Below are positions 1 through 64,000 of a DNA stretch of 64,000 nt, piece by piece. How positions within the stretch are numbered: the stretch's first letter is position 1; each line of letters opens with the position of its first letter. A model generated the notes under the pieces. It worked only from the letters and a program-made list of their open reading frames with translations. It made no database searches and was not told the origin of the DNA. The translations under genes were made by a program, and so were the position numbers. This DNA comes from Micromonosporaceae bacterium KJ-029 (GTDB lineage: Bacteria > Actinomycetota > Actinomycetes > Mycobacteriales > Micromonosporaceae), in contig BIFP01000007.1 in the NCBI GenBank assembly GCA_005402585.1, forward strand, positions 210,920 to 274,919, given 5' to 3'.

Positions 1-42
1 CACCGCGGTGCCCGCGGAGGTGTCCGCCTCGTGATCAACCAT
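1..42 (-). CDS. start of an unidentified divergent gene (partial)
   Basis: The reverse strand opens at an ATG (position 42) and reads 14 codons (MVDHEADTSAGTAV) to the window edge. A ribosome-binding-like GGAAAGG lies at 55-49, six bases upstream, which supports this start. Only the N-terminus is visible, so no function can be assigned. Its divergent position next to a sugar kinase makes a sugar-responsive regulator a reasonable guess, but that is inference. Confidence 0.45.
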   Translation of the reverse strand, partial: MVDHEADTSAGTAV

Positions 43-232
43 GGGACGCCTTTCCGAAAAGACTGTTAACTGTTAGTGGTAAAAGTTCTTACTGAAGCCA
101 CCTCCATGTCAAGACCGTGGGCGAAGTTTTCAAACTGTTACCTGGCACACACTCCCGGGCCGGACCCGTCCCTTGCTCCCGACCGCCGTCACGACCAGCA
201 TGAATGCGAGATCGATCAAGGAGGTGGCGCCC
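43..232. promoter_or_regulatory. divergent promoter/operator region with ACTGTTA repeats
   Basis: This AT-richer stretch separates the leftmost partial gene from the sugar kinase. It holds two head-to-tail copies of ACTGTTA (62-68 and 69-75), a third at 134-140, and an imperfect dyad AGTGGTAAAAGTTCTTACT at 75-93. Repeated heptamers between divergent genes are typical of operator DNA. The six bases AGTGGT match half of a DasR box, but the other half is absent. Which regulator binds is unknown. Confidence 0.4.
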
Positions 233-1222
233 GTGTCCGGCACCGTCGTGGTCGGCCTCGATATCGGCGGTACGTCCACCCGCGCCCTCGCCGTGACACT
301 CGACGGCGAACGGCTCGGCACCGGCCGGGCCGGCGGCGGCAACCCCACCAGTCACGGCGCCGCACGGGCGGCCGGGGAACTCCTGACCGCCCTGCGGCGG
401 GCGCTCGCCCACGTCGACCCGACCCGGGTGCGGGCCGGCGCGATCGGGCTGGCCGGAGTGGGCCGACTGCTCGCCGACCCGGCCGGCCGCGCCGCCTTCG
501 ACGACGCCTGGCGCGCCGCCGGGCTGAAGTGCCCGTACGCGCTGCACGGCGACGCCCTGGTCGCGTACGCCTCGGGCACCGCCAGCCCCGCCGGCACCAT
601 CCTCGTCGCCGGCACCGGGGCGATCGCCGCACAGGTACGCGAGCTGCGACTGGACCGGGTCGCCGACGGCCACGGTTGGCTGCTCGGCGACCTCGGATCC
701 GGCTTCTGGCTCGGTCAGCAGGCGGTACGCCGACTGCTCGCCGACCTCGACGCCGGCACCGACCCGGGTGAACTGGGCCGACGGATCCACACCGAACTGG
801 CCGGCTCCGCAGGGGTGGCGGCCCGGCCCCGGGACACCGTCGACGCCCTCGTGCAGGCCGTCACCCGACGCCCCCCGGTGGAGCTGGCCCGCCTCGCCCC
901 GCTCGTGGTCGACGCCGCCGGCACCGGCGACCCGGCCGCCACCGCGTTGATCGGCGAGGCCGGCGCACACCTGGCGGCCACGGTCAGCCGGATCCGCCCG
1001 GCCGGGGACGCCACCCCTCTGGTGCTCGGCGGCGGGCTGCTCACCGGCGACACACCGCTGGCCGCCGTGGTCCGCGCCGAGGCCGGGCGACGCTGGCCGG
1101 ACGCCCCGCTGCGCCCGGCCGGCGACGGCGCCGCCGCGGCGGCCTGGCTCGCCGCCCGCGACCTGCCCGAGGCAACCGACCCGACCACCCTGCACACCCG
1201 CCTGGTCCCCCCGCCCGCCTGA
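233..1222 (+). CDS. N-acetylglucosamine kinase-like protein (BadF/BadG/BcrA/BcrD ATPase family)
   Basis: Predicted cytosolic sugar kinase of 329 residues from the ASKHA superfamily, probably phosphorylating GlcNAc or a related amino sugar with ATP. The phosphate-1 motif DIGGTSTR begins at residue 10, GTGAIA near 127 and an ADGHGW...LGDLGSGFWLG block near 144-161, all typical of BadF-family GlcNAc kinases. GTG 233 is chosen over the in-frame ATG codons at 173 and 203 because AAGGAGG (219-225) lies seven bases upstream. The convergent neighbour is an ngcEFG-like GlcNAc/chitobiose importer, which supports amino-sugar use. Substrate is inferred; glucosamine or another hexose is possible. Confidence 0.78.
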   Translation: MSGTVVVGLDIGGTSTRALAVTLDGERLGTGRAGGGNPTSHGAARAAGELLTALRRALAHVDPTRVRAGAIGLAGVGRLLADPAGRAAFDDAWRAAGLKCPYALHGDALVAYASGTASPAGTILVAGTGAIAAQVRELRLDRVADGHGWLLGDLGSGFWLGQQAVRRLLADLDAGTDPGELGRRIHTELAGSAGVAARPRDTVDALVQAVTRRPPVELARLAPLVVDAAGTGDPAATALIGEAGAHLAATVSRIRPAGDATPLVLGGGLLTGDTPLAAVVRAEAGRRWPDAPLRPAGDGAAAAAWLAARDLPEATDPTTLHTRLVPPPA

Positions 1223-1240
1223 CCCCGCACACCCGCGCAA

Positions 1241-1313
1241 GATCATGCTCGATCCCTGATCGAGTGACATCATTGCGACTACCACGCCACCCAATCCCTG
1301 ATCGAGCAGGATC
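1241..1313. repeat. GATC-bounded inverted repeat between convergent genes
   Basis: Arms GATCATGCTCGAT (1241-1253) and ATCGAGCAGGATC (1301-1313) pair at 12 of 13 positions. The 11-mer CCCTGATCGAG occurs twice inside (1254-1264 and 1296-1306). It lies between the 3' ends of the kinase and the transporter operon, so a bidirectional terminator role is plausible, although there is no T-tract. It is the first of five GATC-ended palindromes in the window. I see nothing else between 1314 and 1467. Confidence 0.6.
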
Positions 1314-1467
1314 TCGCGCCCGCACTGGCCCCGGGTGGGGCTCGGCAAGGCGACTGCTGGCACGCGCCCCCACACAGCTTTCCGCGAAACCGGATCGTAT
1401 CGACGGCCGACATTGTCAGAATCGCCAGCTGTCGCGCGTCGAACGGGATCAAGAACAGCCGCGGCGG

Positions 1468-2373
1468 CTACTTGAGTTGGCCGGCGGTGAGGCCGGACTG
1501 CACCTGGCGCTGGAACGCGACGTACACCAGCAGGACCGGCACCACCGCGATGGTGAGGCCCGCGAAGAGCTGGGCGTAGTCACCGGCGTAGCCCTGGTCG
1601 ACCGAGAGCGCGGCGAGCCCCTGGGCGAGCACCCATTTGGACTCGTCACCCTGCATCAACACCTGCGGCAGCAGGAACTGGTTCCAGTGGTTGAGGAAGT
1701 TGAAGATGCCGAGGCTGATCATTCCCGGACGCGCCATCGGCAGCATCACCTGGAAGAAGAGTCGGAAATGGCCACACCCGTCGACCAGTGCCGCTTCCGC
1801 GACAGAGGTGGGCAGGGTACGGAAGAACGCGGTCAGGAAGAACACCGTGAACGGCAGTGAATACGCGGCGTAGACCAGGATCAGGCCGGTCCAGGTGTTG
1901 AACAGTCCGGCGTTGCGGACCACGAAGAACAGCGGCACCAGCGCCAGGAAGACCGGGAACATCAGCCCGCCGACGAACAGGTAGTAGAGCAGCTGCCGGC
2001 CACGGAATTCGTACCGGGCGAAGACGTACGCGGCGGTGGCGCCGGTCAGCATCGTCAGCGTGACCGAGCCGGTCACCACCACCAGGCTGTTGAGGAAGTA
2101 CTGGCCGATGTGGGCGCCGGTCCAGGCCCGTGCCCAGTTGTCGAAGCGCAGCGCACCGGGCAGCCCCCACGGGTCGGCCAGTATCTCCGCGTTGCTCTTG
2201 AACGAGCTGATCACCATCCACAGCAGCGGCAGCACGGTCACCGCGCCCCAGAACAGCAGGAAGCCGTGCGACAGCACGTTGACCACGCCCAACTCGCGGC
2301 GGATCGGGGCGTCCGCGCGGGCGGTGGCGGGCGCGGCCGGCGCCGGGGGAGCGAGATTGTCCAATGTGGTCAC
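1468..2373 (-). CDS. ngcG: sugar ABC transporter permease, MalG/NgcG type
   Basis: Inner-membrane subunit of a carbohydrate importer, 301 residues with six predicted helices after a proline/alanine-rich N-tail. The EAA loop (EAALVDGCGHFRLFFQ, near residue 193), which contacts the ATPase, is intact. The GTG start at 2373 overlaps the stop of the upstream permease as GTGA, so translation is probably coupled. Third gene of a binding protein-permease-permease operon. No ATPase is encoded nearby, so the system presumably shares an MsiK-type ATPase encoded elsewhere, as established for such actinobacterial importers. The symbol rests on the binding protein's family. Confidence 0.8.
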   Translation of the reverse strand: MTTLDNLAPPAPAAPATARADAPIRRELGVVNVLSHGFLLFWGAVTVLPLLWMVISSFKSNAEILADPWGLPGALRFDNWARAWTGAHIGQYFLNSLVVVTGSVTLTMLTGATAAYVFARYEFRGRQLLYYLFVGGLMFPVFLALVPLFFVVRNAGLFNTWTGLILVYAAYSLPFTVFFLTAFFRTLPTSVAEAALVDGCGHFRLFFQVMLPMARPGMISLGIFNFLNHWNQFLLPQVLMQGDESKWVLAQGLAALSVDQGYAGDYAQLFAGLTIAVVPVLLVYVAFQRQVQSGLTAGQLK

Positions 2374-3278
2374 GAGTACTCGATCCTGTCTCGCTTGCCC
2401 ATCCGCAACGCCAGCACCGCCACCGAGAGGGTGAGGAAGAACATCACCACGCCGATCGCCGAGGCATAGCCGAACTTCGTCTCGGTGCCGAACGCGGTGT
2501 CGTACATCCGGACCCCGATGACGTCGGTGGAGAAGTTCGGCGCGCCGTTGGTCATCAACTGGACGAGGATGAAGCCGTCCAGGGCGAAGATGGCCAGGTA
2601 CACCCAGGCGACCTGCACGGTGTCCCAGAGCAGCGGGATGGTCACCTTCCACAGCGTGGTGAGCCGGCTGGCACCGTCGAGCATCACCGCCTCGTAGATC
2701 TCCTTCGGCACCGACGCCATGGCCGCGCCGAAGAGCACCACGTAGAAACCGACGTTGCTCCAGATCATCACGGCCAGTACGCACCAGAAGGCGGTCCGAG
2801 GGTCACCCAGCCAGGTCGGCGCGGACAGCCCCACCGCGTTCATGGCGCTGGTCAGCAGGCCCTTGCTCGGGTGGTAGACCTCCTTCCAGAGCAGGGCGAT
2901 GATGACCACCGAGAGCACCTGCGGGAAGAAGTAGACGGTCCGGTAGACCGCGCTGCCGCGGACCCCGGTCACCCCGGCCCGGCCCTTGCGGCCACCCATG
3001 TTGAGCATGGTGGCGAAGAACAGCCCGAGCACGATCGTCAGCACCGGCACCAGCGCGAGCAGGATCGCGTTGTTCTTCAGCGCGTTCCACACGTAGTCGT
3101 CGTGCCACAGGGCCTTGAAGTTGGCCAGCCCGACCGGATTCGCCTCGGCGGAGTAGCCGAGCCAGTCGGTGGTGGAGATCTGGAACGCCTGTAGGTACGG
3201 CGACACGACGAAGACGACGTAGAGCAGCACCGGCGGCACCAGGAAGGTGGCGATCAGCGGGTACTTGCCATGTTTCAC
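2370..3278 (-). CDS. ngcF: sugar ABC transporter permease, MalF/NgcF type
   Basis: Second membrane subunit, 302 residues, with a hydrophobic first helix (YPLIATFLVPPVLLYVVFVV) and an EAA loop (EAVMLDGASRLTTLWK, near residue 194). Typical MalF-like length for an actinobacterial sugar importer. It is preceded, after the binding-protein gene, by a strong hairpin (3300-3334), and it ends in a GTGA overlap with the next permease. Together with its partner it should form the channel for GlcNAc or chitobiose delivered by the binding lipoprotein. Substrate assignment rests on that lipoprotein. Confidence 0.8.
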   Translation of the reverse strand: MKHGKYPLIATFLVPPVLLYVVFVVSPYLQAFQISTTDWLGYSAEANPVGLANFKALWHDDYVWNALKNNAILLALVPVLTIVLGLFFATMLNMGGRKGRAGVTGVRGSAVYRTVYFFPQVLSVVIIALLWKEVYHPSKGLLTSAMNAVGLSAPTWLGDPRTAFWCVLAVMIWSNVGFYVVLFGAAMASVPKEIYEAVMLDGASRLTTLWKVTIPLLWDTVQVAWVYLAIFALDGFILVQLMTNGAPNFSTDVIGVRMYDTAFGTETKFGYASAIGVVMFFLTLSVAVLALRMGKRDRIEYS

Positions 3279-3299
3279 GGTGGGTCCTCAGCTCACGGG

Positions 3300-3334
3300 G
3301 GTGTGGTGGGAGTGGGAGTCGCTCCCACCACACC
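3300..3334 (-). terminator. intra-operon hairpin between binding protein and permease genes
   Basis: A 13-base-pair perfect stem (GGTGTGGTGGGAG at 3300-3312 with CTCCCACCACACC at 3322-3334) has a nine-base loop. It lies between the stop of the binding-protein gene and the start of the permease gene. A hairpin here commonly stabilises the upstream message or partly terminates, giving more binding protein than permease. There is no T-run, so attenuation or 3'-end protection fits better than full termination. Confidence 0.6.
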
Positions 3335-3340
3335 GGAGGT

Positions 3341-4753
3341 TTAGAGAGCCCGCTTGTACTTGGTGATCGAGCCGTCCGCCGCGATCGAGTCGGCACCCTT
3401 CTGGCACTGGTCGAGGAACTCCGCCGGGCCGATCCGTCCGCTGAAGAACTCGCCGCAGGCAGCGTCGACGAGGTTGCGTTCCAGCTTGCGGTAGTAGTTG
3501 TTGTAGACCCAGTTGAAGCCGTTGGCGCCGGACGCGTCCAGCGCCTTGACCACCGTGGTGAGCCCGAACGGCAGGTCCACTCCCTCGGTCGCGCCGGCCA
3601 CCACGGTCAGGCTGGCGACCTTGCGGGTGAAGTCCTGGGCGCCCTGCCGGGACAGCATCACCCGGAAGTACTCCAGGCCACCGGCGACGTTCTTCGCCTT
3701 GGCCGGCACCATGAACGGCTCACCGGCGGTGCCACGGATCGCCTCGTACGGCAGCTTGTCGCCGGCGCCCAGGCTCGGCGTCGGCTGCACGGTCATGTCG
3801 AAGCCGGCCGGGGTGACGTCGGCCTGCTCGCTCTCCAGCCAGGAGCCGCAGGAGATGAAGGCGGCCTTGCCCTGGCACCAGGCGGTCTGCGACTGCTTGT
3901 GGTCCAGGCCGGGCGAGCCTTCCAGGATGTAGCGGTCCTTGACGATCTGGTGCCAGGCGTCGGCCGCCGTCCGCATCGCGTCCGACTTCCAGGCGTTCGG
4001 CTCCAGGTTGTCGATGGCGGTGGCGACCTGCGGCCCGCCGAATTTGATCGCCGTCGAAATCACCGGCCAGCTCATGTAGCGGGGGTGGATCCCGGCGTAC
4101 GTCCAGGGGGCGATGCCGGCGGCCTTGATCTGCTTGCACAGCGCGATGTGCTCGTCCCAGGTCTTCGCGTACGCCCAGCCCCGGTCGGCGAAGAGCTTGG
4201 TGGAGTGCCAGATGCCGTAGACGGTGTAGGTGTAGTTCATCACCAGGTACTTGCCGTCGTACGAGCCGACCTCGACCGCGCCCGGCAGCAGCGTCTCCCG
4301 CACGGTCTTGCCGGGGATGTCGAGGCTCGGGGCGTCGAGCAGTTCACCCAGGTCGGCGAGGGCGTTCTGGGAGACCAGACCGTTGAAGTCGATCTGGCCG
4401 GCGCCGGAGTTGTTGACCACGTCGGGCGGGGTGCCGTCGACGAAGCGGGGCTGGAGCGTCTTGCTGATCTCCTGGGTCGCCGAGTGGTTGATCTTCGCCT
4501 TCGGGTACCGGTCGGCGTACATGGCCTCGTGGGCCTTGGCGTACTCCTCGCCGAACCCGCCATTGAAGATCACCACCTCCAGGGGTGCGTCCTCGGCGAC
4601 CCCCAGCGGGTTCTGCTCGCTCCTGGTGCCCCGGTAGCTGTCGCCGTCACCGTCGCCACCACCGCCGGTGGCGCAGCCGGCGAGCAGCCCGGCGGCGGGG
4701 GTGGCCAGCAGGCCGGCGGCGGCGGTACGCCGCAGGATGTCACGCCTGTTCAT
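3341..4753 (-). CDS. ngcE: N-acetylglucosamine/diacetylchitobiose-binding lipoprotein (NgcE type)
   Basis: Extracellular solute-binding lipoprotein of 470 residues. The N-terminus has NRRDILRR, a hydrophobic stretch and a lipobox LLAGC with Cys27 as the lipidation site, followed by a glycine-rich linker. The mature part (VIFNGGFGEEYAKAHEAMY...) resembles the NgcE family, which captures GlcNAc and chitobiose in streptomycetes. First gene of the importer operon, facing away from the acyltransferase. An SD-like GAGGAGACAGC precedes the ATG. The GlcNAc-kinase-like gene at the other end of the locus agrees with the substrate. A different amino sugar cannot be excluded. Confidence 0.82.
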   Translation of the reverse strand: MNRRDILRRTAAAGLLATPAAGLLAGCATGGGGDGDGDSYRGTRSEQNPLGVAEDAPLEVVIFNGGFGEEYAKAHEAMYADRYPKAKINHSATQEISKTLQPRFVDGTPPDVVNNSGAGQIDFNGLVSQNALADLGELLDAPSLDIPGKTVRETLLPGAVEVGSYDGKYLVMNYTYTVYGIWHSTKLFADRGWAYAKTWDEHIALCKQIKAAGIAPWTYAGIHPRYMSWPVISTAIKFGGPQVATAIDNLEPNAWKSDAMRTAADAWHQIVKDRYILEGSPGLDHKQSQTAWCQGKAAFISCGSWLESEQADVTPAGFDMTVQPTPSLGAGDKLPYEAIRGTAGEPFMVPAKAKNVAGGLEYFRVMLSRQGAQDFTRKVASLTVVAGATEGVDLPFGLTTVVKALDASGANGFNWVYNNYYRKLERNLVDAACGEFFSGRIGPAEFLDQCQKGADSIAADGSITKYKRAL

Positions 4754-4827
4754 GCTGTCTCCTCGGGTCCGTACGTGCGGCGGTCGCCGGGCAGGGGGTG
4801 GCGGTCGCCGGTCGAGGCGTGGGGAAG

Positions 4828-4846
4828 TTTGTCTTCACTTCACAAA
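4828..4846. promoter_or_regulatory. dyad TTTGT-N9-ACAAA upstream of ngcE
   Basis: TTTGT (4828-4832) and ACAAA (4842-4846) flank nine bases holding two CTTCAC-like units. It sits about 75-95 bases upstream of the importer operon and about 100 bases upstream of the divergent acyltransferase, in an unusually AT-rich patch. A repressor site is plausible. The sequence does not match the DasR box expected for GlcNAc genes. Confidence 0.3.
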
Positions 4847-4949
4847 GCATTGCCGAAGAATTTCTACGGCAGCCGGGCGCCGACTTCAAGCCCCGAGGCC
4901 CGAACCGTTATCACCCCGGTCACCGCCACGGCTGGCATACCCTCGGCTC

Positions 4950-6365
4950 ATGCGCCGCCTGGCCCGACTCGCCGAACGGACCCCGGCCGACCGCGAGCGC
5001 TACCTCGACCTGCTCCGGGGGCTGGCCATCATCATGGTCGTCCTGGGTCACTGGTCGATCGCCGCCATCTACTACAACCAGCACGGCCAGCCCGACGGCC
5101 ACTCCGCCCTCCCGACGATCCCCTGGGCCTACCCGCTGACCTGGGCCGTCCAGGTCATGCCGGTGTTCTTCCTGGTCGGCGGGTACGCCAACGCCGCCTC
5201 ACTGGCGGCGCACCGGGCCCGTGGCGGCGACACGACCGGCTGGCTGCTCGGCCGTAGCGCCCGGCTGTTACGCCCGACCACCGCGCTGGTGCTGGTGCTC
5301 GCCGGCAGCTCGCTGATCGCCTCGCTGGCCGGCACCGAGGCGAGCCTGGTCCGTACCGTCGTCTGGTTCGCCACCATCCCGCTGTGGTTCCTCGCCGCCT
5401 ACCTGGCGGTGGTGCCGCTGACCCCGGTCATGTACGCGTTGCACCGCCGCTTCGGACTGGCGGTGCCGGCGGCCCTGGCGCTCCTGGTGGCCCTGGGTGA
5501 CCTGGGCCGGGCGCTCGGCTCGGGCGAAGTGGCCCTGGCCAACTACCTGCTCGGCTGGCTGGCCATCCACCAGCTCGGCTTCGCCTGGTACGACGCCCGC
5601 CAGGGCCACTGCCGCCCGGACGCCACCCCGGCCGGCACGGGCGGGATCCGGACCCGGTGCCTGCCGATGTCGCGCCGGGCCGCGCTGGTGATGATCGCCG
5701 GCGGGCTCGCCGTGGCGGTGCTGCTCACCGGCCCCGGCCCCTATCCGGTCAACATGATCAGCCTGCCCGGTGAGCGGCTGGCCAACACCGCCCCGCCGAG
5801 CGTGGCGTTGCTCGCCGTGGCCACCGCCCAGCTCGGGCTGATCCTGCTACTGCGCGAGCGGGCGGAGCGCTGGCTGCACCGCAGCCGCCCGTGGCAGGCG
5901 GTGATCGCCGTCAACTCGGTGGTGCTCACCGTCTTCCTGTGGCACCTGAGCGCGGTGGTGCTGCTAGTGGGCGCGCTGTACGCGCTCGGCCTGCTGCCCA
6001 CCCCGCCGGCCGGCTCGGCGGCCTGGCTGGCCTGGCGGCTGCCCTGGGTGTTGATGCTGACCGTGGTGCTCGCCGGACTGGTCGCGATCGTCGGCCGGAT
6101 CGAGGCGCGCAGCGGCCGGTCCACCGCCGGCCGCCCGCGGGGAGACGGGCGGCCGGCGGGGCAGTCGGCGGGGCGGTGGGCGAACACCCGCGGCGTGCTC
6201 GCCGTCGCCGGTTTCGGCGCCACCGTGTACGCCATGGCGGCCAACAGCGCCACCGCGAAGACCGCGCCCGAGCCGCTCGGGCTGCCCGTCGCCGCGCTGG
6301 TGGTGTACCTGGCCGGGGCGGGCACCCTGCGCCTGCTCAGGTCTGGGTGGGGAAGCCGAGGTTGA
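4950..6365 (+). CDS. membrane acyltransferase, acyltransferase-3 family
   Basis: Multi-pass membrane protein of 471 residues. The first helix follows RERYLDLLRGLAIIMVVLGH, the family signature with the key His, and VMPVFFLVGGYANA follows near residue 72. About ten to eleven helices are predicted. The family transfers acyl groups to sugars, glycolipids or antibiotics; the acceptor here is unknown. A -10-like TACCCT ends six bases before ATG 4950 and there is no Shine-Dalgarno sequence, so the message is probably leaderless. Its last 29 bases overlap the 3' end of the convergent mmsA. A paralogue is encoded at 46868-48010. Confidence 0.8.
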   Translation: MRRLARLAERTPADRERYLDLLRGLAIIMVVLGHWSIAAIYYNQHGQPDGHSALPTIPWAYPLTWAVQVMPVFFLVGGYANAASLAAHRARGGDTTGWLLGRSARLLRPTTALVLVLAGSSLIASLAGTEASLVRTVVWFATIPLWFLAAYLAVVPLTPVMYALHRRFGLAVPAALALLVALGDLGRALGSGEVALANYLLGWLAIHQLGFAWYDARQGHCRPDATPAGTGGIRTRCLPMSRRAALVMIAGGLAVAVLLTGPGPYPVNMISLPGERLANTAPPSVALLAVATAQLGLILLLRERAERWLHRSRPWQAVIAVNSVVLTVFLWHLSAVVLLVGALYALGLLPTPPAGSAAWLAWRLPWVLMLTVVLAGLVAIVGRIEARSGRSTAGRPRGDGRPAGQSAGRWANTRGVLAVAGFGATVYAMAANSATAKTAPEPLGLPVAALVVYLAGAGTLRLLRSGWGSRG

Positions 6366-7827
6366 CCCCGCCGTGGCGCGGGTCCAGCCACCGGCTGGTG
6401 ACCACCTTGCCCCGGGTGAAGAACGCGACGCCGTCGGCGCCGTGCGCGTGCAGGTCGCCGAAGAGCGACGACTTCCAGCCGCCGAACGAGTAGTACGCCA
6501 TCGGCACGGGGATCGGCACGTTGACGCCCACCATGCCGACCTCCACCTCGTGCTGGTAGCGCCGGGCGGCGCCACCGTCGTTGGTGAAGATGGCCGTGCC
6601 GTTGCCGTACGGGCTGGCGTTGACCAGCGCCACGGCCTCGTCGTACGAGCCCACCCGGAGCACCGACAGCACCGGCCCGAAGATCTCGTCCGTGTAGATG
6701 GACATCTCCGGGGTGACCCGGTCGAACAGGGTCGGGCCGAGCCAGAAGCCGTCCGGTTCGCCGTCGGGTTCCACGTCGCGGCCGTCGACCACCGGCACCG
6801 CACCGGCGGCCACCCCCGCCTCGACGTACCCGCGCACCCGGTCCGCGTGTGCGGCGGTGACCAGCGGGCCCATGTCGCAGCCGCGCCGCCCGTCGCCGGT
6901 GCGCAGCCCGGCCATCCGCTGCGCGATCCGGGCCACCAGTTCGTCGGCGACCGGCTCCACGGCGACCAGCGCCGAAATCGCCATGCACCGCTCCCCCGCC
7001 GAGCCGAACCCGGCGTTGACCGCCGCGTCGGCGGCCAGGTCCAGGTCGGCGTCGGGCAGCACCACCATGTGGTTCTTCGCCCCGCCGAGCGCCTGCACCC
7101 GCTTACCGGCCGTGGTACCGCGCTGGTAGACGTACCGGGCGACCGGGGTGGAGCCGACGAACGACACCGCCTTGACCGCCGGATGATCCAGCAGCGCGTC
7201 GACCGCCTCCTTGTCGCCGTTGACCACGTTCAGCACCCCGTCGGGCAGGCCCGCCTCGGCGAACCACTCGGCCAGCAGCAGCGCCGCGCTCGGGTCCTTC
7301 TCGCTCGGCTTGAGCACCACGGCGTTGCCGGCGGCCACCGCCACTGGGACGAACCAGAGCGGCACCATGACCGGGAAGTTGAACGGACTGATCACCGCGA
7401 CCACCCCGAGCGGCTGCCGCAGGCTGTACGAGTCGACCTCGGTGGAGACGTTCTCGCTGAAGCCGCCGCGCAGCGCCGACGGGATGCCGCAGGCGTACTC
7501 GATGACCTCCAGCCCGCGCTGCACCTCCCCGGCGGCGTCGGCGAGCACCTTGCCGTGTTCGGCGGTGATCACCTCGGCGAGCTGGTCACGGCGGGCGTTG
7601 ACCAGCTCGCGGAAGGCGAACAGCACCGCCGTCCGCTTCGCCAGCGACGCGTCCCGCCAGCCGCGTGCGGCGCGCTCGGCAGCCTCCACCGCCGCCGCGA
7701 CGTCCGCAGCGGAGGCCAGCTCCACCTCTCCGGTACGCCGGCCGGTGGCCGGGTCGAAAACGTCGCCGCGCCGGGTCGAGGTGCCGTTGACCCGCTTGCC
7801 GTCCACGAAGTGTCCGATCAGGTTCAT
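6337..7827 (-). CDS. mmsA: methylmalonate-semialdehyde dehydrogenase (CoA-acylating)
   Basis: NAD-dependent enzyme of 496 residues converting methylmalonate or malonate semialdehyde to propionyl- or acetyl-CoA in valine, beta-alanine and myo-inositol catabolism. The nucleophile is Cys281 in GSAGERCMA, with the family blocks ISPFNFPVMVPLWFVP and LGGAKNHMV. ATG 7827 is preferred over an in-frame TTG nine bases upstream because GGAAGG is well spaced for it. The gene directly upstream is a class III aminotransferase on the same strand, an arrangement seen in beta-amino-acid degradation. Its 3' end overlaps the acyltransferase gene by 29 bases. Confidence 0.9.
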   Translation of the reverse strand: MNLIGHFVDGKRVNGTSTRRGDVFDPATGRRTGEVELASAADVAAAVEAAERAARGWRDASLAKRTAVLFAFRELVNARRDQLAEVITAEHGKVLADAAGEVQRGLEVIEYACGIPSALRGGFSENVSTEVDSYSLRQPLGVVAVISPFNFPVMVPLWFVPVAVAAGNAVVLKPSEKDPSAALLLAEWFAEAGLPDGVLNVVNGDKEAVDALLDHPAVKAVSFVGSTPVARYVYQRGTTAGKRVQALGGAKNHMVVLPDADLDLAADAAVNAGFGSAGERCMAISALVAVEPVADELVARIAQRMAGLRTGDGRRGCDMGPLVTAAHADRVRGYVEAGVAAGAVPVVDGRDVEPDGEPDGFWLGPTLFDRVTPEMSIYTDEIFGPVLSVLRVGSYDEAVALVNASPYGNGTAIFTNDGGAARRYQHEVEVGMVGVNVPIPVPMAYYSFGGWKSSLFGDLHAHGADGVAFFTRGKVVTSRWLDPRHGGVNLGFPTQT

Positions 7828-7885
7828 GCTGAACAACCTTCCGTTCGCGACTGCGGGGCTCGCAGGACCGGCTCACTCCTCGCGC

Positions 7886-9190
7886 TCACGCCAGCACCTC
7901 GGCGGCGGCGGAGCGGATCGCCTCGACCAGGATGGCCAGGCCCTCGCGAGCCTCCTCCTCGGTCAGGGTCAGCGGCGGGCCCATCCGCAGCACGTTGCCG
8001 TACAGCCCGCCCTTGCCGGCGAGCAGGCCGCCGGCCTTGCACGCCTCGAAGACGCGGGTGGCGAGCAGCGGGTCCGGCTCGGCGGTGCCGGGCCGGACGA
8101 ACTCGACGCCGAGCATCAGGCCCTTGCCGCGTACCTCGGCGACGCAGTCGAGGCCGCCCACCGCGGCGCGCAGGCCGTCGGCGAGGATCGCGCCGGTGCG
8201 GGCCGCGTTCGCCTGCAGGTCGTGGTCGAGCAGGTAGTCCAGGACCGCGTTGCCGGCGGCGGTGGAGATCGGGTTGCCGCCGAAGGTGGAGAAGCTGATC
8301 GCCGGTACCGACTCCAGCACGTCCGCCCGGCCGACCACGCCGGCCAGCGCGAACCCGTTGCCGATGCCCTTGGCGAAGGTGAGCAGGTCCGGGGTGACAC
8401 CGTGCGCCTGGTAGCCCCAGAAGTGCTCTCCGGTTCGCCCCCAGCCGGTCTGCACCTCGTCGGAGATGAACAGGATGCCCGACTCGTCGAGCACCTTCTT
8501 CCAGGCGGCGAAGAGGCCGTCCGGGGCGTGTACGAAACCGCCGACGCCCTGGATCGGCTCGGCGATCAGGCAGGCCACGTCGCCCGCGGTCTGGGTGGCG
8601 AGCACCTCGCGCAGATCCTCCACCGCCGCGTCGACCTGCTCGTCGGCGCCGAGGCGGGCGAGCAGGCCGCGGACCCGCTCACCGGAGTGCAGCCAGGCCA
8701 CCTGGAGCGGGTTGAGCGCGCTCGCCGACCAGCTGCGGTTGCCGGTGATGCCCATCGCCGCGTACGACCGGCCGTGGTAGCTGTTGCGCACGGCCAGGAT
8801 CTGGTGCGAGCGGCGGTAGTTGGTGGCCACCAGCAACGCGGCCTCGTTGGCCTCGGTGCCGGAGTTGGTGAAGAAGACCCGGGCGTCCGGGATGCCGGAG
8901 AGCCGGGCCACCTTCTCGGCCAGCTCGACCTGCTGGCGGATCAGGTAGAGCGTCGAGGTGTGCACGATCCCGGTCGCCAGCTGCCGCTGCACCGCCTCCC
9001 GGATCTCGGCGATGTCGTAGCCGATCATGTTGGTCAGCACCCCACCGAAGAAGTCCAGGTAGGTGCGGCCCTGCGCGTCGGTGACCCGACGGCCTTCGCC
9101 GGAGACGAGTTCGATCGGCTCGGCGTAGTAGAGCGGCATCCAGGACGGGAGCACGGCCCGGTGCCGGGCCAGCAGGTCGTCGGAGGTCAT
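7886..9190 (-). CDS. class III aminotransferase (PLP), probably beta-alanine or 3-aminoisobutyrate type
   Basis: PLP-dependent omega-aminotransferase of 434 residues. Conserved blocks: FFGGVLTNMIGY, FTNSGTEANEAAL (phosphate binding), NSYHGRS, ISDEVQTGWGRTG and the Schiff-base Lys in LTFAKGIGNGF near residue 270. Similar to AGXT2-like alanine-glyoxylate / 3-aminoisobutyrate-pyruvate aminotransferases. The product semialdehyde would feed mmsA, 58 bases downstream on the same strand, so the pair likely forms a valine or pyrimidine-derived beta-amino-acid pathway. ATG 9190 follows an AAGGG motif. Exact amino donor is not resolvable from sequence. Confidence 0.82.
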   Translation of the reverse strand: MTSDDLLARHRAVLPSWMPLYYAEPIELVSGEGRRVTDAQGRTYLDFFGGVLTNMIGYDIAEIREAVQRQLATGIVHTSTLYLIRQQVELAEKVARLSGIPDARVFFTNSGTEANEAALLVATNYRRSHQILAVRNSYHGRSYAAMGITGNRSWSASALNPLQVAWLHSGERVRGLLARLGADEQVDAAVEDLREVLATQTAGDVACLIAEPIQGVGGFVHAPDGLFAAWKKVLDESGILFISDEVQTGWGRTGEHFWGYQAHGVTPDLLTFAKGIGNGFALAGVVGRADVLESVPAISFSTFGGNPISTAAGNAVLDYLLDHDLQANAARTGAILADGLRAAVGGLDCVAEVRGKGLMLGVEFVRPGTAEPDPLLATRVFEACKAGGLLAGKGGLYGNVLRMGPPLTLTEEEAREGLAILVEAIRSAAAEVLA

Positions 9191-9433
9191 CGTCGCACCC
9201 TTCGGTTCGCGGTACCCGCACGCTTTCATCACCGTCGCTGGCCGGACAAGTGCCAACGTGTCGCGCGAGTGCCTGCCGCCGTTGACACAACGTCAACGCT
9301 TTCCGTCGCCGGCACGCGGCATGGCCGCGCTTCCCGTGGCGGCATCGGACTCCGGCCTGCGTTTTTCGTCAAGCGCCTCGGCCACGCCCACGATCCGGCC
9401 TGCGCCGCGCCGGGCTGCCGGTACGATCCGACC

Positions 9434-10630
9434 GTGCCCGACCGTCCCGCCCCACCTCCCGGGACCACCGGCCCAGCCGCGCCACGGCCGAACGCCGCGC
9501 TACCGCCTAACGCCGCGCCACCGCCTGACGCGACCTCAGCCGGCGACGCCGACGCGATCGTGCCACTGCCGCAAGCCGCGCCGGACATCGCCACCGGCAC
9601 CGCCGCCAGCGCGATCACCGACGGCATCGCCGGCTGGGTCGGCAGCGCCCCGCTACGGGAACTCGTGGCGCGCTTCGGTGGCCGGTGGCCGGGCGGTGAC
9701 CTCGCCGCGGTGCTCGCCGGGCTGGACGAGTTCTCCGCCCGGCACTGGGATTTCCGAGCCGGTCGGGAGCGGCCCGAGGCCCGGGAACCCGACCTCGACC
9801 CGGCCACCAGCAAGCTGGTGCACGCCGCTGCGGGCACGCTCGGCCTGGTCCGGCCGCAGCCGCCGGCCCGTACCCGGTACGCGCATCTGGTGGTGCTGGG
9901 CGGCCTGGCTCACGCCTGCCTGCGCCGGGTGGCGTACGCGGCACACCTGCTCCACGGCGTGGAGGTCAGCGGCGAGGTGGCGGTGCTGGGCAGTTACCGG
10001 CGGCTGTCCGAGGTGGAACTGGAAACCCTCGCCGAGGCGGGGGTGTCCGGCTGTGACACCGAGGTGGACGCGCTGGACGCGGCGGTCCGCCGCACGTTCG
10101 GGGTGACCGTGCCCGATGACGACGACGGCCTGGACGCCGACCACCCGCACCATTCCTGGTCGTCGCGGACCTACCGGCCCGACGGCACCCCGTCGGTGCG
10201 GGTGCTGGCCGCGCCGTCGAGCGAACCCGAGCGCCGTCGCGCGCACACCGCCGACACCCAGCGCTTCTGGGCCGGGCACGCCCAGCTCTCCCCCGGCGAG
10301 CCGGTGCTGCTGGTCACCGCGCCGATCTACGTGCCGTTCCAGCACTGCGACGCGCTGCGCACCCTCGCCGTGCCCTACGGCTGCGAGATCGACACGGTCG
10401 GCGTCGACCCCGCGCTGCCCGACGTGACCCGGTTGCCGGAGCCCACCCTCACCCCCGGCCGCTACCTCCAGGAGATCCGCTCGGCCATCCGCTCCATGCG
10501 CGCCCTGCACACCACCCTCGCCGATCCACCGTCCACAGTGACCGCGATGGCGGGAACCGAGCTGCGTCGCGCCGGGTGGGCCGGCCGGTCCGACGGAACC
10601 GGCGCGGCGCAGCGGCCGTCCGACCCATGA
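9434..10630 (+). CDS. conserved protein of unknown function, possible YdcF/DUF218-like fold
   Basis: A 398-residue protein with no signal peptide. The first 50 residues are Pro/Ala-rich and probably disordered. Later blocks (YAHLVVLGGLAHACLRRV, VAVLGSYRRLS, PVLLVTAPIYVPFQHCDAL, YGCEIDTVGVD) alternate beta-alpha and recall the layout of DUF218/YdcF proteins, which is only a fold-level suggestion. TACGAT at 9422-9427 ends six bases before GTG 9434, giving a leaderless start. The next gene follows after 30 bases on the same strand and could be co-transcribed. Confidence 0.6.
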   Translation: MPDRPAPPPGTTGPAAPRPNAALPPNAAPPPDATSAGDADAIVPLPQAAPDIATGTAASAITDGIAGWVGSAPLRELVARFGGRWPGGDLAAVLAGLDEFSARHWDFRAGRERPEAREPDLDPATSKLVHAAAGTLGLVRPQPPARTRYAHLVVLGGLAHACLRRVAYAAHLLHGVEVSGEVAVLGSYRRLSEVELETLAEAGVSGCDTEVDALDAAVRRTFGVTVPDDDDGLDADHPHHSWSSRTYRPDGTPSVRVLAAPSSEPERRRAHTADTQRFWAGHAQLSPGEPVLLVTAPIYVPFQHCDALRTLAVPYGCEIDTVGVDPALPDVTRLPEPTLTPGRYLQEIRSAIRSMRALHTTLADPPSTVTAMAGTELRRAGWAGRSDGTGAAQRPSDP

Positions 10631-10660
10631 CGGCACCGAAGACGTGAACAGGAGGAGCGG

Positions 10661-11224
10661 ATGGCTCACCCGTCCCACCGTGGCCGGCGAGGAGTGCTGC
10701 TGCTGGCGCTGGCCATTGCCGGCTCGGTCCTCTCGCCCGGCTGCGGCGACCGGGCGGCACCCCGCTCGGCTGCAGAGGATCCGGAGTTGGTGGGCGCCGC
10801 CCAGACCGTGGAGGCGGACCTGCGGCAGTCGTTCGAGGACACCTTCGCCGGGCTCCAGCTCGACCACGCGGAGAGCCGGCTGATCGTCTACCGGCGGCCG
10901 GACCCCCGGCTGGACGCCCGGGTACGGGACCTTGCCCCGTCGGTCACCGTCGACCTCCGGGACGCGGCGTACTCGCTGGCCGACATGCGGCGCACGGTGG
11001 ACCGTATCGTCGCCGACGGCGGGTACTGGGCCGCCCGGGGAATCACGATCACCGGGGCGGCACCCCGACCGGACGGCTCCGGGGTCTCGGTCTACACCCG
11101 CACCGGCGACGACGCGGAGCGGTCGGCGCTGTCCGAACGCTATCCCGAGATGCCACTCGACGTGGAGAAGCGGACCATCGTGCCGCCGACCCACCAACCG
11201 CCGTCCGACATCGTGATCGGCTGA
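10661..11224 (+). CDS. lipoprotein resembling the propeptide of the neighbouring protease
   Basis: A 187-residue predicted lipoprotein: a signal peptide ends in SVLSPGC (Cys28), then a small alpha/beta domain. ITITGAAPRPDGSGVSVYT and the preceding VTVDLRDAAYSLADMRRTVD block match in order and spacing the propeptide of the serine protease encoded convergently at 11306-12676 (MAAMPMPDGSGIKVNI and ITVVVRPAPYTEAELRREVE). It could act as a surface-tethered inhibitor or folding helper for that protease. AGGAGGA lies five bases before the ATG. The similarity was seen by eye; the function is inferred. Confidence 0.7.
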   Translation: MAHPSHRGRRGVLLLALAIAGSVLSPGCGDRAAPRSAAEDPELVGAAQTVEADLRQSFEDTFAGLQLDHAESRLIVYRRPDPRLDARVRDLAPSVTVDLRDAAYSLADMRRTVDRIVADGGYWAARGITITGAAPRPDGSGVSVYTRTGDDAERSALSERYPEMPLDVEKRTIVPPTHQPPSDIVIG

Positions 11225-11259
11225 ACGAGCCGCCCGGGGGCGTGCCCCGAAGCCCGGCG

Positions 11260-11291
11260 GAGCCCGGCCGAACGAGGTGTCGGCCGGGCTC
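11260..11291. terminator. bidirectional terminator
   Basis: GAGCCCGGCCGA (11260-11271) and TCGGCCGGGCTC (11280-11291) form a perfect 12-base-pair stem with an eight-base loop. It lies between the converging ends of the lipoprotein and protease genes. It has no T-tract on either strand, as is common in high-GC actinobacteria. Confidence 0.75.
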
Positions 11292-11305
11292 CCGGGACTC
11301 GTCGG

Positions 11306-12676
11306 TCAGCCGACGTTGATCCGTACGCCGATGGTGTTCATGATGTCCATGACCTCGCCGTAGAGGACGCTCGACGAGCACCTCCGGCCGGTGTAGACGT
11401 AGCCGGTGCAGGGCCGTTCGAGTTCGAGGTCGATCGCGGAGATGACGCCCCGGGCGATAGCCCGCTGGTCCGACGTCCGGATGGCGTAGACCGGGCCGCC
11501 GCTGTCCCCGTTGCCGGCCACGGAAACACCGGGCAGCTGCGCGTTGACCATGTTGGTCATCACGCCGACGCCGTGCGCCGGCGGGTCGAACCGGTACGAG
11601 ATGCCGGTGGCGGCCACCCGGATCCCGCACACCGTCCCGGTGTACGAGCCGGAGGTGCAGACCAGGTCCCCGATGGTGTTCCGGCTCGCGCCGCCGACCC
11701 GGATTCCGCTCGTCGCGCCGAGGTCGTTGTTGTTGGGGTTTACCGGTGGGCCGTGGTAGACGGCGTTACCCGCGCCGTCCGGAGTCAGGATGGCGTGTCC
11801 GTCGTGCGCGAGGGCGCGGGAGGTGATGACGCTGCCGTACGTGTTCCGCTCCGGGCCGTTGCCGAAGTTCACCGCGCCCGTACGCCACTCACCCTGGCCG
11901 CAGTGGGCCGCGCTGAGCAGGTACGTCGCGGCACCGTTGAGCCCGGTCACCCCGAACGCGTTGCTGCAGCTCCCACCGGCGGTGCGCTCCATGTAGCCGC
12001 CACCCCAGAAGGGACCCCAGTCGTACCAGCGGCTGGCGGGGGCGAGTTCGCTGCTCACGTCGACGGTGAGCGGGAACTCGCTGTCGAGCGCGGGTACCGA
12101 CCGCAACGCGGACGCCGGGCTGGTGCCGGCCGGCAGACCGCCGATGTTGACCTTGATGCCGCTGCCGTCCGGCATCGGCATCGCCGCCATGACCCGTTGG
12201 CCGGACGGCTTGCCGGTGTGCAGCGGCAGCCGGACGAGGCGTTCCACCTCACGGCGCAGTTCCGCCTCGGTGTAGGGGGCTGGCCGGACGACGACCGTGA
12301 TGCCCGTGCTGCGGGCGCGGCCGATCTCGGCGGTGATCGTCTCCGGCATCGTGCCGTGCCAGTAGAGCCGCAGGGTGTTCCGTTCCGGCTCGACGGCGAT
12401 CCCCGCCACGTCGCCGGAGCCCTTCGCGCCCTTGCCGGCGAGGGCCCGGATGGTCGTGACGACCCGGCTCAGTTCCTCCTGTGCCCGCATGGCGGCGAGC
12501 AGTTCCGGGGTCATCCCGGGCGTCTTCGCCAGGAGGTCCTCAACGCCGCTGACGACGGACCTGTCCGGGACGGACGGACCGGGATCGGCCAGTGCGGCCG
12601 AGGGTGTGGCGGCCACGGCGACCGCCAGCACCGTGACGAGCGCAGCCGGACGCAGGGCGGACAAGCGTTTTCCCAT
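11306..12676 (-). CDS. secreted trypsin-like serine protease with propeptide (S1 family)
   Basis: A 456-residue pre-pro-protease. The signal peptide (AALVTVLAVAVAATPSAALA) ends near residue 31. A roughly 200-residue pro-region follows, then a chymotrypsin-fold domain with His in SAAHCGQ (near 254), probable Asp in AHDGHAIL (near 292) and Ser in GNGDSGGP (near 392). Several cysteines fit disulfides. ATG 12676 follows GGGGAG; a longer in-frame start at 12721 has no ribosome site. Resembles streptogrisin/alpha-lytic-type proteases that need their propeptide to fold. It likely degrades extracellular protein. Confidence 0.85.
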   Translation of the reverse strand: MGKRLSALRPAALVTVLAVAVAATPSAALADPGPSVPDRSVVSGVEDLLAKTPGMTPELLAAMRAQEELSRVVTTIRALAGKGAKGSGDVAGIAVEPERNTLRLYWHGTMPETITAEIGRARSTGITVVVRPAPYTEAELRREVERLVRLPLHTGKPSGQRVMAAMPMPDGSGIKVNIGGLPAGTSPASALRSVPALDSEFPLTVDVSSELAPASRWYDWGPFWGGGYMERTAGGSCSNAFGVTGLNGAATYLLSAAHCGQGEWRTGAVNFGNGPERNTYGSVITSRALAHDGHAILTPDGAGNAVYHGPPVNPNNNDLGATSGIRVGGASRNTIGDLVCTSGSYTGTVCGIRVAATGISYRFDPPAHGVGVMTNMVNAQLPGVSVAGNGDSGGPVYAIRTSDQRAIARGVISAIDLELERPCTGYVYTGRRCSSSVLYGEVMDIMNTIGVRINVG

Positions 12677-12795
12677 GAACACTCCCCGAAGTGCTGGGTA
12701 CGGTGTGACCCACCGAGACATCGATGATCACATCTGCCTGGTTGCCGACCGTAATTGATGCTCATACGATCCGCAACACCCTTCAAGGGATGTTC

Positions 12796-13023
12796 ATGGA
12801 TGCGACGCCCGCCGGCACTTCCGCCCAGGGCAAGGTCGCCAAGCCAGCTCTGCTGGTGGCGATGTCGATGGCGGCGCTGCCGGTACCGGGCGCCGTGTGG
12901 GCTATCTCGGGGCGGTGGCGCGGACCGCCTCGGCGAAGACTTCGGAGCGGTGTTCGAAGTTGCGGAACCGGCCGTAGCTCGGTGCGGCCGGGGAGAGCAG
13001 CACCACCCCGCCGGCCGGAGTGA
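12796..13023 (+). pseudogene. orphan signal-peptide-like open frame, possible gene remnant
   Basis: A -10-like TACGAT (12765-12770), AAGGGA (12785-12790) and ATG 12796 open a frame whose first 36 residues look like an export signal: charged AQGKVAKP, then hydrophobic ALLVAMSMAALPVPGAVWA. From about 12902 the frame runs antisense into the 3' end of murD2 and becomes Arg/Pro-rich, as expected for a shadow frame. It may be the 5' fragment of a lost secreted-protein gene, or chance. Confidence 0.3.
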
Positions 13024-14251
13024 CCTGGCGAGCCAACTGCACCGCGTCGGTGAGGTCCTCGACCAGTTCGGTACGCACCTTCGGCAACCCGTCGAGCGCC
13101 TCGACGATGCGCGGGCCGCTGTCCGGGATGCCGATCACGGTGAGTTCCCGCTCGGCCAGATGGTCCCGCAGCGGTGCGTAGTCGACGCCCCGGTCGTTGC
13201 CGCCGACGATCACGGTCAACGGCCGCCCGTCGTACGCGTCAATGGCGTGCATGGCCGCGTACGGGCTGGTCGCGAGGGTGTCGTCGACGAAGGTCAGGCC
13301 GGACGGGTCGGCGATCTCGGTCAGCCGGTGGGCCAGTCCCTGGAACTCGGCCACCGCCACGGCCAGGGTGTCCTTGCGGTCGACCAGGTCCACGCCGAGC
13401 GCGTCGAGCACGGCCAGGGCCACGCAGAGGTTGCCCTCGTTGTGCCGGCCGACCAGCGGCAGCACCGCCCGGGGGAACAGCGGCTGGTCGACCCGGTGGA
13501 ACCAGGGCGTACCGTCCGGCCCGGCGGCCACGTTCACCGAGTCTGCGCTGCCGGCGCGGATCGCCGCCCGGTCGCCCAGTTCGAACGCCAGCCGCGGGTC
13601 GGCGCCGTTGACGACCACGGTGCGTGGGCCGTACGCGAGCAGGTTGAGCTTGTCCCGGTAGTACTCCCGCTCACCGCCGTGCGCGTCGAGGTGCTCGGGG
13701 AACAGCGCGGTGACCACCGCGACCCGGGGCGACTCGGTCAGGTCGCTGCACTGGTAGCTGGACAGCTCCAGCACGTACAGCTCCGCCTCCGGCAGGTCCA
13801 GCGTCGGCACGCCGATGTTGCCGCCGAAGACGTTCGGTCGGCCCACCGCGGTCAGCAGGTGGCTGATCAGGCTCGATGTGGTGCTCTTGCCCTTGCTGCC
13901 GGTCACCCCGATGGTGCGGTCGCCGTGGTCGGCCATCCACAGCGAGGTGCCCTGGGTGATGGTGGCGCCCCGGCGACGCAGCTCCACCAGCCACGGGTGG
14001 GTCTGTGGCACGCCCGGCGAGCGGACCACCACGTCGGCGGCGGCCAGCCGGGCGAAGCCCTCCTCGCCGGTGACCAGCGGGGCGGCCTCCGCCAGCGGCC
14101 CGTCCCAGGGCAGCGAGAGGAAGTTGGCGCTGTCGTCGACGGCGACCAGGTCCGCCGGGCCGTGGGCGGCGATCGCGATCACCGCGGCCCGCCCCTCCCG
14201 GCCGGCCCCCCAGACGGCGACGGTACGTCCGCGCAGGTCAGACAGGCGCAC
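12902..14251 (-). CDS. murD2: MurD2-type UDP-MurNAc-L-alanine--L-glutamate ligase
   Basis: Mur ligase of 449 residues: N-terminal Rossmann-like UDP-binding part (VAVWGAGREG), ATP loop GVTGSKGKST near residue 112, central ELSSYQCSDL and PEHLDAH blocks, and C-terminal domain with VGGNDRGVDY and SPAAPSYGRF. Ordinary MurD adds D-Glu. The divergent gene 90 bases away encodes MurL, so this copy is assigned to the MurD2 branch, which adds L-Glu for later epimerisation. GTG 14251 follows GAGGAGAA. In Micromonospora the acceptor may carry Gly rather than L-Ala; that is inferred from the reported wall chemistry. Plain MurD is the alternative. Confidence 0.77.
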   Translation of the reverse strand: MRLSDLRGRTVAVWGAGREGRAAVIAIAAHGPADLVAVDDSANFLSLPWDGPLAEAAPLVTGEEGFARLAAADVVVRSPGVPQTHPWLVELRRRGATITQGTSLWMADHGDRTIGVTGSKGKSTTSSLISHLLTAVGRPNVFGGNIGVPTLDLPEAELYVLELSSYQCSDLTESPRVAVVTALFPEHLDAHGGEREYYRDKLNLLAYGPRTVVVNGADPRLAFELGDRAAIRAGSADSVNVAAGPDGTPWFHRVDQPLFPRAVLPLVGRHNEGNLCVALAVLDALGVDLVDRKDTLAVAVAEFQGLAHRLTEIADPSGLTFVDDTLATSPYAAMHAIDAYDGRPLTVIVGGNDRGVDYAPLRDHLAERELTVIGIPDSGPRIVEALDGLPKVRTELVEDLTDAVQLARQVTPAGGVVLLSPAAPSYGRFRNFEHRSEVFAEAVRATAPR

Positions 14252-14330
14252 AGGGTTCTCCTCGGGTTCGGCGGCGGCAGGGCACGGGCACGGTCCGGCG
14301 GAGCCGGGCACGGCCGGACGAACCAGGGCC

Positions 14331-14344
14331 TAGTATGGCGTGTG
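14331..14344 (+). promoter_or_regulatory. leaderless promoter of murL
   Basis: TAGTAT (14331-14336) is a close match to a -10 element and ends five bases before GTG 14342, so the transcript should begin at or next to the start codon. No Shine-Dalgarno is present. No convincing -35 element was found. Confidence 0.5.
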
Positions 14345-15697
14345 CCCAATACGCAGCTCCGGCGGATGGACGCCTTCACCTTCCCGTCCTACTCGATCGA
14401 CCTCTCCACCGGGGAGGTGTTGTTCGACTACGCCCTGACCGGGCCCGACGGCGAGCAGCGATTCACCGAGGTGATCGCGCTGCCGGTGCCCGAGGAGTCA
14501 CCGTCGGACGCCGCCGTGGCCGCGCTCGGCCGGGTGCTGGAACTGCTGCACGTCGTCGCCGGGGTCAGCTACTACAAGACCGCCGCACCGGGGCAGCTGG
14601 TGCTGCCGGCGCCGCTGGGCCCGGCCGCCGCCGAGTTCGTCCGGGCCGTCTACACCAAGGGCCTGGCCGAGTACGCGTACCGAAACCAGCTCCCGCACGT
14701 GCTGGAACTGACCCCGCGGATCCCGGACGGCCGGGTGCGGCCCGCCGCCGAGTACGACAACTCCGACCGGCGCCCGTTGTCGGCGGTCGGCGGTGGCAAG
14801 GACTCGATCGTCAGCCTGGAGGCGCTGCGCCGGGCCGGCCTCGACCCGGTGCCCTTCTCGGTCAACCCGAACCATGTGATCAACGCGGTGAACGCGGCGT
14901 CCGGGCTCACCCCGCTGGCCGCCCGGCGGCGCATCGACCCGGTGCTGTTCGAGCTGAACGCGGCCGGCGCCCGTAACGGACACATCCCGGTCACCGCGAT
15001 CAACTCGCTGATCGCGGTCGCCACCGCGGTACTGCACGGTCTGGGCCCGGTGGTGATGTCCAACGAGCGTTCGGCGTCGGACCCGAACCTGATCTGGAAC
15101 GGTCACGAGATCAACCACCAGTGGTCCAAGGGGGTGGAGGCCGAGGGGCTGCTACGGGCGGCCCTCGCGGAGCACGCGGGGCTGGCCGAGCCGTACTTCT
15201 CTCTGCTGCGCCCGCTCTCGGAGCTGCACATCGCCCGGCTGTTCGCCTCGATCGACCGCTACGACGATGTGGTGACCAGCTGCAACGCGGCGTTCAAGCT
15301 GCGCGACGCCAGCGAGCGGTGGTGCCGCGACTGCCCCAAGTGTCGGTTCGTCTTCCTGGCCCTGGCGCCGTTCATGCCCCGTGAGCGGATCACCCACATC
15401 TTCGGCGGGGACCTGCTCGCCGACGAGACACAGATCCCCGGCTACCGCGAGCTGCTCGGCGTGGACGGGCACAAGCCGTTCGAGTGCGTCGGCGAGGTGG
15501 AGGAGTCGGTGGTGGCGCTGAGCCTGCTCGCCGAGCAGCCCGACTGGCGGGACACTCCGGTCGTCCAGGCCCTGGTAGCCGCGGTTCCCGACACCGCCTG
15601 GGCCACCGCCGCCGCCTCCGACGCCTTCACCCCCGGCGGCGGCCCCAACTACGTCCCGCCCACCTACACCAAGGCCCTCCACTCCCTCACCACCTAG
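14342..15697 (+). CDS. murL: UDP-MurNAc-L-alanyl-L-glutamate epimerase (MurL)
   Basis: A 451-residue cytosolic enzyme of the MurL family, which in an ATP-dependent reaction inverts the terminal L-Glu of UDP-MurNAc-L-Ala-L-Glu to D-Glu. A PP-loop-like VGGGKDSIVSLEALRRAG lies near 149-166, followed by MSNERSASDPN, GHEINHQWSKG and a cysteine cluster CRDCPKCRF near residue 332. GTG 14342 is chosen because of the TAGTAT box; ATG 14366 is the alternative. With divergent murD2 it forms the two-step route that replaces glutamate racemase plus ordinary MurD. Confidence 0.85.
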   Translation: MPNTQLRRMDAFTFPSYSIDLSTGEVLFDYALTGPDGEQRFTEVIALPVPEESPSDAAVAALGRVLELLHVVAGVSYYKTAAPGQLVLPAPLGPAAAEFVRAVYTKGLAEYAYRNQLPHVLELTPRIPDGRVRPAAEYDNSDRRPLSAVGGGKDSIVSLEALRRAGLDPVPFSVNPNHVINAVNAASGLTPLAARRRIDPVLFELNAAGARNGHIPVTAINSLIAVATAVLHGLGPVVMSNERSASDPNLIWNGHEINHQWSKGVEAEGLLRAALAEHAGLAEPYFSLLRPLSELHIARLFASIDRYDDVVTSCNAAFKLRDASERWCRDCPKCRFVFLALAPFMPRERITHIFGGDLLADETQIPGYRELLGVDGHKPFECVGEVEESVVALSLLAEQPDWRDTPVVQALVAAVPDTAWATAAASDAFTPGGGPNYVPPTYTKALHSLTT

Positions 15698-15699
15698 CG

Positions 15700-15885
15700 C
15701 CCCACCCGCCCCCGCCCCGCCGCCCCGCCCCGCCCCGCCCCGCCGATCATGGACTTGTGGTGGGCGCTTTGCACCGCTTCGGGGCTTTTGCGGGGCACCA
15801 CAACTGCATGATCGGCGCGAGGGTGCGGGCGGGACGGGGGCGGGTGGGGGCGGGGCGAGGCGAGGCGAGGCGAGGCGAGGGGCGG
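15700..15885. repeat. GATC-ended palindrome flanked by C-rich and GGCGA pentamer tracts
   Basis: The region between convergent murL and pucR holds a run of CGCCC-type units (to 15744), an inverted repeat with ends CCGATCATGGACTTGTGGTG and CACCACAACTGCATGATCGG (about 15743-15815), and five GGCGA units (about 15853-15880). The palindrome can fold from either strand and probably ends both transcripts. The flanking pentamers resemble slippage-prone microsatellites. Confidence 0.6.
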
Positions 15886-15886
15886 G

Positions 15887-17617
15887 TCAGGGGGTGCGGA
15901 TGGCGTCGAGGGCGAGCAGGGCGACGTGTAGGGAGAGGCAGGCGTCGACCGAGTCGAGGTCGACGTCGAGGATCCGGCCGATGCGGGCCAGCCGCTCGTA
16001 GAACGCCGGCCGGGACAGGTGCGCCGCAGCGGCCGCCGCCGACTTGTTCCGGCCCTGCTCCAGGTACGCCCGCAGGGTGCCGAGCAGCTGCTCGCGCGGA
16101 TGCCGGGCGTCGTACGCCAGCAGGGCACCCAACTCCCGCTCGACGAACGTCTGTAGGCGCGGTTCGTCGCGCAGCAGGTGCAACAGCCCGGCGAGCCCGA
16201 CGTGCGGCAGCCGGAAGATCGGCAGATCCCGCCGGTCCCGGCGGGCCGTCTCGGCGACCTGCCGGGCCTCGATCAGCGACCGTCCCGCCTCCCGCAGGGT
16301 GCCGACCCCGGACCCGGCCGCGATGATCAGCCCGCCGGGCACCCGGGCGTTCGTACCGGCCGGCTCCGGCCGGGGATCGGGGCGGATCCGGCGCAGGGCG
16401 GCGGCGAACGCGGCCAGCGCCCGCTCCTCCACCGCCGCGTCGGGCAGGGCCAGCAGGGCCCCGACCGCCTGGTCGTCGACGGCGCTGGTCAGCCCGGTCA
16501 GGTTCGCCTCGTGCAGCGCCTGCCCCACCGCTTCGGCGAGATCCCGCAGCCGGGCCGGACCGGGATCCCCGGCCGGGGAGTTCTCCCCCGCCGTCTCGTC
16601 GGCCCGGTGCCGGACCACCACCCCGACCAGGTGGCGCCGCTCCAGCACCAGCCCCAGCGCCCGGGCCCGGAGGGCCACCTCGTCCACCGGCCGGGAGTGG
16701 TCCAGCAACGCGGTGAGCAGGGTGCGGTGGATCTGCCGTTCGAGCCCCTCGGCGTCACGGCGGATCAGCCGGCCCAGTGCCAGGGTCGAGGCGGCCCGCT
16801 CGACCAGGATGGTCAGCCGGGTCGGCGGGGCGTCCGGGCACGCCGGAGGGCCACCCGCCGGGTCGAGGGCACCCCGGCGCGGGCTCAGGTCACCACCGGC
16901 GGGCCAGCGCAGCAGCAGCCGGCCCCAGTCCTCCCCCCGGGCTCCGACCATGGTCACCAGCCAGCCGCGGTCCGGGTCGTACGCCGTGCGGCCGGCCGGC
17001 CGGATCCGCCGGGAGTGCTGCTCCCAGCCGTCGAGCAGCAGCTCGGCGTTCTCCCCCGCCGGGTCGTACGCGAGCACCTGGCGGGACAGGTTCTCCAGCA
17101 CCACCGGGCAGCCGGACAGCTCGGCGGCCTGCCGGACCACCTCCCCCGGGTCGGCGCCCTCCACGGACAGCTCGGTGAACCGCTGGTGGATCTCCTCGGT
17201 GGCGCGCAGCTCGGTGAGCTGGGCGTCCACGATCAGCGCGTGCACCGCCTCGGTGATCCGGACGAACGGGGTGGCCCGGCGCAGCTCCACCAACGGCAGC
17301 CCGTGCCGCTCGGCGGCGGCGGCCATCACCCGTGGTACCCCGTTGAGGTAGCGGCGGCCCAGCTCGACCACCAGCCCGGAGACGCCGACACCGGCCAGAT
17401 CGCCGATGAAGGCCCGCAACCCGGCGTCGTCGCCGGGCAGCCCGATGCCGGTGGTGAGCACCAGTTCGCCGCCGCCGAGCAGGGTGGCGATGTCCGGCAC
17501 CTCGGCGACGTGTACCCAGCGCACCGGGCGGTCCAGCCCGGCCTCCCCGGCGACCAGGCGCGGGGCGCCATGGCGGACCGGATCCAGCGCGAGGACCTCA
17601 CGGACGGTAGGGAACAC
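15887..17617 (-). CDS. PucR-family transcriptional regulator
   Basis: A 576-residue regulator: N-terminal purine-catabolism PucR domain (FPTVREVLAL, GELVLTTGIG), a central GGDEF-like region, and a C-terminal PucR helix-turn-helix (LLGTLRAYLEQGRNKSAAAA). Such proteins control purine, amino-acid or other nitrogen catabolism. GTG 17617 is preferred to GTG 17626 because TACCGT (17630-17625) ends seven bases before it, giving a leaderless start and matching the family N-terminus. The target is unclear; neighbours are not purine genes. Confidence 0.82.
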   Translation of the reverse strand: MFPTVREVLALDPVRHGAPRLVAGEAGLDRPVRWVHVAEVPDIATLLGGGELVLTTGIGLPGDDAGLRAFIGDLAGVGVSGLVVELGRRYLNGVPRVMAAAAERHGLPLVELRRATPFVRITEAVHALIVDAQLTELRATEEIHQRFTELSVEGADPGEVVRQAAELSGCPVVLENLSRQVLAYDPAGENAELLLDGWEQHSRRIRPAGRTAYDPDRGWLVTMVGARGEDWGRLLLRWPAGGDLSPRRGALDPAGGPPACPDAPPTRLTILVERAASTLALGRLIRRDAEGLERQIHRTLLTALLDHSRPVDEVALRARALGLVLERRHLVGVVVRHRADETAGENSPAGDPGPARLRDLAEAVGQALHEANLTGLTSAVDDQAVGALLALPDAAVEERALAAFAAALRRIRPDPRPEPAGTNARVPGGLIIAAGSGVGTLREAGRSLIEARQVAETARRDRRDLPIFRLPHVGLAGLLHLLRDEPRLQTFVERELGALLAYDARHPREQLLGTLRAYLEQGRNKSAAAAAAHLSRPAFYERLARIGRILDVDLDSVDACLSLHVALLALDAIRTP

Positions 17618-17667
17618 GCGCGACACGGTACCCGCAGGTCACCGCGAACCTCGACCAGCGGGTCGGG

Positions 17668-18477
17668 CTACCACGGGTCGTCGCGTCCCAGCTCCCAGCA
17701 GGCCACGGCGGTGGCGGCGGCGACGTTGAGCGAGTCGACCCCCCGCCGCATCGGAATCACCACCCGGACATCGCTGGCCTCCATGGCCGCCCGGGTCAAT
17801 CCGGCGCCCTCGGCCCCGAGCAGCAGCGCGGCGCGGGCGCGCTGGGCGGGGTCGAGCCGCTGGATGGGGATCGCGTCCGGCGCCGGGGTCATCGCCAGCA
17901 CGGTGAAGCCGGCGGCCCGCACCTCCGCCAGCGCCGCCGGCCAGGGCTCCAGTTTGGCGTACGGCACGGCGAAGACCTCGCCCATGCTGACCCGTACGCT
18001 GCGCCGGTAGAGCGGGTCGGCGCAGGACGGGTTGAGCAGCACCGCGTCCACTCCGAGCGCCGCGACCGCCCGGAAGATCGCGCCCAGGTTCGTGTGGTTG
18101 TTGACGTCTTCGAGGATCACCGCCCGGCGGGCGCCGGCCAGCACCTCGGCGGCGGCCGGCAGCGGCTTGCGCCGGAACGACGCGAGGACTCCCCGGTGCA
18201 CGTGGAACCCGGTGGCCTCGCGCAGCACGTCGGGGGTGGCGGCGTACACCGGGGCGTCGCCGTTGTCCAGGTCGGCGAGCTGGTCGACCCGCTTGGCGTC
18301 GACCAGGTACGACCTGGCCGGGTAGCCGGCCCGCAGCGCCCGGCGCAGCACCAGCTCACCCTCGGCGATGAACAGGCCGTGCGGCGGCTCCCAGCGGGTC
18401 CGCAACTCGACGTCGGTCAGCGCGCGGTAGTCGGCGATCCGCTCGTCGCCAGGTTCGGTGATCAGCTGCACAGGCAC
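17668..18477 (-). CDS. TrmH/SpoU-family RNA 2'-O-methyltransferase
   Basis: SAM-dependent SPOUT-fold RNA methyltransferase of 269 residues. The N-terminal part is a substrate-binding domain; the three trefoil-knot motifs are NNHTNLGAIFR (near 124), LLLGAEGAGL and IPMRRGVDSLNVAAATAV. Length and domain order fit rRNA or tRNA ribose methylases. The exact nucleotide is not predictable; thiopeptide-type resistance methylases share the fold. GTG 18477 sits six bases after TACACT (18489-18484), so it is probably leaderless. A GGGGCCCC repeat lies immediately upstream. Confidence 0.85.
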   Translation of the reverse strand: MPVQLITEPGDERIADYRALTDVELRTRWEPPHGLFIAEGELVLRRALRAGYPARSYLVDAKRVDQLADLDNGDAPVYAATPDVLREATGFHVHRGVLASFRRKPLPAAAEVLAGARRAVILEDVNNHTNLGAIFRAVAALGVDAVLLNPSCADPLYRRSVRVSMGEVFAVPYAKLEPWPAALAEVRAAGFTVLAMTPAPDAIPIQRLDPAQRARAALLLGAEGAGLTRAAMEASDVRVVIPMRRGVDSLNVAAATAVACWELGRDDPW

Positions 18478-18494
18478 CCGCCGAGTGTAAGGAA

Positions 18495-18540
18495 GGGCCC
18501 CTTCTTAACGCCTGCGGTAGAGCAGGGGCCCCTTCTTAAC
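18495..18540 (-). repeat. two-part GGGGCCCC/GTTAA repeat, copy 1
   Basis: Read on the reverse strand: GTTAAGAAGGGGCCCC, a 15-base spacer (TGCTCTACCGCAGGC), then GTTAAGAAGGGGCCC. It matches copies at 42178-42223 and 59404-59450 in both halves and in the spacer ends. It lies just upstream of the TrmH-gene promoter. Each GGGGCCCC core is self-complementary, and the two half-units are direct repeats. Confidence 0.8.
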
Positions 18541-18603
18541 ATCGACAGCGAGGTGATGCCGCGGTCGGAGCCGGTACGGGCTCCGACCGCGGCGTCCACG
18601 TGG

Positions 18604-19908
18604 TCAGGCGAGGGTGCAGGTGGCTCCGTTGAGGGCGAACGACGACGGCCTGGCGGCGTTGCCGGTGTGGTTGGCCTGGAACCCGATTCCGACGGAGGCA
18701 CCCGGGGCGATGGTGCCGTTGTAGGCAACGTTCCTCGCCGTGACCTGCCCTGAGGTCGGCGAGTAGCTGGCGTTCCAGCCGCTGGTGATGTTCTGCCCGC
18801 CGGGCAGGGTGAAGACCAGCGACCAGCCGTTGATCGTGCTGCTGCCCGTGTTGGTGATGGTGATGTCCTCGGTCAGGCCGTTGTTCCACGCGTTGACCGT
18901 CACCGCGACCCGACAGGCGCCGGTGCCGCCCGGTGGCGGGGTCGTCGGGTTCGGCGGCGGGGTGGTGCTGCCGAACTGGGTGAAGAAGTCCCAGGTCTCG
19001 GCCGGAAGGTAGGTGGTGCGCCCCTTGACGTCCGGGGGCGCGTCGCGGTTGGCGCCGTCGGCCGGGCTGGCGTCGTGCCCGCCGTCGAAGGCGATCCACC
19101 GGACCGGGTAGCCGGCGGCGCAGCCGGAGTAGTTGGTGGTGATGTGGGTACGGCTGTTCACCGCCGGCTCGGGCGCGTTCTGCGGGGTGCAGCCGTTGTT
19201 CGCCACGAACCGGTCGCGCAGCGACCGCCCGCCGGAGATGCCGAGGACGTTGTCGCTGACCCCGTGTGCCCCGAGGTACGCGACCCGACCTGTGCCGCCG
19301 CTGCACCCGCTGATCTGCCCGCCGGCGTAGACCGCGACGGCGCGGAACACGTGCGGCCGGGCGCAGGCCAGCGCGTAGCTCATCCCGCCGCCCCAGCTGA
19401 AGCCGACGGCGAACCGTAGTGTCGTCTCCACACAGAGGTTCGCCTCGATCTGCCGGAGCATGTCATCGACGAACGTCACGTCCTCGCCGCCGGAGTTGGC
19501 CCAGCCGTTGTTCAACCCCTGGGGCGCCACAAAGATCGTGCTGTTGTTCGCCAGCTGCCGCAGCCCATAGTACGACCACACGTCCCGCAGCACCGTCTGC
19601 CCGGTGTCCACGTCCACGGCGGCACCACCCCGCCAGTGGAACCCGAACACCAGTCGGTACGGATGGTTGTTGTTGTAGTTGGCCGGCACCCGCAGGATGT
19701 AACTGCGGCTCTTGCCGTTGCTCTGGATCGTGTGCGTACCGCTGCTGAGCCCCGGCGCCCGACCACAACCCGCCGTCGCCGCCAGGGTGCCGGCGTCCGG
19801 GGACGACGCCGTCGCGCTGGGGCTGCTGCCCAGTGCCACGCCCCCCACACTCAGGACGAGCAGCGCCGTGACTGCGGCGGGCGCGAAGAACGATCTGTAT
19901 CTCGACAT
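18604..19908 (-). CDS. secreted feruloyl/polyester esterase with C-terminal CBM2
   Basis: A 434-residue secreted enzyme. The signal peptide (AAVTALLVLSVGGVALG) is followed by an alpha/beta-hydrolase domain of the PHB depolymerase / CE1 type, with Ser near 169 in GFSWGGG and a GGHDASP His block. A PPPNPTTPPP linker and a family 2 carbohydrate-binding module (from about 325, CRVAVTVNAWNNG) follow. It likely cleaves feruloyl or acetyl esters on plant cell-wall polysaccharide while bound to cellulose or xylan. ATG 19908 is preferred to ATG 19920 because GGAG lies six bases upstream. Confidence 0.85.
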   Translation of the reverse strand: MSRYRSFFAPAAVTALLVLSVGGVALGSSPSATASSPDAGTLAATAGCGRAPGLSSGTHTIQSNGKSRSYILRVPANYNNNHPYRLVFGFHWRGGAAVDVDTGQTVLRDVWSYYGLRQLANNSTIFVAPQGLNNGWANSGGEDVTFVDDMLRQIEANLCVETTLRFAVGFSWGGGMSYALACARPHVFRAVAVYAGGQISGCSGGTGRVAYLGAHGVSDNVLGISGGRSLRDRFVANNGCTPQNAPEPAVNSRTHITTNYSGCAAGYPVRWIAFDGGHDASPADGANRDAPPDVKGRTTYLPAETWDFFTQFGSTTPPPNPTTPPPGGTGACRVAVTVNAWNNGLTEDITITNTGSSTINGWSLVFTLPGGQNITSGWNASYSPTSGQVTARNVAYNGTIAPGASVGIGFQANHTGNAARPSSFALNGATCTLA

Positions 19909-20187
19909 CAGGTACTCCATTTCCGCGTCACAAGGACGCGCAGGAGGTGCGGCTGGCACCTTCGGAGAAGGTTGGAGGGGTCACCGACGCGAAGGTGGCG
20001 TGCCACGCCCCCGGCGGGAACCCGTGCTGCCCGTTGGCCGACGTCGCGGCCTCGGCCACTCACCGGATCCCGGAACCGGCGAAGGCGGTCGAGCGTGCCC
20101 TGACTCCCGCCTCGAAAGTATCGTGTGAGCGATAACATATCAAGAAGAGTGGATGTATCGCGTACTCGCCGGACCGGCGCATCATGG

Positions 20188-20727
20188 TCACCGGGGTGGG
20201 ATGATCCAAAGCGGCGGTACGTGGTTGGTGAGCCAGACGCCGTTGGCGGCCCGGTAGAAGACGGATCCATCGCGGTGCATGCCGGCGGCATCGACGGTCA
20301 GGACGACCGGTTCGCCGCGTCGGGCGCCGACCGCCGTGGCGGTCTCCCGATCGACGGAGAGGTGGACGTGGGTGCGGCGTCGCGGGTGGAGCCCTTCGGC
20401 GCGGATGCCGGGCAGAAACCGGGCGACAGTGCCGTGGTAGAGCACGGGCGGCGGCGCGACCGGTTCGAGTCGCAGGTCGACACTGATCGAATGACCCTGG
20501 GCGGCCCGGATCCGGCCGCCCAGGACCTCGAAGCGTTGCTTGTCGGTACCGGCGACCAGCCGATCGAGCAGGTCCGGGGTGACGGCCCGGCCGTGCCGGG
20601 CCAGCGCGGTGAGCAGGATGTCCACGTCCACCCAGCCGCCGTCGTCGAGGGCGATCCCGACGGCGTCCGGACGGTGCCGCAGCACGTACGCGAGGAGTTT
20701 GCTGGCCGCCGTGAGCTGGTCGGTCAC
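20188..20727 (-). CDS. kptA: RNA 2'-phosphotransferase (Tpt1/KptA family)
   Basis: A 179-residue NAD-dependent enzyme of the Tpt1/KptA family, which removes a 2'-phosphate from RNA and yields ADP-ribose 1'',2''-cyclic phosphate. Conserved parts are visible: SKLLAYVLRHRPD near the N-terminus, GGWVDVD, AAQGHSISVDL, LYHGT and THVHLS with the catalytic His/Arg set. Bacteria lack the tRNA splicing route that needs this in yeast, so its bacterial role is unsettled. GTG 20727 overlaps the LysR stop as GTGA, tying its translation to that regulator. Confidence 0.9.
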   Translation of the reverse strand: MTDQLTAASKLLAYVLRHRPDAVGIALDDGGWVDVDILLTALARHGRAVTPDLLDRLVAGTDKQRFEVLGGRIRAAQGHSISVDLRLEPVAPPPVLYHGTVARFLPGIRAEGLHPRRRTHVHLSVDRETATAVGARRGEPVVLTVDAAGMHRDGSVFYRAANGVWLTNHVPPLWIIPPR

Positions 20728-21587
20728 CGTTGGTGCCGGATCTGGTCGAGGAGATCCCGCACCACGGCCTGTCGCTGCGGGCGCCAGACCGCCCAGTACC
20801 GGATCTTCGGCAGCCCGTGGATCGGAACCGCCCGCAGGCCGGCGGGCAGCCGGACACAGCCGTTGACGATCGTGGCGCCGACGCCGAGTTCGGCCAGATG
20901 CACCAGCAGGTCCCAGCCGTCCACCTCGGCGGCGACCTGCCAGCTCACCCCCGCGTCGAGCAGGGCACGGTCCAACGCCCGCCGATGCGCCCGCCCGGCC
21001 GGCGGCACGACGAGATCCAGGCCGTCGAGGTCGCGAAGCCGGACCTGCCGGCGGGCGGCGAGCGGATGCCCGTCGTCGATCACGAGCACCTGCCGGTACG
21101 CGGCGATCTCGGTCGCTTCGAACTGCCGCGCCGGTGGATCGTGCGCGATGACGGCCAGGTCGGCCTGGCCGGCGGAGAGGGCGGCGAGCGCGCCGTCCCG
21201 GTTGGCGGTGATGACGTGTACGCGGCGCCCCTGCCGGCCGATCCGCCGGATCGGCTCGGCGATCACCCACCGCAGCGAGCCCCGCCCGGCCGCGATGGTC
21301 AGGGTACGCGCGGACTCGTGGTGGAGTTCCCGAAGCAACTCGTCAGCCCGCCGCCGCGAGTCCAGCGCGAACGCGGCGAGGCGCTCACCGGCCACGGTCA
21401 GCGTCAGCCGGCGGCCGTCCCGTTCGTAGAGTTCGACGCCAAGCGCCGCCGCCAGCTTCTTGATCTTCACGTGTAACGAGGGCTGGCTGATGTGCAGCGC
21501 CGCCGCGGCGGTGGTGAAGTTGCGGTGCTCGGCGAAGACCGCGAACGATCGCAGTGCGTCAGCTTCGAGCAGATCCCGCCCGGTCAT
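20724..21587 (-). CDS. LysR-family transcriptional regulator
   Basis: A 287-residue LysR regulator: N-terminal winged helix-turn-helix (residues about 10-65: FTTAAAALHISQPSLHVKIK) and a periplasmic-binding-like effector domain. It precedes kptA with a GTGA overlap and faces a divergent HAD-like gene. A perfect 15-base palindrome, with the T-N11-A form of LysR sites, covers its start codon (21586-21600), and a further half-site lies about 20 bases on. This suggests autoregulation and control of the divergent gene. Effector unknown. Confidence 0.87.
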   Translation of the reverse strand: MTGRDLLEADALRSFAVFAEHRNFTTAAAALHISQPSLHVKIKKLAAALGVELYERDGRRLTLTVAGERLAAFALDSRRRADELLRELHHESARTLTIAAGRGSLRWVIAEPIRRIGRQGRRVHVITANRDGALAALSAGQADLAVIAHDPPARQFEATEIAAYRQVLVIDDGHPLAARRQVRLRDLDGLDLVVPPAGRAHRRALDRALLDAGVSWQVAAEVDGWDLLVHLAELGVGATIVNGCVRLPAGLRAVPIHGLPKIRYWAVWRPQRQAVVRDLLDQIRHQR

Positions 21588-21600
21588 AGTTCAGAACTAT
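21586..21600. promoter_or_regulatory. LysR operator overlapping the lysR start codon
   Basis: ATAGTTCAGAACTAT is a perfect palindrome with T-N11-A spacing. On the reverse strand its last bases include the AT of the lysR ATG. A related half TAGTTCTG lies at about 21619-21626. Binding here would block lysR expression and could activate or repress the divergent gene at 21658. Confidence 0.6.
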
Positions 21601-21657
21601 AGAGCGATGGCCAAACAGTAGTTCTGTGCCGATGCCTCGGCGCCGCATCCTGGCCGC

Positions 21658-22221
21658 ATGATCGACAACAGCACGCAACGGGAACCACGGCTCGGCATCG
21701 ACATCGGCCGGGTCATCATCGACGGCGCCGCACACCCGGCCGGCGGTGACACCGCGTTCTTCAGCGGCAACGAGGCAACCATGCTGGCGACTCCGGAGAT
21801 GCCCGATGCCGTCGAGGTCATCGCCCGGCTCGTCCCCCTCTTCGACGGGCGGGTGTGGCTGGTCTCGAAGTGCGGCCCACGGACCCAGGCCCGCACCCTG
21901 CGATGGCTGGACGGCCACGACTTCTACCGGCGCAGCGGGATAACCCCTGACCAGGTCCGGTTCTGCCGCGCCCGGGCGGACAAACGGACGCACTGCCTCG
22001 AACTCGCCCTCACCCACTTCGTCGACGACCACCCCGAGGTGCACGCCGCGATTCGCGGCGCCGTCACCCACCAGTACTTCTTCGGACCCCAACGCCGGCC
22101 GGTATCCCGCTACGGACACCCGGCGCCCACCTGGATCGACGTCGAACGACTCGTCACCCGATCACTCCGTCCAGGGTGGAAGGCCGAGCAGCCGACAGTT
22201 CCGACGCCGGATCGCCGCTGA
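21658..22221 (+). CDS. HAD-superfamily-like protein, atypical catalytic motif
   Basis: A 187-residue protein with HAD-like order: LGIDIGRVIIDG (Asp15), hydrophobic strand ending in Ser (RVWLVSKCG), a Lys (ADKRTHC) and acidic motif HFVDDHPEV. Standard HAD phosphatases have DxD; here the second Asp is Gly17, so general acid catalysis may be altered or lost. Divergent from lysR-kptA and apparently under the same operator. It could act on a product of KptA, but that is speculation. The start ATG 21658 lacks a good ribosome site. Confidence 0.55.
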   Translation: MIDNSTQREPRLGIDIGRVIIDGAAHPAGGDTAFFSGNEATMLATPEMPDAVEVIARLVPLFDGRVWLVSKCGPRTQARTLRWLDGHDFYRRSGITPDQVRFCRARADKRTHCLELALTHFVDDHPEVHAAIRGAVTHQYFFGPQRRPVSRYGHPAPTWIDVERLVTRSLRPGWKAEQPTVPTPDRR

Positions 22222-22307
22222 CGGCGTCCTGTCGTACCTGATCGGCATGATGCCGGCGTAGCAGCCGCGACGGCACACACCGTCCAGGCGAGGAGAGGAC
22301 GGGTGGG

Positions 22308-22757
22308 ATGAGAGCCGGGCCGCCGAGCCGCATCGCCATCGATCACGACGACTACTACGCCGAGCACGTGGGGCGCACGGCCGACGGCCGGCAGTTCTTC
22401 CTCACCACCCCCTTCGAGCCGGGCCACCACGGCGAGGACGACGGCCAGGAGTTCGTCGCCCTGTATCTCTTCGACCCCGACGGCAAATTTCTGGAGGCGA
22501 GGATCGACGCCTTCGGCCCCAGGGCCCGGATGGACCGCGAGACGCGGCGGGCGGCATACCTCGGGCGGCTGGCCGAACTTGGCAAGGTCACGTTCACCCG
22601 TATCGAGATCGAGCCCTTCGCGCTCGATCGGTTCGGTACGACCTTCGGGCTGGTCCCCAGGGCGCCGGAAGGCGACGACGACACCTGGTGGGTCACCGTC
22701 GAACCCGGCGACTACATGGCCTTTTCCGAACCGTGGGACGGCGTGTACGACACCTGA
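22308..22757 (+). CDS. HycA-like family protein of unknown function
   Basis: A 149-residue acidic protein (RIAIDHDDYYAEHVG ... FGLVPRAPE ... EPWDGVYDT). It resembles small actinobacterial proteins often labelled formate hydrogenlyase regulatory protein HycA, a label that is probably misleading because no hydrogenlyase is present. The C-terminal W-DG-YDT signature is typical of that group. A GGTGGG sequence precedes ATG 22308. Its stop lies six bases from the stop of the convergent alpha/beta hydrolase. Confidence 0.55.
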   Translation: MRAGPPSRIAIDHDDYYAEHVGRTADGRQFFLTTPFEPGHHGEDDGQEFVALYLFDPDGKFLEARIDAFGPRARMDRETRRAAYLGRLAELGKVTFTRIEIEPFALDRFGTTFGLVPRAPEGDDDTWWVTVEPGDYMAFSEPWDGVYDT

Positions 22758-22763
22758 CGCCGG

Positions 22764-23618
22764 TCAGTTCCCGGGTGCGTTGGTCTTCAGCCAGGGCGCG
22801 AGGATCGGGAGAACCGTGGTCGCCTGCATGGCGCTCATGTGGTCGGCGTCCGGGACGAGTTCCACGGTCCAGCCGCGCCGGGTGAGTTCGGCACGGTGCT
22901 GCCGCAGCGGGTCGGCGATGGCCACGTAGGCGTCGCCCCACCTCGGGCCGTACGTGATGTTGTCGTCCGCCCCGGCGAACGCCAACCGAGGGACGCCGAG
23001 CCGGTCGAGCGCGGCCCGCTCGTCGAAGTCCTGGAGGGATTCGTAGAGCGTGACGTACTGCTGGGTCTGCTCGGGAGCCTGGGTGACCTCGGCGGCGTCC
23101 CAGTCCCCCGGCTGGATCTCGGCGGCGGCCACGGGCGGGTTGTCGCGGTTGGTGACGGCCATCCGGTGCGTGGCGCGGGTGACGGCCAGCATCGGTCCGT
23201 AGGGACCGCCCAGGGGAGGGAAGCCCCCCATGGCGAGGGCGGTGAGCCGGTCGGTGCGGATGGCGAGCTGGAGCCCGGCCAGCGCGAGCCAGGAGTAGCC
23301 GTAGTAGGCGAATCGGCCCGCCCCGGCCGCGTCGGCGACGGCGAGCAGGTCGGCCGCGACCGCGTCCGCGGTCAGGGTGAAGGCCTTGGGGTACGCGGCG
23401 AGGTGGCTCTCGTAGTCCGCGGTGATCACCTGGAAGCCGGCCTCGGCGAGGCCGGAGGCGAGGGTGTGGCCGAGATTCGGGTCGGCACCCCAGGCGCGCA
23501 TCCGCTCGGCCGCCTCGCCGTCGATCAACGTCGTGCTGACCGGCAGCAGAACCGCCGGCCCGTCGCCCAGCACGGTCACGGGCATGGTCGAGCCGTCGTG
23601 AAGGCGCGCGGTGGTCAT
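22764..23618 (-). CDS. alpha/beta hydrolase
   Basis: A 284-residue cytosolic alpha/beta-hydrolase-fold protein. Probable triad: Ser in YYGYSWLA, Asp in AFAGADDN and His in PDADHMSAM. The nucleophile elbow reads G-Y-S-W-L rather than G-x-S-x-G, which is unusual. GGAGG lies seven bases before ATG 23618. Divergent from a TetR regulator with repeated operator-like sequences between them, so it is probably the regulated target. Substrate unknown. Confidence 0.75.
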   Translation of the reverse strand: MTTARLHDGSTMPVTVLGDGPAVLLPVSTTLIDGEAAERMRAWGADPNLGHTLASGLAEAGFQVITADYESHLAAYPKAFTLTADAVAADLLAVADAAGAGRFAYYGYSWLALAGLQLAIRTDRLTALAMGGFPPLGGPYGPMLAVTRATHRMAVTNRDNPPVAAAEIQPGDWDAAEVTQAPEQTQQYVTLYESLQDFDERAALDRLGVPRLAFAGADDNITYGPRWGDAYVAIADPLRQHRAELTRRGWTVELVPDADHMSAMQATTVLPILAPWLKTNAPGN

Positions 23619-23642
23619 CTGAGGCCTCCGTAGGGAGCGAAG

Positions 23643-23683
23643 AAAACACTATGCAGTGCAAGGAGTAAAAACACTATACACTG
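23643..23683. promoter_or_regulatory. direct-repeat operator between alpha/beta hydrolase and tetR
   Basis: AAAACACTATGCAGTG (23643-23658) and AAAACACTATACACTG (23668-23683) are 25 bases apart. The first contains the dyad CACT-ATGC-AGTG. A TATACA -10-like box for tetR lies inside the second copy. This layout suits TetR control of both divergent genes. Confidence 0.6.
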
Positions 23684-23691
23684 CAAGGGCT

Positions 23692-24432
23692 ATGGCAGTG
23701 GAGCCCGACCGCGACATGGACGCGCACGTCCGCCGACTCTGGCGGCACCGAGGCGCGACCCTGCCCACCCCCCGCCGGGGCCCACGACAGCAGCTCGACC
23801 TCGATGAGATCCTTCGCGCCGGCATCGCCATCGCGGACGCCGAGGGACTGGCAGCGGTGTCGACCCGGGTGGTCGCCGCGAGGTTCGGCAAGACCGGCAT
23901 GGCCCTCTATCCGTACGTCGGCACCAAGGAGAACCTGCTCGCGCTGATGCAGGACCACGCCTCCGCCATGCCGGCCTGGGAGGATCCGGTCACGGGCCTG
24001 ACCGATGGGCTGCACGCCTGGGCAGTCGCGCTGTTCGAGGTCTACCTCGCCCATCCCTGGCTGACCGAACGCCCGTGGTCGCAGGCCACCCAGGGGCCGA
24101 ACGAACAGGACTGGCTCGAACGGCTGCTGCGGATCCTGCACCGGTGGGACGTCCCGCCCGGCGCGCGTCCGTCGGTGGTCACCATGCTCTACGCCACCGT
24201 CCGCGCCACCGCCGGCACAGCCGCCGCGTACCAGCGGATGAACCAGCAAGGCATCGCCGAGTGGCGCGGCCAGGCGGAGGCGACCATGACGCAGATCCCC
24301 GACCTGCGCCAGCGGTATCCGCTGTCGACCGGGCTCGAACCAGTCACCCCCCATTGGCAGGACAACCCGCGCGTCGCCCTGACCAACTCCGTCCAACTCC
24401 TCGCGTCGGCCCTCGGCCGCACCGCCGGCTGA
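23692..24432 (+). CDS. TetR-family transcriptional regulator
   Basis: A 246-residue regulator with an N-terminal tail, a helix-turn-helix around residues 30-75 (LDEILRAGIAIADAEGLAAVSTRVVAARFGKT, shown here by its first and last elements) and a TetR C-terminal ligand domain. ATG 23692 follows AAGG; an in-frame GTG at 23656 lies inside the operator. It most likely represses itself and the divergent alpha/beta hydrolase. Confidence 0.85.
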   Translation: MAVEPDRDMDAHVRRLWRHRGATLPTPRRGPRQQLDLDEILRAGIAIADAEGLAAVSTRVVAARFGKTGMALYPYVGTKENLLALMQDHASAMPAWEDPVTGLTDGLHAWAVALFEVYLAHPWLTERPWSQATQGPNEQDWLERLLRILHRWDVPPGARPSVVTMLYATVRATAGTAAAYQRMNQQGIAEWRGQAEATMTQIPDLRQRYPLSTGLEPVTPHWQDNPRVALTNSVQLLASALGRTAG

Positions 24433-24585
24433 CCCACTCGGCCCGGCGGCCAGGCCACATCGGTCGGGGGCTGCGCGTCTGCCGAAGTCCGGGCGCGGCC
24501 CGGTTCGCGGTCTCGCACGCGCCCTGATCCGCGGACCGGGGTCACGGGGGATGCGACCCCACTCGCCGCAGTCGTGGGCCCGGGC
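24433..24585. other. non-coding stretch
   Basis: GC-rich DNA after the tetR stop. I see no gene, promoter or convincing hairpin in it. Open frames here are long only because of base composition. It leads into the pentanucleotide array that follows. Confidence 0.5.
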
Positions 24586-24685
24586 TAGGCCAGCCGGGCC
24601 AGGCCGAGCCCGGCCAAGCCAAGCCAAGCCGGGCCAAGCCAAGCCAGGCCAGGCCAGGCCGAGCCGAGCCGAGCCGAGCCGGGCG
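24586..24685. repeat. degenerate pentanucleotide array (GCCRR)n
   Basis: About 20 head-to-tail five-base units of the form GCCAA, GCCAG, GCCGA or GCCGG run for about 100 bases. The period of five shifts reading frame each unit, so it is not coding. Such arrays arise by replication slippage and can vary in length between strains. Confidence 0.85.
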
Positions 24686-24720
24686 CGGTCGAGCTGGGTG
24701 ACGAGTGCACTCACATGCGT

Positions 24721-24756
24721 GATGTCACAGGGACATGAAAATGTCGCTGTGACATC
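24721..24756. repeat. 36-base palindrome with GAAA loop
   Basis: GATGTCACAG (24721-24730) pairs with CTGTGACATC (24747-24756), and inside it GACAT pairs with ATGTC across a GAAA loop; the only flaw is one G/G mismatch. As RNA it would form a 15-pair hairpin capped by a GNRA tetraloop. The ends TGTCACAG/CTGTGACA also resemble abutted insertion-sequence termini. Confidence 0.7.
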
Positions 24757-25062
24757 AGTCCTGTGAGGGTACAGACAGGTCCTGAGGGAGGCGACTGGGC
24801 GGCTCATGGTGGCGGATCGGTGGGCGGTCGGCGGGACGGGCCCAGGCGACAAACCGGTCAGGTTGCCGTCGTACTCGGCCCGGAGCAGCAACCGCGCCTC
24901 GGCACACGGCCACGGCTGCCCGTCCACCCGGCAACACCACATCGGCCGCAGCGGCTTGTGCGGCAGCTCGCCACCGGCCCCGTCGGGTCGCTCCGGGTGG
25001 GGACCACGGCCCGGCTTCGGCAACCGCGTCGTAATCACCGACTGCCCCCGTTCGCCCGCCAT
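24755..25062 (-). pseudogene. broken gene of a small DUF397-associated family
   Basis: From ATG 25062 the reverse strand encodes MAGERGQSVITTRLP and then PMWCCRVDGQPWPCAEARLL..LRAEYDGN, matching small actinobacterial proteins (W-C-R...PWPC..AR..L..EY) found beside XRE/DUF397 genes. Right after EYDGN the expected membrane-proximal middle is missing, while the typical C-terminal phrase RFVAWARP appears in a neighbouring frame that stops at 24755. A deletion with frameshift explains this. The family call is from memory and the exact start is uncertain. Confidence 0.4.
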
Positions 25063-25116
25063 TGCCGGGCCAGGGTGAGCCACGGGAACCGCACATCGAC
25101 CTCCCACAAAGAGAAC

Positions 25117-25162
25117 TGTGGGTACGTTTCTTGTCGTCCGAGCGACAACAGGTGTACCCACA
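25117..25162. promoter_or_regulatory. nested dyad upstream of DUF397 gene
   Basis: Outer arms TGTGGGTAC (25117-25125) and GTACCCACA (25154-25162) are perfect, and inner arms TTGTCG (25131-25136) and CGACAA (25143-25148) are also perfect with a six-base loop. It lies between the broken minus-strand gene and the DUF397 gene, so it may be an operator shared by both. Confidence 0.6.
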
Positions 25163-25266
25163 ACAGCTGACTGGGAGGGGCCGCCCCCGACACGGGGGAA
25201 GCGCGGGGCGGCCCCGGAGGCAGGACCCCCTCTCGGTCGCCCTGATCAAGGAAGTTGAGAGCCAGC

Positions 25267-25455
25267 ATGGACCTCAGTAACGCCCGTTGGCGGAAGTCCA
25301 CCCGCAGCGGGACCAGCGGCGGTGACTGTGTCGAGGTGGCTGACAACTTGGCCGGCGTGGTCGCCGTCCGCGACAGCAAGGACCCGTCCGGCCCGGCGCT
25401 CGCCTTCGACCCGGCCGCCTGGCGGTCGTTCCTCGGCTTCGCCAAGCAGCACTGA
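25267..25455 (+). CDS. DUF397 protein
   Basis: A 62-residue DUF397 protein (RWRKSTRSGTSGGDCVEVAD ... VAVRDSKDP ... FDPAAWRSFL). These small proteins usually pair with an XRE-type helix-turn-helix regulator of the WhiJ/AbaA type in actinomycetes and act in development or as antitoxin-like partners. No such regulator is adjacent here, so this is a solo copy. ATG 25267 follows AGGAAGTTGAGAGCCAGC, a modest ribosome site. Confidence 0.88.
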   Translation: MDLSNARWRKSTRSGTSGGDCVEVADNLAGVVAVRDSKDPSGPALAFDPAAWRSFLGFAKQH

Positions 25456-25492
25456 CCCCGGCTGGCCACCACCGGGGAAATACGCTGTGGCC

Positions 25493-26089
25493 ATGCCAGG
25501 GGAGCCGAGCTTCATCGACCTTGACGAGCGCCCCGCGGCCGGATCGGTCAGCGCCGCTGCCCGTCCGGCGACGAGGCAGAGGACGGTCCTGCGCCTGGTC
25601 GCCGCCTTCGTGGCCGGTGTCGTGCTCGGTGGTATCGGTGTCACTGAACTGCGGGACTCGCGCGAGCTGCGCGAGCGGCTCGCCGCGGTGTCAGTGGTCG
25701 CCTTTCCCGCCTCGGTATACGGCGGCACTTCCGACGGCAACGGCACGCTCAAACTGAACGGGCAGCTGACCGTCATCAACGCCGGCTCCGTACCGGTCAC
25801 GATTCGGACCGCCACGGGCCAGGGAACGGGCGTCCAGGTCCGTGACACCGGCAGTTCCCCGCTGCTCCGTCCCGGCGGCACCGGCTCGATCAATATCGAG
25901 GTGCAGCTTGACTGCGCGACCGCGTTCGGGGTCGAGCCGTTGTCGATGCGCTTCTCGGTCGAGACCGACGACGAGATGGTCGCCGAGGCCAGTTCCCCGA
26001 TCGCCGTGCGAGGAAGCATCTGGCACAGCCACTCCGCCCTGTGGTGTGCGGACACGCAGCCTCGCGACGACGTCGGGGCCGAGAACTGA
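25493..26089 (+). CDS. single-pass membrane protein of unknown function
   Basis: A 198-residue protein with a 35-residue cytosolic N-tail, one membrane helix (LVAAFVAGVVLGGIGV, about residues 36-51) and an extracytoplasmic beta-rich domain (LKLNGQLTVINAGSVPVTI), with two cysteines. It recalls small Ig-like surface domains, but no family is recognised. TACGCT (25481-25486) ends six bases before ATG 25493, a leaderless start identical in its 15 bases to that of the gene at 55623. Confidence 0.65.
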   Translation: MPGEPSFIDLDERPAAGSVSAAARPATRQRTVLRLVAAFVAGVVLGGIGVTELRDSRELRERLAAVSVVAFPASVYGGTSDGNGTLKLNGQLTVINAGSVPVTIRTATGQGTGVQVRDTGSSPLLRPGGTGSINIEVQLDCATAFGVEPLSMRFSVETDDEMVAEASSPIAVRGSIWHSHSALWCADTQPRDDVGAEN

Positions 26090-26231
26090 GATTGATCCGG
26101 GGCGATCCGGCCGGGCACAGGCCGGGTCAGCTCCGGTCCGCGACCGTCACCCGGCTGTGGCCGAGGGACCTGCGGTGGCGGGCCGGCTCCCCAACGCCTT
26201 CGCTGACGTCCGGCCGGCTCGCTTTCTTTCA

Positions 26232-26253
26232 TTATCACTCTCGATAGTGATAA
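26232..26253. promoter_or_regulatory. perfect palindromic operator overlapping a promoter
   Basis: TTATCACT (26232-26239) and AGTGATAA (26246-26253) are perfect eight-base arms around CTCGAT. TAACGT (26251-26256), a -10-like box, overlaps the right arm and lies seven bases before the ATG of the regulator gene at 26264. Binding by that regulator would shut off its own operon. Confidence 0.7.
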
Positions 26254-26263
26254 CGTTGGCGTC

Positions 26264-26875
26264 ATGGAGATGTCGAGGGAGCGCTGGGCCGAGCTGGCGC
26301 TGCATCCGGTGCGGATCCGGATCCTGCGGGCGGTGGCGGGCGCCCGGCTGACCACGCACGACCTGGTTGAGCTGCTGCCCGACATTCCGCAGGCCACGCT
26401 GTACCGGCACCTGGCGTTACTGGTCAAGTCGGGGCTGATCGACGTGGTCCAGGAGCGCAAGATCCGTGGCGCCGTCGAGCGGGTGTACGCGCTGCCGGCG
26501 CACGGCGCGACGCTGGACGCCGCTGCCCTGGCCACGGCCACGCCGGAGGACCATGCGCGCTACTTCACCGCGTTCGTGTCGAGTCTGCTGTCGGAGTTCT
26601 CCCGCTACCTCGCCCGGGAGCGGATCGACTTCGCCGCCGACGGTGTCGGCTACCAGCAGCTCGTGCTGCACCTGACGGACGCCGAGTTGGGCGAGTTCGC
26701 CGCCGGCTTCAACGCGCTGGTCGGCCCGTTGCTCGGCAACGAGCCCGGCAACGGGCGGATACCGCGACTGTTGGCGACCGTTCTGATGCCGGCCGACCGG
26801 CCGGCAGCCACCAGCGACAACGAGCAGGTATCGGGGCCGGTGAACGACTCCGACACGACGAAGGGGGAGGACTGA
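26264..26875 (+). CDS. ArsR-like winged-helix transcriptional regulator
   Basis: A 203-residue DNA-binding protein with an N-terminal winged helix (residues about 8-75: HPVRIRILRAVAGARLTTHD, YRHLALLVKSGLI) and a helical C-terminal domain that may bind a ligand. First gene of a four-gene operon with an unknown protein and an ABC exporter; its stop overlaps the next start (TGATG). A perfect palindrome over its promoter points to autorepression and to control of the exporter. Confidence 0.82.
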   Translation: MEMSRERWAELALHPVRIRILRAVAGARLTTHDLVELLPDIPQATLYRHLALLVKSGLIDVVQERKIRGAVERVYALPAHGATLDAAALATATPEDHARYFTAFVSSLLSEFSRYLARERIDFAADGVGYQQLVLHLTDAELGEFAAGFNALVGPLLGNEPGNGRIPRLLATVLMPADRPAATSDNEQVSGPVNDSDTTKGED

Positions 26876-27246
26876 TGGCGTCGGTCACGGTTACCGAGGA
26901 TGTGATCGACATCCGGTTCACCGGATGGGAGCGGATCTGGATCGGGCGGGAGCGGTTCGCCGTGCGAATCGGCGCAGTGCGGCACGTCGCCCCGGCGGAC
27001 AACCCGCTCCGTCTGGCCCGTGGCGCCCGGCGGGGGTACGTGGTGTCCGGCTTCGCCAAGGTCGGCGTCTGGGGTCTGTTCGGTGGTCCCCGGCAGCTCG
27101 TGGCGGCCCGCCGGGGCGAGCCGGGGCTGCACCTGGTTCTGGACCGAGCGGCGGCCGGCGGAGAGTTCGACGAGGTCGTGCTCTCCAGTCCGGCCGCGCC
27201 GAGTCTCGCCGAGACGATCGGGCGTGCGATGGCGGCCCGCGCATGA
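26875..27246 (+). CDS. small operon protein of unknown function
   Basis: A 123-residue soluble protein with alternating strands (VTVTEDVIDIRFTGWERIW, ARRGYVVSGFAKVGVWGLFG) reminiscent of PH-like barrels; no family recognised. It lies between the regulator and the ABC ATPase with overlaps on both sides (TGATG and ATGA), so it is translated with them and probably contributes to the transporter or its sensing. GGGGGAGG precedes the ATG. Confidence 0.65.
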   Translation: MASVTVTEDVIDIRFTGWERIWIGRERFAVRIGAVRHVAPADNPLRLARGARRGYVVSGFAKVGVWGLFGGPRQLVAARRGEPGLHLVLDRAAAGGEFDEVVLSSPAAPSLAETIGRAMAARA

Positions 27247-28163
27247 CCGACCACCTGGTGATCGAGGTGTCGCGCCTGACGAAGCGCTTCGGTGACGTCA
27301 CCGCCGTACGCGACCTGAGCTTCACCGTGGAACCTGGTGTGGTCACCGGGTTTCTCGGCCCGAACGGCGCCGGCAAGACCACCACGATGCGGATGGTGAC
27401 CGGGCTGGTGTCGCCGACCAGCGGCACCGCCACCATCGGCGGACTGCCGTACGGCCGGCTGGCCAGGCCGTCGCGCACGGTCGGCGCGGTGTTCGACGCC
27501 AACGCGTTCCACCCCGGCCACACCGCCCGCGACCACCTGCGGGTCTACGCCGCGATGGGCGGCTATCCGGACAGCCGGGTCACCGAACTGCTGGACATGC
27601 TCGGCCTCGCCGAGGCCGCCGACCGTCGCACCCGGGGGTTCTCCAGCGGCATGCGGCAACGGCTCAACCTCGCTACCGCACTGCTCGGCGACCCCCGTGT
27701 ACTGCTGCTGGACGAACCCGGCAACGGCCTGGACCCGGAAGGCATGTCGTGGCTGCGCGGCTTGCTGCGCCAGCTGGCCGACCAGGGCCGCACCGTTTTG
27801 ATCTCCAGCCACGTGCTCAGCGAGATTCAACAGCTCGTGGAGGACGTGGTGGTGATCCGGCGCGGCGAACTCGTCGCTGCCGGGCCATGGTCCCGGCTCG
27901 CCGGCCCGCCAGCGGTGCTGATCACCTCGCCCGACGCCGAGACCCTCGCCGCGAGTCTGACGGCCGGCCCAGCCGACGGCGGGCCCGTCCCGCGCGTCGA
28001 AGCCGTCGGGCCTGACCGGCTGCGGGTGCACGGGCTGGACGCGCCGAGCATCGCCGACCTCGCCGCCGTCCGCCGCCTACGGATCCACGAGTTGGTCACC
28101 GAGAACACCAGCCTCGAACAACTCTTCCTCCAGCTGACCACGGACAAGGCAGCCACCCGATGA
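27243..28163 (+). CDS. ABC transporter ATP-binding protein
   Basis: A 306-residue ATPase of the drug/bacteriocin-export type (CcmA-like). Walker A GPNGAGKTT near residue 39, signature FSSGMRQRL, Walker B VLLLDEP, H-loop ISSHVLSE, then a C-terminal extension typical of exporters working with ABC-2 permeases. ATGA overlaps at both ends tie it to its neighbours. Cargo unknown; control by the ArsR-like protein suggests an inducible export or resistance function. Confidence 0.9.
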   Translation: MTDHLVIEVSRLTKRFGDVTAVRDLSFTVEPGVVTGFLGPNGAGKTTTMRMVTGLVSPTSGTATIGGLPYGRLARPSRTVGAVFDANAFHPGHTARDHLRVYAAMGGYPDSRVTELLDMLGLAEAADRRTRGFSSGMRQRLNLATALLGDPRVLLLDEPGNGLDPEGMSWLRGLLRQLADQGRTVLISSHVLSEIQQLVEDVVVIRRGELVAAGPWSRLAGPPAVLITSPDAETLAASLTAGPADGGPVPRVEAVGPDRLRVHGLDAPSIADLAAVRRLRIHELVTENTSLEQLFLQLTTDKAATR

Positions 28164-28957
28164 CGCTCTTGATCAAAGCGGAGTTTCGCCGGCTGCTGGC
28201 CACCCGGATGTGGGGCGGCCTGCTACTCGCCGCCGCCCTGCTGGGCGGCCTCATGATCGGCGCCATGGCGCTGGTGGGCCCGGAGAACTTCGACCCACCG
28301 ATGCCCGGACTGGACACCGAGACCGGCCTCCGCTCGATCCTCGGCATCCTGGGCTACACCGCATTCGTGCCGGCCGCCGCCGGCACCGTCGCGGTCACGT
28401 CCGAGTACCGGAACCGCACCGCCGCTGTCACCTTCATGTTCGCGCCGCGCCGCGGGCGGGTGCTCGCCGCCAAACTCGCCACCTACGCGGTCGTAGGCCT
28501 TGCCTACGGGCTCGTCCTCGCCGGCACCGCCGCGGTGGCGCTGTTCACCGTCGCCGCCGCACGCGGCGTCTCACTCGGTCTGCCAGCCGCCACTGTGCTG
28601 GCGCTGCTCGCCCGCATCGCCGTCGCGATGGTGGTGTACCTGCTCATCGGCGTCGGCATGGGTGCTCTCATCCGCAACCAGGTCGCGGCCCTGTGCGTCG
28701 TGATCGGCTATTTGTACCTGGGTGAGCCGGTGCTCATGATGATCCCCGGTGTCAACACGCTCTACCCGATCCTGCCCGGCGGAGCCACCGCCGCGCTGAC
28801 CGACTTCACCTACCTCGCCGACGCCGTGTCCGAACAACTCGGCAGTGACGCCGTCCAACTCCTCCCACCGGCGGCCGGCGCCCTCCTGCTGACCGCGTAC
28901 GCGCTGACCGCCGCGGCGATCGCCGTGATCGTGCCCATGCGCCGCGACATCACCTGA
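28160..28957 (+). CDS. ABC-2 type permease
   Basis: A 265-residue membrane protein with six predicted helices and a conserved extracytoplasmic loop after the first (GPENFDPPMPG). Its start overlaps the ATPase stop as ATGA. It should form the transmembrane part of the exporter. Substrate unknown. Confidence 0.85.
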   Translation: MTLLIKAEFRRLLATRMWGGLLLAAALLGGLMIGAMALVGPENFDPPMPGLDTETGLRSILGILGYTAFVPAAAGTVAVTSEYRNRTAAVTFMFAPRRGRVLAAKLATYAVVGLAYGLVLAGTAAVALFTVAAARGVSLGLPAATVLALLARIAVAMVVYLLIGVGMGALIRNQVAALCVVIGYLYLGEPVLMMIPGVNTLYPILPGGATAALTDFTYLADAVSEQLGSDAVQLLPPAAGALLLTAYALTAAAIAVIVPMRRDIT

Positions 28958-28996
28958 TCGGCGCGGCGCTGGCCCGCGGCGGTAGGCAAGGCGCGG

Positions 28997-31189
28997 TCAG
29001 CCGCGGCCCTGGAACCAGCGGCGAAGGTCGGAGAGGGGGTCGTTGGTCTGGCTGCGGTCGGCGTAGGGGTCGCGTTCGACCGGGCGGCGTGGGGTGCCGA
29101 CCAACTCCTGGCTGGGCGCGGTGAACGCCTGCTCGGGCTGGCCGTCGACCGCCGTCGCGATGGTTCGGGCGACCGCGTCGATCACCCTGGCCTGCACGGC
29201 ACTGCCGACCAGGTCGGTCGGGTCGTCCGGGTTGGCGGCGATGCCGGCGACCGCGACCTGCGGGGTGAACCCGACGAAGGTCTCGGTGGCGGCGCGCTCG
29301 GAGCTGCCGGTCTTACCGGCTGCCGGGCGGCCGTCGAGGATCCGGTCCACGGCGGTGGCGGTACCGCCGTTGCACTGACCGAACGCGGACTGCTGGCCCA
29401 CCGGGCAGCGCGCCGCGTCGGTGGCGGCCCGGGCCACGTCGGCGTCGAGCACCCGCCGACACGACGGGTCGCCGACCGGCACCCGCTCGCCGTCGGGCGC
29501 GGTCACCGAGACCACCGGCACCGGCGAGCAGTACGTCCCCTCGGCCGCCACGGTGGCGTACGCGTTGGCCAGGTCGAGCGGGGTGGTGGCGGCCACGCCG
29601 AGGGTGAACGCCCCCCAGTTGGCCGCGTTGTTCTCGGCGAAGTTCGCGTCGGCCTCGGCGCGGAAGGTGATACCCAGCCGCTGGGCCATCTCGACCACCT
29701 TCTCCGGCCCGACCTGCTCGGCCAGCCAGACGAAGTACGTGTTCACCGACCGGCCGAAGCCGTCCCACATCATCCGGTAGCCGTCCATCCACTGCGGGTT
29801 GGCGTTGGCCGGGCACCACCGGTCTCCGCAGCTGCTGTCGTCCGCGCCGGCCGGGTAGCGGGTGGGCAGCCGGCTGGGCGCGTCGAAGCCGGTGGACAGC
29901 GGCCGGCCGGACTCCAGCGCGGCGAGCATGGTGAACAGCTTGAACGTCGAGCCGGCCTGGTAGCCGGCCACGCTGCCGCCGCCGGAGATCAGCGGGTTGA
30001 CGGTGTTCGGGTGGTTGCCCTGCCCGTTCGGGTTGGCGTCGAGGCTGTAGTGCCGGTTGACCGCCATGGCCAGGACCCGACCGGTGCCCGGCTCGACGGC
30101 CGCGATCGGCAGAGCGCGCGGGTTGTCGTACCCGTAGACGCCGGTCGCCTGCTTCTGTGCGGTGGCCTGGATCGTCGGGTCCAGCGTGGTGACCACGGTG
30201 TAGCCGCCCCCGCGCAACGCCTGCTCGCGCTCGGCGACGGTGTCGCCGAACTCCGGCTGGGCCAGCCACCACCGGCGCAGGTAGTCGCAGAAGAACCCCC
30301 AGCCGTCGCTGCCGCCGGCGGTGGCGGCGCAGCCGTTGGGCTGCTCGCTGGGGTGCAGGCCCAGCGGTTCGGTCTTGGCCTGGGCGGCCTGGGCGGCGGT
30401 GATCGCCCCGGTTTCGGCCATGGCGTCCAGCACGTATCCACGCCGGGTCAGCGCCGCGTCGGCGTTGCCGTCGATCGGGCTGTACGCCTCCGGCGCCTGC
30501 ACGAGACCGGCGAGCAGGGCCGCTTCGGCGAGGGTCAGGTCGGCCGGGGCGGTGGAGAAGTAGCGCTGACTCGCCGCAGCGATCCCGTACGCCCCGGAGC
30601 CGAAGTAGGCGATGTTGAGGTAGCGGTTGAGGATCTCGTCCTTGCCGAGGCGCTGCTCCAGGGCGTTGGCGTAGCGGATCTCCTGAAGCTTGCGCCCGAC
30701 GGTCTGCTCGGTGGCCGCGGCGCGCTCCTCTGCGGTGCGGCTCGGGTCGGTCTTGAGCACGTTGCGCACGTACTGCATGGTCAGCGTCGAGCCGCCCTGC
30801 TCGGTGCCGCCCTCGGTGACGTTGGTGACCAGGGCCCGCAGCATGCCGCGCACGTCGAACCCGCCGTGCTCGTAGAAGCGCCGGTCCTCGGCGGCCACGA
30901 TCGCCTGCCGCATCACCGGCGCGATCTCCTCCAGCGTCACGTCGCTACGGTTGACGTCGTAGAACGTGGTGATCAACGTCTTGCCGTCGTTGGCGTAGAG
31001 GTAGGACCGCTGCGGGGTGGCCGGGGTCCGCAGCGCGTCCGGCAGCGCGGCGTAGCTGCCGATCGCCGCCTGCGCGGCGAAGCCGAGCAGCAGGTTGCCC
31101 GGCAGCGCGACGACCGCCAGGACGAGGCCGGCGAGCACGCCGGCCAGCAGCACCGTGAGCAGCCGCGACAGCGGCGTAGGGGTCGCCAT
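28997..31189 (-). CDS. class A penicillin-binding protein (glycosyltransferase/transpeptidase)
   Basis: Bifunctional peptidoglycan synthase of about 730 residues. One N-terminal helix (VLLAGVLAGLVLAVVALPGN), a GT51 domain with EDRRFYEHGGFD, QGGSTLTMQYVRN and NRYLNIAYFG, then a transpeptidase domain with SxxK (GSTFKLF), SVN and KTGSSE. It polymerises and cross-links peptidoglycan outside the membrane. ATG 31189 is taken as the start; an in-frame GTG at 31216 is possible and neither has a strong ribosome site. Apparently monocistronic. Confidence 0.9.
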   Translation of the reverse strand: MATPTPLSRLLTVLLAGVLAGLVLAVVALPGNLLLGFAAQAAIGSYAALPDALRTPATPQRSYLYANDGKTLITTFYDVNRSDVTLEEIAPVMRQAIVAAEDRRFYEHGGFDVRGMLRALVTNVTEGGTEQGGSTLTMQYVRNVLKTDPSRTAEERAAATEQTVGRKLQEIRYANALEQRLGKDEILNRYLNIAYFGSGAYGIAAASQRYFSTAPADLTLAEAALLAGLVQAPEAYSPIDGNADAALTRRGYVLDAMAETGAITAAQAAQAKTEPLGLHPSEQPNGCAATAGGSDGWGFFCDYLRRWWLAQPEFGDTVAEREQALRGGGYTVVTTLDPTIQATAQKQATGVYGYDNPRALPIAAVEPGTGRVLAMAVNRHYSLDANPNGQGNHPNTVNPLISGGGSVAGYQAGSTFKLFTMLAALESGRPLSTGFDAPSRLPTRYPAGADDSSCGDRWCPANANPQWMDGYRMMWDGFGRSVNTYFVWLAEQVGPEKVVEMAQRLGITFRAEADANFAENNAANWGAFTLGVAATTPLDLANAYATVAAEGTYCSPVPVVSVTAPDGERVPVGDPSCRRVLDADVARAATDAARCPVGQQSAFGQCNGGTATAVDRILDGRPAAGKTGSSERAATETFVGFTPQVAVAGIAANPDDPTDLVGSAVQARVIDAVARTIATAVDGQPEQAFTAPSQELVGTPRRPVERDPYADRSQTNDPLSDLRRWFQGRG

Positions 31190-31424
31190 GGTGACCAGGA
31201 TTGCCACGAAAGCCACGATCCGGCCACCCTCAACGGCCAGTTGTCAGGCAATTCACCGCCATTTGCCAGTCGCCTTTGCGCTGCTCAGAGCCGAAGTACG
31301 CGAGGCCAGCTGAGGAAACCGGGCAACAGGAGCACCGCGCCCACCAGGGACAGGCGGGTCAGTACCAGCGGCAACCGGGCACGCTGCCACGCCCGACGCA
31401 GGTACTCCTGGCAGACCAGCCGGA

Positions 31425-32243
31425 TCAGGTGGTGCCGCTTGGACCCGCGCCACGCGGTCCCGCCGGCCCCGCCGGTCCGGCCGGCCCTGCCGTGGCGACG
31501 CTTGCGTTGCTGGCGTCGCGGAGGATCTCCCGGGGCATCAGGCGGCCGGAACGGTAGGCGATGCCGATGCTGGCGACCAACGCGAAGATCGCCCCGAAGG
31601 TCTGCAACGAACCGATCAGCGCCCCGCCGAGGCCGAGCAACGGGCTGGCGATCATCAGCATCGTCCCGTCCCCGATGCTGAACATGCCCGAGCGGGCCAC
31701 CGCCCAGCCGATGGACAGCCAGCCCGCGCTGTAACAGGTCGCCCCGACCAGCACCAGCATCCGGGCGGTGGTCCCGAAGACCGGGGTCTGCTCGGCCAGC
31801 CCGGCGAAGGGCAGCATCAGCACCGTGCCGGCGATGCTGACCAGCAGCCCGGTCACCGCGGACCGGCGGCTGCGGGTGGCGGCGAGCAGACCGGTCAGCC
31901 CGAGCAGCGCCAGCAGCCCGAGCCAGACCGCGACCACCCAGCCGACCAGGTACAGCGGCCGGCCGTCGGCCGGGTACGGGTCGTTGCCCACCCCGCCGTC
32001 GCTGGCCATCGCCACCGCGCCGTAGAGGATCGCGTACGCCGGTAGCAGCCAGACCGCGGCGCGGGCCAGCCGGCGCAGGGACCAGGCCCAACTGGCGTTG
32101 GTGGCCGGTCCAGGCGGGGCCGGCTCGTCGACGAAGGGCAGGACGCCGAAGCCGCCGCCGGTACGCCGGGTGCCCAGCGGTCCGGCGGGATCGTGCGCGC
32201 CCGGTACGTCGGGCGTGGACCACAAGCGCCTCAGTGGATCCAT
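31425..32243 (-). CDS. multi-pass membrane protein of unknown function
   Basis: A 272-residue protein with a 55-residue hydrophilic N-tail and about six helices (WLLPAYAILYGAVAM, VVAVWLGLLALLGLTGLL, LVSIAGTVLMLPFAG and others), ending in a Gly/Pro/Ala-rich tail. No family recognised. GAGGTG precedes ATG 32243. The 235 bases between it and the PBP gene hold nothing certain. Confidence 0.65.
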   Translation of the reverse strand: MDPLRRLWSTPDVPGAHDPAGPLGTRRTGGGFGVLPFVDEPAPPGPATNASWAWSLRRLARAAVWLLPAYAILYGAVAMASDGGVGNDPYPADGRPLYLVGWVVAVWLGLLALLGLTGLLAATRSRRSAVTGLLVSIAGTVLMLPFAGLAEQTPVFGTTARMLVLVGATCYSAGWLSIGWAVARSGMFSIGDGTMLMIASPLLGLGGALIGSLQTFGAIFALVASIGIAYRSGRLMPREILRDASNASVATAGPAGPAGPAGPRGAGPSGTT

Positions 32244-32463
32244 GCGTCACCTCGCTCATCCACGAGCGGTGCCGGGACGCGCCGAGGCGCCCCGATGCCT
32301 GGTCACCACCCGCACTAGGACCGATGGTGGCAGGCGCCGAGGCGCCTCATGAGTCTTTCTCGCATTTGTCCCGACCCGTCCGGTGACCAGATCCCCGTAC
32401 CCGGATCGGAGCCCGCGCGATCACCGGCCCGGACCGGTCACCCGGTCCGGGCCGGCCCCGGGG

Positions 32464-33573
32464 TCAGCCCCGCTCGCGCTGGTCGGCCGGGTCGTTGAGC
32501 AGGCTCGCCGGGGAGACCGGCTCGGGCGCGGGCAGGCCCGGCTGTCCCTTGCCGCCGGTGGCCTGCGCCTCGGCCACACGTACCTCGTCGTGGATCTCCT
32601 GGGCAGCCGCGGCGGCGGCCTGCGCGGCCTCGGCGGCCTCCCGCTCGACCGCGCTGGCATCGTCGGAGGCCTGCTTGCTCGGCACGTCGCCGACCATCTG
32701 GCTCAGCCCGCCGAGCGCGCCGCCCATGCCCTCCAGCGCCTTGGTCAGCTCGGCCGGCACGATCCACACCTTGTTGGCGGTGCCGTTGGCGATCTGCGGA
32801 AGGGCCTGGAGGTACTGGTAGGCGAGCACCTTCTGGCTCGGGTTGGCCTGGTGGATGGCGTCGAACACGGTCCGGATCGCCTTCGCCTGACCCTCTGCCT
32901 GCAGGATGCGGGCCTGCCGGTCACCGTCGGCGCGCAACACCGCGGCCTGCTTCTCACCCTCGGCGGAGAGGATCTGCGACTGCTTGTGCCCCTCGGCGTT
33001 CAGGATCGCGGCACGGCGGTCCCGCTCGGCGCGCATCTGCTTCTCCATCGAGTCGCGGATGCTCGGCGGCGGCTCGATCGCCTTGATCTCGACCCGGGTC
33101 ACCTTGATGCCCCACCGGCCGGTGGTCTCGTCCAGTACGCCGGACAGGTGCCGGTTGATCTCCTCACGGCTGGTCAGGGCGCGCTCCAGGTCCAGCGAAC
33201 CGATCACGTTCCGCAGCGTGGTGACGGTGAGCTGCTCGATCGCCTGGAGGAAGTTGGAGATCTCGTAGGTGGCCCGGACCGAGTCCACCACCTTGAAGTA
33301 GAGGACGGTGTCGATCGACACGACCAGGTTGTCCGAGGTGATCACCGGCTGCGGCGGGAAGCTGACCACCTGCTCCCGCATGTCGACCTTGGTACGCACC
33401 GAGTCGACGAACGGCACGAGGAGGTTCAGCCCCGGGTTCAGGGTGCGCTTGTAACGGCCGAGCCGCTCGACCACGTCCTGACGCTGCTGTGGCACGATCC
33501 GCAACGCCTTGGCCAGGGTGATCACCGCGATCAGGGCAATACCTATCAACAGGACGGGAAACAAGAATTCCAT
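32464..33573 (-). CDS. SPFH/Band 7 membrane protein (stomatin/QmcA-like)
   Basis: A 369-residue protein: N-terminal membrane helix (FLFPVLLIGIALIAVITLAK), SPFH domain (VPQQRQDVVERLGRYKRTLNPG) and a long Ala/Glu/Arg coiled coil, then a low-complexity tail. Such proteins assemble into ring scaffolds and organise membrane microdomains. It follows the NfeD gene by four bases; nfeD-SPFH pairs are widespread. GGAAAGG lies upstream of ATG 33573. Confidence 0.88.
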   Translation of the reverse strand: MEFLFPVLLIGIALIAVITLAKALRIVPQQRQDVVERLGRYKRTLNPGLNLLVPFVDSVRTKVDMREQVVSFPPQPVITSDNLVVSIDTVLYFKVVDSVRATYEISNFLQAIEQLTVTTLRNVIGSLDLERALTSREEINRHLSGVLDETTGRWGIKVTRVEIKAIEPPPSIRDSMEKQMRAERDRRAAILNAEGHKQSQILSAEGEKQAAVLRADGDRQARILQAEGQAKAIRTVFDAIHQANPSQKVLAYQYLQALPQIANGTANKVWIVPAELTKALEGMGGALGGLSQMVGDVPSKQASDDASAVEREAAEAAQAAAAAAQEIHDEVRVAEAQATGGKGQPGLPAPEPVSPASLLNDPADQRERG

Positions 33574-33577
33574 CCGT

Positions 33578-34048
33578 TCACCTTTCCGCTTCGGGTAGCT
33601 CACCGGGCGTCGCAACGTCCCGCCAGACCAGGGCTACCGCCCCCCTGACCTGAATAACCTGCACCCGTTCGCCGGGTGCCAAAACCTGGGTGGCGTCGTA
33701 GGCGCGGGCGCTCCACAACTCGCCGTCGATCTTCACCATGCCCTGGTCGGCGTCGACCCGCTCCAGCACCAGTGCGGTGGAACCCTCGATCGCCTCGATC
33801 CCGAACGGGGTGTCGCCGCTCTCCGCGGCCGTCTGCTGGTGCCGCCGGATGACCGGGCGCGCGGCGAGCACGGTCAGTGCCGACACCGCGGCGAAGACCA
33901 CCGCCTGCACCCCGACCGGGGCGCCGAGCGCGGCGGCACCGGCAGCGGCGAACGCACCGACCGCGAACATGATCAGGAACAGCGTCGCCGTGAAGATCTC
34001 GGCGACCGCCAGTAACACTCCCAGCACGATCCACAGCACGGCATCCAC
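33578..34048 (-). CDS. NfeD-family membrane protein
   Basis: A 156-residue short NfeD protein: three membrane helices followed by an OB-fold (LVLERVDADQGMVKIDGELWSARA ending in RVQVIQVRGAVALVWR). It partners the Band 7 protein encoded four bases downstream, probably anchoring or regulating that scaffold. GTG 34048 is chosen from two adjacent GTG codons (34051, 34048) because the family begins M-D-A-V-L-W. No clear ribosome site. Confidence 0.82.
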   Translation of the reverse strand: MDAVLWIVLGVLLAVAEIFTATLFLIMFAVGAFAAAGAAALGAPVGVQAVVFAAVSALTVLAARPVIRRHQQTAAESGDTPFGIEAIEGSTALVLERVDADQGMVKIDGELWSARAYDATQVLAPGERVQVIQVRGAVALVWRDVATPGELPEAER

Positions 34049-34132
34049 CACACGATCGTGACACGCCGATGCACGTGTCATCGAACTGACATGATCGAGG
34101 GCACAGCCGTACCAGCATCGAGGGAGACGTTC

Positions 34133-35440
34133 GTGCCCCTGCGTCCGGAAACCGCCCGGCAGATCGACGCCATGGTGACTGAAGCGCAGTCCACCGGCCA
34201 CGCTCCGTCGCTGATCGTCGGCGTGATCCGCGACGGCACGCTGGCGCACCTGGCCACCGCCGGCACGCACCCTCGACCCGACGCCGACCTGCAGTACCGC
34301 ATCGGCTCGATCAGCAAGACGATGACCGCGGTGCTGGTCATGCGGGAACGCGACGCCGGCCGGCTGGCGCTGGATGACCCGCTGCGGCGGCACCTGCCGG
34401 AGGTCAACGCGGCCGGCGCGGTGACCCTGCGCCAACTGCTCGGGCACGCCGGCGGCCTGCAACGCGAGCCCGACGGACCATGGTGGGAACGCAGCGAGGG
34501 CGTCAACCTGGGCGCCCTGCTGGCCGGCTTCTCCGCCACGAAGATCGCGTACCCGCCGTACCGGGCCTTCCACTACTCGAACCTCGCGTACGGGCTGCTC
34601 GGCGCGGTACTGGAACGAATCACCGGGACGCCCTGGGCGCAGCTGCTGCAGGAGCGGATCCTCGCGCCGCTGGGACTGCACCGCACCACGTACGCGGCCA
34701 CCGAGCCGTTCGCCCGCGGCTACGTGGTGCACCCGTGGTACGACACGCTGCGGGAGGAGCCGCGTACGGACACCCGCGCCATGGCCCCGGCCGGGCAGCT
34801 GTGGTCCACCGTCGCCGACCTCGCCCGCTGGGCGGCCTTCCTCGCCGATCCCGACCCGGCCGTACTCGCGCCGGGCACCCTCGACGAGATGTGCGCCCCG
34901 GTGGTCATCGGCGACCCGGACTCCTGGCGCGGCGGGTACGGCCTCGGGATACAACTGACCCGCGACGGCGACCGGGTGTACGCCGGGCACGGCGGCTCGA
35001 TGCCCGGCTACGTCGCCGTCCTGGCCGTGCACCGCCGCAGCCGCACCGGCATCGTCGGCTTCGCCAACTCGTACGGCTTCCGCACCGGCGGCATCGGGGA
35101 ACTCGGCCAACGGGTGCTGACCCACGTGCTGGGCGCCGAGCCCGCGCCGGCCCGCCCCTGGCAGCCGGCCGACGCCCCGCCCCCGGCCGACCTGGCCGCG
35201 TTGACCGGTCGCTGGTGGTGGATGGGCTTCCCGCTCGACGTCACCTGGGACCACGCCACCGGCGAGCTGGTCGGGACGCTGCGCGGCGAGCGGATCACCC
35301 GGTACGCCCCGGACGGCCCCGACCGCTGGCGCGGGCGCGGCGGCCCGGAGGACGGCGAGGTGCTGGCCGTACTGCGCGACGACGCGGGCCGTCCGGTCGC
35401 CCTGGACATCGCCACCTTCGTCTTCACCCGTACGCCCTGA
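34133..35440 (+). CDS. serine beta-lactamase-like hydrolase
   Basis: A 435-residue penicillin-binding-protein-like hydrolase (class C beta-lactamase / esterase family): nucleophile in SISK near residue 59, Tyr in YSN near 147 and HGG near 285, followed by a beta-rich C-terminal domain. No signal peptide, so it is probably cytosolic. GTG 34133 follows GAGGGAGA; upstream in-frame ATG codons (34058, 34091) lack ribosome sites. Substrate could be a peptide, ester or lactam. Confidence 0.8.
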   Translation: MPLRPETARQIDAMVTEAQSTGHAPSLIVGVIRDGTLAHLATAGTHPRPDADLQYRIGSISKTMTAVLVMRERDAGRLALDDPLRRHLPEVNAAGAVTLRQLLGHAGGLQREPDGPWWERSEGVNLGALLAGFSATKIAYPPYRAFHYSNLAYGLLGAVLERITGTPWAQLLQERILAPLGLHRTTYAATEPFARGYVVHPWYDTLREEPRTDTRAMAPAGQLWSTVADLARWAAFLADPDPAVLAPGTLDEMCAPVVIGDPDSWRGGYGLGIQLTRDGDRVYAGHGGSMPGYVAVLAVHRRSRTGIVGFANSYGFRTGGIGELGQRVLTHVLGAEPAPARPWQPADAPPPADLAALTGRWWWMGFPLDVTWDHATGELVGTLRGERITRYAPDGPDRWRGRGGPEDGEVLAVLRDDAGRPVALDIATFVFTRTP

Positions 35441-35448
35441 GCCCCTGA

Positions 35449-35470
35449 CCCGCCCACCCGCCGGGGCGGG
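35449..35470. terminator. short hairpin between convergent genes
   Basis: CCCGCC (35449-35454) pairs with GGCGGG (35465-35470) between the stops of the serine hydrolase and the AI-2E family gene, which are only 36 bases apart. The stem is short and no T-run follows. Confidence 0.35.
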
Positions 35471-35476
35471 CTTCGA

Positions 35477-36772
35477 TCACGGCGGGGTGGATCTGACCAC
35501 GACCGCCGCCGGGACCGGTGGCGGCGCCTCCGGCCGGCGCCGGGACAGGCGGCGGACCGCGGTGTTCACCACGGCGATCAGCGGTACGGCGATGAGGGCG
35601 CCGAAGATGCCGTCGAGCACCACACCGGCGGTGACCGCCAGCACCACGGGCAGCGGGTGGAGGGCCACCGCTTTCCCCATGATCCAGGGCTGGAGGACGT
35701 TGCCCTCCACCTGCTGCACCACGATCACCGCCCCGAGGATGAACAGCGCGGTGACCCAACCCCCGTCAACGAGGGCGACCAGGACCGCCACCGCGCCGGA
35801 CAGCGTCGCACCGACGATCGGGATGAACGCGCTGAGAAACACCAGTGCGGCCAGCGCGAAGGCGAACGGCACGTCGAACAGCACCAGCGCGATGCCGATG
35901 CCCACCGCGTCGATGAACGCCACCAGCACGGTGGCCCGGACGTAGGCCACCAGGGTCCGCCAGGAGGCGCGGCCGGCGTCGTCGAGCCGCCAACGGGCGG
36001 CGGCCGGAAACATCCCGACGATGAACCGCCAGATCCGCTCCCCGTCGCGGAGGAAGAAGAACATGGCGAACAACACCAGCAGGGCGCCGGTGAACGCCTC
36101 GACCACGGTGCCGGCGGTGGAGATCGCGCCGCTGGTCAACGTCTGCGCGTGCTCGTTGATCCAGTTCTGCCCGGCCTCGATGTACCGGTCGAGCTGCCCG
36201 TCGGAGAGGTTGAGCGGCCCCTCACGCAGCCATTCCTGGATCTGATCGATGCCGGCCGCGGCCTTGGCGCTGAGGTCGGGCAGACCTGCGATGAACTCGT
36301 TGACCACCAGCGTCAGCGTGCCGATCACGGCCGCCAGTCCACCGATCAGCACCACGGCGGTGGCCAGCGTACGGGGGAATCGGGCCCGCAACAGCCAGCC
36401 GACCGCCGGCGCCAGCAACGCGGCGAGCAGCAGCGCCACCAGCAACGGGACGACGACGATGCGGACCGTGCCCAGGAGGCGCAGCAACGCCCAGCCCACG
36501 ATCCCGACGACGATGAGCCGCCACGACCAGGCGGCGGCGATCCGCAGCGCCCTCGGCACATCGGCGTCGTCGCGGCTCGTCGTCGACAGCCGCCCCTCGC
36601 CCGGCGGCCCGACGGGCTCGGGTTCTCGTACGGGCAAAAGCCGGTCCGCTTGTTCCGGATGGTCAGCCCGCCGCACGCGCTCCCGCTCGCGGGCCGCGCG
36701 CACCGACTCGCGCCCCGACTCGTATGCCTGGCGCAGCCGCTGTCGCAGGTGCTGGAACCGACTCAAGCGCAC
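35477..36772 (-). CDS. AI-2E family transporter (UPF0118)
   Basis: A 431-residue membrane protein. A charged N-tail (RQRLRQAYESGRESVRAARE) precedes eight predicted helices with the family block FVSAFIPIVG-like FLSAFIPIVGATLSG and NVLQPWIMGK. The family includes the TqsA autoinducer-2 exporter and Na+/H+ antiporters, so the substrate is uncertain. GTG 36772 is chosen; a TTG two codons later with GGGGGT upstream is an alternative. Confidence 0.85.
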   Translation of the reverse strand: MRLSRFQHLRQRLRQAYESGRESVRAARERERVRRADHPEQADRLLPVREPEPVGPPGEGRLSTTSRDDADVPRALRIAAAWSWRLIVVGIVGWALLRLLGTVRIVVVPLLVALLLAALLAPAVGWLLRARFPRTLATAVVLIGGLAAVIGTLTLVVNEFIAGLPDLSAKAAAGIDQIQEWLREGPLNLSDGQLDRYIEAGQNWINEHAQTLTSGAISTAGTVVEAFTGALLVLFAMFFFLRDGERIWRFIVGMFPAAARWRLDDAGRASWRTLVAYVRATVLVAFIDAVGIGIALVLFDVPFAFALAALVFLSAFIPIVGATLSGAVAVLVALVDGGWVTALFILGAVIVVQQVEGNVLQPWIMGKAVALHPLPVVLAVTAGVVLDGIFGALIAVPLIAVVNTAVRRLSRRRPEAPPPVPAAVVVRSTPP

Positions 36773-36828
36773 CCCCCGGGGTGGTAGGGAACAGCCCGTC
36801 CAACGGTAGCGGCCCGTCCCCGATGGAC

Positions 36829-37638
36829 TCACTCCGGTTCGGTGACGAAATCGATCAGGCGCTCCATCGCGTTGATCAGCGGCGTCTCCACCTCGGCGAA
36901 GGTGTTCACCCGGGACAGGATGCGTCGCCACATGTCGGCCGGCTCGGCCACGCCGAGCGCCGCGCAGACGCCCTCCTTCCACGGCCGTCCCGGCGGCACC
37001 ACCGGCCACGCCGCGATACCCAACGCCGCCGGCTTCACCGCCTGCCACACGTCGACGTACGGGTGCCCGGTCACGAGCACGTACGGCGAGTTCACCCGGG
37101 CCACGATCCGGCTCTCCTTGGAGCCGGGCACCAGGTGGTCGACCAGTACGCCGAGCCGCCGGTCGGGTCCGGGACGGAACGCACGCACCTCGGCGTCGAG
37201 GGCGTCGACGCCCTCCAGCGGCTCCACCACGACGCCCTCGATCCGCAGGTCGTCACCCCAGATCCGCTCGACCAGCGCGGCGTCGTGCACGCCCTCCACC
37301 CAGATCCGGCTGGCCCGGGCGACCCGGGCGCGTACCCCGTCCACCGCGATCGAGCCCGAGGCGGTACGGCGGCGGGCGGCCGGGACCGGTGCGCGGGCGG
37401 GACGGCGGAGAGTGACCGGGCGGCCGTCGAGCAGGAACGCCGCCGGCAGCAGCGGGAAGTTGCGCCGCCGGCCGTGCCGGTCCTCCAGCACGACCGCGCC
37501 GGAGTCGAACCCGACCACGGCGCCGCAGAAGCCCGAGTCGGCGTCCTCGACCACCAGATCCGGCTCGGCGTCGACCTCCGGGATCACCTTCCGCCGCCGC
37601 CAGTCCCCCGCCAACACGTCATCCGCGTACCGCCCCAT
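36829..37638 (-). CDS. DUF3097 protein
   Basis: A 269-residue protein of the actinobacterial DUF3097 family (ADDVLAGDWRRRKVIPEVDA, VEDADSGFCGAVVG, TGHPYVDVWQAVKP). Function not established; the YVLVTGHPYVDVW region is the most conserved. TAGCGT (37650-37645) ends six bases before ATG 37638 with no ribosome site, a leaderless start. Confidence 0.85.
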   Translation of the reverse strand: MGRYADDVLAGDWRRRKVIPEVDAEPDLVVEDADSGFCGAVVGFDSGAVVLEDRHGRRRNFPLLPAAFLLDGRPVTLRRPARAPVPAARRRTASGSIAVDGVRARVARASRIWVEGVHDAALVERIWGDDLRIEGVVVEPLEGVDALDAEVRAFRPGPDRRLGVLVDHLVPGSKESRIVARVNSPYVLVTGHPYVDVWQAVKPAALGIAAWPVVPPGRPWKEGVCAALGVAEPADMWRRILSRVNTFAEVETPLINAMERLIDFVTEPE

Positions 37639-37738
37639 CCCGCCACGCTAGTACCACGCCCACCCCAGAGCACCCCGCCCCGCCGACCACCCCCGCACTC
37701 CCCGCGGTCCCCGCCGCGACGGACACACCCGGAGCGGC

Positions 37739-37807
37739 GATCATGCACTTGTGGTGCCTCATAAAAGCCGCGAATATCGACGAACCGCCCACCACTACCG
37801 CAAGATC
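37739..37807. repeat. GATC-ended inverted repeat between divergent genes
   Basis: GATCATGCACTTGTGGTG (37739-37756) and CACCACTACCGCAAGATC (37790-37807) pair at 14 of 18 positions. Unlike the other four copies, it lies between divergent genes, so it is not simply a terminator. Confidence 0.6.
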
Positions 37808-37874
37808 GGCACGGCGGGGAGGTGGGGGCGTGGCAGTCGAGACAGGGGCGGGCGTCAGCACGTACTCTTTCGGC

Positions 37875-38669
37875 ATGTCCACCCCCGCTGCGGGTGCGGC
37901 CATCCTCGCGCCGCGCCGGTCGAGCCGGTTCGTTGCCTGGGTGCGCGCGTGGCGCGCCGGGCTGGTGCCCTTCGACGAGGTCTCCGACGCCGTCGCCGGC
38001 GACGAGGAGCACCTGGTCGCCGACGCGCCCGGTACCTGGACAGACGTGCCGCTGCGGGAGGCACTACCCACCCTGGCCAAGCTCTCGCCGGACGAGATCC
38101 GCCTGGTGCTCCCGGCCCCGGGCGACCCGCGCGGCCTGCCCGGCCCGGGTGACTTCGCCGGGGCCGCGCTGCTCGCCGGCGAGGCGGTCATCGCCGGCGG
38201 GCTGGGCCTGATCCCCGAGGTACGCGTACACACCTCGGGCTCCGGGGACACCTTCGAGACGGTGCTCTGGCGGGTCTACCCGCTGCCGGCGGACGCCCCG
38301 GCCGCCTCGCTCACCCTGCCCGGCGCCGCCGAGGCCGAGGCGGAACTGGCCGCCGCGCTGGCCGACACCACCGCCGCGCTCACCCGGCTCGACGTGGCCC
38401 AGTGGCGCCCCGAACTGGCCGGCGCCCTGGAGGCGCTGCGCCGCCCCGACGGCACCACCGACCTGCCGCCCGGATTCGACCCGCGGGCCCGCCGGCTGTT
38501 CGCCCGCGCCGCCGTACTCGACCGGGTACTCGCCCTGGCCGGGCACGCGGCACCCGGCGGCGCGGTCAACAACTACGAGGCCCAGCAGCGCGACGCCGCC
38601 CTGCGCCCGCTCACCGCGGCCTGCCGGCAGGCCCTCGTCGCCGCCTGCAACGCCCCCCTCCGCCCCTGA
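37875..38669 (+). CDS. conserved actinobacterial protein of unknown function
   Basis: A 264-residue soluble protein (RRSSRFVAWVRAWRAGLVPF, LREALPTLAKLSPDEIRLVL, VLWRVYPLPAD). The long helical, Ala-rich C-terminal half ends in NNYEAQQRDAALRPL. I recall similar proteins only as hypotheticals in actinomycetes. TACTCT (37863-37868) ends six bases before ATG 37875, a leaderless start. Confidence 0.7.
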   Translation: MSTPAAGAAILAPRRSSRFVAWVRAWRAGLVPFDEVSDAVAGDEEHLVADAPGTWTDVPLREALPTLAKLSPDEIRLVLPAPGDPRGLPGPGDFAGAALLAGEAVIAGGLGLIPEVRVHTSGSGDTFETVLWRVYPLPADAPAASLTLPGAAEAEAELAAALADTTAALTRLDVAQWRPELAGALEALRRPDGTTDLPPGFDPRARRLFARAAVLDRVLALAGHAAPGGAVNNYEAQQRDAALRPLTAACRQALVAACNAPLRP

Positions 38670-38697
38670 CCCGCCAGCCCCAGCCCCAGCCCCAGCC

Positions 38698-38764
38698 GAT
38701 CTTGCACTTTTGGTCGCCTGCGTGCCCGGCATGACCGGTGTCCGGCGACAGGAACTGCAAGATC
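38698..38764. repeat. GATC-ended inverted repeat preceded by CAGCCC units
   Basis: GATCTTGCA (38698-38706) and TGCAAGATC (38756-38764) pair perfectly, and GTCGCC/GGCGAC pair inside. It lies between convergent genes and probably terminates both. Four CAGCCC-like units (about 38676-38697) precede it. Confidence 0.6.
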
Positions 38765-38799
38765 GACGGCGCGGGCGAGGGTAGGACGGCGCGGGGCGA

Positions 38800-39405
38800 C
38801 TATGGCGCGTAGGCGGCCAGGAAGACGTGGACGGCTTCGTCGGCCCAGCGGTGCAGTTCAGCGTCGTCGTACGACTCGCGGACGGCGAACATCGCCTCGT
38901 TGAGCGGGATCGACAGGATGAGGTAGTTCAGGTGCTGCGCGGCGAGCAGCGGGTCCGGTGCGCGCAGCAGCCCCCGCTCGGTGAGCCGGGTGATGGCGGC
39001 GGCGAGCGTGGCGTGACCGCGTTCCGGGGCGGCGCGGTGCCAGGCCCGGGCCAGCTCGGGGAAGCGCCCCGCCTCACCGATCAGCATGCGGCGCAGTTGG
39101 ACGAGGTGCGGCGCGGTGACCGTGGCGATGTGCCTGCGCGCGAAGGTGCGCAGGTCGCGGGGCAGATCGTCGGATTCGGCGAGCGCTTCGACGAACGCTG
39201 ATCCGGCCCGCTCGGCCTCGGCGATCGCGCCGGTGAAGACCGCCTCGAAGAGGGTGCGCTTGTCGGCGAAGTGCGCGTACACCGTCACCTTGGACACCCT
39301 GGCGCGAGCGGCGATCCGATCCATCCCGGCGGCGACGTAGCCGTGTTCCAGGAACTCGGCCAGGGCGGCGTCGAGGATCGCGCGACGGTTGACGTCCTTC
39401 CGCAT
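38800..39405 (-). CDS. TetR-family transcriptional regulator
   Basis: A 201-residue TetR regulator with the helix-turn-helix in residues about 8-55 (RRAILDAALAEFLEHGYVAA, RVSKVTVYAHFADK) and an AefR-like C-terminal domain. It faces an alpha/beta hydrolase gene 28 bases away. A 24-base palindrome fills the gap, so it should repress both itself and the hydrolase. Confidence 0.88.
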   Translation of the reverse strand: MRKDVNRRAILDAALAEFLEHGYVAAGMDRIAARARVSKVTVYAHFADKRTLFEAVFTGAIAEAERAGSAFVEALAESDDLPRDLRTFARRHIATVTAPHLVQLRRMLIGEAGRFPELARAWHRAAPERGHATLAAAITRLTERGLLRAPDPLLAAQHLNYLILSIPLNEAMFAVRESYDDAELHRWADEAVHVFLAAYAP

Positions 39406-39409
39406 GCCA

Positions 39410-39433
39410 GAACTGTACTGTACCGTTCAGTTC
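39410..39433. promoter_or_regulatory. TetR operator between tetR and hydrolase
   Basis: A 24-base dyad with outer arms GAACTG and CAGTTC and inner GTAC centre; 20 of 24 bases are symmetric. It ends directly at ATG 39434 and contains TACCGT, the likely -10 box of the hydrolase gene, so binding would block transcription. Confidence 0.75.
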
Positions 39434-40207
39434 ATGGGTAAGGTGACCTCAAGGGACGGCACTCGCATCGCCTACGAGCGCGACGGCTCCGGGCCGCCAC
39501 TGATCCTCATCGACGCCGCCCTGCACTTCCGCGCCAACAGTTCCCTGGGTGAACTCGCCGACCTGCTCGCGCCCGACTTCACCGTCTACCGGTACGACCG
39601 TCGTGGCCGCGGCGACAGCACCGACACCCAGCCGTACGCCCCGGCCCGCGAGGTCGAGGACGTCGCCGCGCTGATCGCCGAGGCCGGTGCGCCCACCTCG
39701 CTGTACGGGTACTCCTCCGGCTGTTTCGTGGCGCTGCACGCGGCGGCCGCCGGGCTCGACGTACACCGGCTGGCCCTGCTGGAACCACCGACGGACACCG
39801 ATGACGACTCCGGCGAGCAGCGGGCGTTCATCGCGGAACTGAGCGGGCTGACCGGCGCCGACGCGGTGACCTTCTTCCTGACCGGCATCGGCGTGCCCGA
39901 GGAGATGGTGGCCGGCATGCCCGGCACGCCGTCCTGGGACGCCATGGTCTCGGTCGCGCACACCCTGATGTACGACAGCCGGCTCGGCGAGGCCACCGGC
40001 ACGGATCTGCTCGCCCGGGTGCGTACCCCGACGCTGGTTCTGGCCAGCGCCGGCAGCAGCGGCGACCTGACCGGGATGGCCGCCGCCACGGCGGCGCTGC
40101 TGCCCGCCGCCGAAGACCGCAGCCTGGCCGGCGAGTGGCACGGCGTACCGGCGGCGACCCTGGCCCCGGTGCTCACCGAGTTCCTGCGCCGCGACCTCCC
40201 GGGCTGA
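39434..40207 (+). CDS. alpha/beta hydrolase
   Basis: A 257-residue hydrolase with Ser in YGYSSGC, an oxyanion strand LILIDAALHF and a C-terminal His in GEWHGVP. Close to small antibiotic- or ester-hydrolysing alpha/beta hydrolases. Under the divergent TetR protein, so probably induced by its ligand or substrate. TACCGT seven bases before the ATG suggests a nearly leaderless message. Confidence 0.8.
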   Translation: MGKVTSRDGTRIAYERDGSGPPLILIDAALHFRANSSLGELADLLAPDFTVYRYDRRGRGDSTDTQPYAPAREVEDVAALIAEAGAPTSLYGYSSGCFVALHAAAAGLDVHRLALLEPPTDTDDDSGEQRAFIAELSGLTGADAVTFFLTGIGVPEEMVAGMPGTPSWDAMVSVAHTLMYDSRLGEATGTDLLARVRTPTLVLASAGSSGDLTGMAAATAALLPAAEDRSLAGEWHGVPAATLAPVLTEFLRRDLPG

Positions 40208-40270
40208 CCCGGCGCCGCCTGGGAACCGACGACCCCGGTGGCCGGCCACGGGGGTGCCGGCCGCTGGGGT

Positions 40271-41050
40271 TCAGATCTCGTCGATCAGGTCGGCGACCGA
40301 GTTGACGATGCGCGACGGGCGGTACGGGTAGCGTTCCGCCTCGGTGCGGCTGCTGATCCCGGTCAGCACCAGGATGGTCTCCAGCCCGGCCTCGAGGCCG
40401 CAGAGGATGTCGGTGTCCATCCGGTCGCCGATCATCGCGGTGTGCTCCGAGTGCGCGTTGATCGTGTTCAGCGCCGAGCGCATCATCATCGGGTTGGGCT
40501 TGCCGACGAAGTACGGCTCCACCCCGGTCGCCTTCGAGATCATCGCGGCGACCGAGCCGGCGGCGGGCAGGGCGCCTTCAACCGAGGGGCCGGTGGCGTC
40601 GGGGTTGGTGCAGATGAACCGCGCCCCGTCGTTGATCAGCCGGACGGCCTTGGTGATCGCCTCGAAGCTGTAGGTGCGGGTCTCCCCCAGCACCACGTAG
40701 TCGGGCGCGAAGTCGCTCAGCACGTAGCCCACCGCGTGCAGCGCCGTGGTCAACCCGGCCTCCCCGATCACGTACGCCGTGCCGCCCGGCCGCTGGTCTG
40801 CCAGGAACTGGGCGGTGGCCAGCGCGGACGACCAGATCGCCTGCTCCGGCACGTCCAGGCCCATCCGGGCGAGCCGGGCCTGGAGGTCACGCGGCGTGTA
40901 GATCGAGTTGTTGGTCAGCACGAGGAACGGCTTGCCGGAGGCGCGCAACCGGTTGACGAACTCCGGAGCGCCCGGCACGGGCTGGCCCTCGTGCACCAGC
41001 ACGCCGTCCATGTCGGTGAGCCAGCTTTCGACGGGCTTGCGGTCATGCAT
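40271..41050 (-). CDS. HAD-IIA family sugar phosphatase, NagD-like
   Basis: A 259-residue cytosolic phosphatase: DMDGVL (nucleophile Asp near 13), LTNNS, YFVGKPNP and IGDRMDTDI, the four HAD motifs with the NagD-type C2 cap. NagD-like enzymes dephosphorylate nucleotides or sugar phosphates. ATG 41050 is chosen over ATG 41059 because of spacing to GGGA. Confidence 0.88.
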   Translation of the reverse strand: MHDRKPVESWLTDMDGVLVHEGQPVPGAPEFVNRLRASGKPFLVLTNNSIYTPRDLQARLARMGLDVPEQAIWSSALATAQFLADQRPGGTAYVIGEAGLTTALHAVGYVLSDFAPDYVVLGETRTYSFEAITKAVRLINDGARFICTNPDATGPSVEGALPAAGSVAAMISKATGVEPYFVGKPNPMMMRSALNTINAHSEHTAMIGDRMDTDILCGLEAGLETILVLTGISSRTEAERYPYRPSRIVNSVADLIDEI

Positions 41051-41089
41051 GATCGTCATTCCCTGGGGGTGTCGGGATCGCCGGAGCGG

Positions 41090-42121
41090 TCAGGACGGAC
41101 GGCGGGGCGGGACGCAGCAGACGGTGGGGCAGTCGTCCCACATCGGCAGCTCGCCGAGCCGGCGGCGCAGGCTCGCCCCGTCCGGGTCGATCCGCTCCAG
41201 GACCAGCTCCCGCACCATGGTCACGAAACGCGGGTCGATGCCCGGGGTGGCGGCGCGGACGAAGTCCAGGCCGAGCTGCTTGGCCGTGTCCAGCGCCTCG
41301 GTGTCGAGGTCCCACACCACCTCCAGGTGGTCGGAGACGAAACCGATCGGGCTGACCACCACGCCGGTGACGCCCTGCCCGGCGAGCGTGGCCAGGTGGT
41401 CGTTGACGTCCGGCTCCAGCCACGGTACGTGCGGCGGGCCGGAGCGGCTCTGCCAGACCAGGTCGTACGGCAGGTCCGGGGCCGCCGCCGCGTGCACCAG
41501 CCGGGCCGTCTCGGCGAGCTGGGCGGTGTACCGGCCGCCGTGCGGGCCGGCGCTGTCGGCCGCCGAGATCGGTACGGAGTGCGCGGTGAAGACGAGCCGG
41601 GTGCTGTCCCGCCGCGCCGGATCGAGCTGGGCCAGTGCCGCGCGTACCGCGTCGACGTGCGGCTCGACGAATCCGGGGTGGTCCCAAAACTGGCGCAGCT
41701 TGTCGATCGACGGCGCGTCCGGGCCGACCGCTGCCCGGGCGGCGGTGATGTCCTCCTGGTACTGCCGGCAGGATGAGTACCCGCCGAAGGCGCTGGTGAC
41801 GAAGGCCAACGCCCGCCGTACGCCGTCGTCGCGCAGCTGCGCCACGGTGTCGGCGAGCATCGGCTTCCAGTTCCGGTTGCCCCAGTACACGGGCAGGTCG
41901 AGGCCATGGGTGGCGAAGTCCGCGCGGATCGCCGCGAGCAGCTCGCGGCACTGCTCGTTGATCGGGGAGACGCCGCCGAAGTGCTGGTAGTGCTCGGCGA
42001 CCTCGGCCAGCCGCTGCGGCGGGACGCCCCGCCCCCGGGTCACGTTCTGCAGGAACGGCAACACGTCGTCCGGCCCCTCCGGGCCACCGAAGGACACCAG
42101 CACCACCGCGTCGTACGCCAT
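41090..42121 (-). CDS. hemH: ferrochelatase (coproporphyrin type)
   Basis: A 343-residue ferrochelatase. LVSFGGPEGPDDV at the N-terminus, FTAHSVP with the catalytic His, and GFVSDHLEVVWDLD with the conserved Glu. Cys in SSCRQY near 115 and the C-terminal CPTVCC supply the [2Fe-2S] ligands seen in mycobacterial enzymes. In actinobacteria the substrate is coproporphyrin III rather than protoporphyrin IX, so cpfC is an equivalent name. Confidence 0.92.
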   Translation of the reverse strand: MAYDAVVLVSFGGPEGPDDVLPFLQNVTRGRGVPPQRLAEVAEHYQHFGGVSPINEQCRELLAAIRADFATHGLDLPVYWGNRNWKPMLADTVAQLRDDGVRRALAFVTSAFGGYSSCRQYQEDITAARAAVGPDAPSIDKLRQFWDHPGFVEPHVDAVRAALAQLDPARRDSTRLVFTAHSVPISAADSAGPHGGRYTAQLAETARLVHAAAAPDLPYDLVWQSRSGPPHVPWLEPDVNDHLATLAGQGVTGVVVSPIGFVSDHLEVVWDLDTEALDTAKQLGLDFVRAATPGIDPRFVTMVRELVLERIDPDGASLRRRLGELPMWDDCPTVCCVPPRRPS

Positions 42122-42177
42122 GGTCCCATTCTTCCCGGTGACCGGGGGCGGTCCGGCAACGCCCCCGGGTCCCGGTC

Positions 42178-42229
42178 GTTAACAGGGGCCCCCTGCTATA
42201 CCGCAGGCGTTAAGAGGGGGCCCTTCCTT
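42178..42229. repeat. two-part GGGGCCCC/GTTAA repeat, copy 2
   Basis: GTTAACAGGGGCCCCC (42178-42193), spacer TGCTATACCGCAGGC, and GTTAAGAGGGGGCCC (42209-42223). Same structure as copies at 18495 and 59404. It lies between hemH and fabI and abuts the fabI stop. Confidence 0.8.
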
Positions 42230-43015
42230 TCACCTGGGCGTCGATGGCGTGGCACCGATGGCGTGGTAGCCGCCGTCGACGTGCACGATCTCGCCGGTGG
42301 TGGCCGGGAACCAGTCCGACAGCAGCGCCAGGCAGGCCCGGGCGGCCGGCTCCTGGTCGGTGAGGTCCCAGCCCAGCGGGGCCCGCTCGGCCCAGGCGTC
42401 CTCGAACTGCTCGAAGCCGGGGATCGACTTGGCGGCCATGGTGCGCAGCGGCCCGGCGGAGACCAGATTGCTGCGGATGCCCTGCTTGCCCAGGTGCAGG
42501 GCGAGGTAGCGGGAGGCGGACTCCAGCCCGGCCTTGGCCACCCCCATCCAGTCGTAGACCGGCCACGCCTGGGTGGCGTCGAAGGTGAGGCCGACCACCG
42601 CGCCGCCCGGCGACATCAGCGGCAGCGCCGCGACCGCGAGCGACTTGTAGGAGTACGTCGAGACGTGCAGCGCGGTCGCCACGTCCTCCCAGGAGGCGTC
42701 GAGGAAGCCGCCGCCGAGGCAGCTCTGCGGCGCGAAGCCGATCGAGTGGACCACCCCGTCGAGGCCGTCGACGTGCTCGCGGACCTTGTCCGCCAGGCCG
42801 GCCAGGTGCTCGGTGTTGGTCACGTCCAGCTCGATCACGGGTGCCGGCTCGGGCAGCCGCTTGGCGATCCGCTCCACCAGCGAGAGCCGGCCGTACCCGG
42901 TGAGCACGACCTGCGCGCCGTTCTCCTGGGCGAGCTTCGCCACCGAGAAGGCGATCGAGGCGTCGGTGATGACGCCGGTTACGAGCAGCCGCTTACCGGC
43001 CAGCAGTCCGGACAT
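42230..43015 (-). CDS. fabI: enoyl-ACP reductase (FabI/InhA type)
   Basis: A 261-residue NADH-dependent reductase, the last step of the fatty-acid elongation cycle. Atypical SDR features: N-terminal GVITDASIAFSVAK nucleotide site and Y-x6-K as YDWMGVAK. Downstream of fabG in the mabA-inhA order known from mycobacteria. ATG 43015 is preferred to ATG 43024 because GGAGG is ten bases, not one base, upstream. Confidence 0.9.
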   Translation of the reverse strand: MSGLLAGKRLLVTGVITDASIAFSVAKLAQENGAQVVLTGYGRLSLVERIAKRLPEPAPVIELDVTNTEHLAGLADKVREHVDGLDGVVHSIGFAPQSCLGGGFLDASWEDVATALHVSTYSYKSLAVAALPLMSPGGAVVGLTFDATQAWPVYDWMGVAKAGLESASRYLALHLGKQGIRSNLVSAGPLRTMAAKSIPGFEQFEDAWAERAPLGWDLTDQEPAARACLALLSDWFPATTGEIVHVDGGYHAIGATPSTPR

Positions 43016-43041
43016 TACGCTCATTCCTCCGTGGTGGTTAC

Positions 43042-43782
<741 letters not shown>

Positions 43783-43898
43783 CTAGGCGCTACCGCACGG
43801 TAATCACTAACCCGCCCCACGTCATACCGGGGTACGACGCGGTGGATCAGCCCGCGGTGGCACGACGGGAGCACCCGACCGAACTACCCTGCCGGCGT

Positions 43899-45137
43899 AT
43901 GGACCGCAGTACCGTCCGTCGCGCCCTGGCGGCCCTACGTCGCACCGTAGCCGGGCCGGACTATCCCCCCGTCCGGCCAGCACTGGACCGGTTACGTTCC
44001 CGGCCCCGCACGGCCGCCGCCCTCCGGACCCTCGGACTGCTGGCCCTGCTCGGGCTGACCCTGCTCACCGCGCAGTTCCTGCTCGACTCGCGCAAGTTGC
44101 CCGTCGCCACCGCCTGGGCGATCGCGATCCTCTCCGTCGCGCCGCTGCCGCTTCTGCTGACCCGACCGCTGTTGGCCTGGCGGATCATGTTCGTCGGGCA
44201 GTTGTTCGGCACCTTCAACCGGCGGCCGGACGACGACTGGCCGTGGAGCCCGACCCAGATCCTGGTCATCGTGGTCGTGCTCACCGCCGTGGCCGCGCGG
44301 GTCGACCGGGCCGTGCTGGCCTGGGTCGGGCTGTTCAGCCTCCTGCCGGTCTGGATCTTCGTGCCACCCCGCAACCAGGTCGGCATCACCCTGCTGTTCG
44401 TGGTGCTGCTCCTCCTCGGCGAGCTGGTACGGCACAACCTGCTCACCCGGCGGGCGCTGGCGGAGCAGGCCGAACTGAGCGAGCTGGAGCAGGCCCGGCG
44501 CGCGGTGCTGGAGGAACGCACCCGGATCGCGCGGGAACTGCACGACGTGGTCGCGCACCACATGTCGATGATCGCCGTGCAGGCGGAGACCGCACCGTAC
44601 CGGCTGTCCGCCGTACCCGAGCCGGTGCGGGCCGAGTTCGCCGCCATCGCCGACTCCGCCCGGGCGGCGCTTACCGACATGCGTCGGCTGCTGGGCGTGC
44701 TGCGCAGCGAGTCGGAGGATCCGCGGACCGCGCCGCAGCCCACTCTGGCGGAGTTGCCCGCGCTGGTGGCCGCCGCCCAGCGCGCCGGCATGGCGGTGAC
44801 ACTGGACACCGACATCCCCACCGAGCCGTCGGCGCCGATCGGGCTGGCCGCGTACCGGATCGTCCAAGAGGGCCTGGCCAACGCGGCCCGACACGCGGCC
44901 GGCGCCGCAGTGCGCGTCAACGTGCGGAAACTGGCCGGCGGGCTGGCGGTACGGGTGGTCAACTCGGGCGGCGGCAGCCCGGCCGGGCCGGACGCGCGCG
45001 GCGGCGGGCAGGGGCTGACCGGCATGCGGGAACGGGCCATCGCCCTCGGCGGCACCTGCGTCGCCGGGCCCACCAGTGACGGCGGCTACGCGGTGGAGGC
45101 GCTGCTGCCCGGCGACCGGGAGGACGGAACAGCATGA
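43899..45137 (+). CDS. NarL-type sensor histidine kinase
   Basis: A 412-residue HisKA_3 kinase: about five to six membrane helices in residues 45-170, a coiled linker, phospho-acceptor His in ARELHDVVAHHMS near 214, and a C-terminal HATPase (NAARHAAGAAVRV, GGGQGLTGMRERA). Signal unknown. Its stop overlaps the response-regulator start as ATGA. A TACCCT box ends eight bases before the ATG. Confidence 0.88.
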   Translation: MDRSTVRRALAALRRTVAGPDYPPVRPALDRLRSRPRTAAALRTLGLLALLGLTLLTAQFLLDSRKLPVATAWAIAILSVAPLPLLLTRPLLAWRIMFVGQLFGTFNRRPDDDWPWSPTQILVIVVVLTAVAARVDRAVLAWVGLFSLLPVWIFVPPRNQVGITLLFVVLLLLGELVRHNLLTRRALAEQAELSELEQARRAVLEERTRIARELHDVVAHHMSMIAVQAETAPYRLSAVPEPVRAEFAAIADSARAALTDMRRLLGVLRSESEDPRTAPQPTLAELPALVAAAQRAGMAVTLDTDIPTEPSAPIGLAAYRIVQEGLANAARHAAGAAVRVNVRKLAGGLAVRVVNSGGGSPAGPDARGGGQGLTGMRERAIALGGTCVAGPTSDGGYAVEALLPGDREDGTA

Positions 45138-45795
45138 TCCGGGTGCTGATCGCCGACGACCAGGCGATGGTCCGGCAGGGCTTCGGCGCGCTCCTTGCCG
45201 CCCAGCCGGACCTGCTGGTGGTCGGCGACGCCGCCGACGGCGCCCAGGCGGTCGCCGAGGCCCGCCGGCTCGACCCGGACGTGGTGCTGATGGACGTGCG
45301 GATGCCGGTGCTCGACGGGCTGGCCGCGACTCGGAAACTGCTCGGCGACCGGCCGGCCGACCGGCCGAGGGTGCTCATCCTCACCACCTTCGACCTGGAC
45401 GACTACGTCTACGAGGCGCTGCGCGCCGGAGCCAGCGGCTTCCTGCTCAAGGACGCCCCGGCGGCCGACCTGGTGCACGCGGTACGCGTGGTCGCCGCCG
45501 GTGACGCGCTGCTCGCACCAGCCGTGACCCGCCGGTTGATCGCCGAGTTCGCGGCCCGGCCGCAGCAGCGGCGACACCGGCCCACCGCCCTCGCCGCGCT
45601 CACCCCCGGGAGACCGAGGTGCTGCGGCTGATCGCCCGGGGACGGTCCAACACCGAGATCGCGGCCGACCTGGTCGTCGCCGAGCAGACCGTCAAGACCC
45701 ACGTCGGCCGGATCCTGGCCAAGCTCCAGCTACGCGACCGCGCCCAGGCCGTCGTCCTCGCGTACGAGACCGGTCTGGTCGCCGCCGGGGAGTAG
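45134..45795 (+). pseudogene. NarL/FixJ-type response regulator with frameshift
   Basis: The receiver domain is intact (ADDQAMVRQG, phospho-acceptor Asp near 54 in LMDVRMP, LLKDAPAADLVHA). Near 45603-45607 a run of five C's breaks the frame, giving an early stop at 45629-45631. The LuxR helix-turn-helix ([32 protein letters not shown]) continues in the next frame to a stop at 45795. One extra C restores LTPRETEV exactly. Either a sequencing error in the homopolymer or a real 1-base deletion that removes DNA binding. Confidence 0.85.
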
Positions 45796-45896
45796 TCCCC
45801 GGGTACCAGGCCGGGAACCGCTCCCCGGGTTGACGCCCCTCGACCGTCGACCCGCGCAGCCTCGCACCACCGACCGGTGCGAAGGGAGCACGTGTG

Positions 45897-46871
45897 ATGG
45901 TGCGCAGGGATGTTCTCCGGGTGGGCCTCGCGGCGCTGCTCGGGGCCGGGCTGGTGGCGCCACCGGCGGGAACGCCGGTCGGTGTGCCGGCGGGCTTCGT
46001 CGAGGCGTACCCGATGACGGCCGGGGCGATGGCCGCGGCCGGGTCGCCGTACGCCGGTTGGGCGGGTCAGGGGCGGCGGTTCCTGGCCTTCGACGCCCGG
46101 GGCGACGGCTACGCCGTCGAGGTGGTCGGCGACCTGGCGACCGCGGACCGGATCGCGGTGCTGGTGCCCGGGGTGGGCAGCCGGCTGCCCGACTTCGACC
46201 GCGGGCTGGGTGGGGTGGCCCGGCGCGCCCCCGCCCGGCAGGCCCGGGACCTGCACGCCGCGCTGCGCCACGCCGAACCGCACGCCCGGGTCGCGGTGCT
46301 GGCCTGGCTCGGCTACGACGCACCCGACGGCCTCGCCGCCGCGGCCACGCCGGCCAGTGCCCGTCGCGGCGCCCGCGCCCTCGGCGAGCAGCTGCGCGTG
46401 CTGGCGACGCGGCGGCCCACCGCCCGCGTCACACTCGTCGGGCACAGCTACGGCGCGTTGGTCGTCGGGCTGGCGGCCGTCGACGCCCCACCGCAGGTCA
46501 CCGACGTGGTGAGCCTCGGCGGCGTGGGGATCGGGGTGGACCGGGCCGACCGGCTCGGCCCGGTCCGGGTGTGGGCGGCCGAGGCGCCGGACGACTGGAT
46601 CCGCCGGGTGCCGCAGGTGCGGCTGCCCGGAATCGGGCACGGGATCCGGCCGGCCGACCCGTCCTTCGGGGCACGGCCGCTGCCGGCCGCCGCGACCGGC
46701 CACGACGGGTACCTGCTGCCCGGCGGGCCGACCCTCGCGGCCGTCGCCGAGGTGGTGCTGTACGGCGCCACCGGCCCGGGGATCCGGCCGACGCCCGGCG
46801 GGCCGCCGCCAACAACCGAGGGTGGCGCGGACCCGGTGCCCGCCGGTGCGGCGGCGGGAGCCACCCGGTGA
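45897..46871 (+). CDS. DUF1023 alpha/beta hydrolase
   Basis: A 324-residue DUF1023-family hydrolase with Ser in VGHSYGAL and a His near VRLPGIGHGI. The N-terminus (RRDVLRVGLAALLGAGLVAP) looks like a Tat-type or membrane signal, so it may be exported. GGGAG is eight bases before ATG 45897. Its stop overlaps the acyltransferase start as GTGA, so the two are translationally coupled. Confidence 0.82.
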   Translation: MVRRDVLRVGLAALLGAGLVAPPAGTPVGVPAGFVEAYPMTAGAMAAAGSPYAGWAGQGRRFLAFDARGDGYAVEVVGDLATADRIAVLVPGVGSRLPDFDRGLGGVARRAPARQARDLHAALRHAEPHARVAVLAWLGYDAPDGLAAAATPASARRGARALGEQLRVLATRRPTARVTLVGHSYGALVVGLAAVDAPPQVTDVVSLGGVGIGVDRADRLGPVRVWAAEAPDDWIRRVPQVRLPGIGHGIRPADPSFGARPLPAAATGHDGYLLPGGPTLAAVAEVVLYGATGPGIRPTPGGPPPTTEGGADPVPAGAAAGATR

Positions 46872-48010
46872 GCGCCGACCGGGCCGGCCCCCACCCGCAC
46901 CGCGACCCGGCCGTCGACGGCCTGCGGGCGTACGCCGTCGCCGGGGTGGTGCTCGGCCACTGGCTGGTCACCGGCCTGGTGCTCGACGCCGAGGGCACGC
47001 TGACCCAGGCCAGTCCACTGACCGCGATGCCCGCCCTGGCCCCGGCCAGTTGGGCGCTGCAGACCCTCGGGCTGTTCTTCTTCACCGCCGGGTACGCCTC
47101 GGCCTGCTCGGCCGCCCGGCATCCGGGTGCCGGCTGGCTCACCCGTCGGCTACGCCGGCTGGTCCTGCCGGCGGTGGCCCTGCTCGGCACCGGCGCGGCC
47201 GTGCTGCTGGCCGCCACCGTGGCCGGTGTGCCGGACGGCACCCTGTCGGTGGCGCTCAGCCTGGCGGTCAGTCCACTGTGGTTCCTGGCACCGCTGCTCA
47301 CCCTCGTCGTGCTCACCGGCCCACTGCGCGCCGCCGTACGGCGCTGGGGAACGCTGCGCTGCGTCCTCCCGGCGGTGGCCGTGGTGGGCGCGATCGACCT
47401 GGCCACCCAGGCGCTGCCCGCCGGCACCGGGCTGCCTCCGGTGACGGTGCTGGCGGCCTGGGCCGTGCCGTACCTGCTGGGTCTGGCCCACGCCGACGGA
47501 CGGCTGACCGCCCGACGCGACGCGGTGTGGCTGGCCGCCGTCGGGGCGGCCGGACTCGCCACCCTGGTCGCGCTCGGCTACCCGGTCAGCGCGGTCGGGA
47601 TTCCCGGGGCCGGCCGATCCAACCTGGACCCGCCGTCGCTGCTGGTGGTGGCGCTCGCGGTGACCCAGGTCGGGCTCAGTCTGCTGGCCCGGCCGGCGCT
47701 GGCCCGGCTGCTGTGCCGACCGCTGCTCCGGCGGCTGGTCGACGGGGTCAACCGGCACGCGGTCCGGGTCTACCTCTGGCACCAGCCGGTGCTGGTCGGG
47801 GTGGCCGTACTCGCGGCCCACGGCGGGGCCGCCCTGCCCGGACTGCACACCAGCCCCGACGGCCCGACCTGGCTGCTGGCCCGGCTCGGCTGGCTGCCGG
47901 TCCTGGCGGCCGCCCTGGCGATGCTGGTGCGCCGGCGACCGTTCTCTCCGATTCCCTCCGCCGACGGTCGTGGCGCCACCGTGTCCCGCTCGCCGGCCGT
48001 CGGCCGATGA
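46868..48010 (+). CDS. membrane acyltransferase, acyltransferase-3 family (second copy)
   Basis: A 380-residue membrane protein with the same plan as that at 4950: PAVDGLRAYAVAGVVLGHW, LQTLGLFFFTAGYASA and VRVYLWHQPVLVG. About ten helices. Start GTG 46868 overlaps the DUF1023 stop as GTGA. The DUF1023 hydrolase and this enzyme may act on one exported acylated product. Confidence 0.8.
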   Translation: MSADRAGPHPHRDPAVDGLRAYAVAGVVLGHWLVTGLVLDAEGTLTQASPLTAMPALAPASWALQTLGLFFFTAGYASACSAARHPGAGWLTRRLRRLVLPAVALLGTGAAVLLAATVAGVPDGTLSVALSLAVSPLWFLAPLLTLVVLTGPLRAAVRRWGTLRCVLPAVAVVGAIDLATQALPAGTGLPPVTVLAAWAVPYLLGLAHADGRLTARRDAVWLAAVGAAGLATLVALGYPVSAVGIPGAGRSNLDPPSLLVVALAVTQVGLSLLARPALARLLCRPLLRRLVDGVNRHAVRVYLWHQPVLVGVAVLAAHGGAALPGLHTSPDGPTWLLARLGWLPVLAAALAMLVRRRPFSPIPSADGRGATVSRSPAVGR

Positions 48011-48141
48011 ACGGCGGCGGGCGGGGGTCCGGTCGGCCGAATGCGGTGATTCGCCGTACCGGGTGTACGATGATCCCCGTTTGCGGGCCATCCGTCGGCC
48101 CGTATCGCTCCGGACCCCGCCGACCGCAGGAGGTGATCGCT

Positions 48142-48195
48142 GTGCCAGATAGCGATCCTCCCAGTCGTGGCCGGGCCGATCGCCAGCCGCGCTGA
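48142..48195 (+). CDS. possible 17-residue peptide
   Basis: AGGAGGTGA lies six bases before GTG 48142, which reads VPDSDPPSRGRADRQPR and a stop at 48193-48195. TACGAT near 48066 may be its -10 box. No homologue is recognised and a spurious start is possible. Confidence 0.3.
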   Translation: MPDSDPPSRGRADRQPR

Positions 48196-48384
48196 GTCTC
48201 GCTCCGCCTGAGCTGGCCCGCTCCCCGCGCACCCGTCCCGCCGCCCGGCACCTCCGCCGGGACGGCCGAGCACGCGGGTGCCACCGGAAGCCGTCCGGTC
48301 ACGACTTCGTGTGTGCGCGTCCTGGTCCACCCCCTGCGGCCCGCCCTGCCCGCGGCCCGCCGAGTCGCCACCCCGGAGCCTGTC

Positions 48385-48471
48385 ATGAGCCGCTACGTCG
48401 CCCCGCTGGGTTTCACCCTCGCCGCTGTCTGGGTAGCCGTCCTGTTCGTCCTGGCCAGCGCCAGCCAATAA
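48385..48471 (+). CDS. 28-residue single-helix membrane peptide
   Basis: GGAG seven bases upstream of ATG 48385 opens MSRYVAPLGFTLAAVWVAVL followed by FVLASASQ and a TAA stop: one membrane helix with a basic N-terminus. Codon use and the clean helix favour a real small protein. Function unknown. Confidence 0.55.
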   Translation: MSRYVAPLGFTLAAVWVAVLFVLASASQ

Positions 48472-48500
48472 CCCGCCCCACACCACCCCCGCCCGCGCCG

Positions 48501-48559
48501 TTGATCATGAAGTTGGTGGGCGGTTTGATCTCCAAACCACCTGCCAACCTCATGATCAA
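48501..48559. repeat. GATC-ended inverted repeat, near-perfect
   Basis: TTGATCATGAAGTTGG... (48501) and ...CCAACCTCATGATCAA (to 48559) pair along nearly 27 bases per arm around a short ATCTC loop. It lies between the small plus-strand ORFs and the 3' end of the vWA gene, where it probably terminates both directions. Confidence 0.7.
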
Positions 48560-48581
48560 CCAAGGCCAGGCCAGGGGTGGG

Positions 48582-49532
48582 TCAGAGGATGCGGGAGGTC
48601 CAGAGGAGGGTGAGGGCGCCGGCGCAGAGGGCGAGCAGCAGGGCGATACCGGCGTACCACTGGGTGATCTCCCGGGGTTCGGTGCGGAACCCGATCGAGC
48701 TGCCCATGTCCTGGTACACCTGCTTCAACTCGCTCACCGAGGCCGCCTCGTAGAAATAGCCCTCGGTGGTCTCGGCGAGTTCGGCGAGGGCGAGCCGGTC
48801 CACCGGCACCCGCTGCAACTGGCCACCGATGTCGACGTGGCCCGCGTCCGTGCCGAACGCGATGGTGGAGACCGGCACGTTCGCCGCCTGCGCCGCCGCG
48901 GCCGCCTCCTCCACCGACCGGCCGGCCGTGCGGTAACCGTCCGACAGCAGCACGATGCGGGCCGGCGGAATCCCCGCCGCGCCGTCCGCCGGCACCGACC
49001 GGATCGCCTCCAGGCAGGTGAAGACCGCCTCCCCGGTGGCCGTCGCCTCGGCCAGCACCAGCCCGTCGATGGCGCTGGTCACCGCCGGGCGGTCCTTGGT
49101 CGGCGGCACCAGCACGTTGGCCGACTTGGCGAACGAGACCAACCCGACGTTGTACGTCTCGGGCAACTCGCCCACGAACTGCTTGGCCGCCTCCTGGGCG
49201 GCCTCCAGCCGGTTCGGCGACACGTCATCGGCCTGCATGGACAGGGACACGTCGATGGCCAGCATGATCGTGGCCCGCTCCAGCGGCTCCCGGGTGTCGA
49301 CCGCCGGCCGGGCCAGCGCACCGGCCAGCACCAGCAGGGCGAGCAGGAACGCGACAGCCGGCACGTGCCGCCGCCAGCCCAGCCCCTTCGGAGCCACGGT
49401 ACGCAGCAGGTCCACGTTGGTGAACCGCATCGCGTACTCCCGGCGGCGCAACTGCCGCCAGACGTACAGCGCGGCGAGGGCGAGCACCGGCAGCACGGCC
49501 AGCAGCCACCACGGTTGCAGCAGTCGAATCAT
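48582..49532 (-). CDS. vWA-domain membrane protein (BatA-like)
   Basis: A 316-residue protein: two N-terminal helices, a vWA domain with MIDAS DVSLSMQADD and C-terminal helix (WYAGIALLLALCAGALTLL). Third gene of a MoxR-DUF58-vWA cluster; it starts with an ATGA overlap with DUF58. Such clusters act in chaperoning or maturation of envelope or metal-protein complexes. Confidence 0.85.
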   Translation of the reverse strand: MIRLLQPWWLLAVLPVLALAALYVWRQLRRREYAMRFTNVDLLRTVAPKGLGWRRHVPAVAFLLALLVLAGALARPAVDTREPLERATIMLAIDVSLSMQADDVSPNRLEAAQEAAKQFVGELPETYNVGLVSFAKSANVLVPPTKDRPAVTSAIDGLVLAEATATGEAVFTCLEAIRSVPADGAAGIPPARIVLLSDGYRTAGRSVEEAAAAAQAANVPVSTIAFGTDAGHVDIGGQLQRVPVDRLALAELAETTEGYFYEAASVSELKQVYQDMGSSIGFRTEPREITQWYAGIALLLALCAGALTLLWTSRIL

Positions 49533-50533
49533 CGAGTCGTCCCTCGGGTGCGGGCGTGCCGCTGCGCGGCCACGAAACGCACCATGTCCAGCAGCCAGTC
49601 TCGGTCAGTACGCAGTCGCAGGTGCGCGGCGCCGGCGGCGCGCAACGCGGCGGAGATCTCCGCGCGCTGAGCGGCGGCGGCCGCGGCGTACCGGTGCCGC
49701 AGCCCCGGGTCGGCGGTCTGCACCTCGTGCAGCTCGCCGGTCTCCGGGTCGACCACCGGGAGCACCCCCACGTCGGGCAGCTCCAGTTCCCGCGGGTCGA
49801 CCACCTCGATCGCCAGTACGTCGTGCCGTACCCGCAGCTTGCGCAGCGGCCGGGACCACTGCGCCGGCGGGGCGAGGAAGTCGGAGATGACCACCGCGAC
49901 CCCACGCCGCCGGGGTGGGCGGTTGAGCATGTCGACCAGCGCCCCGAGATCGCTACGGCCGGGCCGGATCTCGGTGGCGGCGATGGCCCGCAGCATGCCC
50001 TGCGCCTCCTTGCGCCCGCCCCGGGCGGGCAGCCGGACCAACCGCCCCGGGCCAGCCGGGACGGGCGCCGCCCGTTGCCCGCGCCCGGGTACGGGAGCGT
50101 CGCCGCCGCTGCCCACGACCGCCCCGATCCGGTTGCCGCCCCGCACGGTCAGGTGCGCGATGGCCGCCGCCGCCGCGATCACCACCTCCCGCTTGAGCCA
50201 TCGGCCGGTGCCGAAGTCCAGGCTCGCCGACAGATCCACCGCCAGCCACGTCTCCAGCTCACGGTCGGCAACGGTACGCCGTACGTGCGGCGTCGTGGTG
50301 CGGGCGGTGACCGGCCAGTCCATCCGGCGTACGTCGTCGCCGGGGCGGTACTCCCGCGACTCGCCCGCCTCGCTGCCCGGCCCGGGCAGCAGGCCCGCGT
50401 AGTCGCCTTGGAGCAGGCCGTCGAGCTTGCGGGTGACCAGCAGTTGCAACCGGGACAGCACCGCGCCGGAGCGGTTGCTGGCCGCGTCCGCCGTGCCGTC
50501 CCGGTTGCCCGGGAGAGGGGTGGTCGAGGTCAC
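49529..50533 (-). CDS. DUF58 protein
   Basis: A 334-residue protein with the DUF58 signature (GDYAGLLPGPG, YRPGDDVRRMDWPVTART, DLSASLDFGTG). Usually couples with MoxR and a vWA protein. GTG 50533 overlaps the MoxR stop as GTGA, and its end overlaps the vWA start as ATGA. Confidence 0.87.
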   Translation of the reverse strand: MTSTTPLPGNRDGTADAASNRSGAVLSRLQLLVTRKLDGLLQGDYAGLLPGPGSEAGESREYRPGDDVRRMDWPVTARTTTPHVRRTVADRELETWLAVDLSASLDFGTGRWLKREVVIAAAAAIAHLTVRGGNRIGAVVGSGGDAPVPGRGQRAAPVPAGPGRLVRLPARGGRKEAQGMLRAIAATEIRPGRSDLGALVDMLNRPPRRRGVAVVISDFLAPPAQWSRPLRKLRVRHDVLAIEVVDPRELELPDVGVLPVVDPETGELHEVQTADPGLRHRYAAAAAAQRAEISAALRAAGAAHLRLRTDRDWLLDMVRFVAAQRHARTRGTTR

Positions 50534-51642
50534 GGCCGCTGCCCGGGCCACCCCGAGGTCGGGGCCACGGCACCCGGCGGTGGTGGCGGCGTCGCCTGCT
50601 GCCGGGGCGCCACCGACGGCAGTGGGATGGTCGACAGCACCCGGTGCACCACGTGGTCGGCCGGCACGTCGTCGGCGAGCGCGTCGTAGCTGAGCACCAG
50701 GCGGTGCCTCAGGATGTCCGGCGCGATGTCCTGCACGTCCTGCGGCAGGGCGTAGTCCCGGCCGCGCATCAACGCCAGCGCCCGCGTCGCCCGGACCAGA
50801 CCGAGCGAGGCCCGGGGGCTGGCACCGTACTGGATCAGTTGCGCGACGTCGGGCATGCCGTGCTCGGCCGGGGTACGCGTGGCCAGCACCAGCCGCACCG
50901 CGTAGTCGACCAGCGCGTTGTGCACGAAGACCTGGTCGGCCTTGTGCTGGAGGGCGATCAGGTCTTCGGTGGCGAACACGGGAGTGGGCTCGGGCGCGGC
51001 GACCCCCATCCGGTAGACGATCTCCCGCTCCTCGGCGTCGGTCGGGTACCCCACCACGATCTTCATCAGGAACCGGTCCCGCTGCGCCTCCGGCAGCGGG
51101 TAGACCCCCTCCTGTTCGATCGGGTTCTGCGTCGCCATCACCAGGAACGGGTTCGGCACCCGGTGGCTCTCACCCCCGATGGAGACCTGCCGCTCGCTCA
51201 TCACCTCCAGCAACGCCGACTGCACCTTGGCCGGCGCCCGGTTGATCTCGTCGGCGAGCAGGAAGTTGACGAAGACCGGCCCCAGTTCCACGTCGAACTT
51301 CTCGCTGGACTGCCGGTAGATCCGGGTGCCCATGATGTCGGCCGGCACCAGGTCGGGGGTGAACTGCACCCGGGCGAACGACCCGCCGACGACCTTGGCG
51401 AGCGTCTCCACCGCGAGGGTCTTGGCCACCCCCGGCACGCCCTCCAGCAGGCAGTGCCCCCGGGCGAGCAGCGCCACGAACATCCGCTCCACCATCCGGT
51501 CCTGCCCGACGATCACCCTCTTGATCTCGAACAGCGCCCGCTCCAGCAGGGTGGCGTCCTGCGCCGGTGTGGTCGACGGCGCGGGCGCCTGCGGCTGCGC
51601 CCCGTTCGGCGTCGGGGCATCGGGCGTGGTCGGCTGGGCCAC
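50530..51642 (-). CDS. MoxR-type AAA+ ATPase
   Basis: A 370-residue ATPase: Walker A GVPGVAKT, Walker B LLADEINRAP, sensor NPIEQEGVYPLPEAQRDRF. Pro-rich tails at both ends. It probably remodels a substrate presented by the vWA protein. GGAGG lies upstream of GTG 51642. First gene of the three-gene operon. Confidence 0.92.
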   Translation of the reverse strand: MAQPTTPDAPTPNGAQPQAPAPSTTPAQDATLLERALFEIKRVIVGQDRMVERMFVALLARGHCLLEGVPGVAKTLAVETLAKVVGGSFARVQFTPDLVPADIMGTRIYRQSSEKFDVELGPVFVNFLLADEINRAPAKVQSALLEVMSERQVSIGGESHRVPNPFLVMATQNPIEQEGVYPLPEAQRDRFLMKIVVGYPTDAEEREIVYRMGVAAPEPTPVFATEDLIALQHKADQVFVHNALVDYAVRLVLATRTPAEHGMPDVAQLIQYGASPRASLGLVRATRALALMRGRDYALPQDVQDIAPDILRHRLVLSYDALADDVPADHVVHRVLSTIPLPSVAPRQQATPPPPPGAVAPTSGWPGQRP

Positions 51643-51824
51643 CGGTCCTCCACAGCATGATGGGTCGTCGCGACGTGTGCGCTACCAAGCCTCGCATGCC
51701 TGGCTGAGTACGGACGGGGGGAGCGACCGATTTCCGCCACGCCGTCCCGCGCCAGGCGAATCACCGATCACCAGTGGACAGATGCCGCCCCGGCGTGTGT
51801 ACCATTCATCCGTCGCCGGGCGGC

Positions 51825-51854
51825 TTCCCCCGTGGCCGCCCGGCGCTCATCCTC
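51825..51854. other. ten-base-pair hairpin upstream of small gene
   Basis: GCCGGGCGGC (51825-51834) and GCCGCCCGGC (51845-51854) pair perfectly with a ten-base loop. It lies between the divergent moxR and the small gene at 51879, before its TAGACT box, so it may insulate one promoter from another. Confidence 0.5.
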
Positions 51855-51878
51855 TCCCGCCGCCCTAGACTGGCCGGG

Positions 51879-52142
51879 ATGAGCGACCCCGAGCTTGCCA
51901 CCGAGGCCCTGATCTGTTCGGCCCGCGGGTGTCGCGCCCCCGCCGGATGGGCCCTGCGGTGGAACAATCCCCGCCTGCACGAGCCTGATCGGCGCAAGAC
52001 CTGGCTCGCCTGCGACGCGCACCGCACCTCCCTCGGCGATTTCCTCACCGCGCGGGGCTTCCTGCGCGAGGTCGCCCCGCTGGCCGAATCGCCTACGCTC
52101 GAAGGGTGGACGCGTACAACGAAAGGCCAAATCGGTGAGTGA
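51879..52142 (+). CDS. small cysteine-containing conserved actinobacterial protein
   Basis: An 87-residue protein (MSDPELATEALICSARGCRA, GWALRWNNPRLHEPDRRKTW, LACDAHRTSLGDFLTARGFL) with Cys-x4-Cys and CDAH that could bind zinc. Similar proteins are common in actinobacteria; the label acetone carboxylase sometimes attached to them is unsupported. TAGACT ends seven bases before ATG 51879. Its end overlaps the next gene by eight bases. Confidence 0.75.
   Translation: MSDPELATEALICSARGCRAPAGWALRWNNPRLHEPDRRKTWLACDAHRTSLGDFLTARGFLREVAPLAESPTLEGWTRTTKGQIGE
52106..52138 (+). CDS. possible ten-codon leader peptide
   Basis: TACGCT (52094-52099) ends six bases before GTG 52106, which reads VDAYNERPNR with a stop at 52136-52138 overlapping the next start GTG 52135 as GTGA. 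It lies in another frame inside the 3' end of the upstream gene. This would couple translation of the PH-domain gene to a leaderless mini-ORF. Confidence 0.35.
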   Translation: MDAYNERPNR

Positions 52143-52671
52143 TGAGGCAGCGGGGGGCCCAGGGCCGGTGCCCGCCGCGCCGCTCGGCCCGCTCGAACCG
52201 TGGCCGGACACCGTCCGGTGGCAGTCGATCTCGTCCGACCTGATCTGGGTGGAGTTGCTGCGACTGTCCGCCCTGGTGGCCGTCGTCTCGGTCGCGCTCG
52301 GTCTCGGCTGGGCGCTCAGCGGGTCCTGGTTGTTCGGGGTGGCGCTCGGCGCCGTCCTGCTGCTCGCCGTCTGGCGGTCGGTGACCATCGTCCGGGCGGT
52401 ACACGCCTGGGGCTACGCCGAACGCGAGGACGACCTGCTGGTCCGGCACGGGCTGCTGGTCCGCCGGCTGTCCATCGTGCCGTACTCCCGGATGCAGTTC
52501 GTCGACGTCAGCGCCGGCCCGCTGGAGCGGGCGTTCGACCTGGCCACCGTGCAGTTGCACACCGCCGCGGCGGCGAGTGACGCCCGGGTGCCCGGCCTGC
52601 GTCCCGCGGAGGCGTCCCGGCTGCGGGACCGGCTCACCGCGCTCGGCGAGGACCGGGCGGAAGGTCTGTGA
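52135..52671 (+). CDS. bacterial PH-domain membrane protein (YdbS-like)
   Basis: A 178-residue protein with two membrane helices (ALVAVVSVALGLGWAL, LFGVALGAVLLLAVW) and a bPH2 domain (LLVRHGLLVRRLSIVPYSRM). It forms a pair with the larger PH protein encoded downstream by a GTGA overlap. Homologous ydbS-ydbT pairs affect bacteriocin resistance and the membrane in Bacillus. Confidence 0.8.
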   Translation: MSDEAAGGPGPVPAAPLGPLEPWPDTVRWQSISSDLIWVELLRLSALVAVVSVALGLGWALSGSWLFGVALGAVLLLAVWRSVTIVRAVHAWGYAEREDDLLVRHGLLVRRLSIVPYSRMQFVDVSAGPLERAFDLATVQLHTAAAASDARVPGLRPAEASRLRDRLTALGEDRAEGL

Positions 52672-54353
52672 CCGGCCCGGCCGGGTGGAGCCCGGACCGA
52701 CCCCCACCCTCCCCCGGCGACACACCGCCACCCGGCCCGCCGGCCACGCCCCCTCCAATCGGCCCGCCGGCCGCCGCCCCACCGCCCGGGCCGCCGGCCG
52801 CCGCCCCACCACCCGGCTTCCCGGCCGCGGCTCCGCCACCCGGCACCGGTCCGCATCCCCTGCCTCCAGCAGCGCCGCCTCCGGGGCCGCCACCCGGGCA
52901 CCATCCGGGGCCGCCAACCCCGCCCGGCGTCGGTCCACATCCCTGGCCACCGACCGCTGCACACCCGTGGCCGCCGGGGTATCCGCCCGGCGCACCGTAC
53001 CCGCCCGGCGGGTGGCCGGGCCCACCGCCGGACACCGCGCAGGCGCGGCAGCGACTGCACCCGTTGAGTCCGGCGCTGCACGGCGCGAAGTCGCTGGTCG
53101 TGGTCATCGCCGGGTTGTCCTGGTCGACGCTGTCCCGGGTCGGGCTCGGCTGGTTCGTGGCGATGGTGGTGGTGATCGCCCTCGGCGCCACCGTGTTGTC
53201 CGTGGTCAGCTGGTACTACACCGGCTACCAGCTCGTCGGCCGGGAGCTGCGGATCCACGAGGGGCTGCTGTGGCGACGGACCCGGGCCATCCCGCTGGAA
53301 CGGCTCCAGGCCGTCGAGGTGGTCCGGCCGTTGCTCGCCCAGCTCACCGGGCTGGCGGAGCTGCGGCTGGAGGTGGTCGGCGGGGGCAAGACCGAGGCGC
53401 CGCTGGCGTTCCTCAGCGTCGCCGAGGCGTCCGCCCTCCGGCAGCGCCTGCTGGCCCTGGCCGGGCGGCCGGCCGCGCAGGGTCCACGGCCGGCGGAGGC
53501 GCCGACGGCGGTGCCGACCGGTGCCGAGCCCACCACGCCCGCCGGTCGGCCGCTGCACGCGGTGAGCAACCGGGACCTGTTGATCAGCCAGCTGTTGACC
53601 CCGCAGGCGTTCCTGCTGCCGTTCGGCGTGGCCTTCGTGGCCGCGCAGTTCCTGTCGGAGGGTTCCTGGTCCTTCATCGCGGTGGCGAGCACGCTGACCG
53701 CGATGGCGGGCATCCTGCTGCAACCCGTCCGCCGGGTCCTCGACGACTGGCAGTTCCAGCTGGCCCGCGACGACGACCGGCTGCGGATCCGCAACGGCCT
53801 GCTGGAGACCCGGGTGCAGACGGTACCGCTGCACCGGGTGCAGACCGTGGGCGTGACCTGGCCGTTGCTCTGGCGGGTCAAGGGCTGGCTACGGCTACGC
53901 CTGGAGGTGGCCGGCTACGCCGCCGGCGAGCCCGATCAGCGTAACCGGCCTGACCGGCTGCTTCCGGTCGGCGACTCGGCGACCGGCGCGGCGATCGTCG
54001 CCGAGGTGCTGCCCGGGGTCGCCCTGTCGTCGTTGCCGCTGAGCCCGCCGCCGTCCCGGGCCCGCTGGGTCAACCCGCTGAGCTGGCAGGTTCTCGGTGC
54101 CGGTCTGACCGAGCAGGTCTTCGTCGTACGCTCCGGTCTGCTCACCCGCCAGCTGACCATCGTGCCGTACGCCCGGTTCCAGAGCGTCCGGGTGGTGCAG
54201 GGGCCGGTGCAGCGCCTGCTGGGGCTGGCCACCGTGCACGTCGACACTGCCGGTGGGGCCGGCGCGGCGGCGGTGGACCGGGACCTCGCCGACGCCTGGG
54301 CGCTGGCGGCGGAGCTGACCGTCCGTGGCCATTCCGCCCGCCGCGCCGGCTGA
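52668..54353 (+). CDS. multi-PH-domain membrane protein with proline-rich N-terminus (YdbT-like)
   Basis: A 561-residue protein. Residues 1-115 are a Pro/Gly/Ala tract (PPGPPAAAPPPG-type units), then two membrane-helix pairs and three bPH2 domains (LRIHEGLLWRRTRAIPLERL, LRIRNGLLETRVQTVPLHRV, FVVRSGLLTRQLTIVPYARF). The long proline tract is unusual for the family. Starts at GTG 52668 overlapping the previous stop. Confidence 0.82.
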   Translation: MTGPAGWSPDRPPPSPGDTPPPGPPATPPPIGPPAAAPPPGPPAAAPPPGFPAAAPPPGTGPHPLPPAAPPPGPPPGHHPGPPTPPGVGPHPWPPTAAHPWPPGYPPGAPYPPGGWPGPPPDTAQARQRLHPLSPALHGAKSLVVVIAGLSWSTLSRVGLGWFVAMVVVIALGATVLSVVSWYYTGYQLVGRELRIHEGLLWRRTRAIPLERLQAVEVVRPLLAQLTGLAELRLEVVGGGKTEAPLAFLSVAEASALRQRLLALAGRPAAQGPRPAEAPTAVPTGAEPTTPAGRPLHAVSNRDLLISQLLTPQAFLLPFGVAFVAAQFLSEGSWSFIAVASTLTAMAGILLQPVRRVLDDWQFQLARDDDRLRIRNGLLETRVQTVPLHRVQTVGVTWPLLWRVKGWLRLRLEVAGYAAGEPDQRNRPDRLLPVGDSATGAAIVAEVLPGVALSSLPLSPPPSRARWVNPLSWQVLGAGLTEQVFVVRSGLLTRQLTIVPYARFQSVRVVQGPVQRLLGLATVHVDTAGGAGAAAVDRDLADAWALAAELTVRGHSARRAG

Positions 54354-54359
54354 CCGCGG

Positions 54360-55388
54360 TCAGCGGGCGGCCGGGACCGCGGCCTCCTCGGTGGGTGCCG
54401 CCTCGGCGCCGGTGGGCGGGTCGGTCGGGATGTGGCGGGCCTTTCGGCGGGCCCACCACCGTTCGGCCCAACCGACCACCAGGAAGGTGAGCCCGACGTA
54501 CGCCCAGCCCACCAGCACGTCGATCACGTAGTGCTCGCCGCTGTAGACCAGCGTGAACGTCATCGCCAGCGGGTACGCCAGCAGCAGCGGCCACCAGCGG
54601 CGCCGGGTGCTCCGCAGGAAGAACAGCACCACGAACAGTGCGAACGCGGTGTGCAGCGACGGCATCGCGGCCACCGGGTTCGAGGCCAACTGCCCGGCGT
54701 TGAGCAGGTTGCCGGCGCCGTGCAGGCCGAACGCCTTCCACCCCCGAGTGGAGATCCGCGCGACCTCCTCCAGCAGGCCGTTCTGCGCCGCCCACCATGG
54801 CGGCGCGGCCGGGTAGAGGAAGTAGGTGACCAGGCCCGAGGCGCACAGGAAGGCCCACCGTCGCATGAACGCCGCCCACCGGCTGCGCTCGCGCATCCAG
54901 AGCACTGCGGCGGCGGCCAGCGCCGCCACGAAGTGCGAGAAGTACACCCAGCTGACGAGGACGTCCCACCACTGCACCTCGGCCCGGTAGAGGTGCTGCT
55001 GCAACCAGACGGTCGGCACCTGGCCGTCCATGGCCCAGCCGAACATCAGCCGGTCCGCCAGGATCAACTCGTACGCGTGCGGGACCGTCCCGTCGTGGTA
55101 GGCGAAGCCTCGGGAGAGGTTGTAGAGGACCAGCAGCACCACCACCGGCACCCAGTCCCGGGCGAAGCGCAGGTGGCTGCGCCACGGGCGGGCGGAGTTC
55201 CAGGCGATGGTCGCGGCCCAGATCCAGAAGAACGCGTACACCGGGTCGGTGGGCAGGCCGATGACGAGCCAGCCCGTCACGAAGGCGACGCTCCACACCG
55301 ACATCGCGATCAGACGGCGACGACCGCCGTCGGGCGAGGCGGGTGGCTCGGTCTGGGCGCGGGGCTGGGGGTCGGTCACGGCAGACAT
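54360..55388 (-). CDS. PAP2-superfamily / inositol phosphotransferase-like membrane protein
   Basis: A 342-residue membrane protein with about six helices. PAP2 motifs AMPSLHTAF and YSGEHYVIDVLVG supply the catalytic His-Asp set. Close in plan to AUR1-type phosphoinositol-transfer enzymes in actinobacteria. TAACCT lies eight bases before ATG 55388, possibly a leaderless start. Confidence 0.8.
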   Translation of the reverse strand: MSAVTDPQPRAQTEPPASPDGGRRRLIAMSVWSVAFVTGWLVIGLPTDPVYAFFWIWAATIAWNSARPWRSHLRFARDWVPVVVLLVLYNLSRGFAYHDGTVPHAYELILADRLMFGWAMDGQVPTVWLQQHLYRAEVQWWDVLVSWVYFSHFVAALAAAAVLWMRERSRWAAFMRRWAFLCASGLVTYFLYPAAPPWWAAQNGLLEEVARISTRGWKAFGLHGAGNLLNAGQLASNPVAAMPSLHTAFALFVVLFFLRSTRRRWWPLLLAYPLAMTFTLVYSGEHYVIDVLVGWAYVGLTFLVVGWAERWWARRKARHIPTDPPTGAEAAPTEEAAVPAAR

Positions 55389-55622
55389 CGCGGACAAGGT
55401 TAACGGCGGACTACGAGCCGCCCCACGCAGGACCACCTGCCGGGGTCACTCCCAGCGCCAGTTCACCCGGACTCTCAGAGATTCCCGGCCCGGACGTCTG
55501 TCCGCTCGAATCGGCGGCGGCCGGAGCCGGCCCGGCTGGGTGTGCTGGGGCGGGCCACGGTCGGCGAGATCCATCTGGCGGCCCGTGTCATCGGGGGCCC
55601 GGCGAGCACCTACGCTGTGGCC

Positions 55623-56027
55623 ATGCAGGAGCAGCCGGATCATGCCCTGACGCCGGGTCTGTCCGCCCGGGTCGAGTTGACCGTCACTGACGCCGACACC
55701 GCCCAAGCGGTCGGCTCCGGCGACGTGCCGGTGCTCGGCACCCCTCGGGTGCTGGCGCTGGCTGAGGCGGCGACCGTGGCGGCGACCGCGCGACACCTGC
55801 CCGCCGGATCGACCACCGTGGGCACCCGGGTCGAACTCGACCACCGGGCTCCGACGCCGGTGGGCCGGACGGTGGCGGCGCAGGCCCGGCTGACCACGGT
55901 CGACCGGCGCCGGCTGGTCTTCGAGGTCGCCGTCTCCGAGGGCGGGCAGACCGTGGCCGAGGGCCGGGTGGAACGAATGCTGGTCGACCGGCACCGCTTC
56001 GTCGAACGCGCCGGACAGCCGTCATGA
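55623..56027 (+). CDS. FlK-like acyl-CoA thioesterase
   Basis: A 134-residue hotdog-fold protein. The three catalytic positions of fluoroacetyl-CoA thioesterase FlK appear conserved: Thr in LGTPRVL, Glu in LAEAAT and His in ELDHRAPTPVG. Homologues are widespread, so substrate need not be fluorinated. TACGCT ends six bases before ATG 55623. ATGA overlap with the next gene. Confidence 0.8.
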   Translation: MQEQPDHALTPGLSARVELTVTDADTAQAVGSGDVPVLGTPRVLALAEAATVAATARHLPAGSTTVGTRVELDHRAPTPVGRTVAAQARLTTVDRRRLVFEVAVSEGGQTVAEGRVERMLVDRHRFVERAGQPS

Positions 56028-56854
56028 CCGGCCGTTTCGTCGAGGTCGCCGACCGGGTCCTCGTGCTGCGGGAGCCGCTGTTCGCGGTCAACGTCACACT
56101 GGTGCTCGGTGACGGCGAGGCGCTGCTGGTCGACACGCTCTCCAGCGCCGGGCAGGCCACCGAGCTGGCCACCGCCGTACGCGCGGTCACCGGCGACCCG
56201 CTGACCCTGGTGAACACCCATCACCACTTCGACCACTGCTTCGGCAACGCCACGCTCGCCGCCGACCCGCCCCGCCCGGTCTGGGCACACGAGCTGGCCG
56301 CCGCTGCGATGCGCGACGACCCGGACCGGCTGCGCCGGGAGGCGTACGCGGAGCTGCGCGCCGAGCAGCCCGAGCTGGCCGCCGAGCTGGCCGACACCGT
56401 GCTGCTGCCGCCGACCGACACCGTGCACGTCGAGGCCACCCTCGACGTCGGGGGGCGGGCAGTGGTGCTGCGCCACCCCGGCCGCGGCCACACCGACGCC
56501 GACCTCGTGGTGCAGGTGCCCGACGCCGACGTACTGGTCGCGGGTGACCTGGTCGAGCAGGCCGGCCCGCCGGCGTTCGAGGACTCGTACCCGTTGCAGT
56601 GGCCGGACGCGCTGGCCGAACTGCTGCGGTGGACCACGCCGACCACGGTGGTGATCCCTGGCCATGGCGAGCCGGTCGACCCGGAGTTCGTCCGGGCGCA
56701 GCACGCCCAACTGGTGGAGCTGGCCTGGCTGATCCGGGCCGGGCACACCGGCAGCGCACCGCCGGAGCGGATAGCGGCCGAAGCACCGTTCCCGGCCCGT
56801 CCCGCCCTCATCGCCGCCCGTCGTGGCTACGCCGAGTTGGACGGCACCGCCTGA
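56024..56854 (+). CDS. metallo-beta-lactamase-fold hydrolase
   Basis: A 276-residue MBL-fold enzyme with THHHFDH (zinc site), HPGRGHTDAD, VAGDLVE and PGHGEPV. Coupled to the thioesterase by ATGA, so the two may act on one thioester or lactone substrate. No signal peptide. Confidence 0.85.
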   Translation: MTGRFVEVADRVLVLREPLFAVNVTLVLGDGEALLVDTLSSAGQATELATAVRAVTGDPLTLVNTHHHFDHCFGNATLAADPPRPVWAHELAAAAMRDDPDRLRREAYAELRAEQPELAAELADTVLLPPTDTVHVEATLDVGGRAVVLRHPGRGHTDADLVVQVPDADVLVAGDLVEQAGPPAFEDSYPLQWPDALAELLRWTTPTTVVIPGHGEPVDPEFVRAQHAQLVELAWLIRAGHTGSAPPERIAAEAPFPARPALIAARRGYAELDGTA

Positions 56855-56938
56855 CCCGCGAGCCGGCCGGCCTCTCCTGTCCGGAGCGGTACGGCACCGT
56901 GGGGCAGGCCATGCTGACGTTCCGCACCGGCACTGCGG

Positions 56939-57874
56939 TCAGCGGGTGAATCGCTCGACCACCTCGGCACGGGTGGGCATGGCGACCGCGCCGCCGGCCC
57001 GCTCGCAGACCAGCCCGGCGACCCGCAACGCGAAGGCGACCCGTTCGTGCCAGCCCACCGGATCGACCGGCTCGCCGGCGACGAGCAGTTCGGCGACGAG
57101 CGCGGCCATCACCGAGTCGCCCCCGCCGGTGGCGTCGACCGCGTCCACCTTCGGGGCCGGTACGCGTACCGGATCGGCACCGGCGGCGGCGACCACCGCA
57201 CCGGCGGCACCCATGGTGACCACGACGGTGCCGGCGCCCAACTCGCGCAGGTACGCCGCCACCGACTCGACCGGCTCGCCAGGATAGAGCAGCTCGGCGT
57301 CGACGGTGCTGAGCTTGACCAGGTGTGCCCCGGCGGCGAACTCGGCGACCACCTCGCGGAGCCCGGCCAGCGCCGCCGGACCGTCCAGCAGCCGGGGGCG
57401 CACGTTGGGGTCGAACACCCGCAGCCGACCGGCCAGCGACCACGCCCGCCGCGCGGCGGCCAGCGCCGACGGCGCCAGCAGCATGATCGAACCGCAGTAG
57501 AGCACGTCGGCGCCCTCGATCAGCGAGACGTCGACGTCGTCGGGAGCGAACAGCGAGTGGGAAGGCGGATCACCGTAGAAGCGGAAGTCGGGCTCCGGGC
57601 CGGCGAAGGTGGCCACAGCCAGCGTGGTCGGCACCGCCACGGTGATCGTCCCGACCAGCCCGACCTCCTCGGCGGTGAGGAAGGTACGGATCCGGTCGGC
57701 GAGCACGTCGTCACCGAGTGACCCGACGAACTGCACCGCGCCGCCGAGCCGGGCGATCCCGACGGCGACGTTGAGCGGGCCGCCGCCGATCGCCTGCCGG
57801 TAGACCGGCGCGCCGTCGCACTCGGTGTCGAGCAGGTCGACGAGCGCCTCGCCGAACACCACCGCGTATCCCAT
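56939..57874 (-). CDS. PfkB-family carbohydrate kinase, fructokinase-like
   Basis: A 311-residue ribokinase-fold kinase: GEALVDLL, GGGPLNVAVGIARLG and the C-terminal DATGGGDSVMAAL with the catalytic Asp. Closest in layout to fructokinases; other sugars are possible. GGAGGG lies seven bases before ATG 57874. Confidence 0.85.
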   Translation of the reverse strand: MGYAVVFGEALVDLLDTECDGAPVYRQAIGGGPLNVAVGIARLGGAVQFVGSLGDDVLADRIRTFLTAEEVGLVGTITVAVPTTLAVATFAGPEPDFRFYGDPPSHSLFAPDDVDVSLIEGADVLYCGSIMLLAPSALAAARRAWSLAGRLRVFDPNVRPRLLDGPAALAGLREVVAEFAAGAHLVKLSTVDAELLYPGEPVESVAAYLRELGAGTVVVTMGAAGAVVAAAGADPVRVPAPKVDAVDATGGGDSVMAALVAELLVAGEPVDPVGWHERVAFALRVAGLVCERAGGAVAMPTRAEVVERFTR

Positions 57875-58272
57875 CTGAGGTCCCTCCGTCGGCCCGTCCG
57901 TGAGCCCAGGCTGGCACAGCGAACTTGTGCCGGGCGCAGAAGCCAAGGTATTGGCGGGACGGTTGGGAAGCGAGCCGGGCATGCGGCGCGCATCGAGAGA
58001 TGACTATTGCGTCGGGCGCACCCGGCATGTTGGGATGGTGCTGTCGGGTGGCGCGGGGCTGCGCGCCACCGACGCCGGGTTCAGTTCACGCGAGGGCATT
58101 CACACGCGTCGACAGATCGCTGGCGGCACTCTGCCCGGCGGGCCATTTGCCCCCGTCGCAGGTCGCCGCAGCGTCGCATCCGTCCACAGCAGCGGGGCGG
58201 CCTGTCTTCCGCCACCCCGCGCGTGTCCGGCGGGGCCACCCACTCGGTGCGCCCCGCGAGTCAGGAGAACCC
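57875..58272. other. long divergent intergenic region
   Basis: About 400 bases separate the PfkB gene from the LPMO gene. It contains GGCACA/TGTGCC arms around 57913-57931 but no gene I can support. It probably carries both promoters and the control sites for the LPMO. Confidence 0.5.
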
Positions 58273-59391
58273 GTGCACCGTCCTCGTCTGGCCGCGCTGC
58301 TCAGCGCGGCCCTAACCCTCGTCGCGGGCGTCGCGGTCGCAGTGACCGCCAGCCCCGACCCGGCCGCCGCGCACGGCGCGGCGATGACGCCGGGCGCCCG
58401 TACCTACCTCTGTTGGCGCGACGGCCTCTCCCCCACGGGAGAGATCCGACCGCAGAACCCGGCCTGTGCCGCCGCCGTCGCCCAGAGCGGCGCCAACTCG
58501 CTGTACAACTGGTTCAGCGTGCTGCGCTCCGACGCGAACGGACGGACCGTCGGCTTCATCCCCGACGGCCAGCTGTGCAGCGGCGGCGCCACCGGCTTCC
58601 GCGGCTACGACCTGGCCCGCAACGACTGGCCACTGACCCACCTGACGGCTGGCCGGACGATGGAGTTCCGGTACAGCAACTGGGCCCACCACCCGGGCAC
58701 GTTCTACTTCTACGTAACCAAGAACACCTGGAGCCCGACCCGGGCGCTGGCTTGGAGCGATCTAGAGGAGCAGCCGTTCCTGACGGTGACCAACCCGCCG
58801 CAGCGCGGCGCGGTCGGCACCAACGACGGCCACTACTACTTCACCGGCACCCTGCCGTCGAACAAGAGCGGCCGGCACATCATCTACTCGCGGTGGGTCC
58901 GCTCGGACAGCCAGGAGAACTTCTTCGGCTGCTCCGACGTGGTGTTCGACGGTGGCAACGGTGAGGTGACCGGTATCGGCTCGGGTGGCAGCAACCCGCC
59001 GCCCACCACGCCGCCGCCGACCACCCCGCCGCCCACCACCCCGCCGCCGACCACCCCGCCGCCCACCACCCCCCCGCCGGGGCAGGGCGGTGACTGCACG
59101 GCCGTATACCGGATCACCAACTCCTGGTCCGGTGGCTTCCAGGCCGAAGTCGAGATCACGAACCGCGGCACTACGCCGTTCAACGGCTGGACCGCGAGCT
59201 GGACCTGGCCCAGCGGCCAACAGATCAGCCAGATCTGGAACGCGACCCAGACCACGTCCGGATCATCGGTGACGGCCACGAACGTCGCGTACAACGGCGC
59301 CCTCGGCGCCAACGCCAGTACGACCTTCGGCTTCCTCGCCAGTGCCACCGGCACCAACGGGTCGCCAACGGTCACCTGCGTCCGCCGCTGA
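58273..59391 (+). CDS. secreted lytic polysaccharide monooxygenase (AA10) with CBM2
   Basis: A 372-residue secreted copper enzyme. The signal peptide is cleaved after PDPAAA, exposing His34 as the first copper ligand (HGAAMTPGARTYLCW); the second is in NWAHHPGTFYFYV near 136. A PPPTTPPPTT linker precedes a family 2 binding module (CTAVYRITNSWSGGF). It oxidatively cleaves chitin or cellulose. AGGAGA precedes GTG 58273. Confidence 0.9.
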   Translation: MHRPRLAALLSAALTLVAGVAVAVTASPDPAAAHGAAMTPGARTYLCWRDGLSPTGEIRPQNPACAAAVAQSGANSLYNWFSVLRSDANGRTVGFIPDGQLCSGGATGFRGYDLARNDWPLTHLTAGRTMEFRYSNWAHHPGTFYFYVTKNTWSPTRALAWSDLEEQPFLTVTNPPQRGAVGTNDGHYYFTGTLPSNKSGRHIIYSRWVRSDSQENFFGCSDVVFDGGNGEVTGIGSGGSNPPPTTPPPTTPPPTTPPPTTPPPTTPPPGQGGDCTAVYRITNSWSGGFQAEVEITNRGTTPFNGWTASWTWPSGQQISQIWNATQTTSGSSVTATNVAYNGALGANASTTFGFLASATGTNGSPTVTCVRR

Positions 59392-59403
59392 CCGCGCTCG
59401 GTC

Positions 59404-59457
59404 GTTAAGAGGGGCCCCCTGCTATGCACGAGGCGTTAACAGGGGGCCCCTCCTTAC
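59404..59457. repeat. two-part GGGGCCCC/GTTAA repeat, copy 3
   Basis: GTTAAGAGGGGCCCCC (59404-59419), spacer TGCTATGCACGAGGC, and GTTAACAGGGGGCCCC (59435-59450). It lies between convergent LPMO and asnB genes and could stop both transcripts. Confidence 0.8.
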
Positions 59458-59460
59458 AAC

Positions 59461-61422
59461 TCAGCGGACCATGGAGCCGACGACAGGCTTGGTGAGCAGG
59501 GCGGACTGGTTGCGCTGGATGCCCGGGTCCAGCGTCTTGGCGACGAAGATCGCGTGCCAGATGCAGAAGATCAGCACCGTCCACACCTTGCGGGAGTGGT
59601 CGAACTCCTCGCGCTTGTGCTCCTCCAGCAGGCGCAGCGCGTACGACAGGTCGAGCAGCTCACCGGCGCCGGAGGTGGTCAGCACGTGCCGGGCCCACTC
59701 GTACATCTCGCCGCGCAGCCAGACCCGGGTCGGGGTCGGGAAGCCCAGCTTCCTGCGGTTGACGATGGCCGGCGGCACTACGCCCTGTAGCGCCTGCCGC
59801 ATCGCGTACTTGGTGGCGTCGGAGCGCGGCGGCAGCTTCAGATCGACCGGGATCTTGGCGGCCACCTCGAACACCTCGCGGTCGAGGAACGGCACCCGCA
59901 CCTCCAGCGAGTGCGCCATGGAGATCCGGTCGGCCTTGACCAGGATGTCCCCGCGTAGCCAGGTGTAGAGGTCGACGTACTGCATCTTGGTGACGTCGTC
60001 CAGCTCGGTGCACTCGGCGTAGATCGGCGCGGTGACGTCGGTGTAGCGCACCGACGGGTCGTAGCGGCGCAACAGCTGCTGCTTCTCCTCCTCGGTGAAC
60101 ATCCGCGCGTTGCCGTAGTAGCGTTCCTCGATCGGCGTGGTGCCGCGCTCCAGGAAGCTCTTGCCCTTGACCCCCTGCGGGATCGCCTTGGACACCGCCC
60201 GCAGGCCCTTCTGCACGCCGCCGGGCAGCCCGTTGACGCTGCTCAGCGAGAGCGGCTCGCGGTAGATCGTGTACCCGCCGAAGAACTCGTCGGCGCCCTC
60301 GCCGGAGAGCACCACCGTGACGTGCTCGGCGGCCTTCTTGGCGACGAAGTAGAGCGGCACCAGTGCCGGGTCGGCCACCGGGTCGTCGAGGTGCCAGACG
60401 ATCTTCGGCAGCGCCTCGATCATGTCCTGCGGCCCGATCTTGGTCGGGATGGTGGTCACGTCCAGGTGGCGGGCCGAGTCCTGGGCGACGTCGATCTCGG
60501 AGTAGCCCGGCACGTCGTAGCCGACGGTGAAGGTGAGGATGTTCGGGTTGAACTCCCGGGCCAGCGCGACCACCGCGGTGGAGTCGATCCCGCTGGACAG
60601 GAACGAGCCGACCGGCACGTCCGACCGCATGTGCATGCGTACGCTCTCGCGCAGCGTCTCCCGAATCTCGTGGTAGAGCTTCTGCTCGTCGGAGACCGGG
60701 GCCGGCCGGAACACCGGGCGGTACCAGCGCCGCACCTCGATCCGCCCGCCCGGGGTCCAGGTGAGGAACTCCCCCGAACCGATCCGGCTGATCCCCTTGT
60801 GCAGGGTGCCGGGCTCGGGAACGTACTGCAGGGTCAGGTAGTGGCTGAGGTTCGCCGCGTCGACCCCGGCGTCCCCGGCGTAGCTGGACTGCGCGAACGG
60901 CAGCAGGGCCTTCTTCTCCGAGGCGAGGTAGAGCCCGTCGGCGGTCTCCAGGTAGTGCAGCGGCTTGATGCCGTAGTAGTCCCGGGCACCGAACGCGCGG
61001 CGCTCCTGCCGGTCCCAGATGACGAACGCGAACATGCCGCGCAGCCGGGTGAGCACCTGCTCACCCCAGTAGTGGTAGCCGGCGACGATCACCTCGCCGT
61101 CACCGTTGGTGGCGAACCGGGCCCCGAAGTCGCGGATCAGCTCCTCGCGCAGCTCGATGTAGTTGTAGATCTCGCCGTTGAAGGTCAGCAGATAGCGCCC
61201 GTCGGCGTACGGCAGCGGCTCGTGGCTGAGCGCCACATCGATGATCGCCAGCCGCTTGTGGGCGAACACCCCGTCCGCGTACCTGCCGGACGCGTCTCCG
61301 ACCACCTCGACGCCTGTCTCGTCCGGTCCGCGGTGGTGCAGGCATTCCAACGCTCCGGCGATGTTGTCGCGGTGGGCGGCGGCATCGCCGCGCGCACTGA
61401 AGAAAGCCAGGAGTCCGCACAT
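59461..61422 (-). CDS. asnB: asparagine synthetase (glutamine-hydrolysing)
   Basis: A 653-residue enzyme: N-terminal glutaminase with Cys2 (MCGLLAFF), HHRGPDE and FNGEIYNY, and a synthetase domain with PP-loop SFLSSGIDST. ATG 61422 is required because Cys must be residue 2; GGAAAG is seven bases upstream, although ATG 61431 is also in frame. AsnB-like amidotransferases acting on peptidoglycan or other substrates are alternatives. Confidence 0.88.
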   Translation of the reverse strand: MCGLLAFFSARGDAAAHRDNIAGALECLHHRGPDETGVEVVGDASGRYADGVFAHKRLAIIDVALSHEPLPYADGRYLLTFNGEIYNYIELREELIRDFGARFATNGDGEVIVAGYHYWGEQVLTRLRGMFAFVIWDRQERRAFGARDYYGIKPLHYLETADGLYLASEKKALLPFAQSSYAGDAGVDAANLSHYLTLQYVPEPGTLHKGISRIGSGEFLTWTPGGRIEVRRWYRPVFRPAPVSDEQKLYHEIRETLRESVRMHMRSDVPVGSFLSSGIDSTAVVALAREFNPNILTFTVGYDVPGYSEIDVAQDSARHLDVTTIPTKIGPQDMIEALPKIVWHLDDPVADPALVPLYFVAKKAAEHVTVVLSGEGADEFFGGYTIYREPLSLSSVNGLPGGVQKGLRAVSKAIPQGVKGKSFLERGTTPIEERYYGNARMFTEEEKQQLLRRYDPSVRYTDVTAPIYAECTELDDVTKMQYVDLYTWLRGDILVKADRISMAHSLEVRVPFLDREVFEVAAKIPVDLKLPPRSDATKYAMRQALQGVVPPAIVNRRKLGFPTPTRVWLRGEMYEWARHVLTTSGAGELLDLSYALRLLEEHKREEFDHSRKVWTVLIFCIWHAIFVAKTLDPGIQRNQSALLTKPVVGSMVR

Positions 61423-61621
61423 GGTCGTCATCTTTCCACGCGTCCGGATCGGGCGTCGCGGCACGGCCGGCCTCGCCCAAACCGTCACCGCACCCCATCT
61501 CATACCACCTGGTCGGGATTGTCGGGGCCGGTTACCGCCGATCCGACGCACCCCGCCGGCTCGGGCTCCGAACCGGTTTCGCGGTACCGTCGGACCAGCA
61601 ATGACGCGAAGGGAGCGGGGC

Positions 61622-63103
61622 ATGACCGAGGAACGCACCGAAGGCAAGCCGACCGACGGCACCGAGTCGCACGACCCGGACTTCCCACCGGCGTTCCTGT
61701 CATTCATGCGGCAGGGCTGGCGGGACACCTCGCTACCGGTCGGCCCGCGACCGGAGGTACCGAACTACGCCAAGCGCCGCGCCGCCGTCTCGGCGGCCTT
61801 CCCGGGCGAGACGCTGGTGATCCCCACCGGCGGGGAGAAGGTACGCGCCAACGACACCGAGTACCGGTTCCGTCCGGGCAGCGACTTCGCGTACCTGACC
61901 GGTGATCACGACCCGGACAGCGTCCTGGTGCTGCGGCCCAACGGCTCCGGCCACGACGCCACGCTGTACATGCGGCCGCGCTCCTCCCGGCAGACCGACG
62001 AGTTCTTCCGCAGCCGGCACGGCGAGCTGTGGGTGGGCCGGCGGCACACGTTGGCGGAGAAGTCGAGCGAGTTGGGCCTGCCCACCGCCGACCTGACCGA
62101 GCTGGAGGCGGCGCTGGCCGACCTGGCGCCGGCGCGTACCCGGGTGCTGCGGGGCTTCGACGCCGGGGTGGACGCCGCGGTGCACCCGTACGACGGCCCG
62201 CGGGACGAGGGCCAGCCGGCCCGCGACCGCGAGCTGGCGATCGCCATCTCGGAGCTGAAGCTGGTCAAGGACGAGTGGGAGATCGCCCAGCTCCAGGACG
62301 CCATCGACGCCACGGTTCACGGTTTCGAGGATGTGGCCCGGGCACTGCCGGCCGACCGGGGCGTCTCTGAGCGGCTGCTGGAGGGGATCTTCGCGCTGCG
62401 CGCCCGGCACGACGGCAACGACGTCGGCTACGGCTCGATCGTCGGCGCCGGGGAGCACGCCACGATCCTGCACTGGGTACACAACCACGGCGTCACCCGA
62501 CCGGGTGAGCTGCTGCTGATGGACATGGGCGTGGAGAACCGCCACCTCTACACCGCGGACGTGACCCGGGTGCTGCCGGTGAACGGCCGGTTCACCGCCC
62601 TGCAGCGGCAGGTCTACGACATCGTGTACGCCTCGCAGCAGGCCGGCATCGAGTTCATCAAGCCGGGCGTGAACTTCAAGGACGTCCACCTCACCTGCAT
62701 GCGGGTGCTCGCCGAGGGGCTGGCCGACCTGGGGCTGCTGCCGGTGAGCGTGGACGAGGCGATGGACGAGTCCTCGACCGTGTACCGGCGCTGGACGCTA
62801 CACGGCTTCGGCCACATGCTCGGCATCGACGTGCACGACTGCTCGAACGCCCGCAAGGAGACCTACCGCGACGGCGTTCTGGACGAGGGATACGTGCTCA
62901 CCGTCGAACCGGGGCTGTACTTCCAGCCCGAGGACGAGCTGGTCCCCGAGGAGCTGCGCGGCATCGGCATCCGGATCGAGGACGACGTCCTGGTCACCCC
63001 GGAGGGTGCGGTGAACCTGTCGGCGGGCCTGCCGCGCCGGGCCGACGAGGTGGAGACCTGGCTGGCCGAGCAGCGTGAGGCGGGTCCGCGCCTGCCGGGC
63101 TGA
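61622..63103 (+). CDS. pepP: Xaa-Pro aminopeptidase (aminopeptidase P)
   Basis: A 493-residue M24 metallopeptidase: N-terminal creatinase-like domain, then the five metal ligands in MDMGVENR and TADVTR (Asp), HGFGHMLG (His), VEPGLYF (Glu) and GIRIEDDV (Glu). It removes an N-terminal residue ahead of proline. GGGAG precedes ATG 61622. Confidence 0.92.
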   Translation: MTEERTEGKPTDGTESHDPDFPPAFLSFMRQGWRDTSLPVGPRPEVPNYAKRRAAVSAAFPGETLVIPTGGEKVRANDTEYRFRPGSDFAYLTGDHDPDSVLVLRPNGSGHDATLYMRPRSSRQTDEFFRSRHGELWVGRRHTLAEKSSELGLPTADLTELEAALADLAPARTRVLRGFDAGVDAAVHPYDGPRDEGQPARDRELAIAISELKLVKDEWEIAQLQDAIDATVHGFEDVARALPADRGVSERLLEGIFALRARHDGNDVGYGSIVGAGEHATILHWVHNHGVTRPGELLLMDMGVENRHLYTADVTRVLPVNGRFTALQRQVYDIVYASQQAGIEFIKPGVNFKDVHLTCMRVLAEGLADLGLLPVSVDEAMDESSTVYRRWTLHGFGHMLGIDVHDCSNARKETYRDGVLDEGYVLTVEPGLYFQPEDELVPEELRGIGIRIEDDVLVTPEGAVNLSAGLPRRADEVETWLAEQREAGPRLPG

Positions 63104-63119
63104 TCCAGCACGTACGACC

Positions 63120-63136
63120 ACGGCGGGCCCCGCCGT
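63120..63136. terminator. short perfect palindrome after pepP
   Basis: ACGGCGGG-C-CCCGCCGT is a perfect 17-base palindrome 16 bases after the pepP stop. The absent loop makes it less certain as a terminator. The remaining bases to 63399 hold only the leader of the next gene. Confidence 0.4.
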
Positions 63137-63321
63137 CGGCGTCTGCGACGTATCTCGTCGTTACGGCGCCGGTGGTGGGGCCCGTCGTCGTTTTCGCTGC
63201 TCTCGCCCTTCCCGGTCCGATCGGCCCGCATCGTGGCGACTTGCCCGAGCAAGGCCGAATGTGGGGTTTCTTCGGATACGTCCGCCTCGTGAGGATCCTT
63301 CTCATACGGTGTCGATCAGAG

Positions 63322-63340
63322 GCTACAACCGATTTGTAGC
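63322..63340 (+). promoter_or_regulatory. leader hairpin upstream of beta-helix gene
   Basis: GCTACAA (63322-63328) and TTGTAGC (63334-63340) pair around a five-base loop, 60 bases before ATG 63400. TACGGT near 63305-63310 is a possible -10 box. It could be an element of mRNA stability; it does not match a riboswitch I know. Confidence 0.35.
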
Positions 63341-63399
63341 TGGTCGCACCGCCTGTGCGGTGTGGCCTGTCTGATAGCACGAAAGGGCGGAACGCTCTG

Positions 63400-64000
63400 A
63401 TGTCCAAGGACGTAACCACTTCCGACGGCGGGGCGCCGATGACCCCGCCCACGAGCAGACGGCGGGCGCTCTGGGTCGCCACCGGCGTGGCCGGACTGAC
63501 CGGCGTCGTCGGCCTGGCGGCACTGGGCGGCCTCGCAGCTCGTGACAGCAATTCCGAAGAACCGCAGCGCCTGTCGGAGAACCGCGTGGCAACCCCGCAG
63601 AACGCGAGTAACGACGGCAAGGACCGGGACCTCGACCGCGACGTGGACCGGGACAAGGGTCGTGAGAACAAGGAGCACGAGGGCAAGGACCGGGACAAGG
63701 ACCGGGAGAAGGACCACGAGCGCAGGGTGCGGGAGGTGCCCTGTGACGACGATGAGTTGATCGAGGCCCTGGACCTGGCGAACCGTGATGAGGGTGGCAC
63801 GTTGCGGTTGACCCCGGACTGCACGTACGAGCTGGACGAGTTCGACAAGAAGGCCGAGGCGGGCCTGCCGACGATCAAGCAGGAGATCACCATCGAGGGT
63901 GAGGGGGCGACGATCAAGCGTGAGGCGAAGGAAGGGTTCCGGATCTTCCGGGTCGCCGACGGTGGTGACCTGACCCTGAAGGACGTCACCGTCAAGAACG
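63400..64000 (+). CDS. exported beta-helix-like protein (partial, runs off window)
   Basis: An open frame without a stop from ATG 63400. One hydrophobic segment (ALWVATGVAGLTGVVGLAAL) near residues 24-50 is followed by a highly charged stretch rich in KDRD/DRDK units (about 80-120), then strands such as GGTLRLTPDC, ITIEGEGATIKRE and GGDLTLKDVTVKN, typical of right-handed parallel beta-helix repeats. It is probably exported or anchored at the surface. The C-terminus and function lie outside the window. Confidence 0.7.
   Translation, partial: MSKDVTTSDGGAPMTPPTSRRRALWVATGVAGLTGVVGLAALGGLAARDSNSEEPQRLSENRVATPQNASNDGKDRDLDRDVDRDKGRENKEHEGKDRDKDREKDHERRVREVPCDDDELIEALDLANRDEGGTLRLTPDCTYELDEFDKKAEAGLPTIKQEITIEGEGATIKREAKEGFRIFRVADGGDLTLKDVTVKN

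What the first reader, a model, noticed from the sequence alone, without database searches (positions are those of the whole stretch)
20188..22221. LysR-KptA pair with a divergent atypical HAD protein under one palindrome
Seen: kptA starts inside the lysR stop (GTGA), and a perfect 15-base T-N11-A palindrome covers the lysR start codon, facing a HAD-like gene whose second catalytic Asp is Gly17. Known: Tpt1/KptA makes ADP-ribose 1'',2''-cyclic phosphate from 2'-phosphorylated RNA with NAD, and its bacterial role is unsettled. Inferred: a regulated module that handles 2'-phosphates or ADP-ribosyl products, with the HAD protein acting on or sensing a product.
Basis: partly seen in the sequence, partly recalled or inferred. 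Interest (0 to 1): 0.72.

Follow-up and report, generated by a model that had tools for sequence, protein, structure and literature searches.

The report
Conserved LysR-switched KptA-phosphatase module
Many actinobacteria keep a LysR-type regulator gene next to a gene of the KptA family (enzymes that strip 2'-phosphates from RNA) and a predicted phosphatase gene, with a conserved DNA site that likely controls them; together they would form a small switchable module for clearing phosphates from RNA or nucleotides, which gives a genetic handle on the unsettled role of KptA in bacteria.

Summary
In detail: kptA starts inside the lysR stop, a perfect 15-bp palindrome overlaps the lysR start codon, and the divergent gene encodes a HAD-fold protein with Gly17 two residues after the nucleophile. 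It is not peculiar to one genome. Of 80 named HAD loci, 37 have a divergent LysR and 30 of those also KptA, in two layouts. The four-base lysR-kptA overlap recurs in 20 of 22 loci of that order. The LysR-HAD gap holds CTA(T/G), 17-18 bases, TAGTTC in 37 of 38 (with TAG-N7 in front exactly in 27); the site occurs once in the window's genome. KptAs beside the pair are not one clade. Among 29 HAD-carrying genomes searched, LysR and KptA are present or absent together in all 29. The HAD keeps its other catalytic motifs; Gly17 is invariant in 55 relatives. Against: many HADs, as in Nocardia, stand without LysR or KptA. In some relatives a paralogous LysR with the same site faces a SpoT/MESH1-like HD hydrolase. 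Best reading (chemistry inferred): an inducible module removing 2'/3'-phosphates from RNA or nucleotides. Binding, inducer and substrate are untested. Six literature searches showed no earlier description.

The parts
20188..20727 (-). kptA, RNA 2'-phosphotransferase family (Tpt1/KptA), GTG start overlapping the lysR stop by 4 bases
   Evidence: PF01885 E 2.9e-43; closest solved relatives are Tpt1 structures 7kw8, 6e3a; Arg17, His18, Arg65, Arg118 align with Arg18, His19, Arg68, Arg121 of 6e3a, named in PMC6333775 as the phosphate-binding residues
20724..21587 (-). lysR-type regulator
   Evidence: PF00126 E 1.3e-17 and PF03466 E 3e-30
21586..21600 (.). predicted proximal operator half, perfect palindrome ATAGTTCAGAACTAT (recurrent form TAG-N7-CTAT)
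21617..21626 (+). predicted distal operator half AGTAGTTCTG (core TAGTTC at 21619-21624, 18 bases after CTAT)
   Evidence: TAGTTC in 38 of 38 LysR-HAD gaps; the bipartite site occurs once in the window's genome
21658..22221 (+). HAD-fold predicted phosphatase, nucleophile Asp15, Gly17 at +2, Ser70, Lys109, Asp123-Asp124
   Evidence: 1293 relatives at E<=1e-3; invariant motif residues in 55 rows; AlphaFold model and fold search

Best explanation
The LysR, KptA and HAD genes form a conserved gene cluster with a shared predicted operator and likely work as an inducible module that removes 2'- or 3'-phosphates from RNA or nucleotides. Shown: gene order, the conserved site in the LysR-HAD gap, the stop-start overlap, KptAs of different lineages beside the pair, intact motif residues, HAD fold (predicted model). 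Inferred: the LysR protein binds TAG-N7-CTAT (recognition half) and TAGTTC (activation half), represses its own lysR-kptA operon and, with a phosphorylated nucleotide as co-inducer, turns on the divergent HAD gene. [quoted passage not shown] The HAD enzyme, whose best structural match is a deoxyribonucleotidase-like protein, would hydrolyse phosphate monoesters of the same pool (2'/3'-phosphorylated ends or nucleotides, or ADP-ribose 1''-phosphate).
For: Linkage: of the best 80 of 172 confirmed HAD loci, 37 have a divergent LysR; 30 of these 37 and 0 of the other 43 have KptA in the stretch held. Two layouts: KptA behind LysR, or KptA convergent with HAD; in 8 of 8 of the latter the HAD and KptA ORFs overlap by 32-56 bases. 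Four-base lysR-kptA overlap in 20 of 22 loci, the window not counted. CTA(T/G)-N17/18-TAGTTC in 37 of 38 gaps (spacing 18 in 30 and 17 in 7; a wider-spaced form of the pattern gives 0.07 on average in base shuffles). One site in the own genome. KptA tree: layouts A and B held as one clade rejected, AU p 9e-12; layout B alone p 0.0135; Kribbella KptA on a far branch. LysR (E<=1e-30) and KptA present together in 21 and absent together in 8 of 29 HAD genomes. 29 of 30 Micromonosporaceae genomes with the close HAD (my cut, 140 bits or more) have KptA against 146 of 210 others (Fisher p 8e-4, kinship not corrected). Motif residues intact in both enzymes. The same site with a paralogous LysR faces an HD_4 (SpoT/MESH1-like) hydrolase, another nucleotide phosphohydrolase family.
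Against: HAD stands without LysR or KptA in the stretch held at 31 Nocardia loci among the 80, and 8 of 9 HAD genomes in a class sample of 394 lack KptA, so the HAD has KptA-independent work. Most KptA genomes have no HAD (76 of 394 with KptA, 9 with HAD, 1 with both). In Actinoplanes-like genomes the LysR-HAD pair and KptA lie apart wherever both coordinates were printed. The tree cannot tell repeated gain of linkage from ancient linkage with many losses. Binding, regulation, substrate and inducer are all untested; Gly at the +2 position could mean altered or lost phosphatase activity.
Confidence: 0.5

Rival explanations
1. The HAD enzyme finishes the KptA reaction: it hydrolyses ADP-ribose 1''-phosphate (after opening of Appr>p) and LysR senses Appr>p or ADP-ribose phosphate, so the whole unit is a product-recycling loop.
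For: Linkage, conserved site and joint presence of LysR and KptA; the survey PMC9503650 proposes that HAD and other phosphoesterases near NAD-dependent RNA-repair sirtuins resolve the cyclic phosphate or process ADPr>P (section 29 read).
Against: HAD without KptA in Nocardia loci and other genomes; macrodomains, the usual ADP-ribose derivative handlers (recalled), are present in 9 of 10 genomes checked.
Confidence: 0.22
2. LysR and HAD are the real unit, with its own unknown metabolite; KptA is a passenger that shares the neighbourhood for expression reasons.
For: The site lies before HAD in both layouts; KptA has neither half of it in the about 150 bases upstream in layout B, 0 of 8; LysR-HAD pairs without linked KptA exist in 7 of 37 loci.
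Against: KptAs beside the pair come from different lineages, the four-base overlap is kept even in Kribbella with a distant KptA, and KptA is absent in 8 of 8 HAD genomes without LysR.
Confidence: 0.18
3. The HAD protein is no enzyme but a ligand-binding partner or sensor, having lost the +2 acid/base.
For: Gly17 invariant in 55 of 55 rows.
Against: Nucleophile Asp15, Ser70, Lys109 and Asp123-Asp124 are equally invariant, which a mere binder would not need. Active HADs with Gly at +2 exist (for example YihX; recalled, from no call).
Confidence: 0.1

Closest known systems
Tpt1/KptA RNA 2'-phosphotransferases (PF01885)
   Same: The kptA product is a full-length member with aligned catalytic residues.
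   Different: Here it overlaps a LysR gene and is paired with a HAD gene; none of the papers listed or read describes that.
Phage sirtuin-HAD ('Swiss-army-knife') RNA-end repair neighbourhoods (PMC9503650, section 3.7.3)
   Same: An NAD-dependent 2'-phosphate remover (proposed there for a sirtuin) beside a HAD phosphatase.
   Different: In cellular genomes of actinobacteria, KptA instead of sirtuin, with a LysR gene; none of 55 members of this HAD family matches a HAD Pfam model at E<=1.
5'(3')-deoxyribonucleotidases and the related 3bwv
   Different: 18% identity or less, Gly instead of the second Asp, no sequence-level match.
ArkI/KptA reversible tRNA 2'-phosphorylation (PMC9095486, passages seen)
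   Same: KptA as eraser of 2'-phosphate on RNA.
   Different: Writer there is an archaeal-type kinase; I did not search for one here.

Membership tests
Tpt1/KptA | PTS_2-RNA domain over the whole protein | tested here: met
   PF01885 E 2.9e-43, residues 6-168 of 179; the curated NCBIfam equivalog cut-off is just missed (NF002014, 235.4 bits against 239)
Tpt1/KptA | Catalytic Arg-His-Arg-Arg tetrad | tested here: met
   Arg17, His18, Arg65, Arg118 align with 6e3a Arg18, His19, Arg68, Arg121; Arg17 and His18 kept in 31 of 31 module KptAs; the other two were checked in the window only
Tpt1/KptA | NAD-dependent removal of RNA 2'-phosphate | not testable with these tools
   needs protein
LysR-type regulators | N-terminal winged HTH plus substrate-binding domain | tested here: met
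   PF00126, PF03466
LysR-type regulators | Divergent target with a T-N11-A site in the gap | tested here: met
   TAG-N7-CTA (a T-N11-A form) exact in 29 of 38 gaps, with TAGTTC 17-18 bases after it in 27 of 38; binding not tested
HAD superfamily | HAD Rossmann fold | tested here: met
HAD superfamily | Motif I DxD with second Asp as acid/base | tested here: not met
   DxG in 55 of 55 rows; this second Asp is not universal in active HADs (recalled)
HAD superfamily | Motifs II (Ser/Thr), III (Lys), IV (Asp-Asp) | tested here: met
   Ser70, Lys109, Asp123, Asp124 invariant in 55 rows; assignment to the motifs is by position and recall
Swiss-army-knife RNA-repair HADs | match to a Pfam HAD_SAK model (model names recalled) | tested here: inconclusive
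   no HAD model among Pfam matches of 55 members at E<=1; sequence search only
Known anti-phage defence systems | match to a PADLOC model | tested here: not met
   0 of 4 window proteins at E<=0.01

The most novel reading that the evidence does not exclude
A LysR family that senses 2'/3'-phosphoadenosine-type nucleotides (2'-phosphate RNA ends, CoA- or NADP-like molecules) and drives interchangeable clearing enzymes: KptA plus a Gly-type HAD phosphatase in many genera, a SpoT/MESH1-like HD hydrolase in paralogous units, so that bacterial KptA is an inducible metabolite or RNA-damage enzyme and not a tRNA-splicing relic.
Probability: 0.2. Interest if true: 0.85.

Novelty: new variant of a known kind. 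Interest (0 to 1): 0.68.

Why it matters
What KptA does in bacteria is an open question: its endogenous substrate is not known and loss of kptA does not affect growth of E. coli (PMC6333775, passages seen). Here the gene is tied to one regulator gene, one recurrent DNA site and one partner enzyme across several actinobacterial families. Finding the inducer of that regulator, or the substrate of the HAD partner, would point directly at the physiological substrate of KptA. The paralogous LysR-HD units give an independent second way in.

Tried and rejected
Shared locus between KptA-only and remote-HAD Micromonospora genomes (would have shown replacement in place): the flanks examined differ, so dropped. 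In a first sample of 37 genomes of the window's genus remote HAD and KptA looked mutually exclusive; in 240 Micromonosporaceae it is a depletion only (20 of 48 against 126 of 162 genomes without HAD, kinship not corrected), with exceptions inside the genus (G578, G602, G621, G664).

Nocardia neighbours (nrdEF, MgtE, a luciferase-like oxidoreductase; named by reading the sequences, no family search) look like inherited neighbourhood, not module parts. Weak GAP1-C similarity of 5 of 55 HAD members was below Pfam's cut-off in the 3 proteins where I saw the score and covers a fraction of that profile. PADLOC gave nothing. Profile search of PDB sequences with the HAD alignment gave no HAD hit, only three matches at E 0.14 and worse. 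No Swiss-army-knife HAD was seen among the sequence matches; absence there is not exclusion.

Site count alone is not enriched: CTATAG-N15/16-TAGTTC has 34 matches in 240 genomes, while the reversed control pattern has about 64 (my count from the table). What is specific is place: 26 of the 34 lie just before a HAD gene (coordinates), 7 beside a LysR paralog facing an HD gene or its remnant, and one (G629) beside neither. Four of the 30 close-HAD genomes (G484, G604, G633, G650) have no match. Upstream of the 43 HAD genes without a LysR hit TAGTTC occurs in 4 (L107, L120, L128, L142).

The KptA tree needs several changes of layout, but gains and losses cannot be told apart: linkage could be old and often lost. 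At least two arrangements and the far Kribbella KptA make one unbroken inheritance unlikely.

Rows dropped: KptA tree 68 of 84 extracted (9 duplicates of the same genomes, 6 further copies of module KptAs, 1 partial); HAD tree 80 of 81 (L151 unreadable); LysR tree 36 of 38 (length filter 250-350) plus 5 HD-linked and 2 moved ones. The class and family samples are even draws, not all genomes; at most 9 candidates per genome were scored. In one search I gave 29 genomes: the 22 close-HAD Micromonosporaceae outside the window's genus of the 30, and 7 of the 8 KptA-less class genomes (G425 left out). Only the 80 best of 172 confirmed loci were kept by the tool. Literature: six answered searches bore on the module, one on LysR with HD and HAD in Actinoplanes gave none, one on MESH1. 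PMC11833690 was seen as abstract and passages, PMC6333775, PMC6582358 and PMC9095486 as passages, PMC9503650 as passages and section 29, the MESH1 papers as listing with the starts of abstracts.

The odds did not need changing.

Full report
Observation. The window holds kptA (20188-20727, -), lysR (20724-21587, -) and a divergent 187-aa ORF (21658-22221, +). The GTG of kptA lies in the lysR stop (GTGA), and ATAGTTCAGAACTAT at 21586-21600 overlaps the lysR ATG; 0.08 such sites are expected in the window at up to 3 mismatches. KptA matches PF01885 at 2.9e-43 and LysR its two Pfam domains; the third protein matches nothing in Pfam or NCBIfam at E<=1.

Conservation of the module. Seven of seven genomes of the window's genus with a close HAD, out of 37 searched, carry LysR and KptA in the same order. 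In named genomes, 80 HAD loci were kept of 172 confirmed. LysR is found beside HAD in 37 of 80; KptA in 30 of these 37 and in none of the other 43, some of which lie on short contigs. The 30 include Micromonospora/Verrucosispora, Kineosporia, Rugosimonospora, Pseudonocardia, Phytohabitans, Kribbella, Kibdelosporangium, Actinomadura, Actinophytocola and an Acidimicrobiales MAG. Layout A is KptA-LysR divergent from HAD; layout B has KptA on the far side, convergent with HAD. The lysR-kptA overlap is four bases in 20 of 22 layout-A and Kribbella loci, the window not counted (L093 came out at -8, L101 was unreadable), and HAD and KptA overlap tail to tail by 32-56 bases in 8 of 8 layout-B loci.

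The site in the gap. In the window and the 37 LysR-HAD loci, CTA(T/G) followed after 17 or 18 bases by TAGTTC is present in 37 of 38; with TAG-N7 in front exactly in 27, in a relaxed form in 36. Spacing is 18 in 30 and 17 in 7; the wider-spaced pattern CTA(T/G)-N10-26-TAGTTC occurs 0.07 times on average in base shuffles of the set; TAGTTC alone is in 38 of 38 (shuffle 0.5). The perfect palindrome is in the window only. The window's own genome has the bipartite site once, here, so the regulator looks local. Layout-B KptA genes lack both halves in the about 150 bases upstream (0 of 8).

History. In a KptA tree of 68 rows layout-A KptAs lie in one group of 25 with 5 KptA-only rows inside it, layout-B KptAs fall among KptA-only relatives, and Kribbella KptAs sit on a very long separate branch. 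One clade for A plus B is rejected (p 9e-12); one clade for B has p 0.0135 (the groups were named by layout before the tree was built). LysR of layout A is one clade. So the KptAs beside the LysR-HAD pair are not one inherited line in one arrangement. Repeated gain fits best; old linkage with many losses and rearrangement is not excluded. Either way the tie has been kept or renewed over long distances, a sign of a functional link.

Co-occurrence. In 240 Micromonosporaceae genomes, 29 of 30 with the close HAD (140 bits or more, my cut) have KptA against 146 of 210 others (Fisher p 8e-4, kinship not corrected). In 29 HAD genomes searched for LysR at E<=1e-30, the 21 with LysR all have KptA and the 8 without LysR all lack it; in G633 and G650 LysR lies on another contig than HAD yet remains. 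Against this, in the class sample 8 of 9 HAD genomes lack KptA and the 31 Nocardia HADs among the 80 loci stand without LysR, so HAD has a KptA-independent role.

A second target. The family-wide scan for CTATAG-N15/16-TAGTTC gave 34 places in 29 of 240 genomes: 26 just before HAD, 7 at a paralogous LysR facing a protein of about 250 aa or its remnant, 1 without either. Five of six of those proteins match HD_4 (E 2e-6 to 2e-9), resemble the start of SpoT/RelA proteins (five tested) and, for the one searched, MESH1 and SpoT/RelA structures; the sixth ORF is incomplete. Their LysRs (5 in the tree) form one clade nested among the HAD-linked LysRs, and their sites carry TAG-N7-CTATAG in 7 of 7. 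By count alone the pattern is not enriched over its reversed control (34 against about 64), only by place. MESH1 is described as an NADPH phosphatase and a CoA-3'-phosphatase (listing and starts of abstracts only: PMC8298397, PMC13221220), and a Tpt1 crystal held CoA with its pAp part in the RNA site (PMC6333775, passages). This suggests, no more, that the shared signal is a nucleotide with a 2'- or 3'-phosphate.

Mechanism. Shown: order, overlap, conserved site, motif residues, recurrent association; fold by prediction. Inferred: LysR binds the site, represses itself and activates HAD with a phosphorylated nucleotide; KptA removes 2'-phosphates with NAD; HAD hydrolyses phosphate monoesters of the same pool. 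The genome also encodes 2H phosphoesterases (4 matches in G000), which could make 2'-phosphate ends, and macrodomains (2 matches, one with a stop inside).

Novelty. All families are known; the LysR-KptA-HAD unit was not described in the papers found, though only open-access text was searched and one likely source (10.1093/nar/gkw722) was not held.

Noticed in passing
L213:4823-5584, L217:4618-5358, L211:381-1127, L212:3869-4633, L214:4365-5135: Five genomes of another genus of the family (G562, G589, G631, G637 and, with an incomplete ORF, G642) hold paralogous LysR genes with the same site facing an HD_4 (SpoT/MESH1-like) hydrolase instead of the HAD gene.
   Followed up: partly
window 17668-18477 (-): SpoU-family RNA 2'-O-methyltransferase downstream of kptA, kept at 90-96% identity near the module in 8 of 9 named Micromonospora/Verrucosispora loci and seen in none of the other 71 loci held; perhaps only inherited order.
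   Followed up: partly
L009-L018 and rows near 45% identity: A remote HAD subfamily in Micromonosporaceae is depleted in KptA-carrying genomes (20 of 48 against 126 of 162 of genomes without HAD, kinship not corrected).
   Followed up: partly
window 22308-22757 (+): 149-aa protein without Pfam or NCBIfam match behind the HAD gene, also near the module in L079 and L085 at 81-84% identity.
   Followed up: no
P0004, P0007, P0071: Some HAD members show weak similarity to GAP1-C (GTPase-associated protein 1) in a stretch from motif II to IV, below Pfam's cut-off.
   Followed up: partly
window 18604-19959 (-): Polyhydroxyalkanoate-depolymerase-like esterase with a CBM2 cellulose-binding domain.
   Followed up: no
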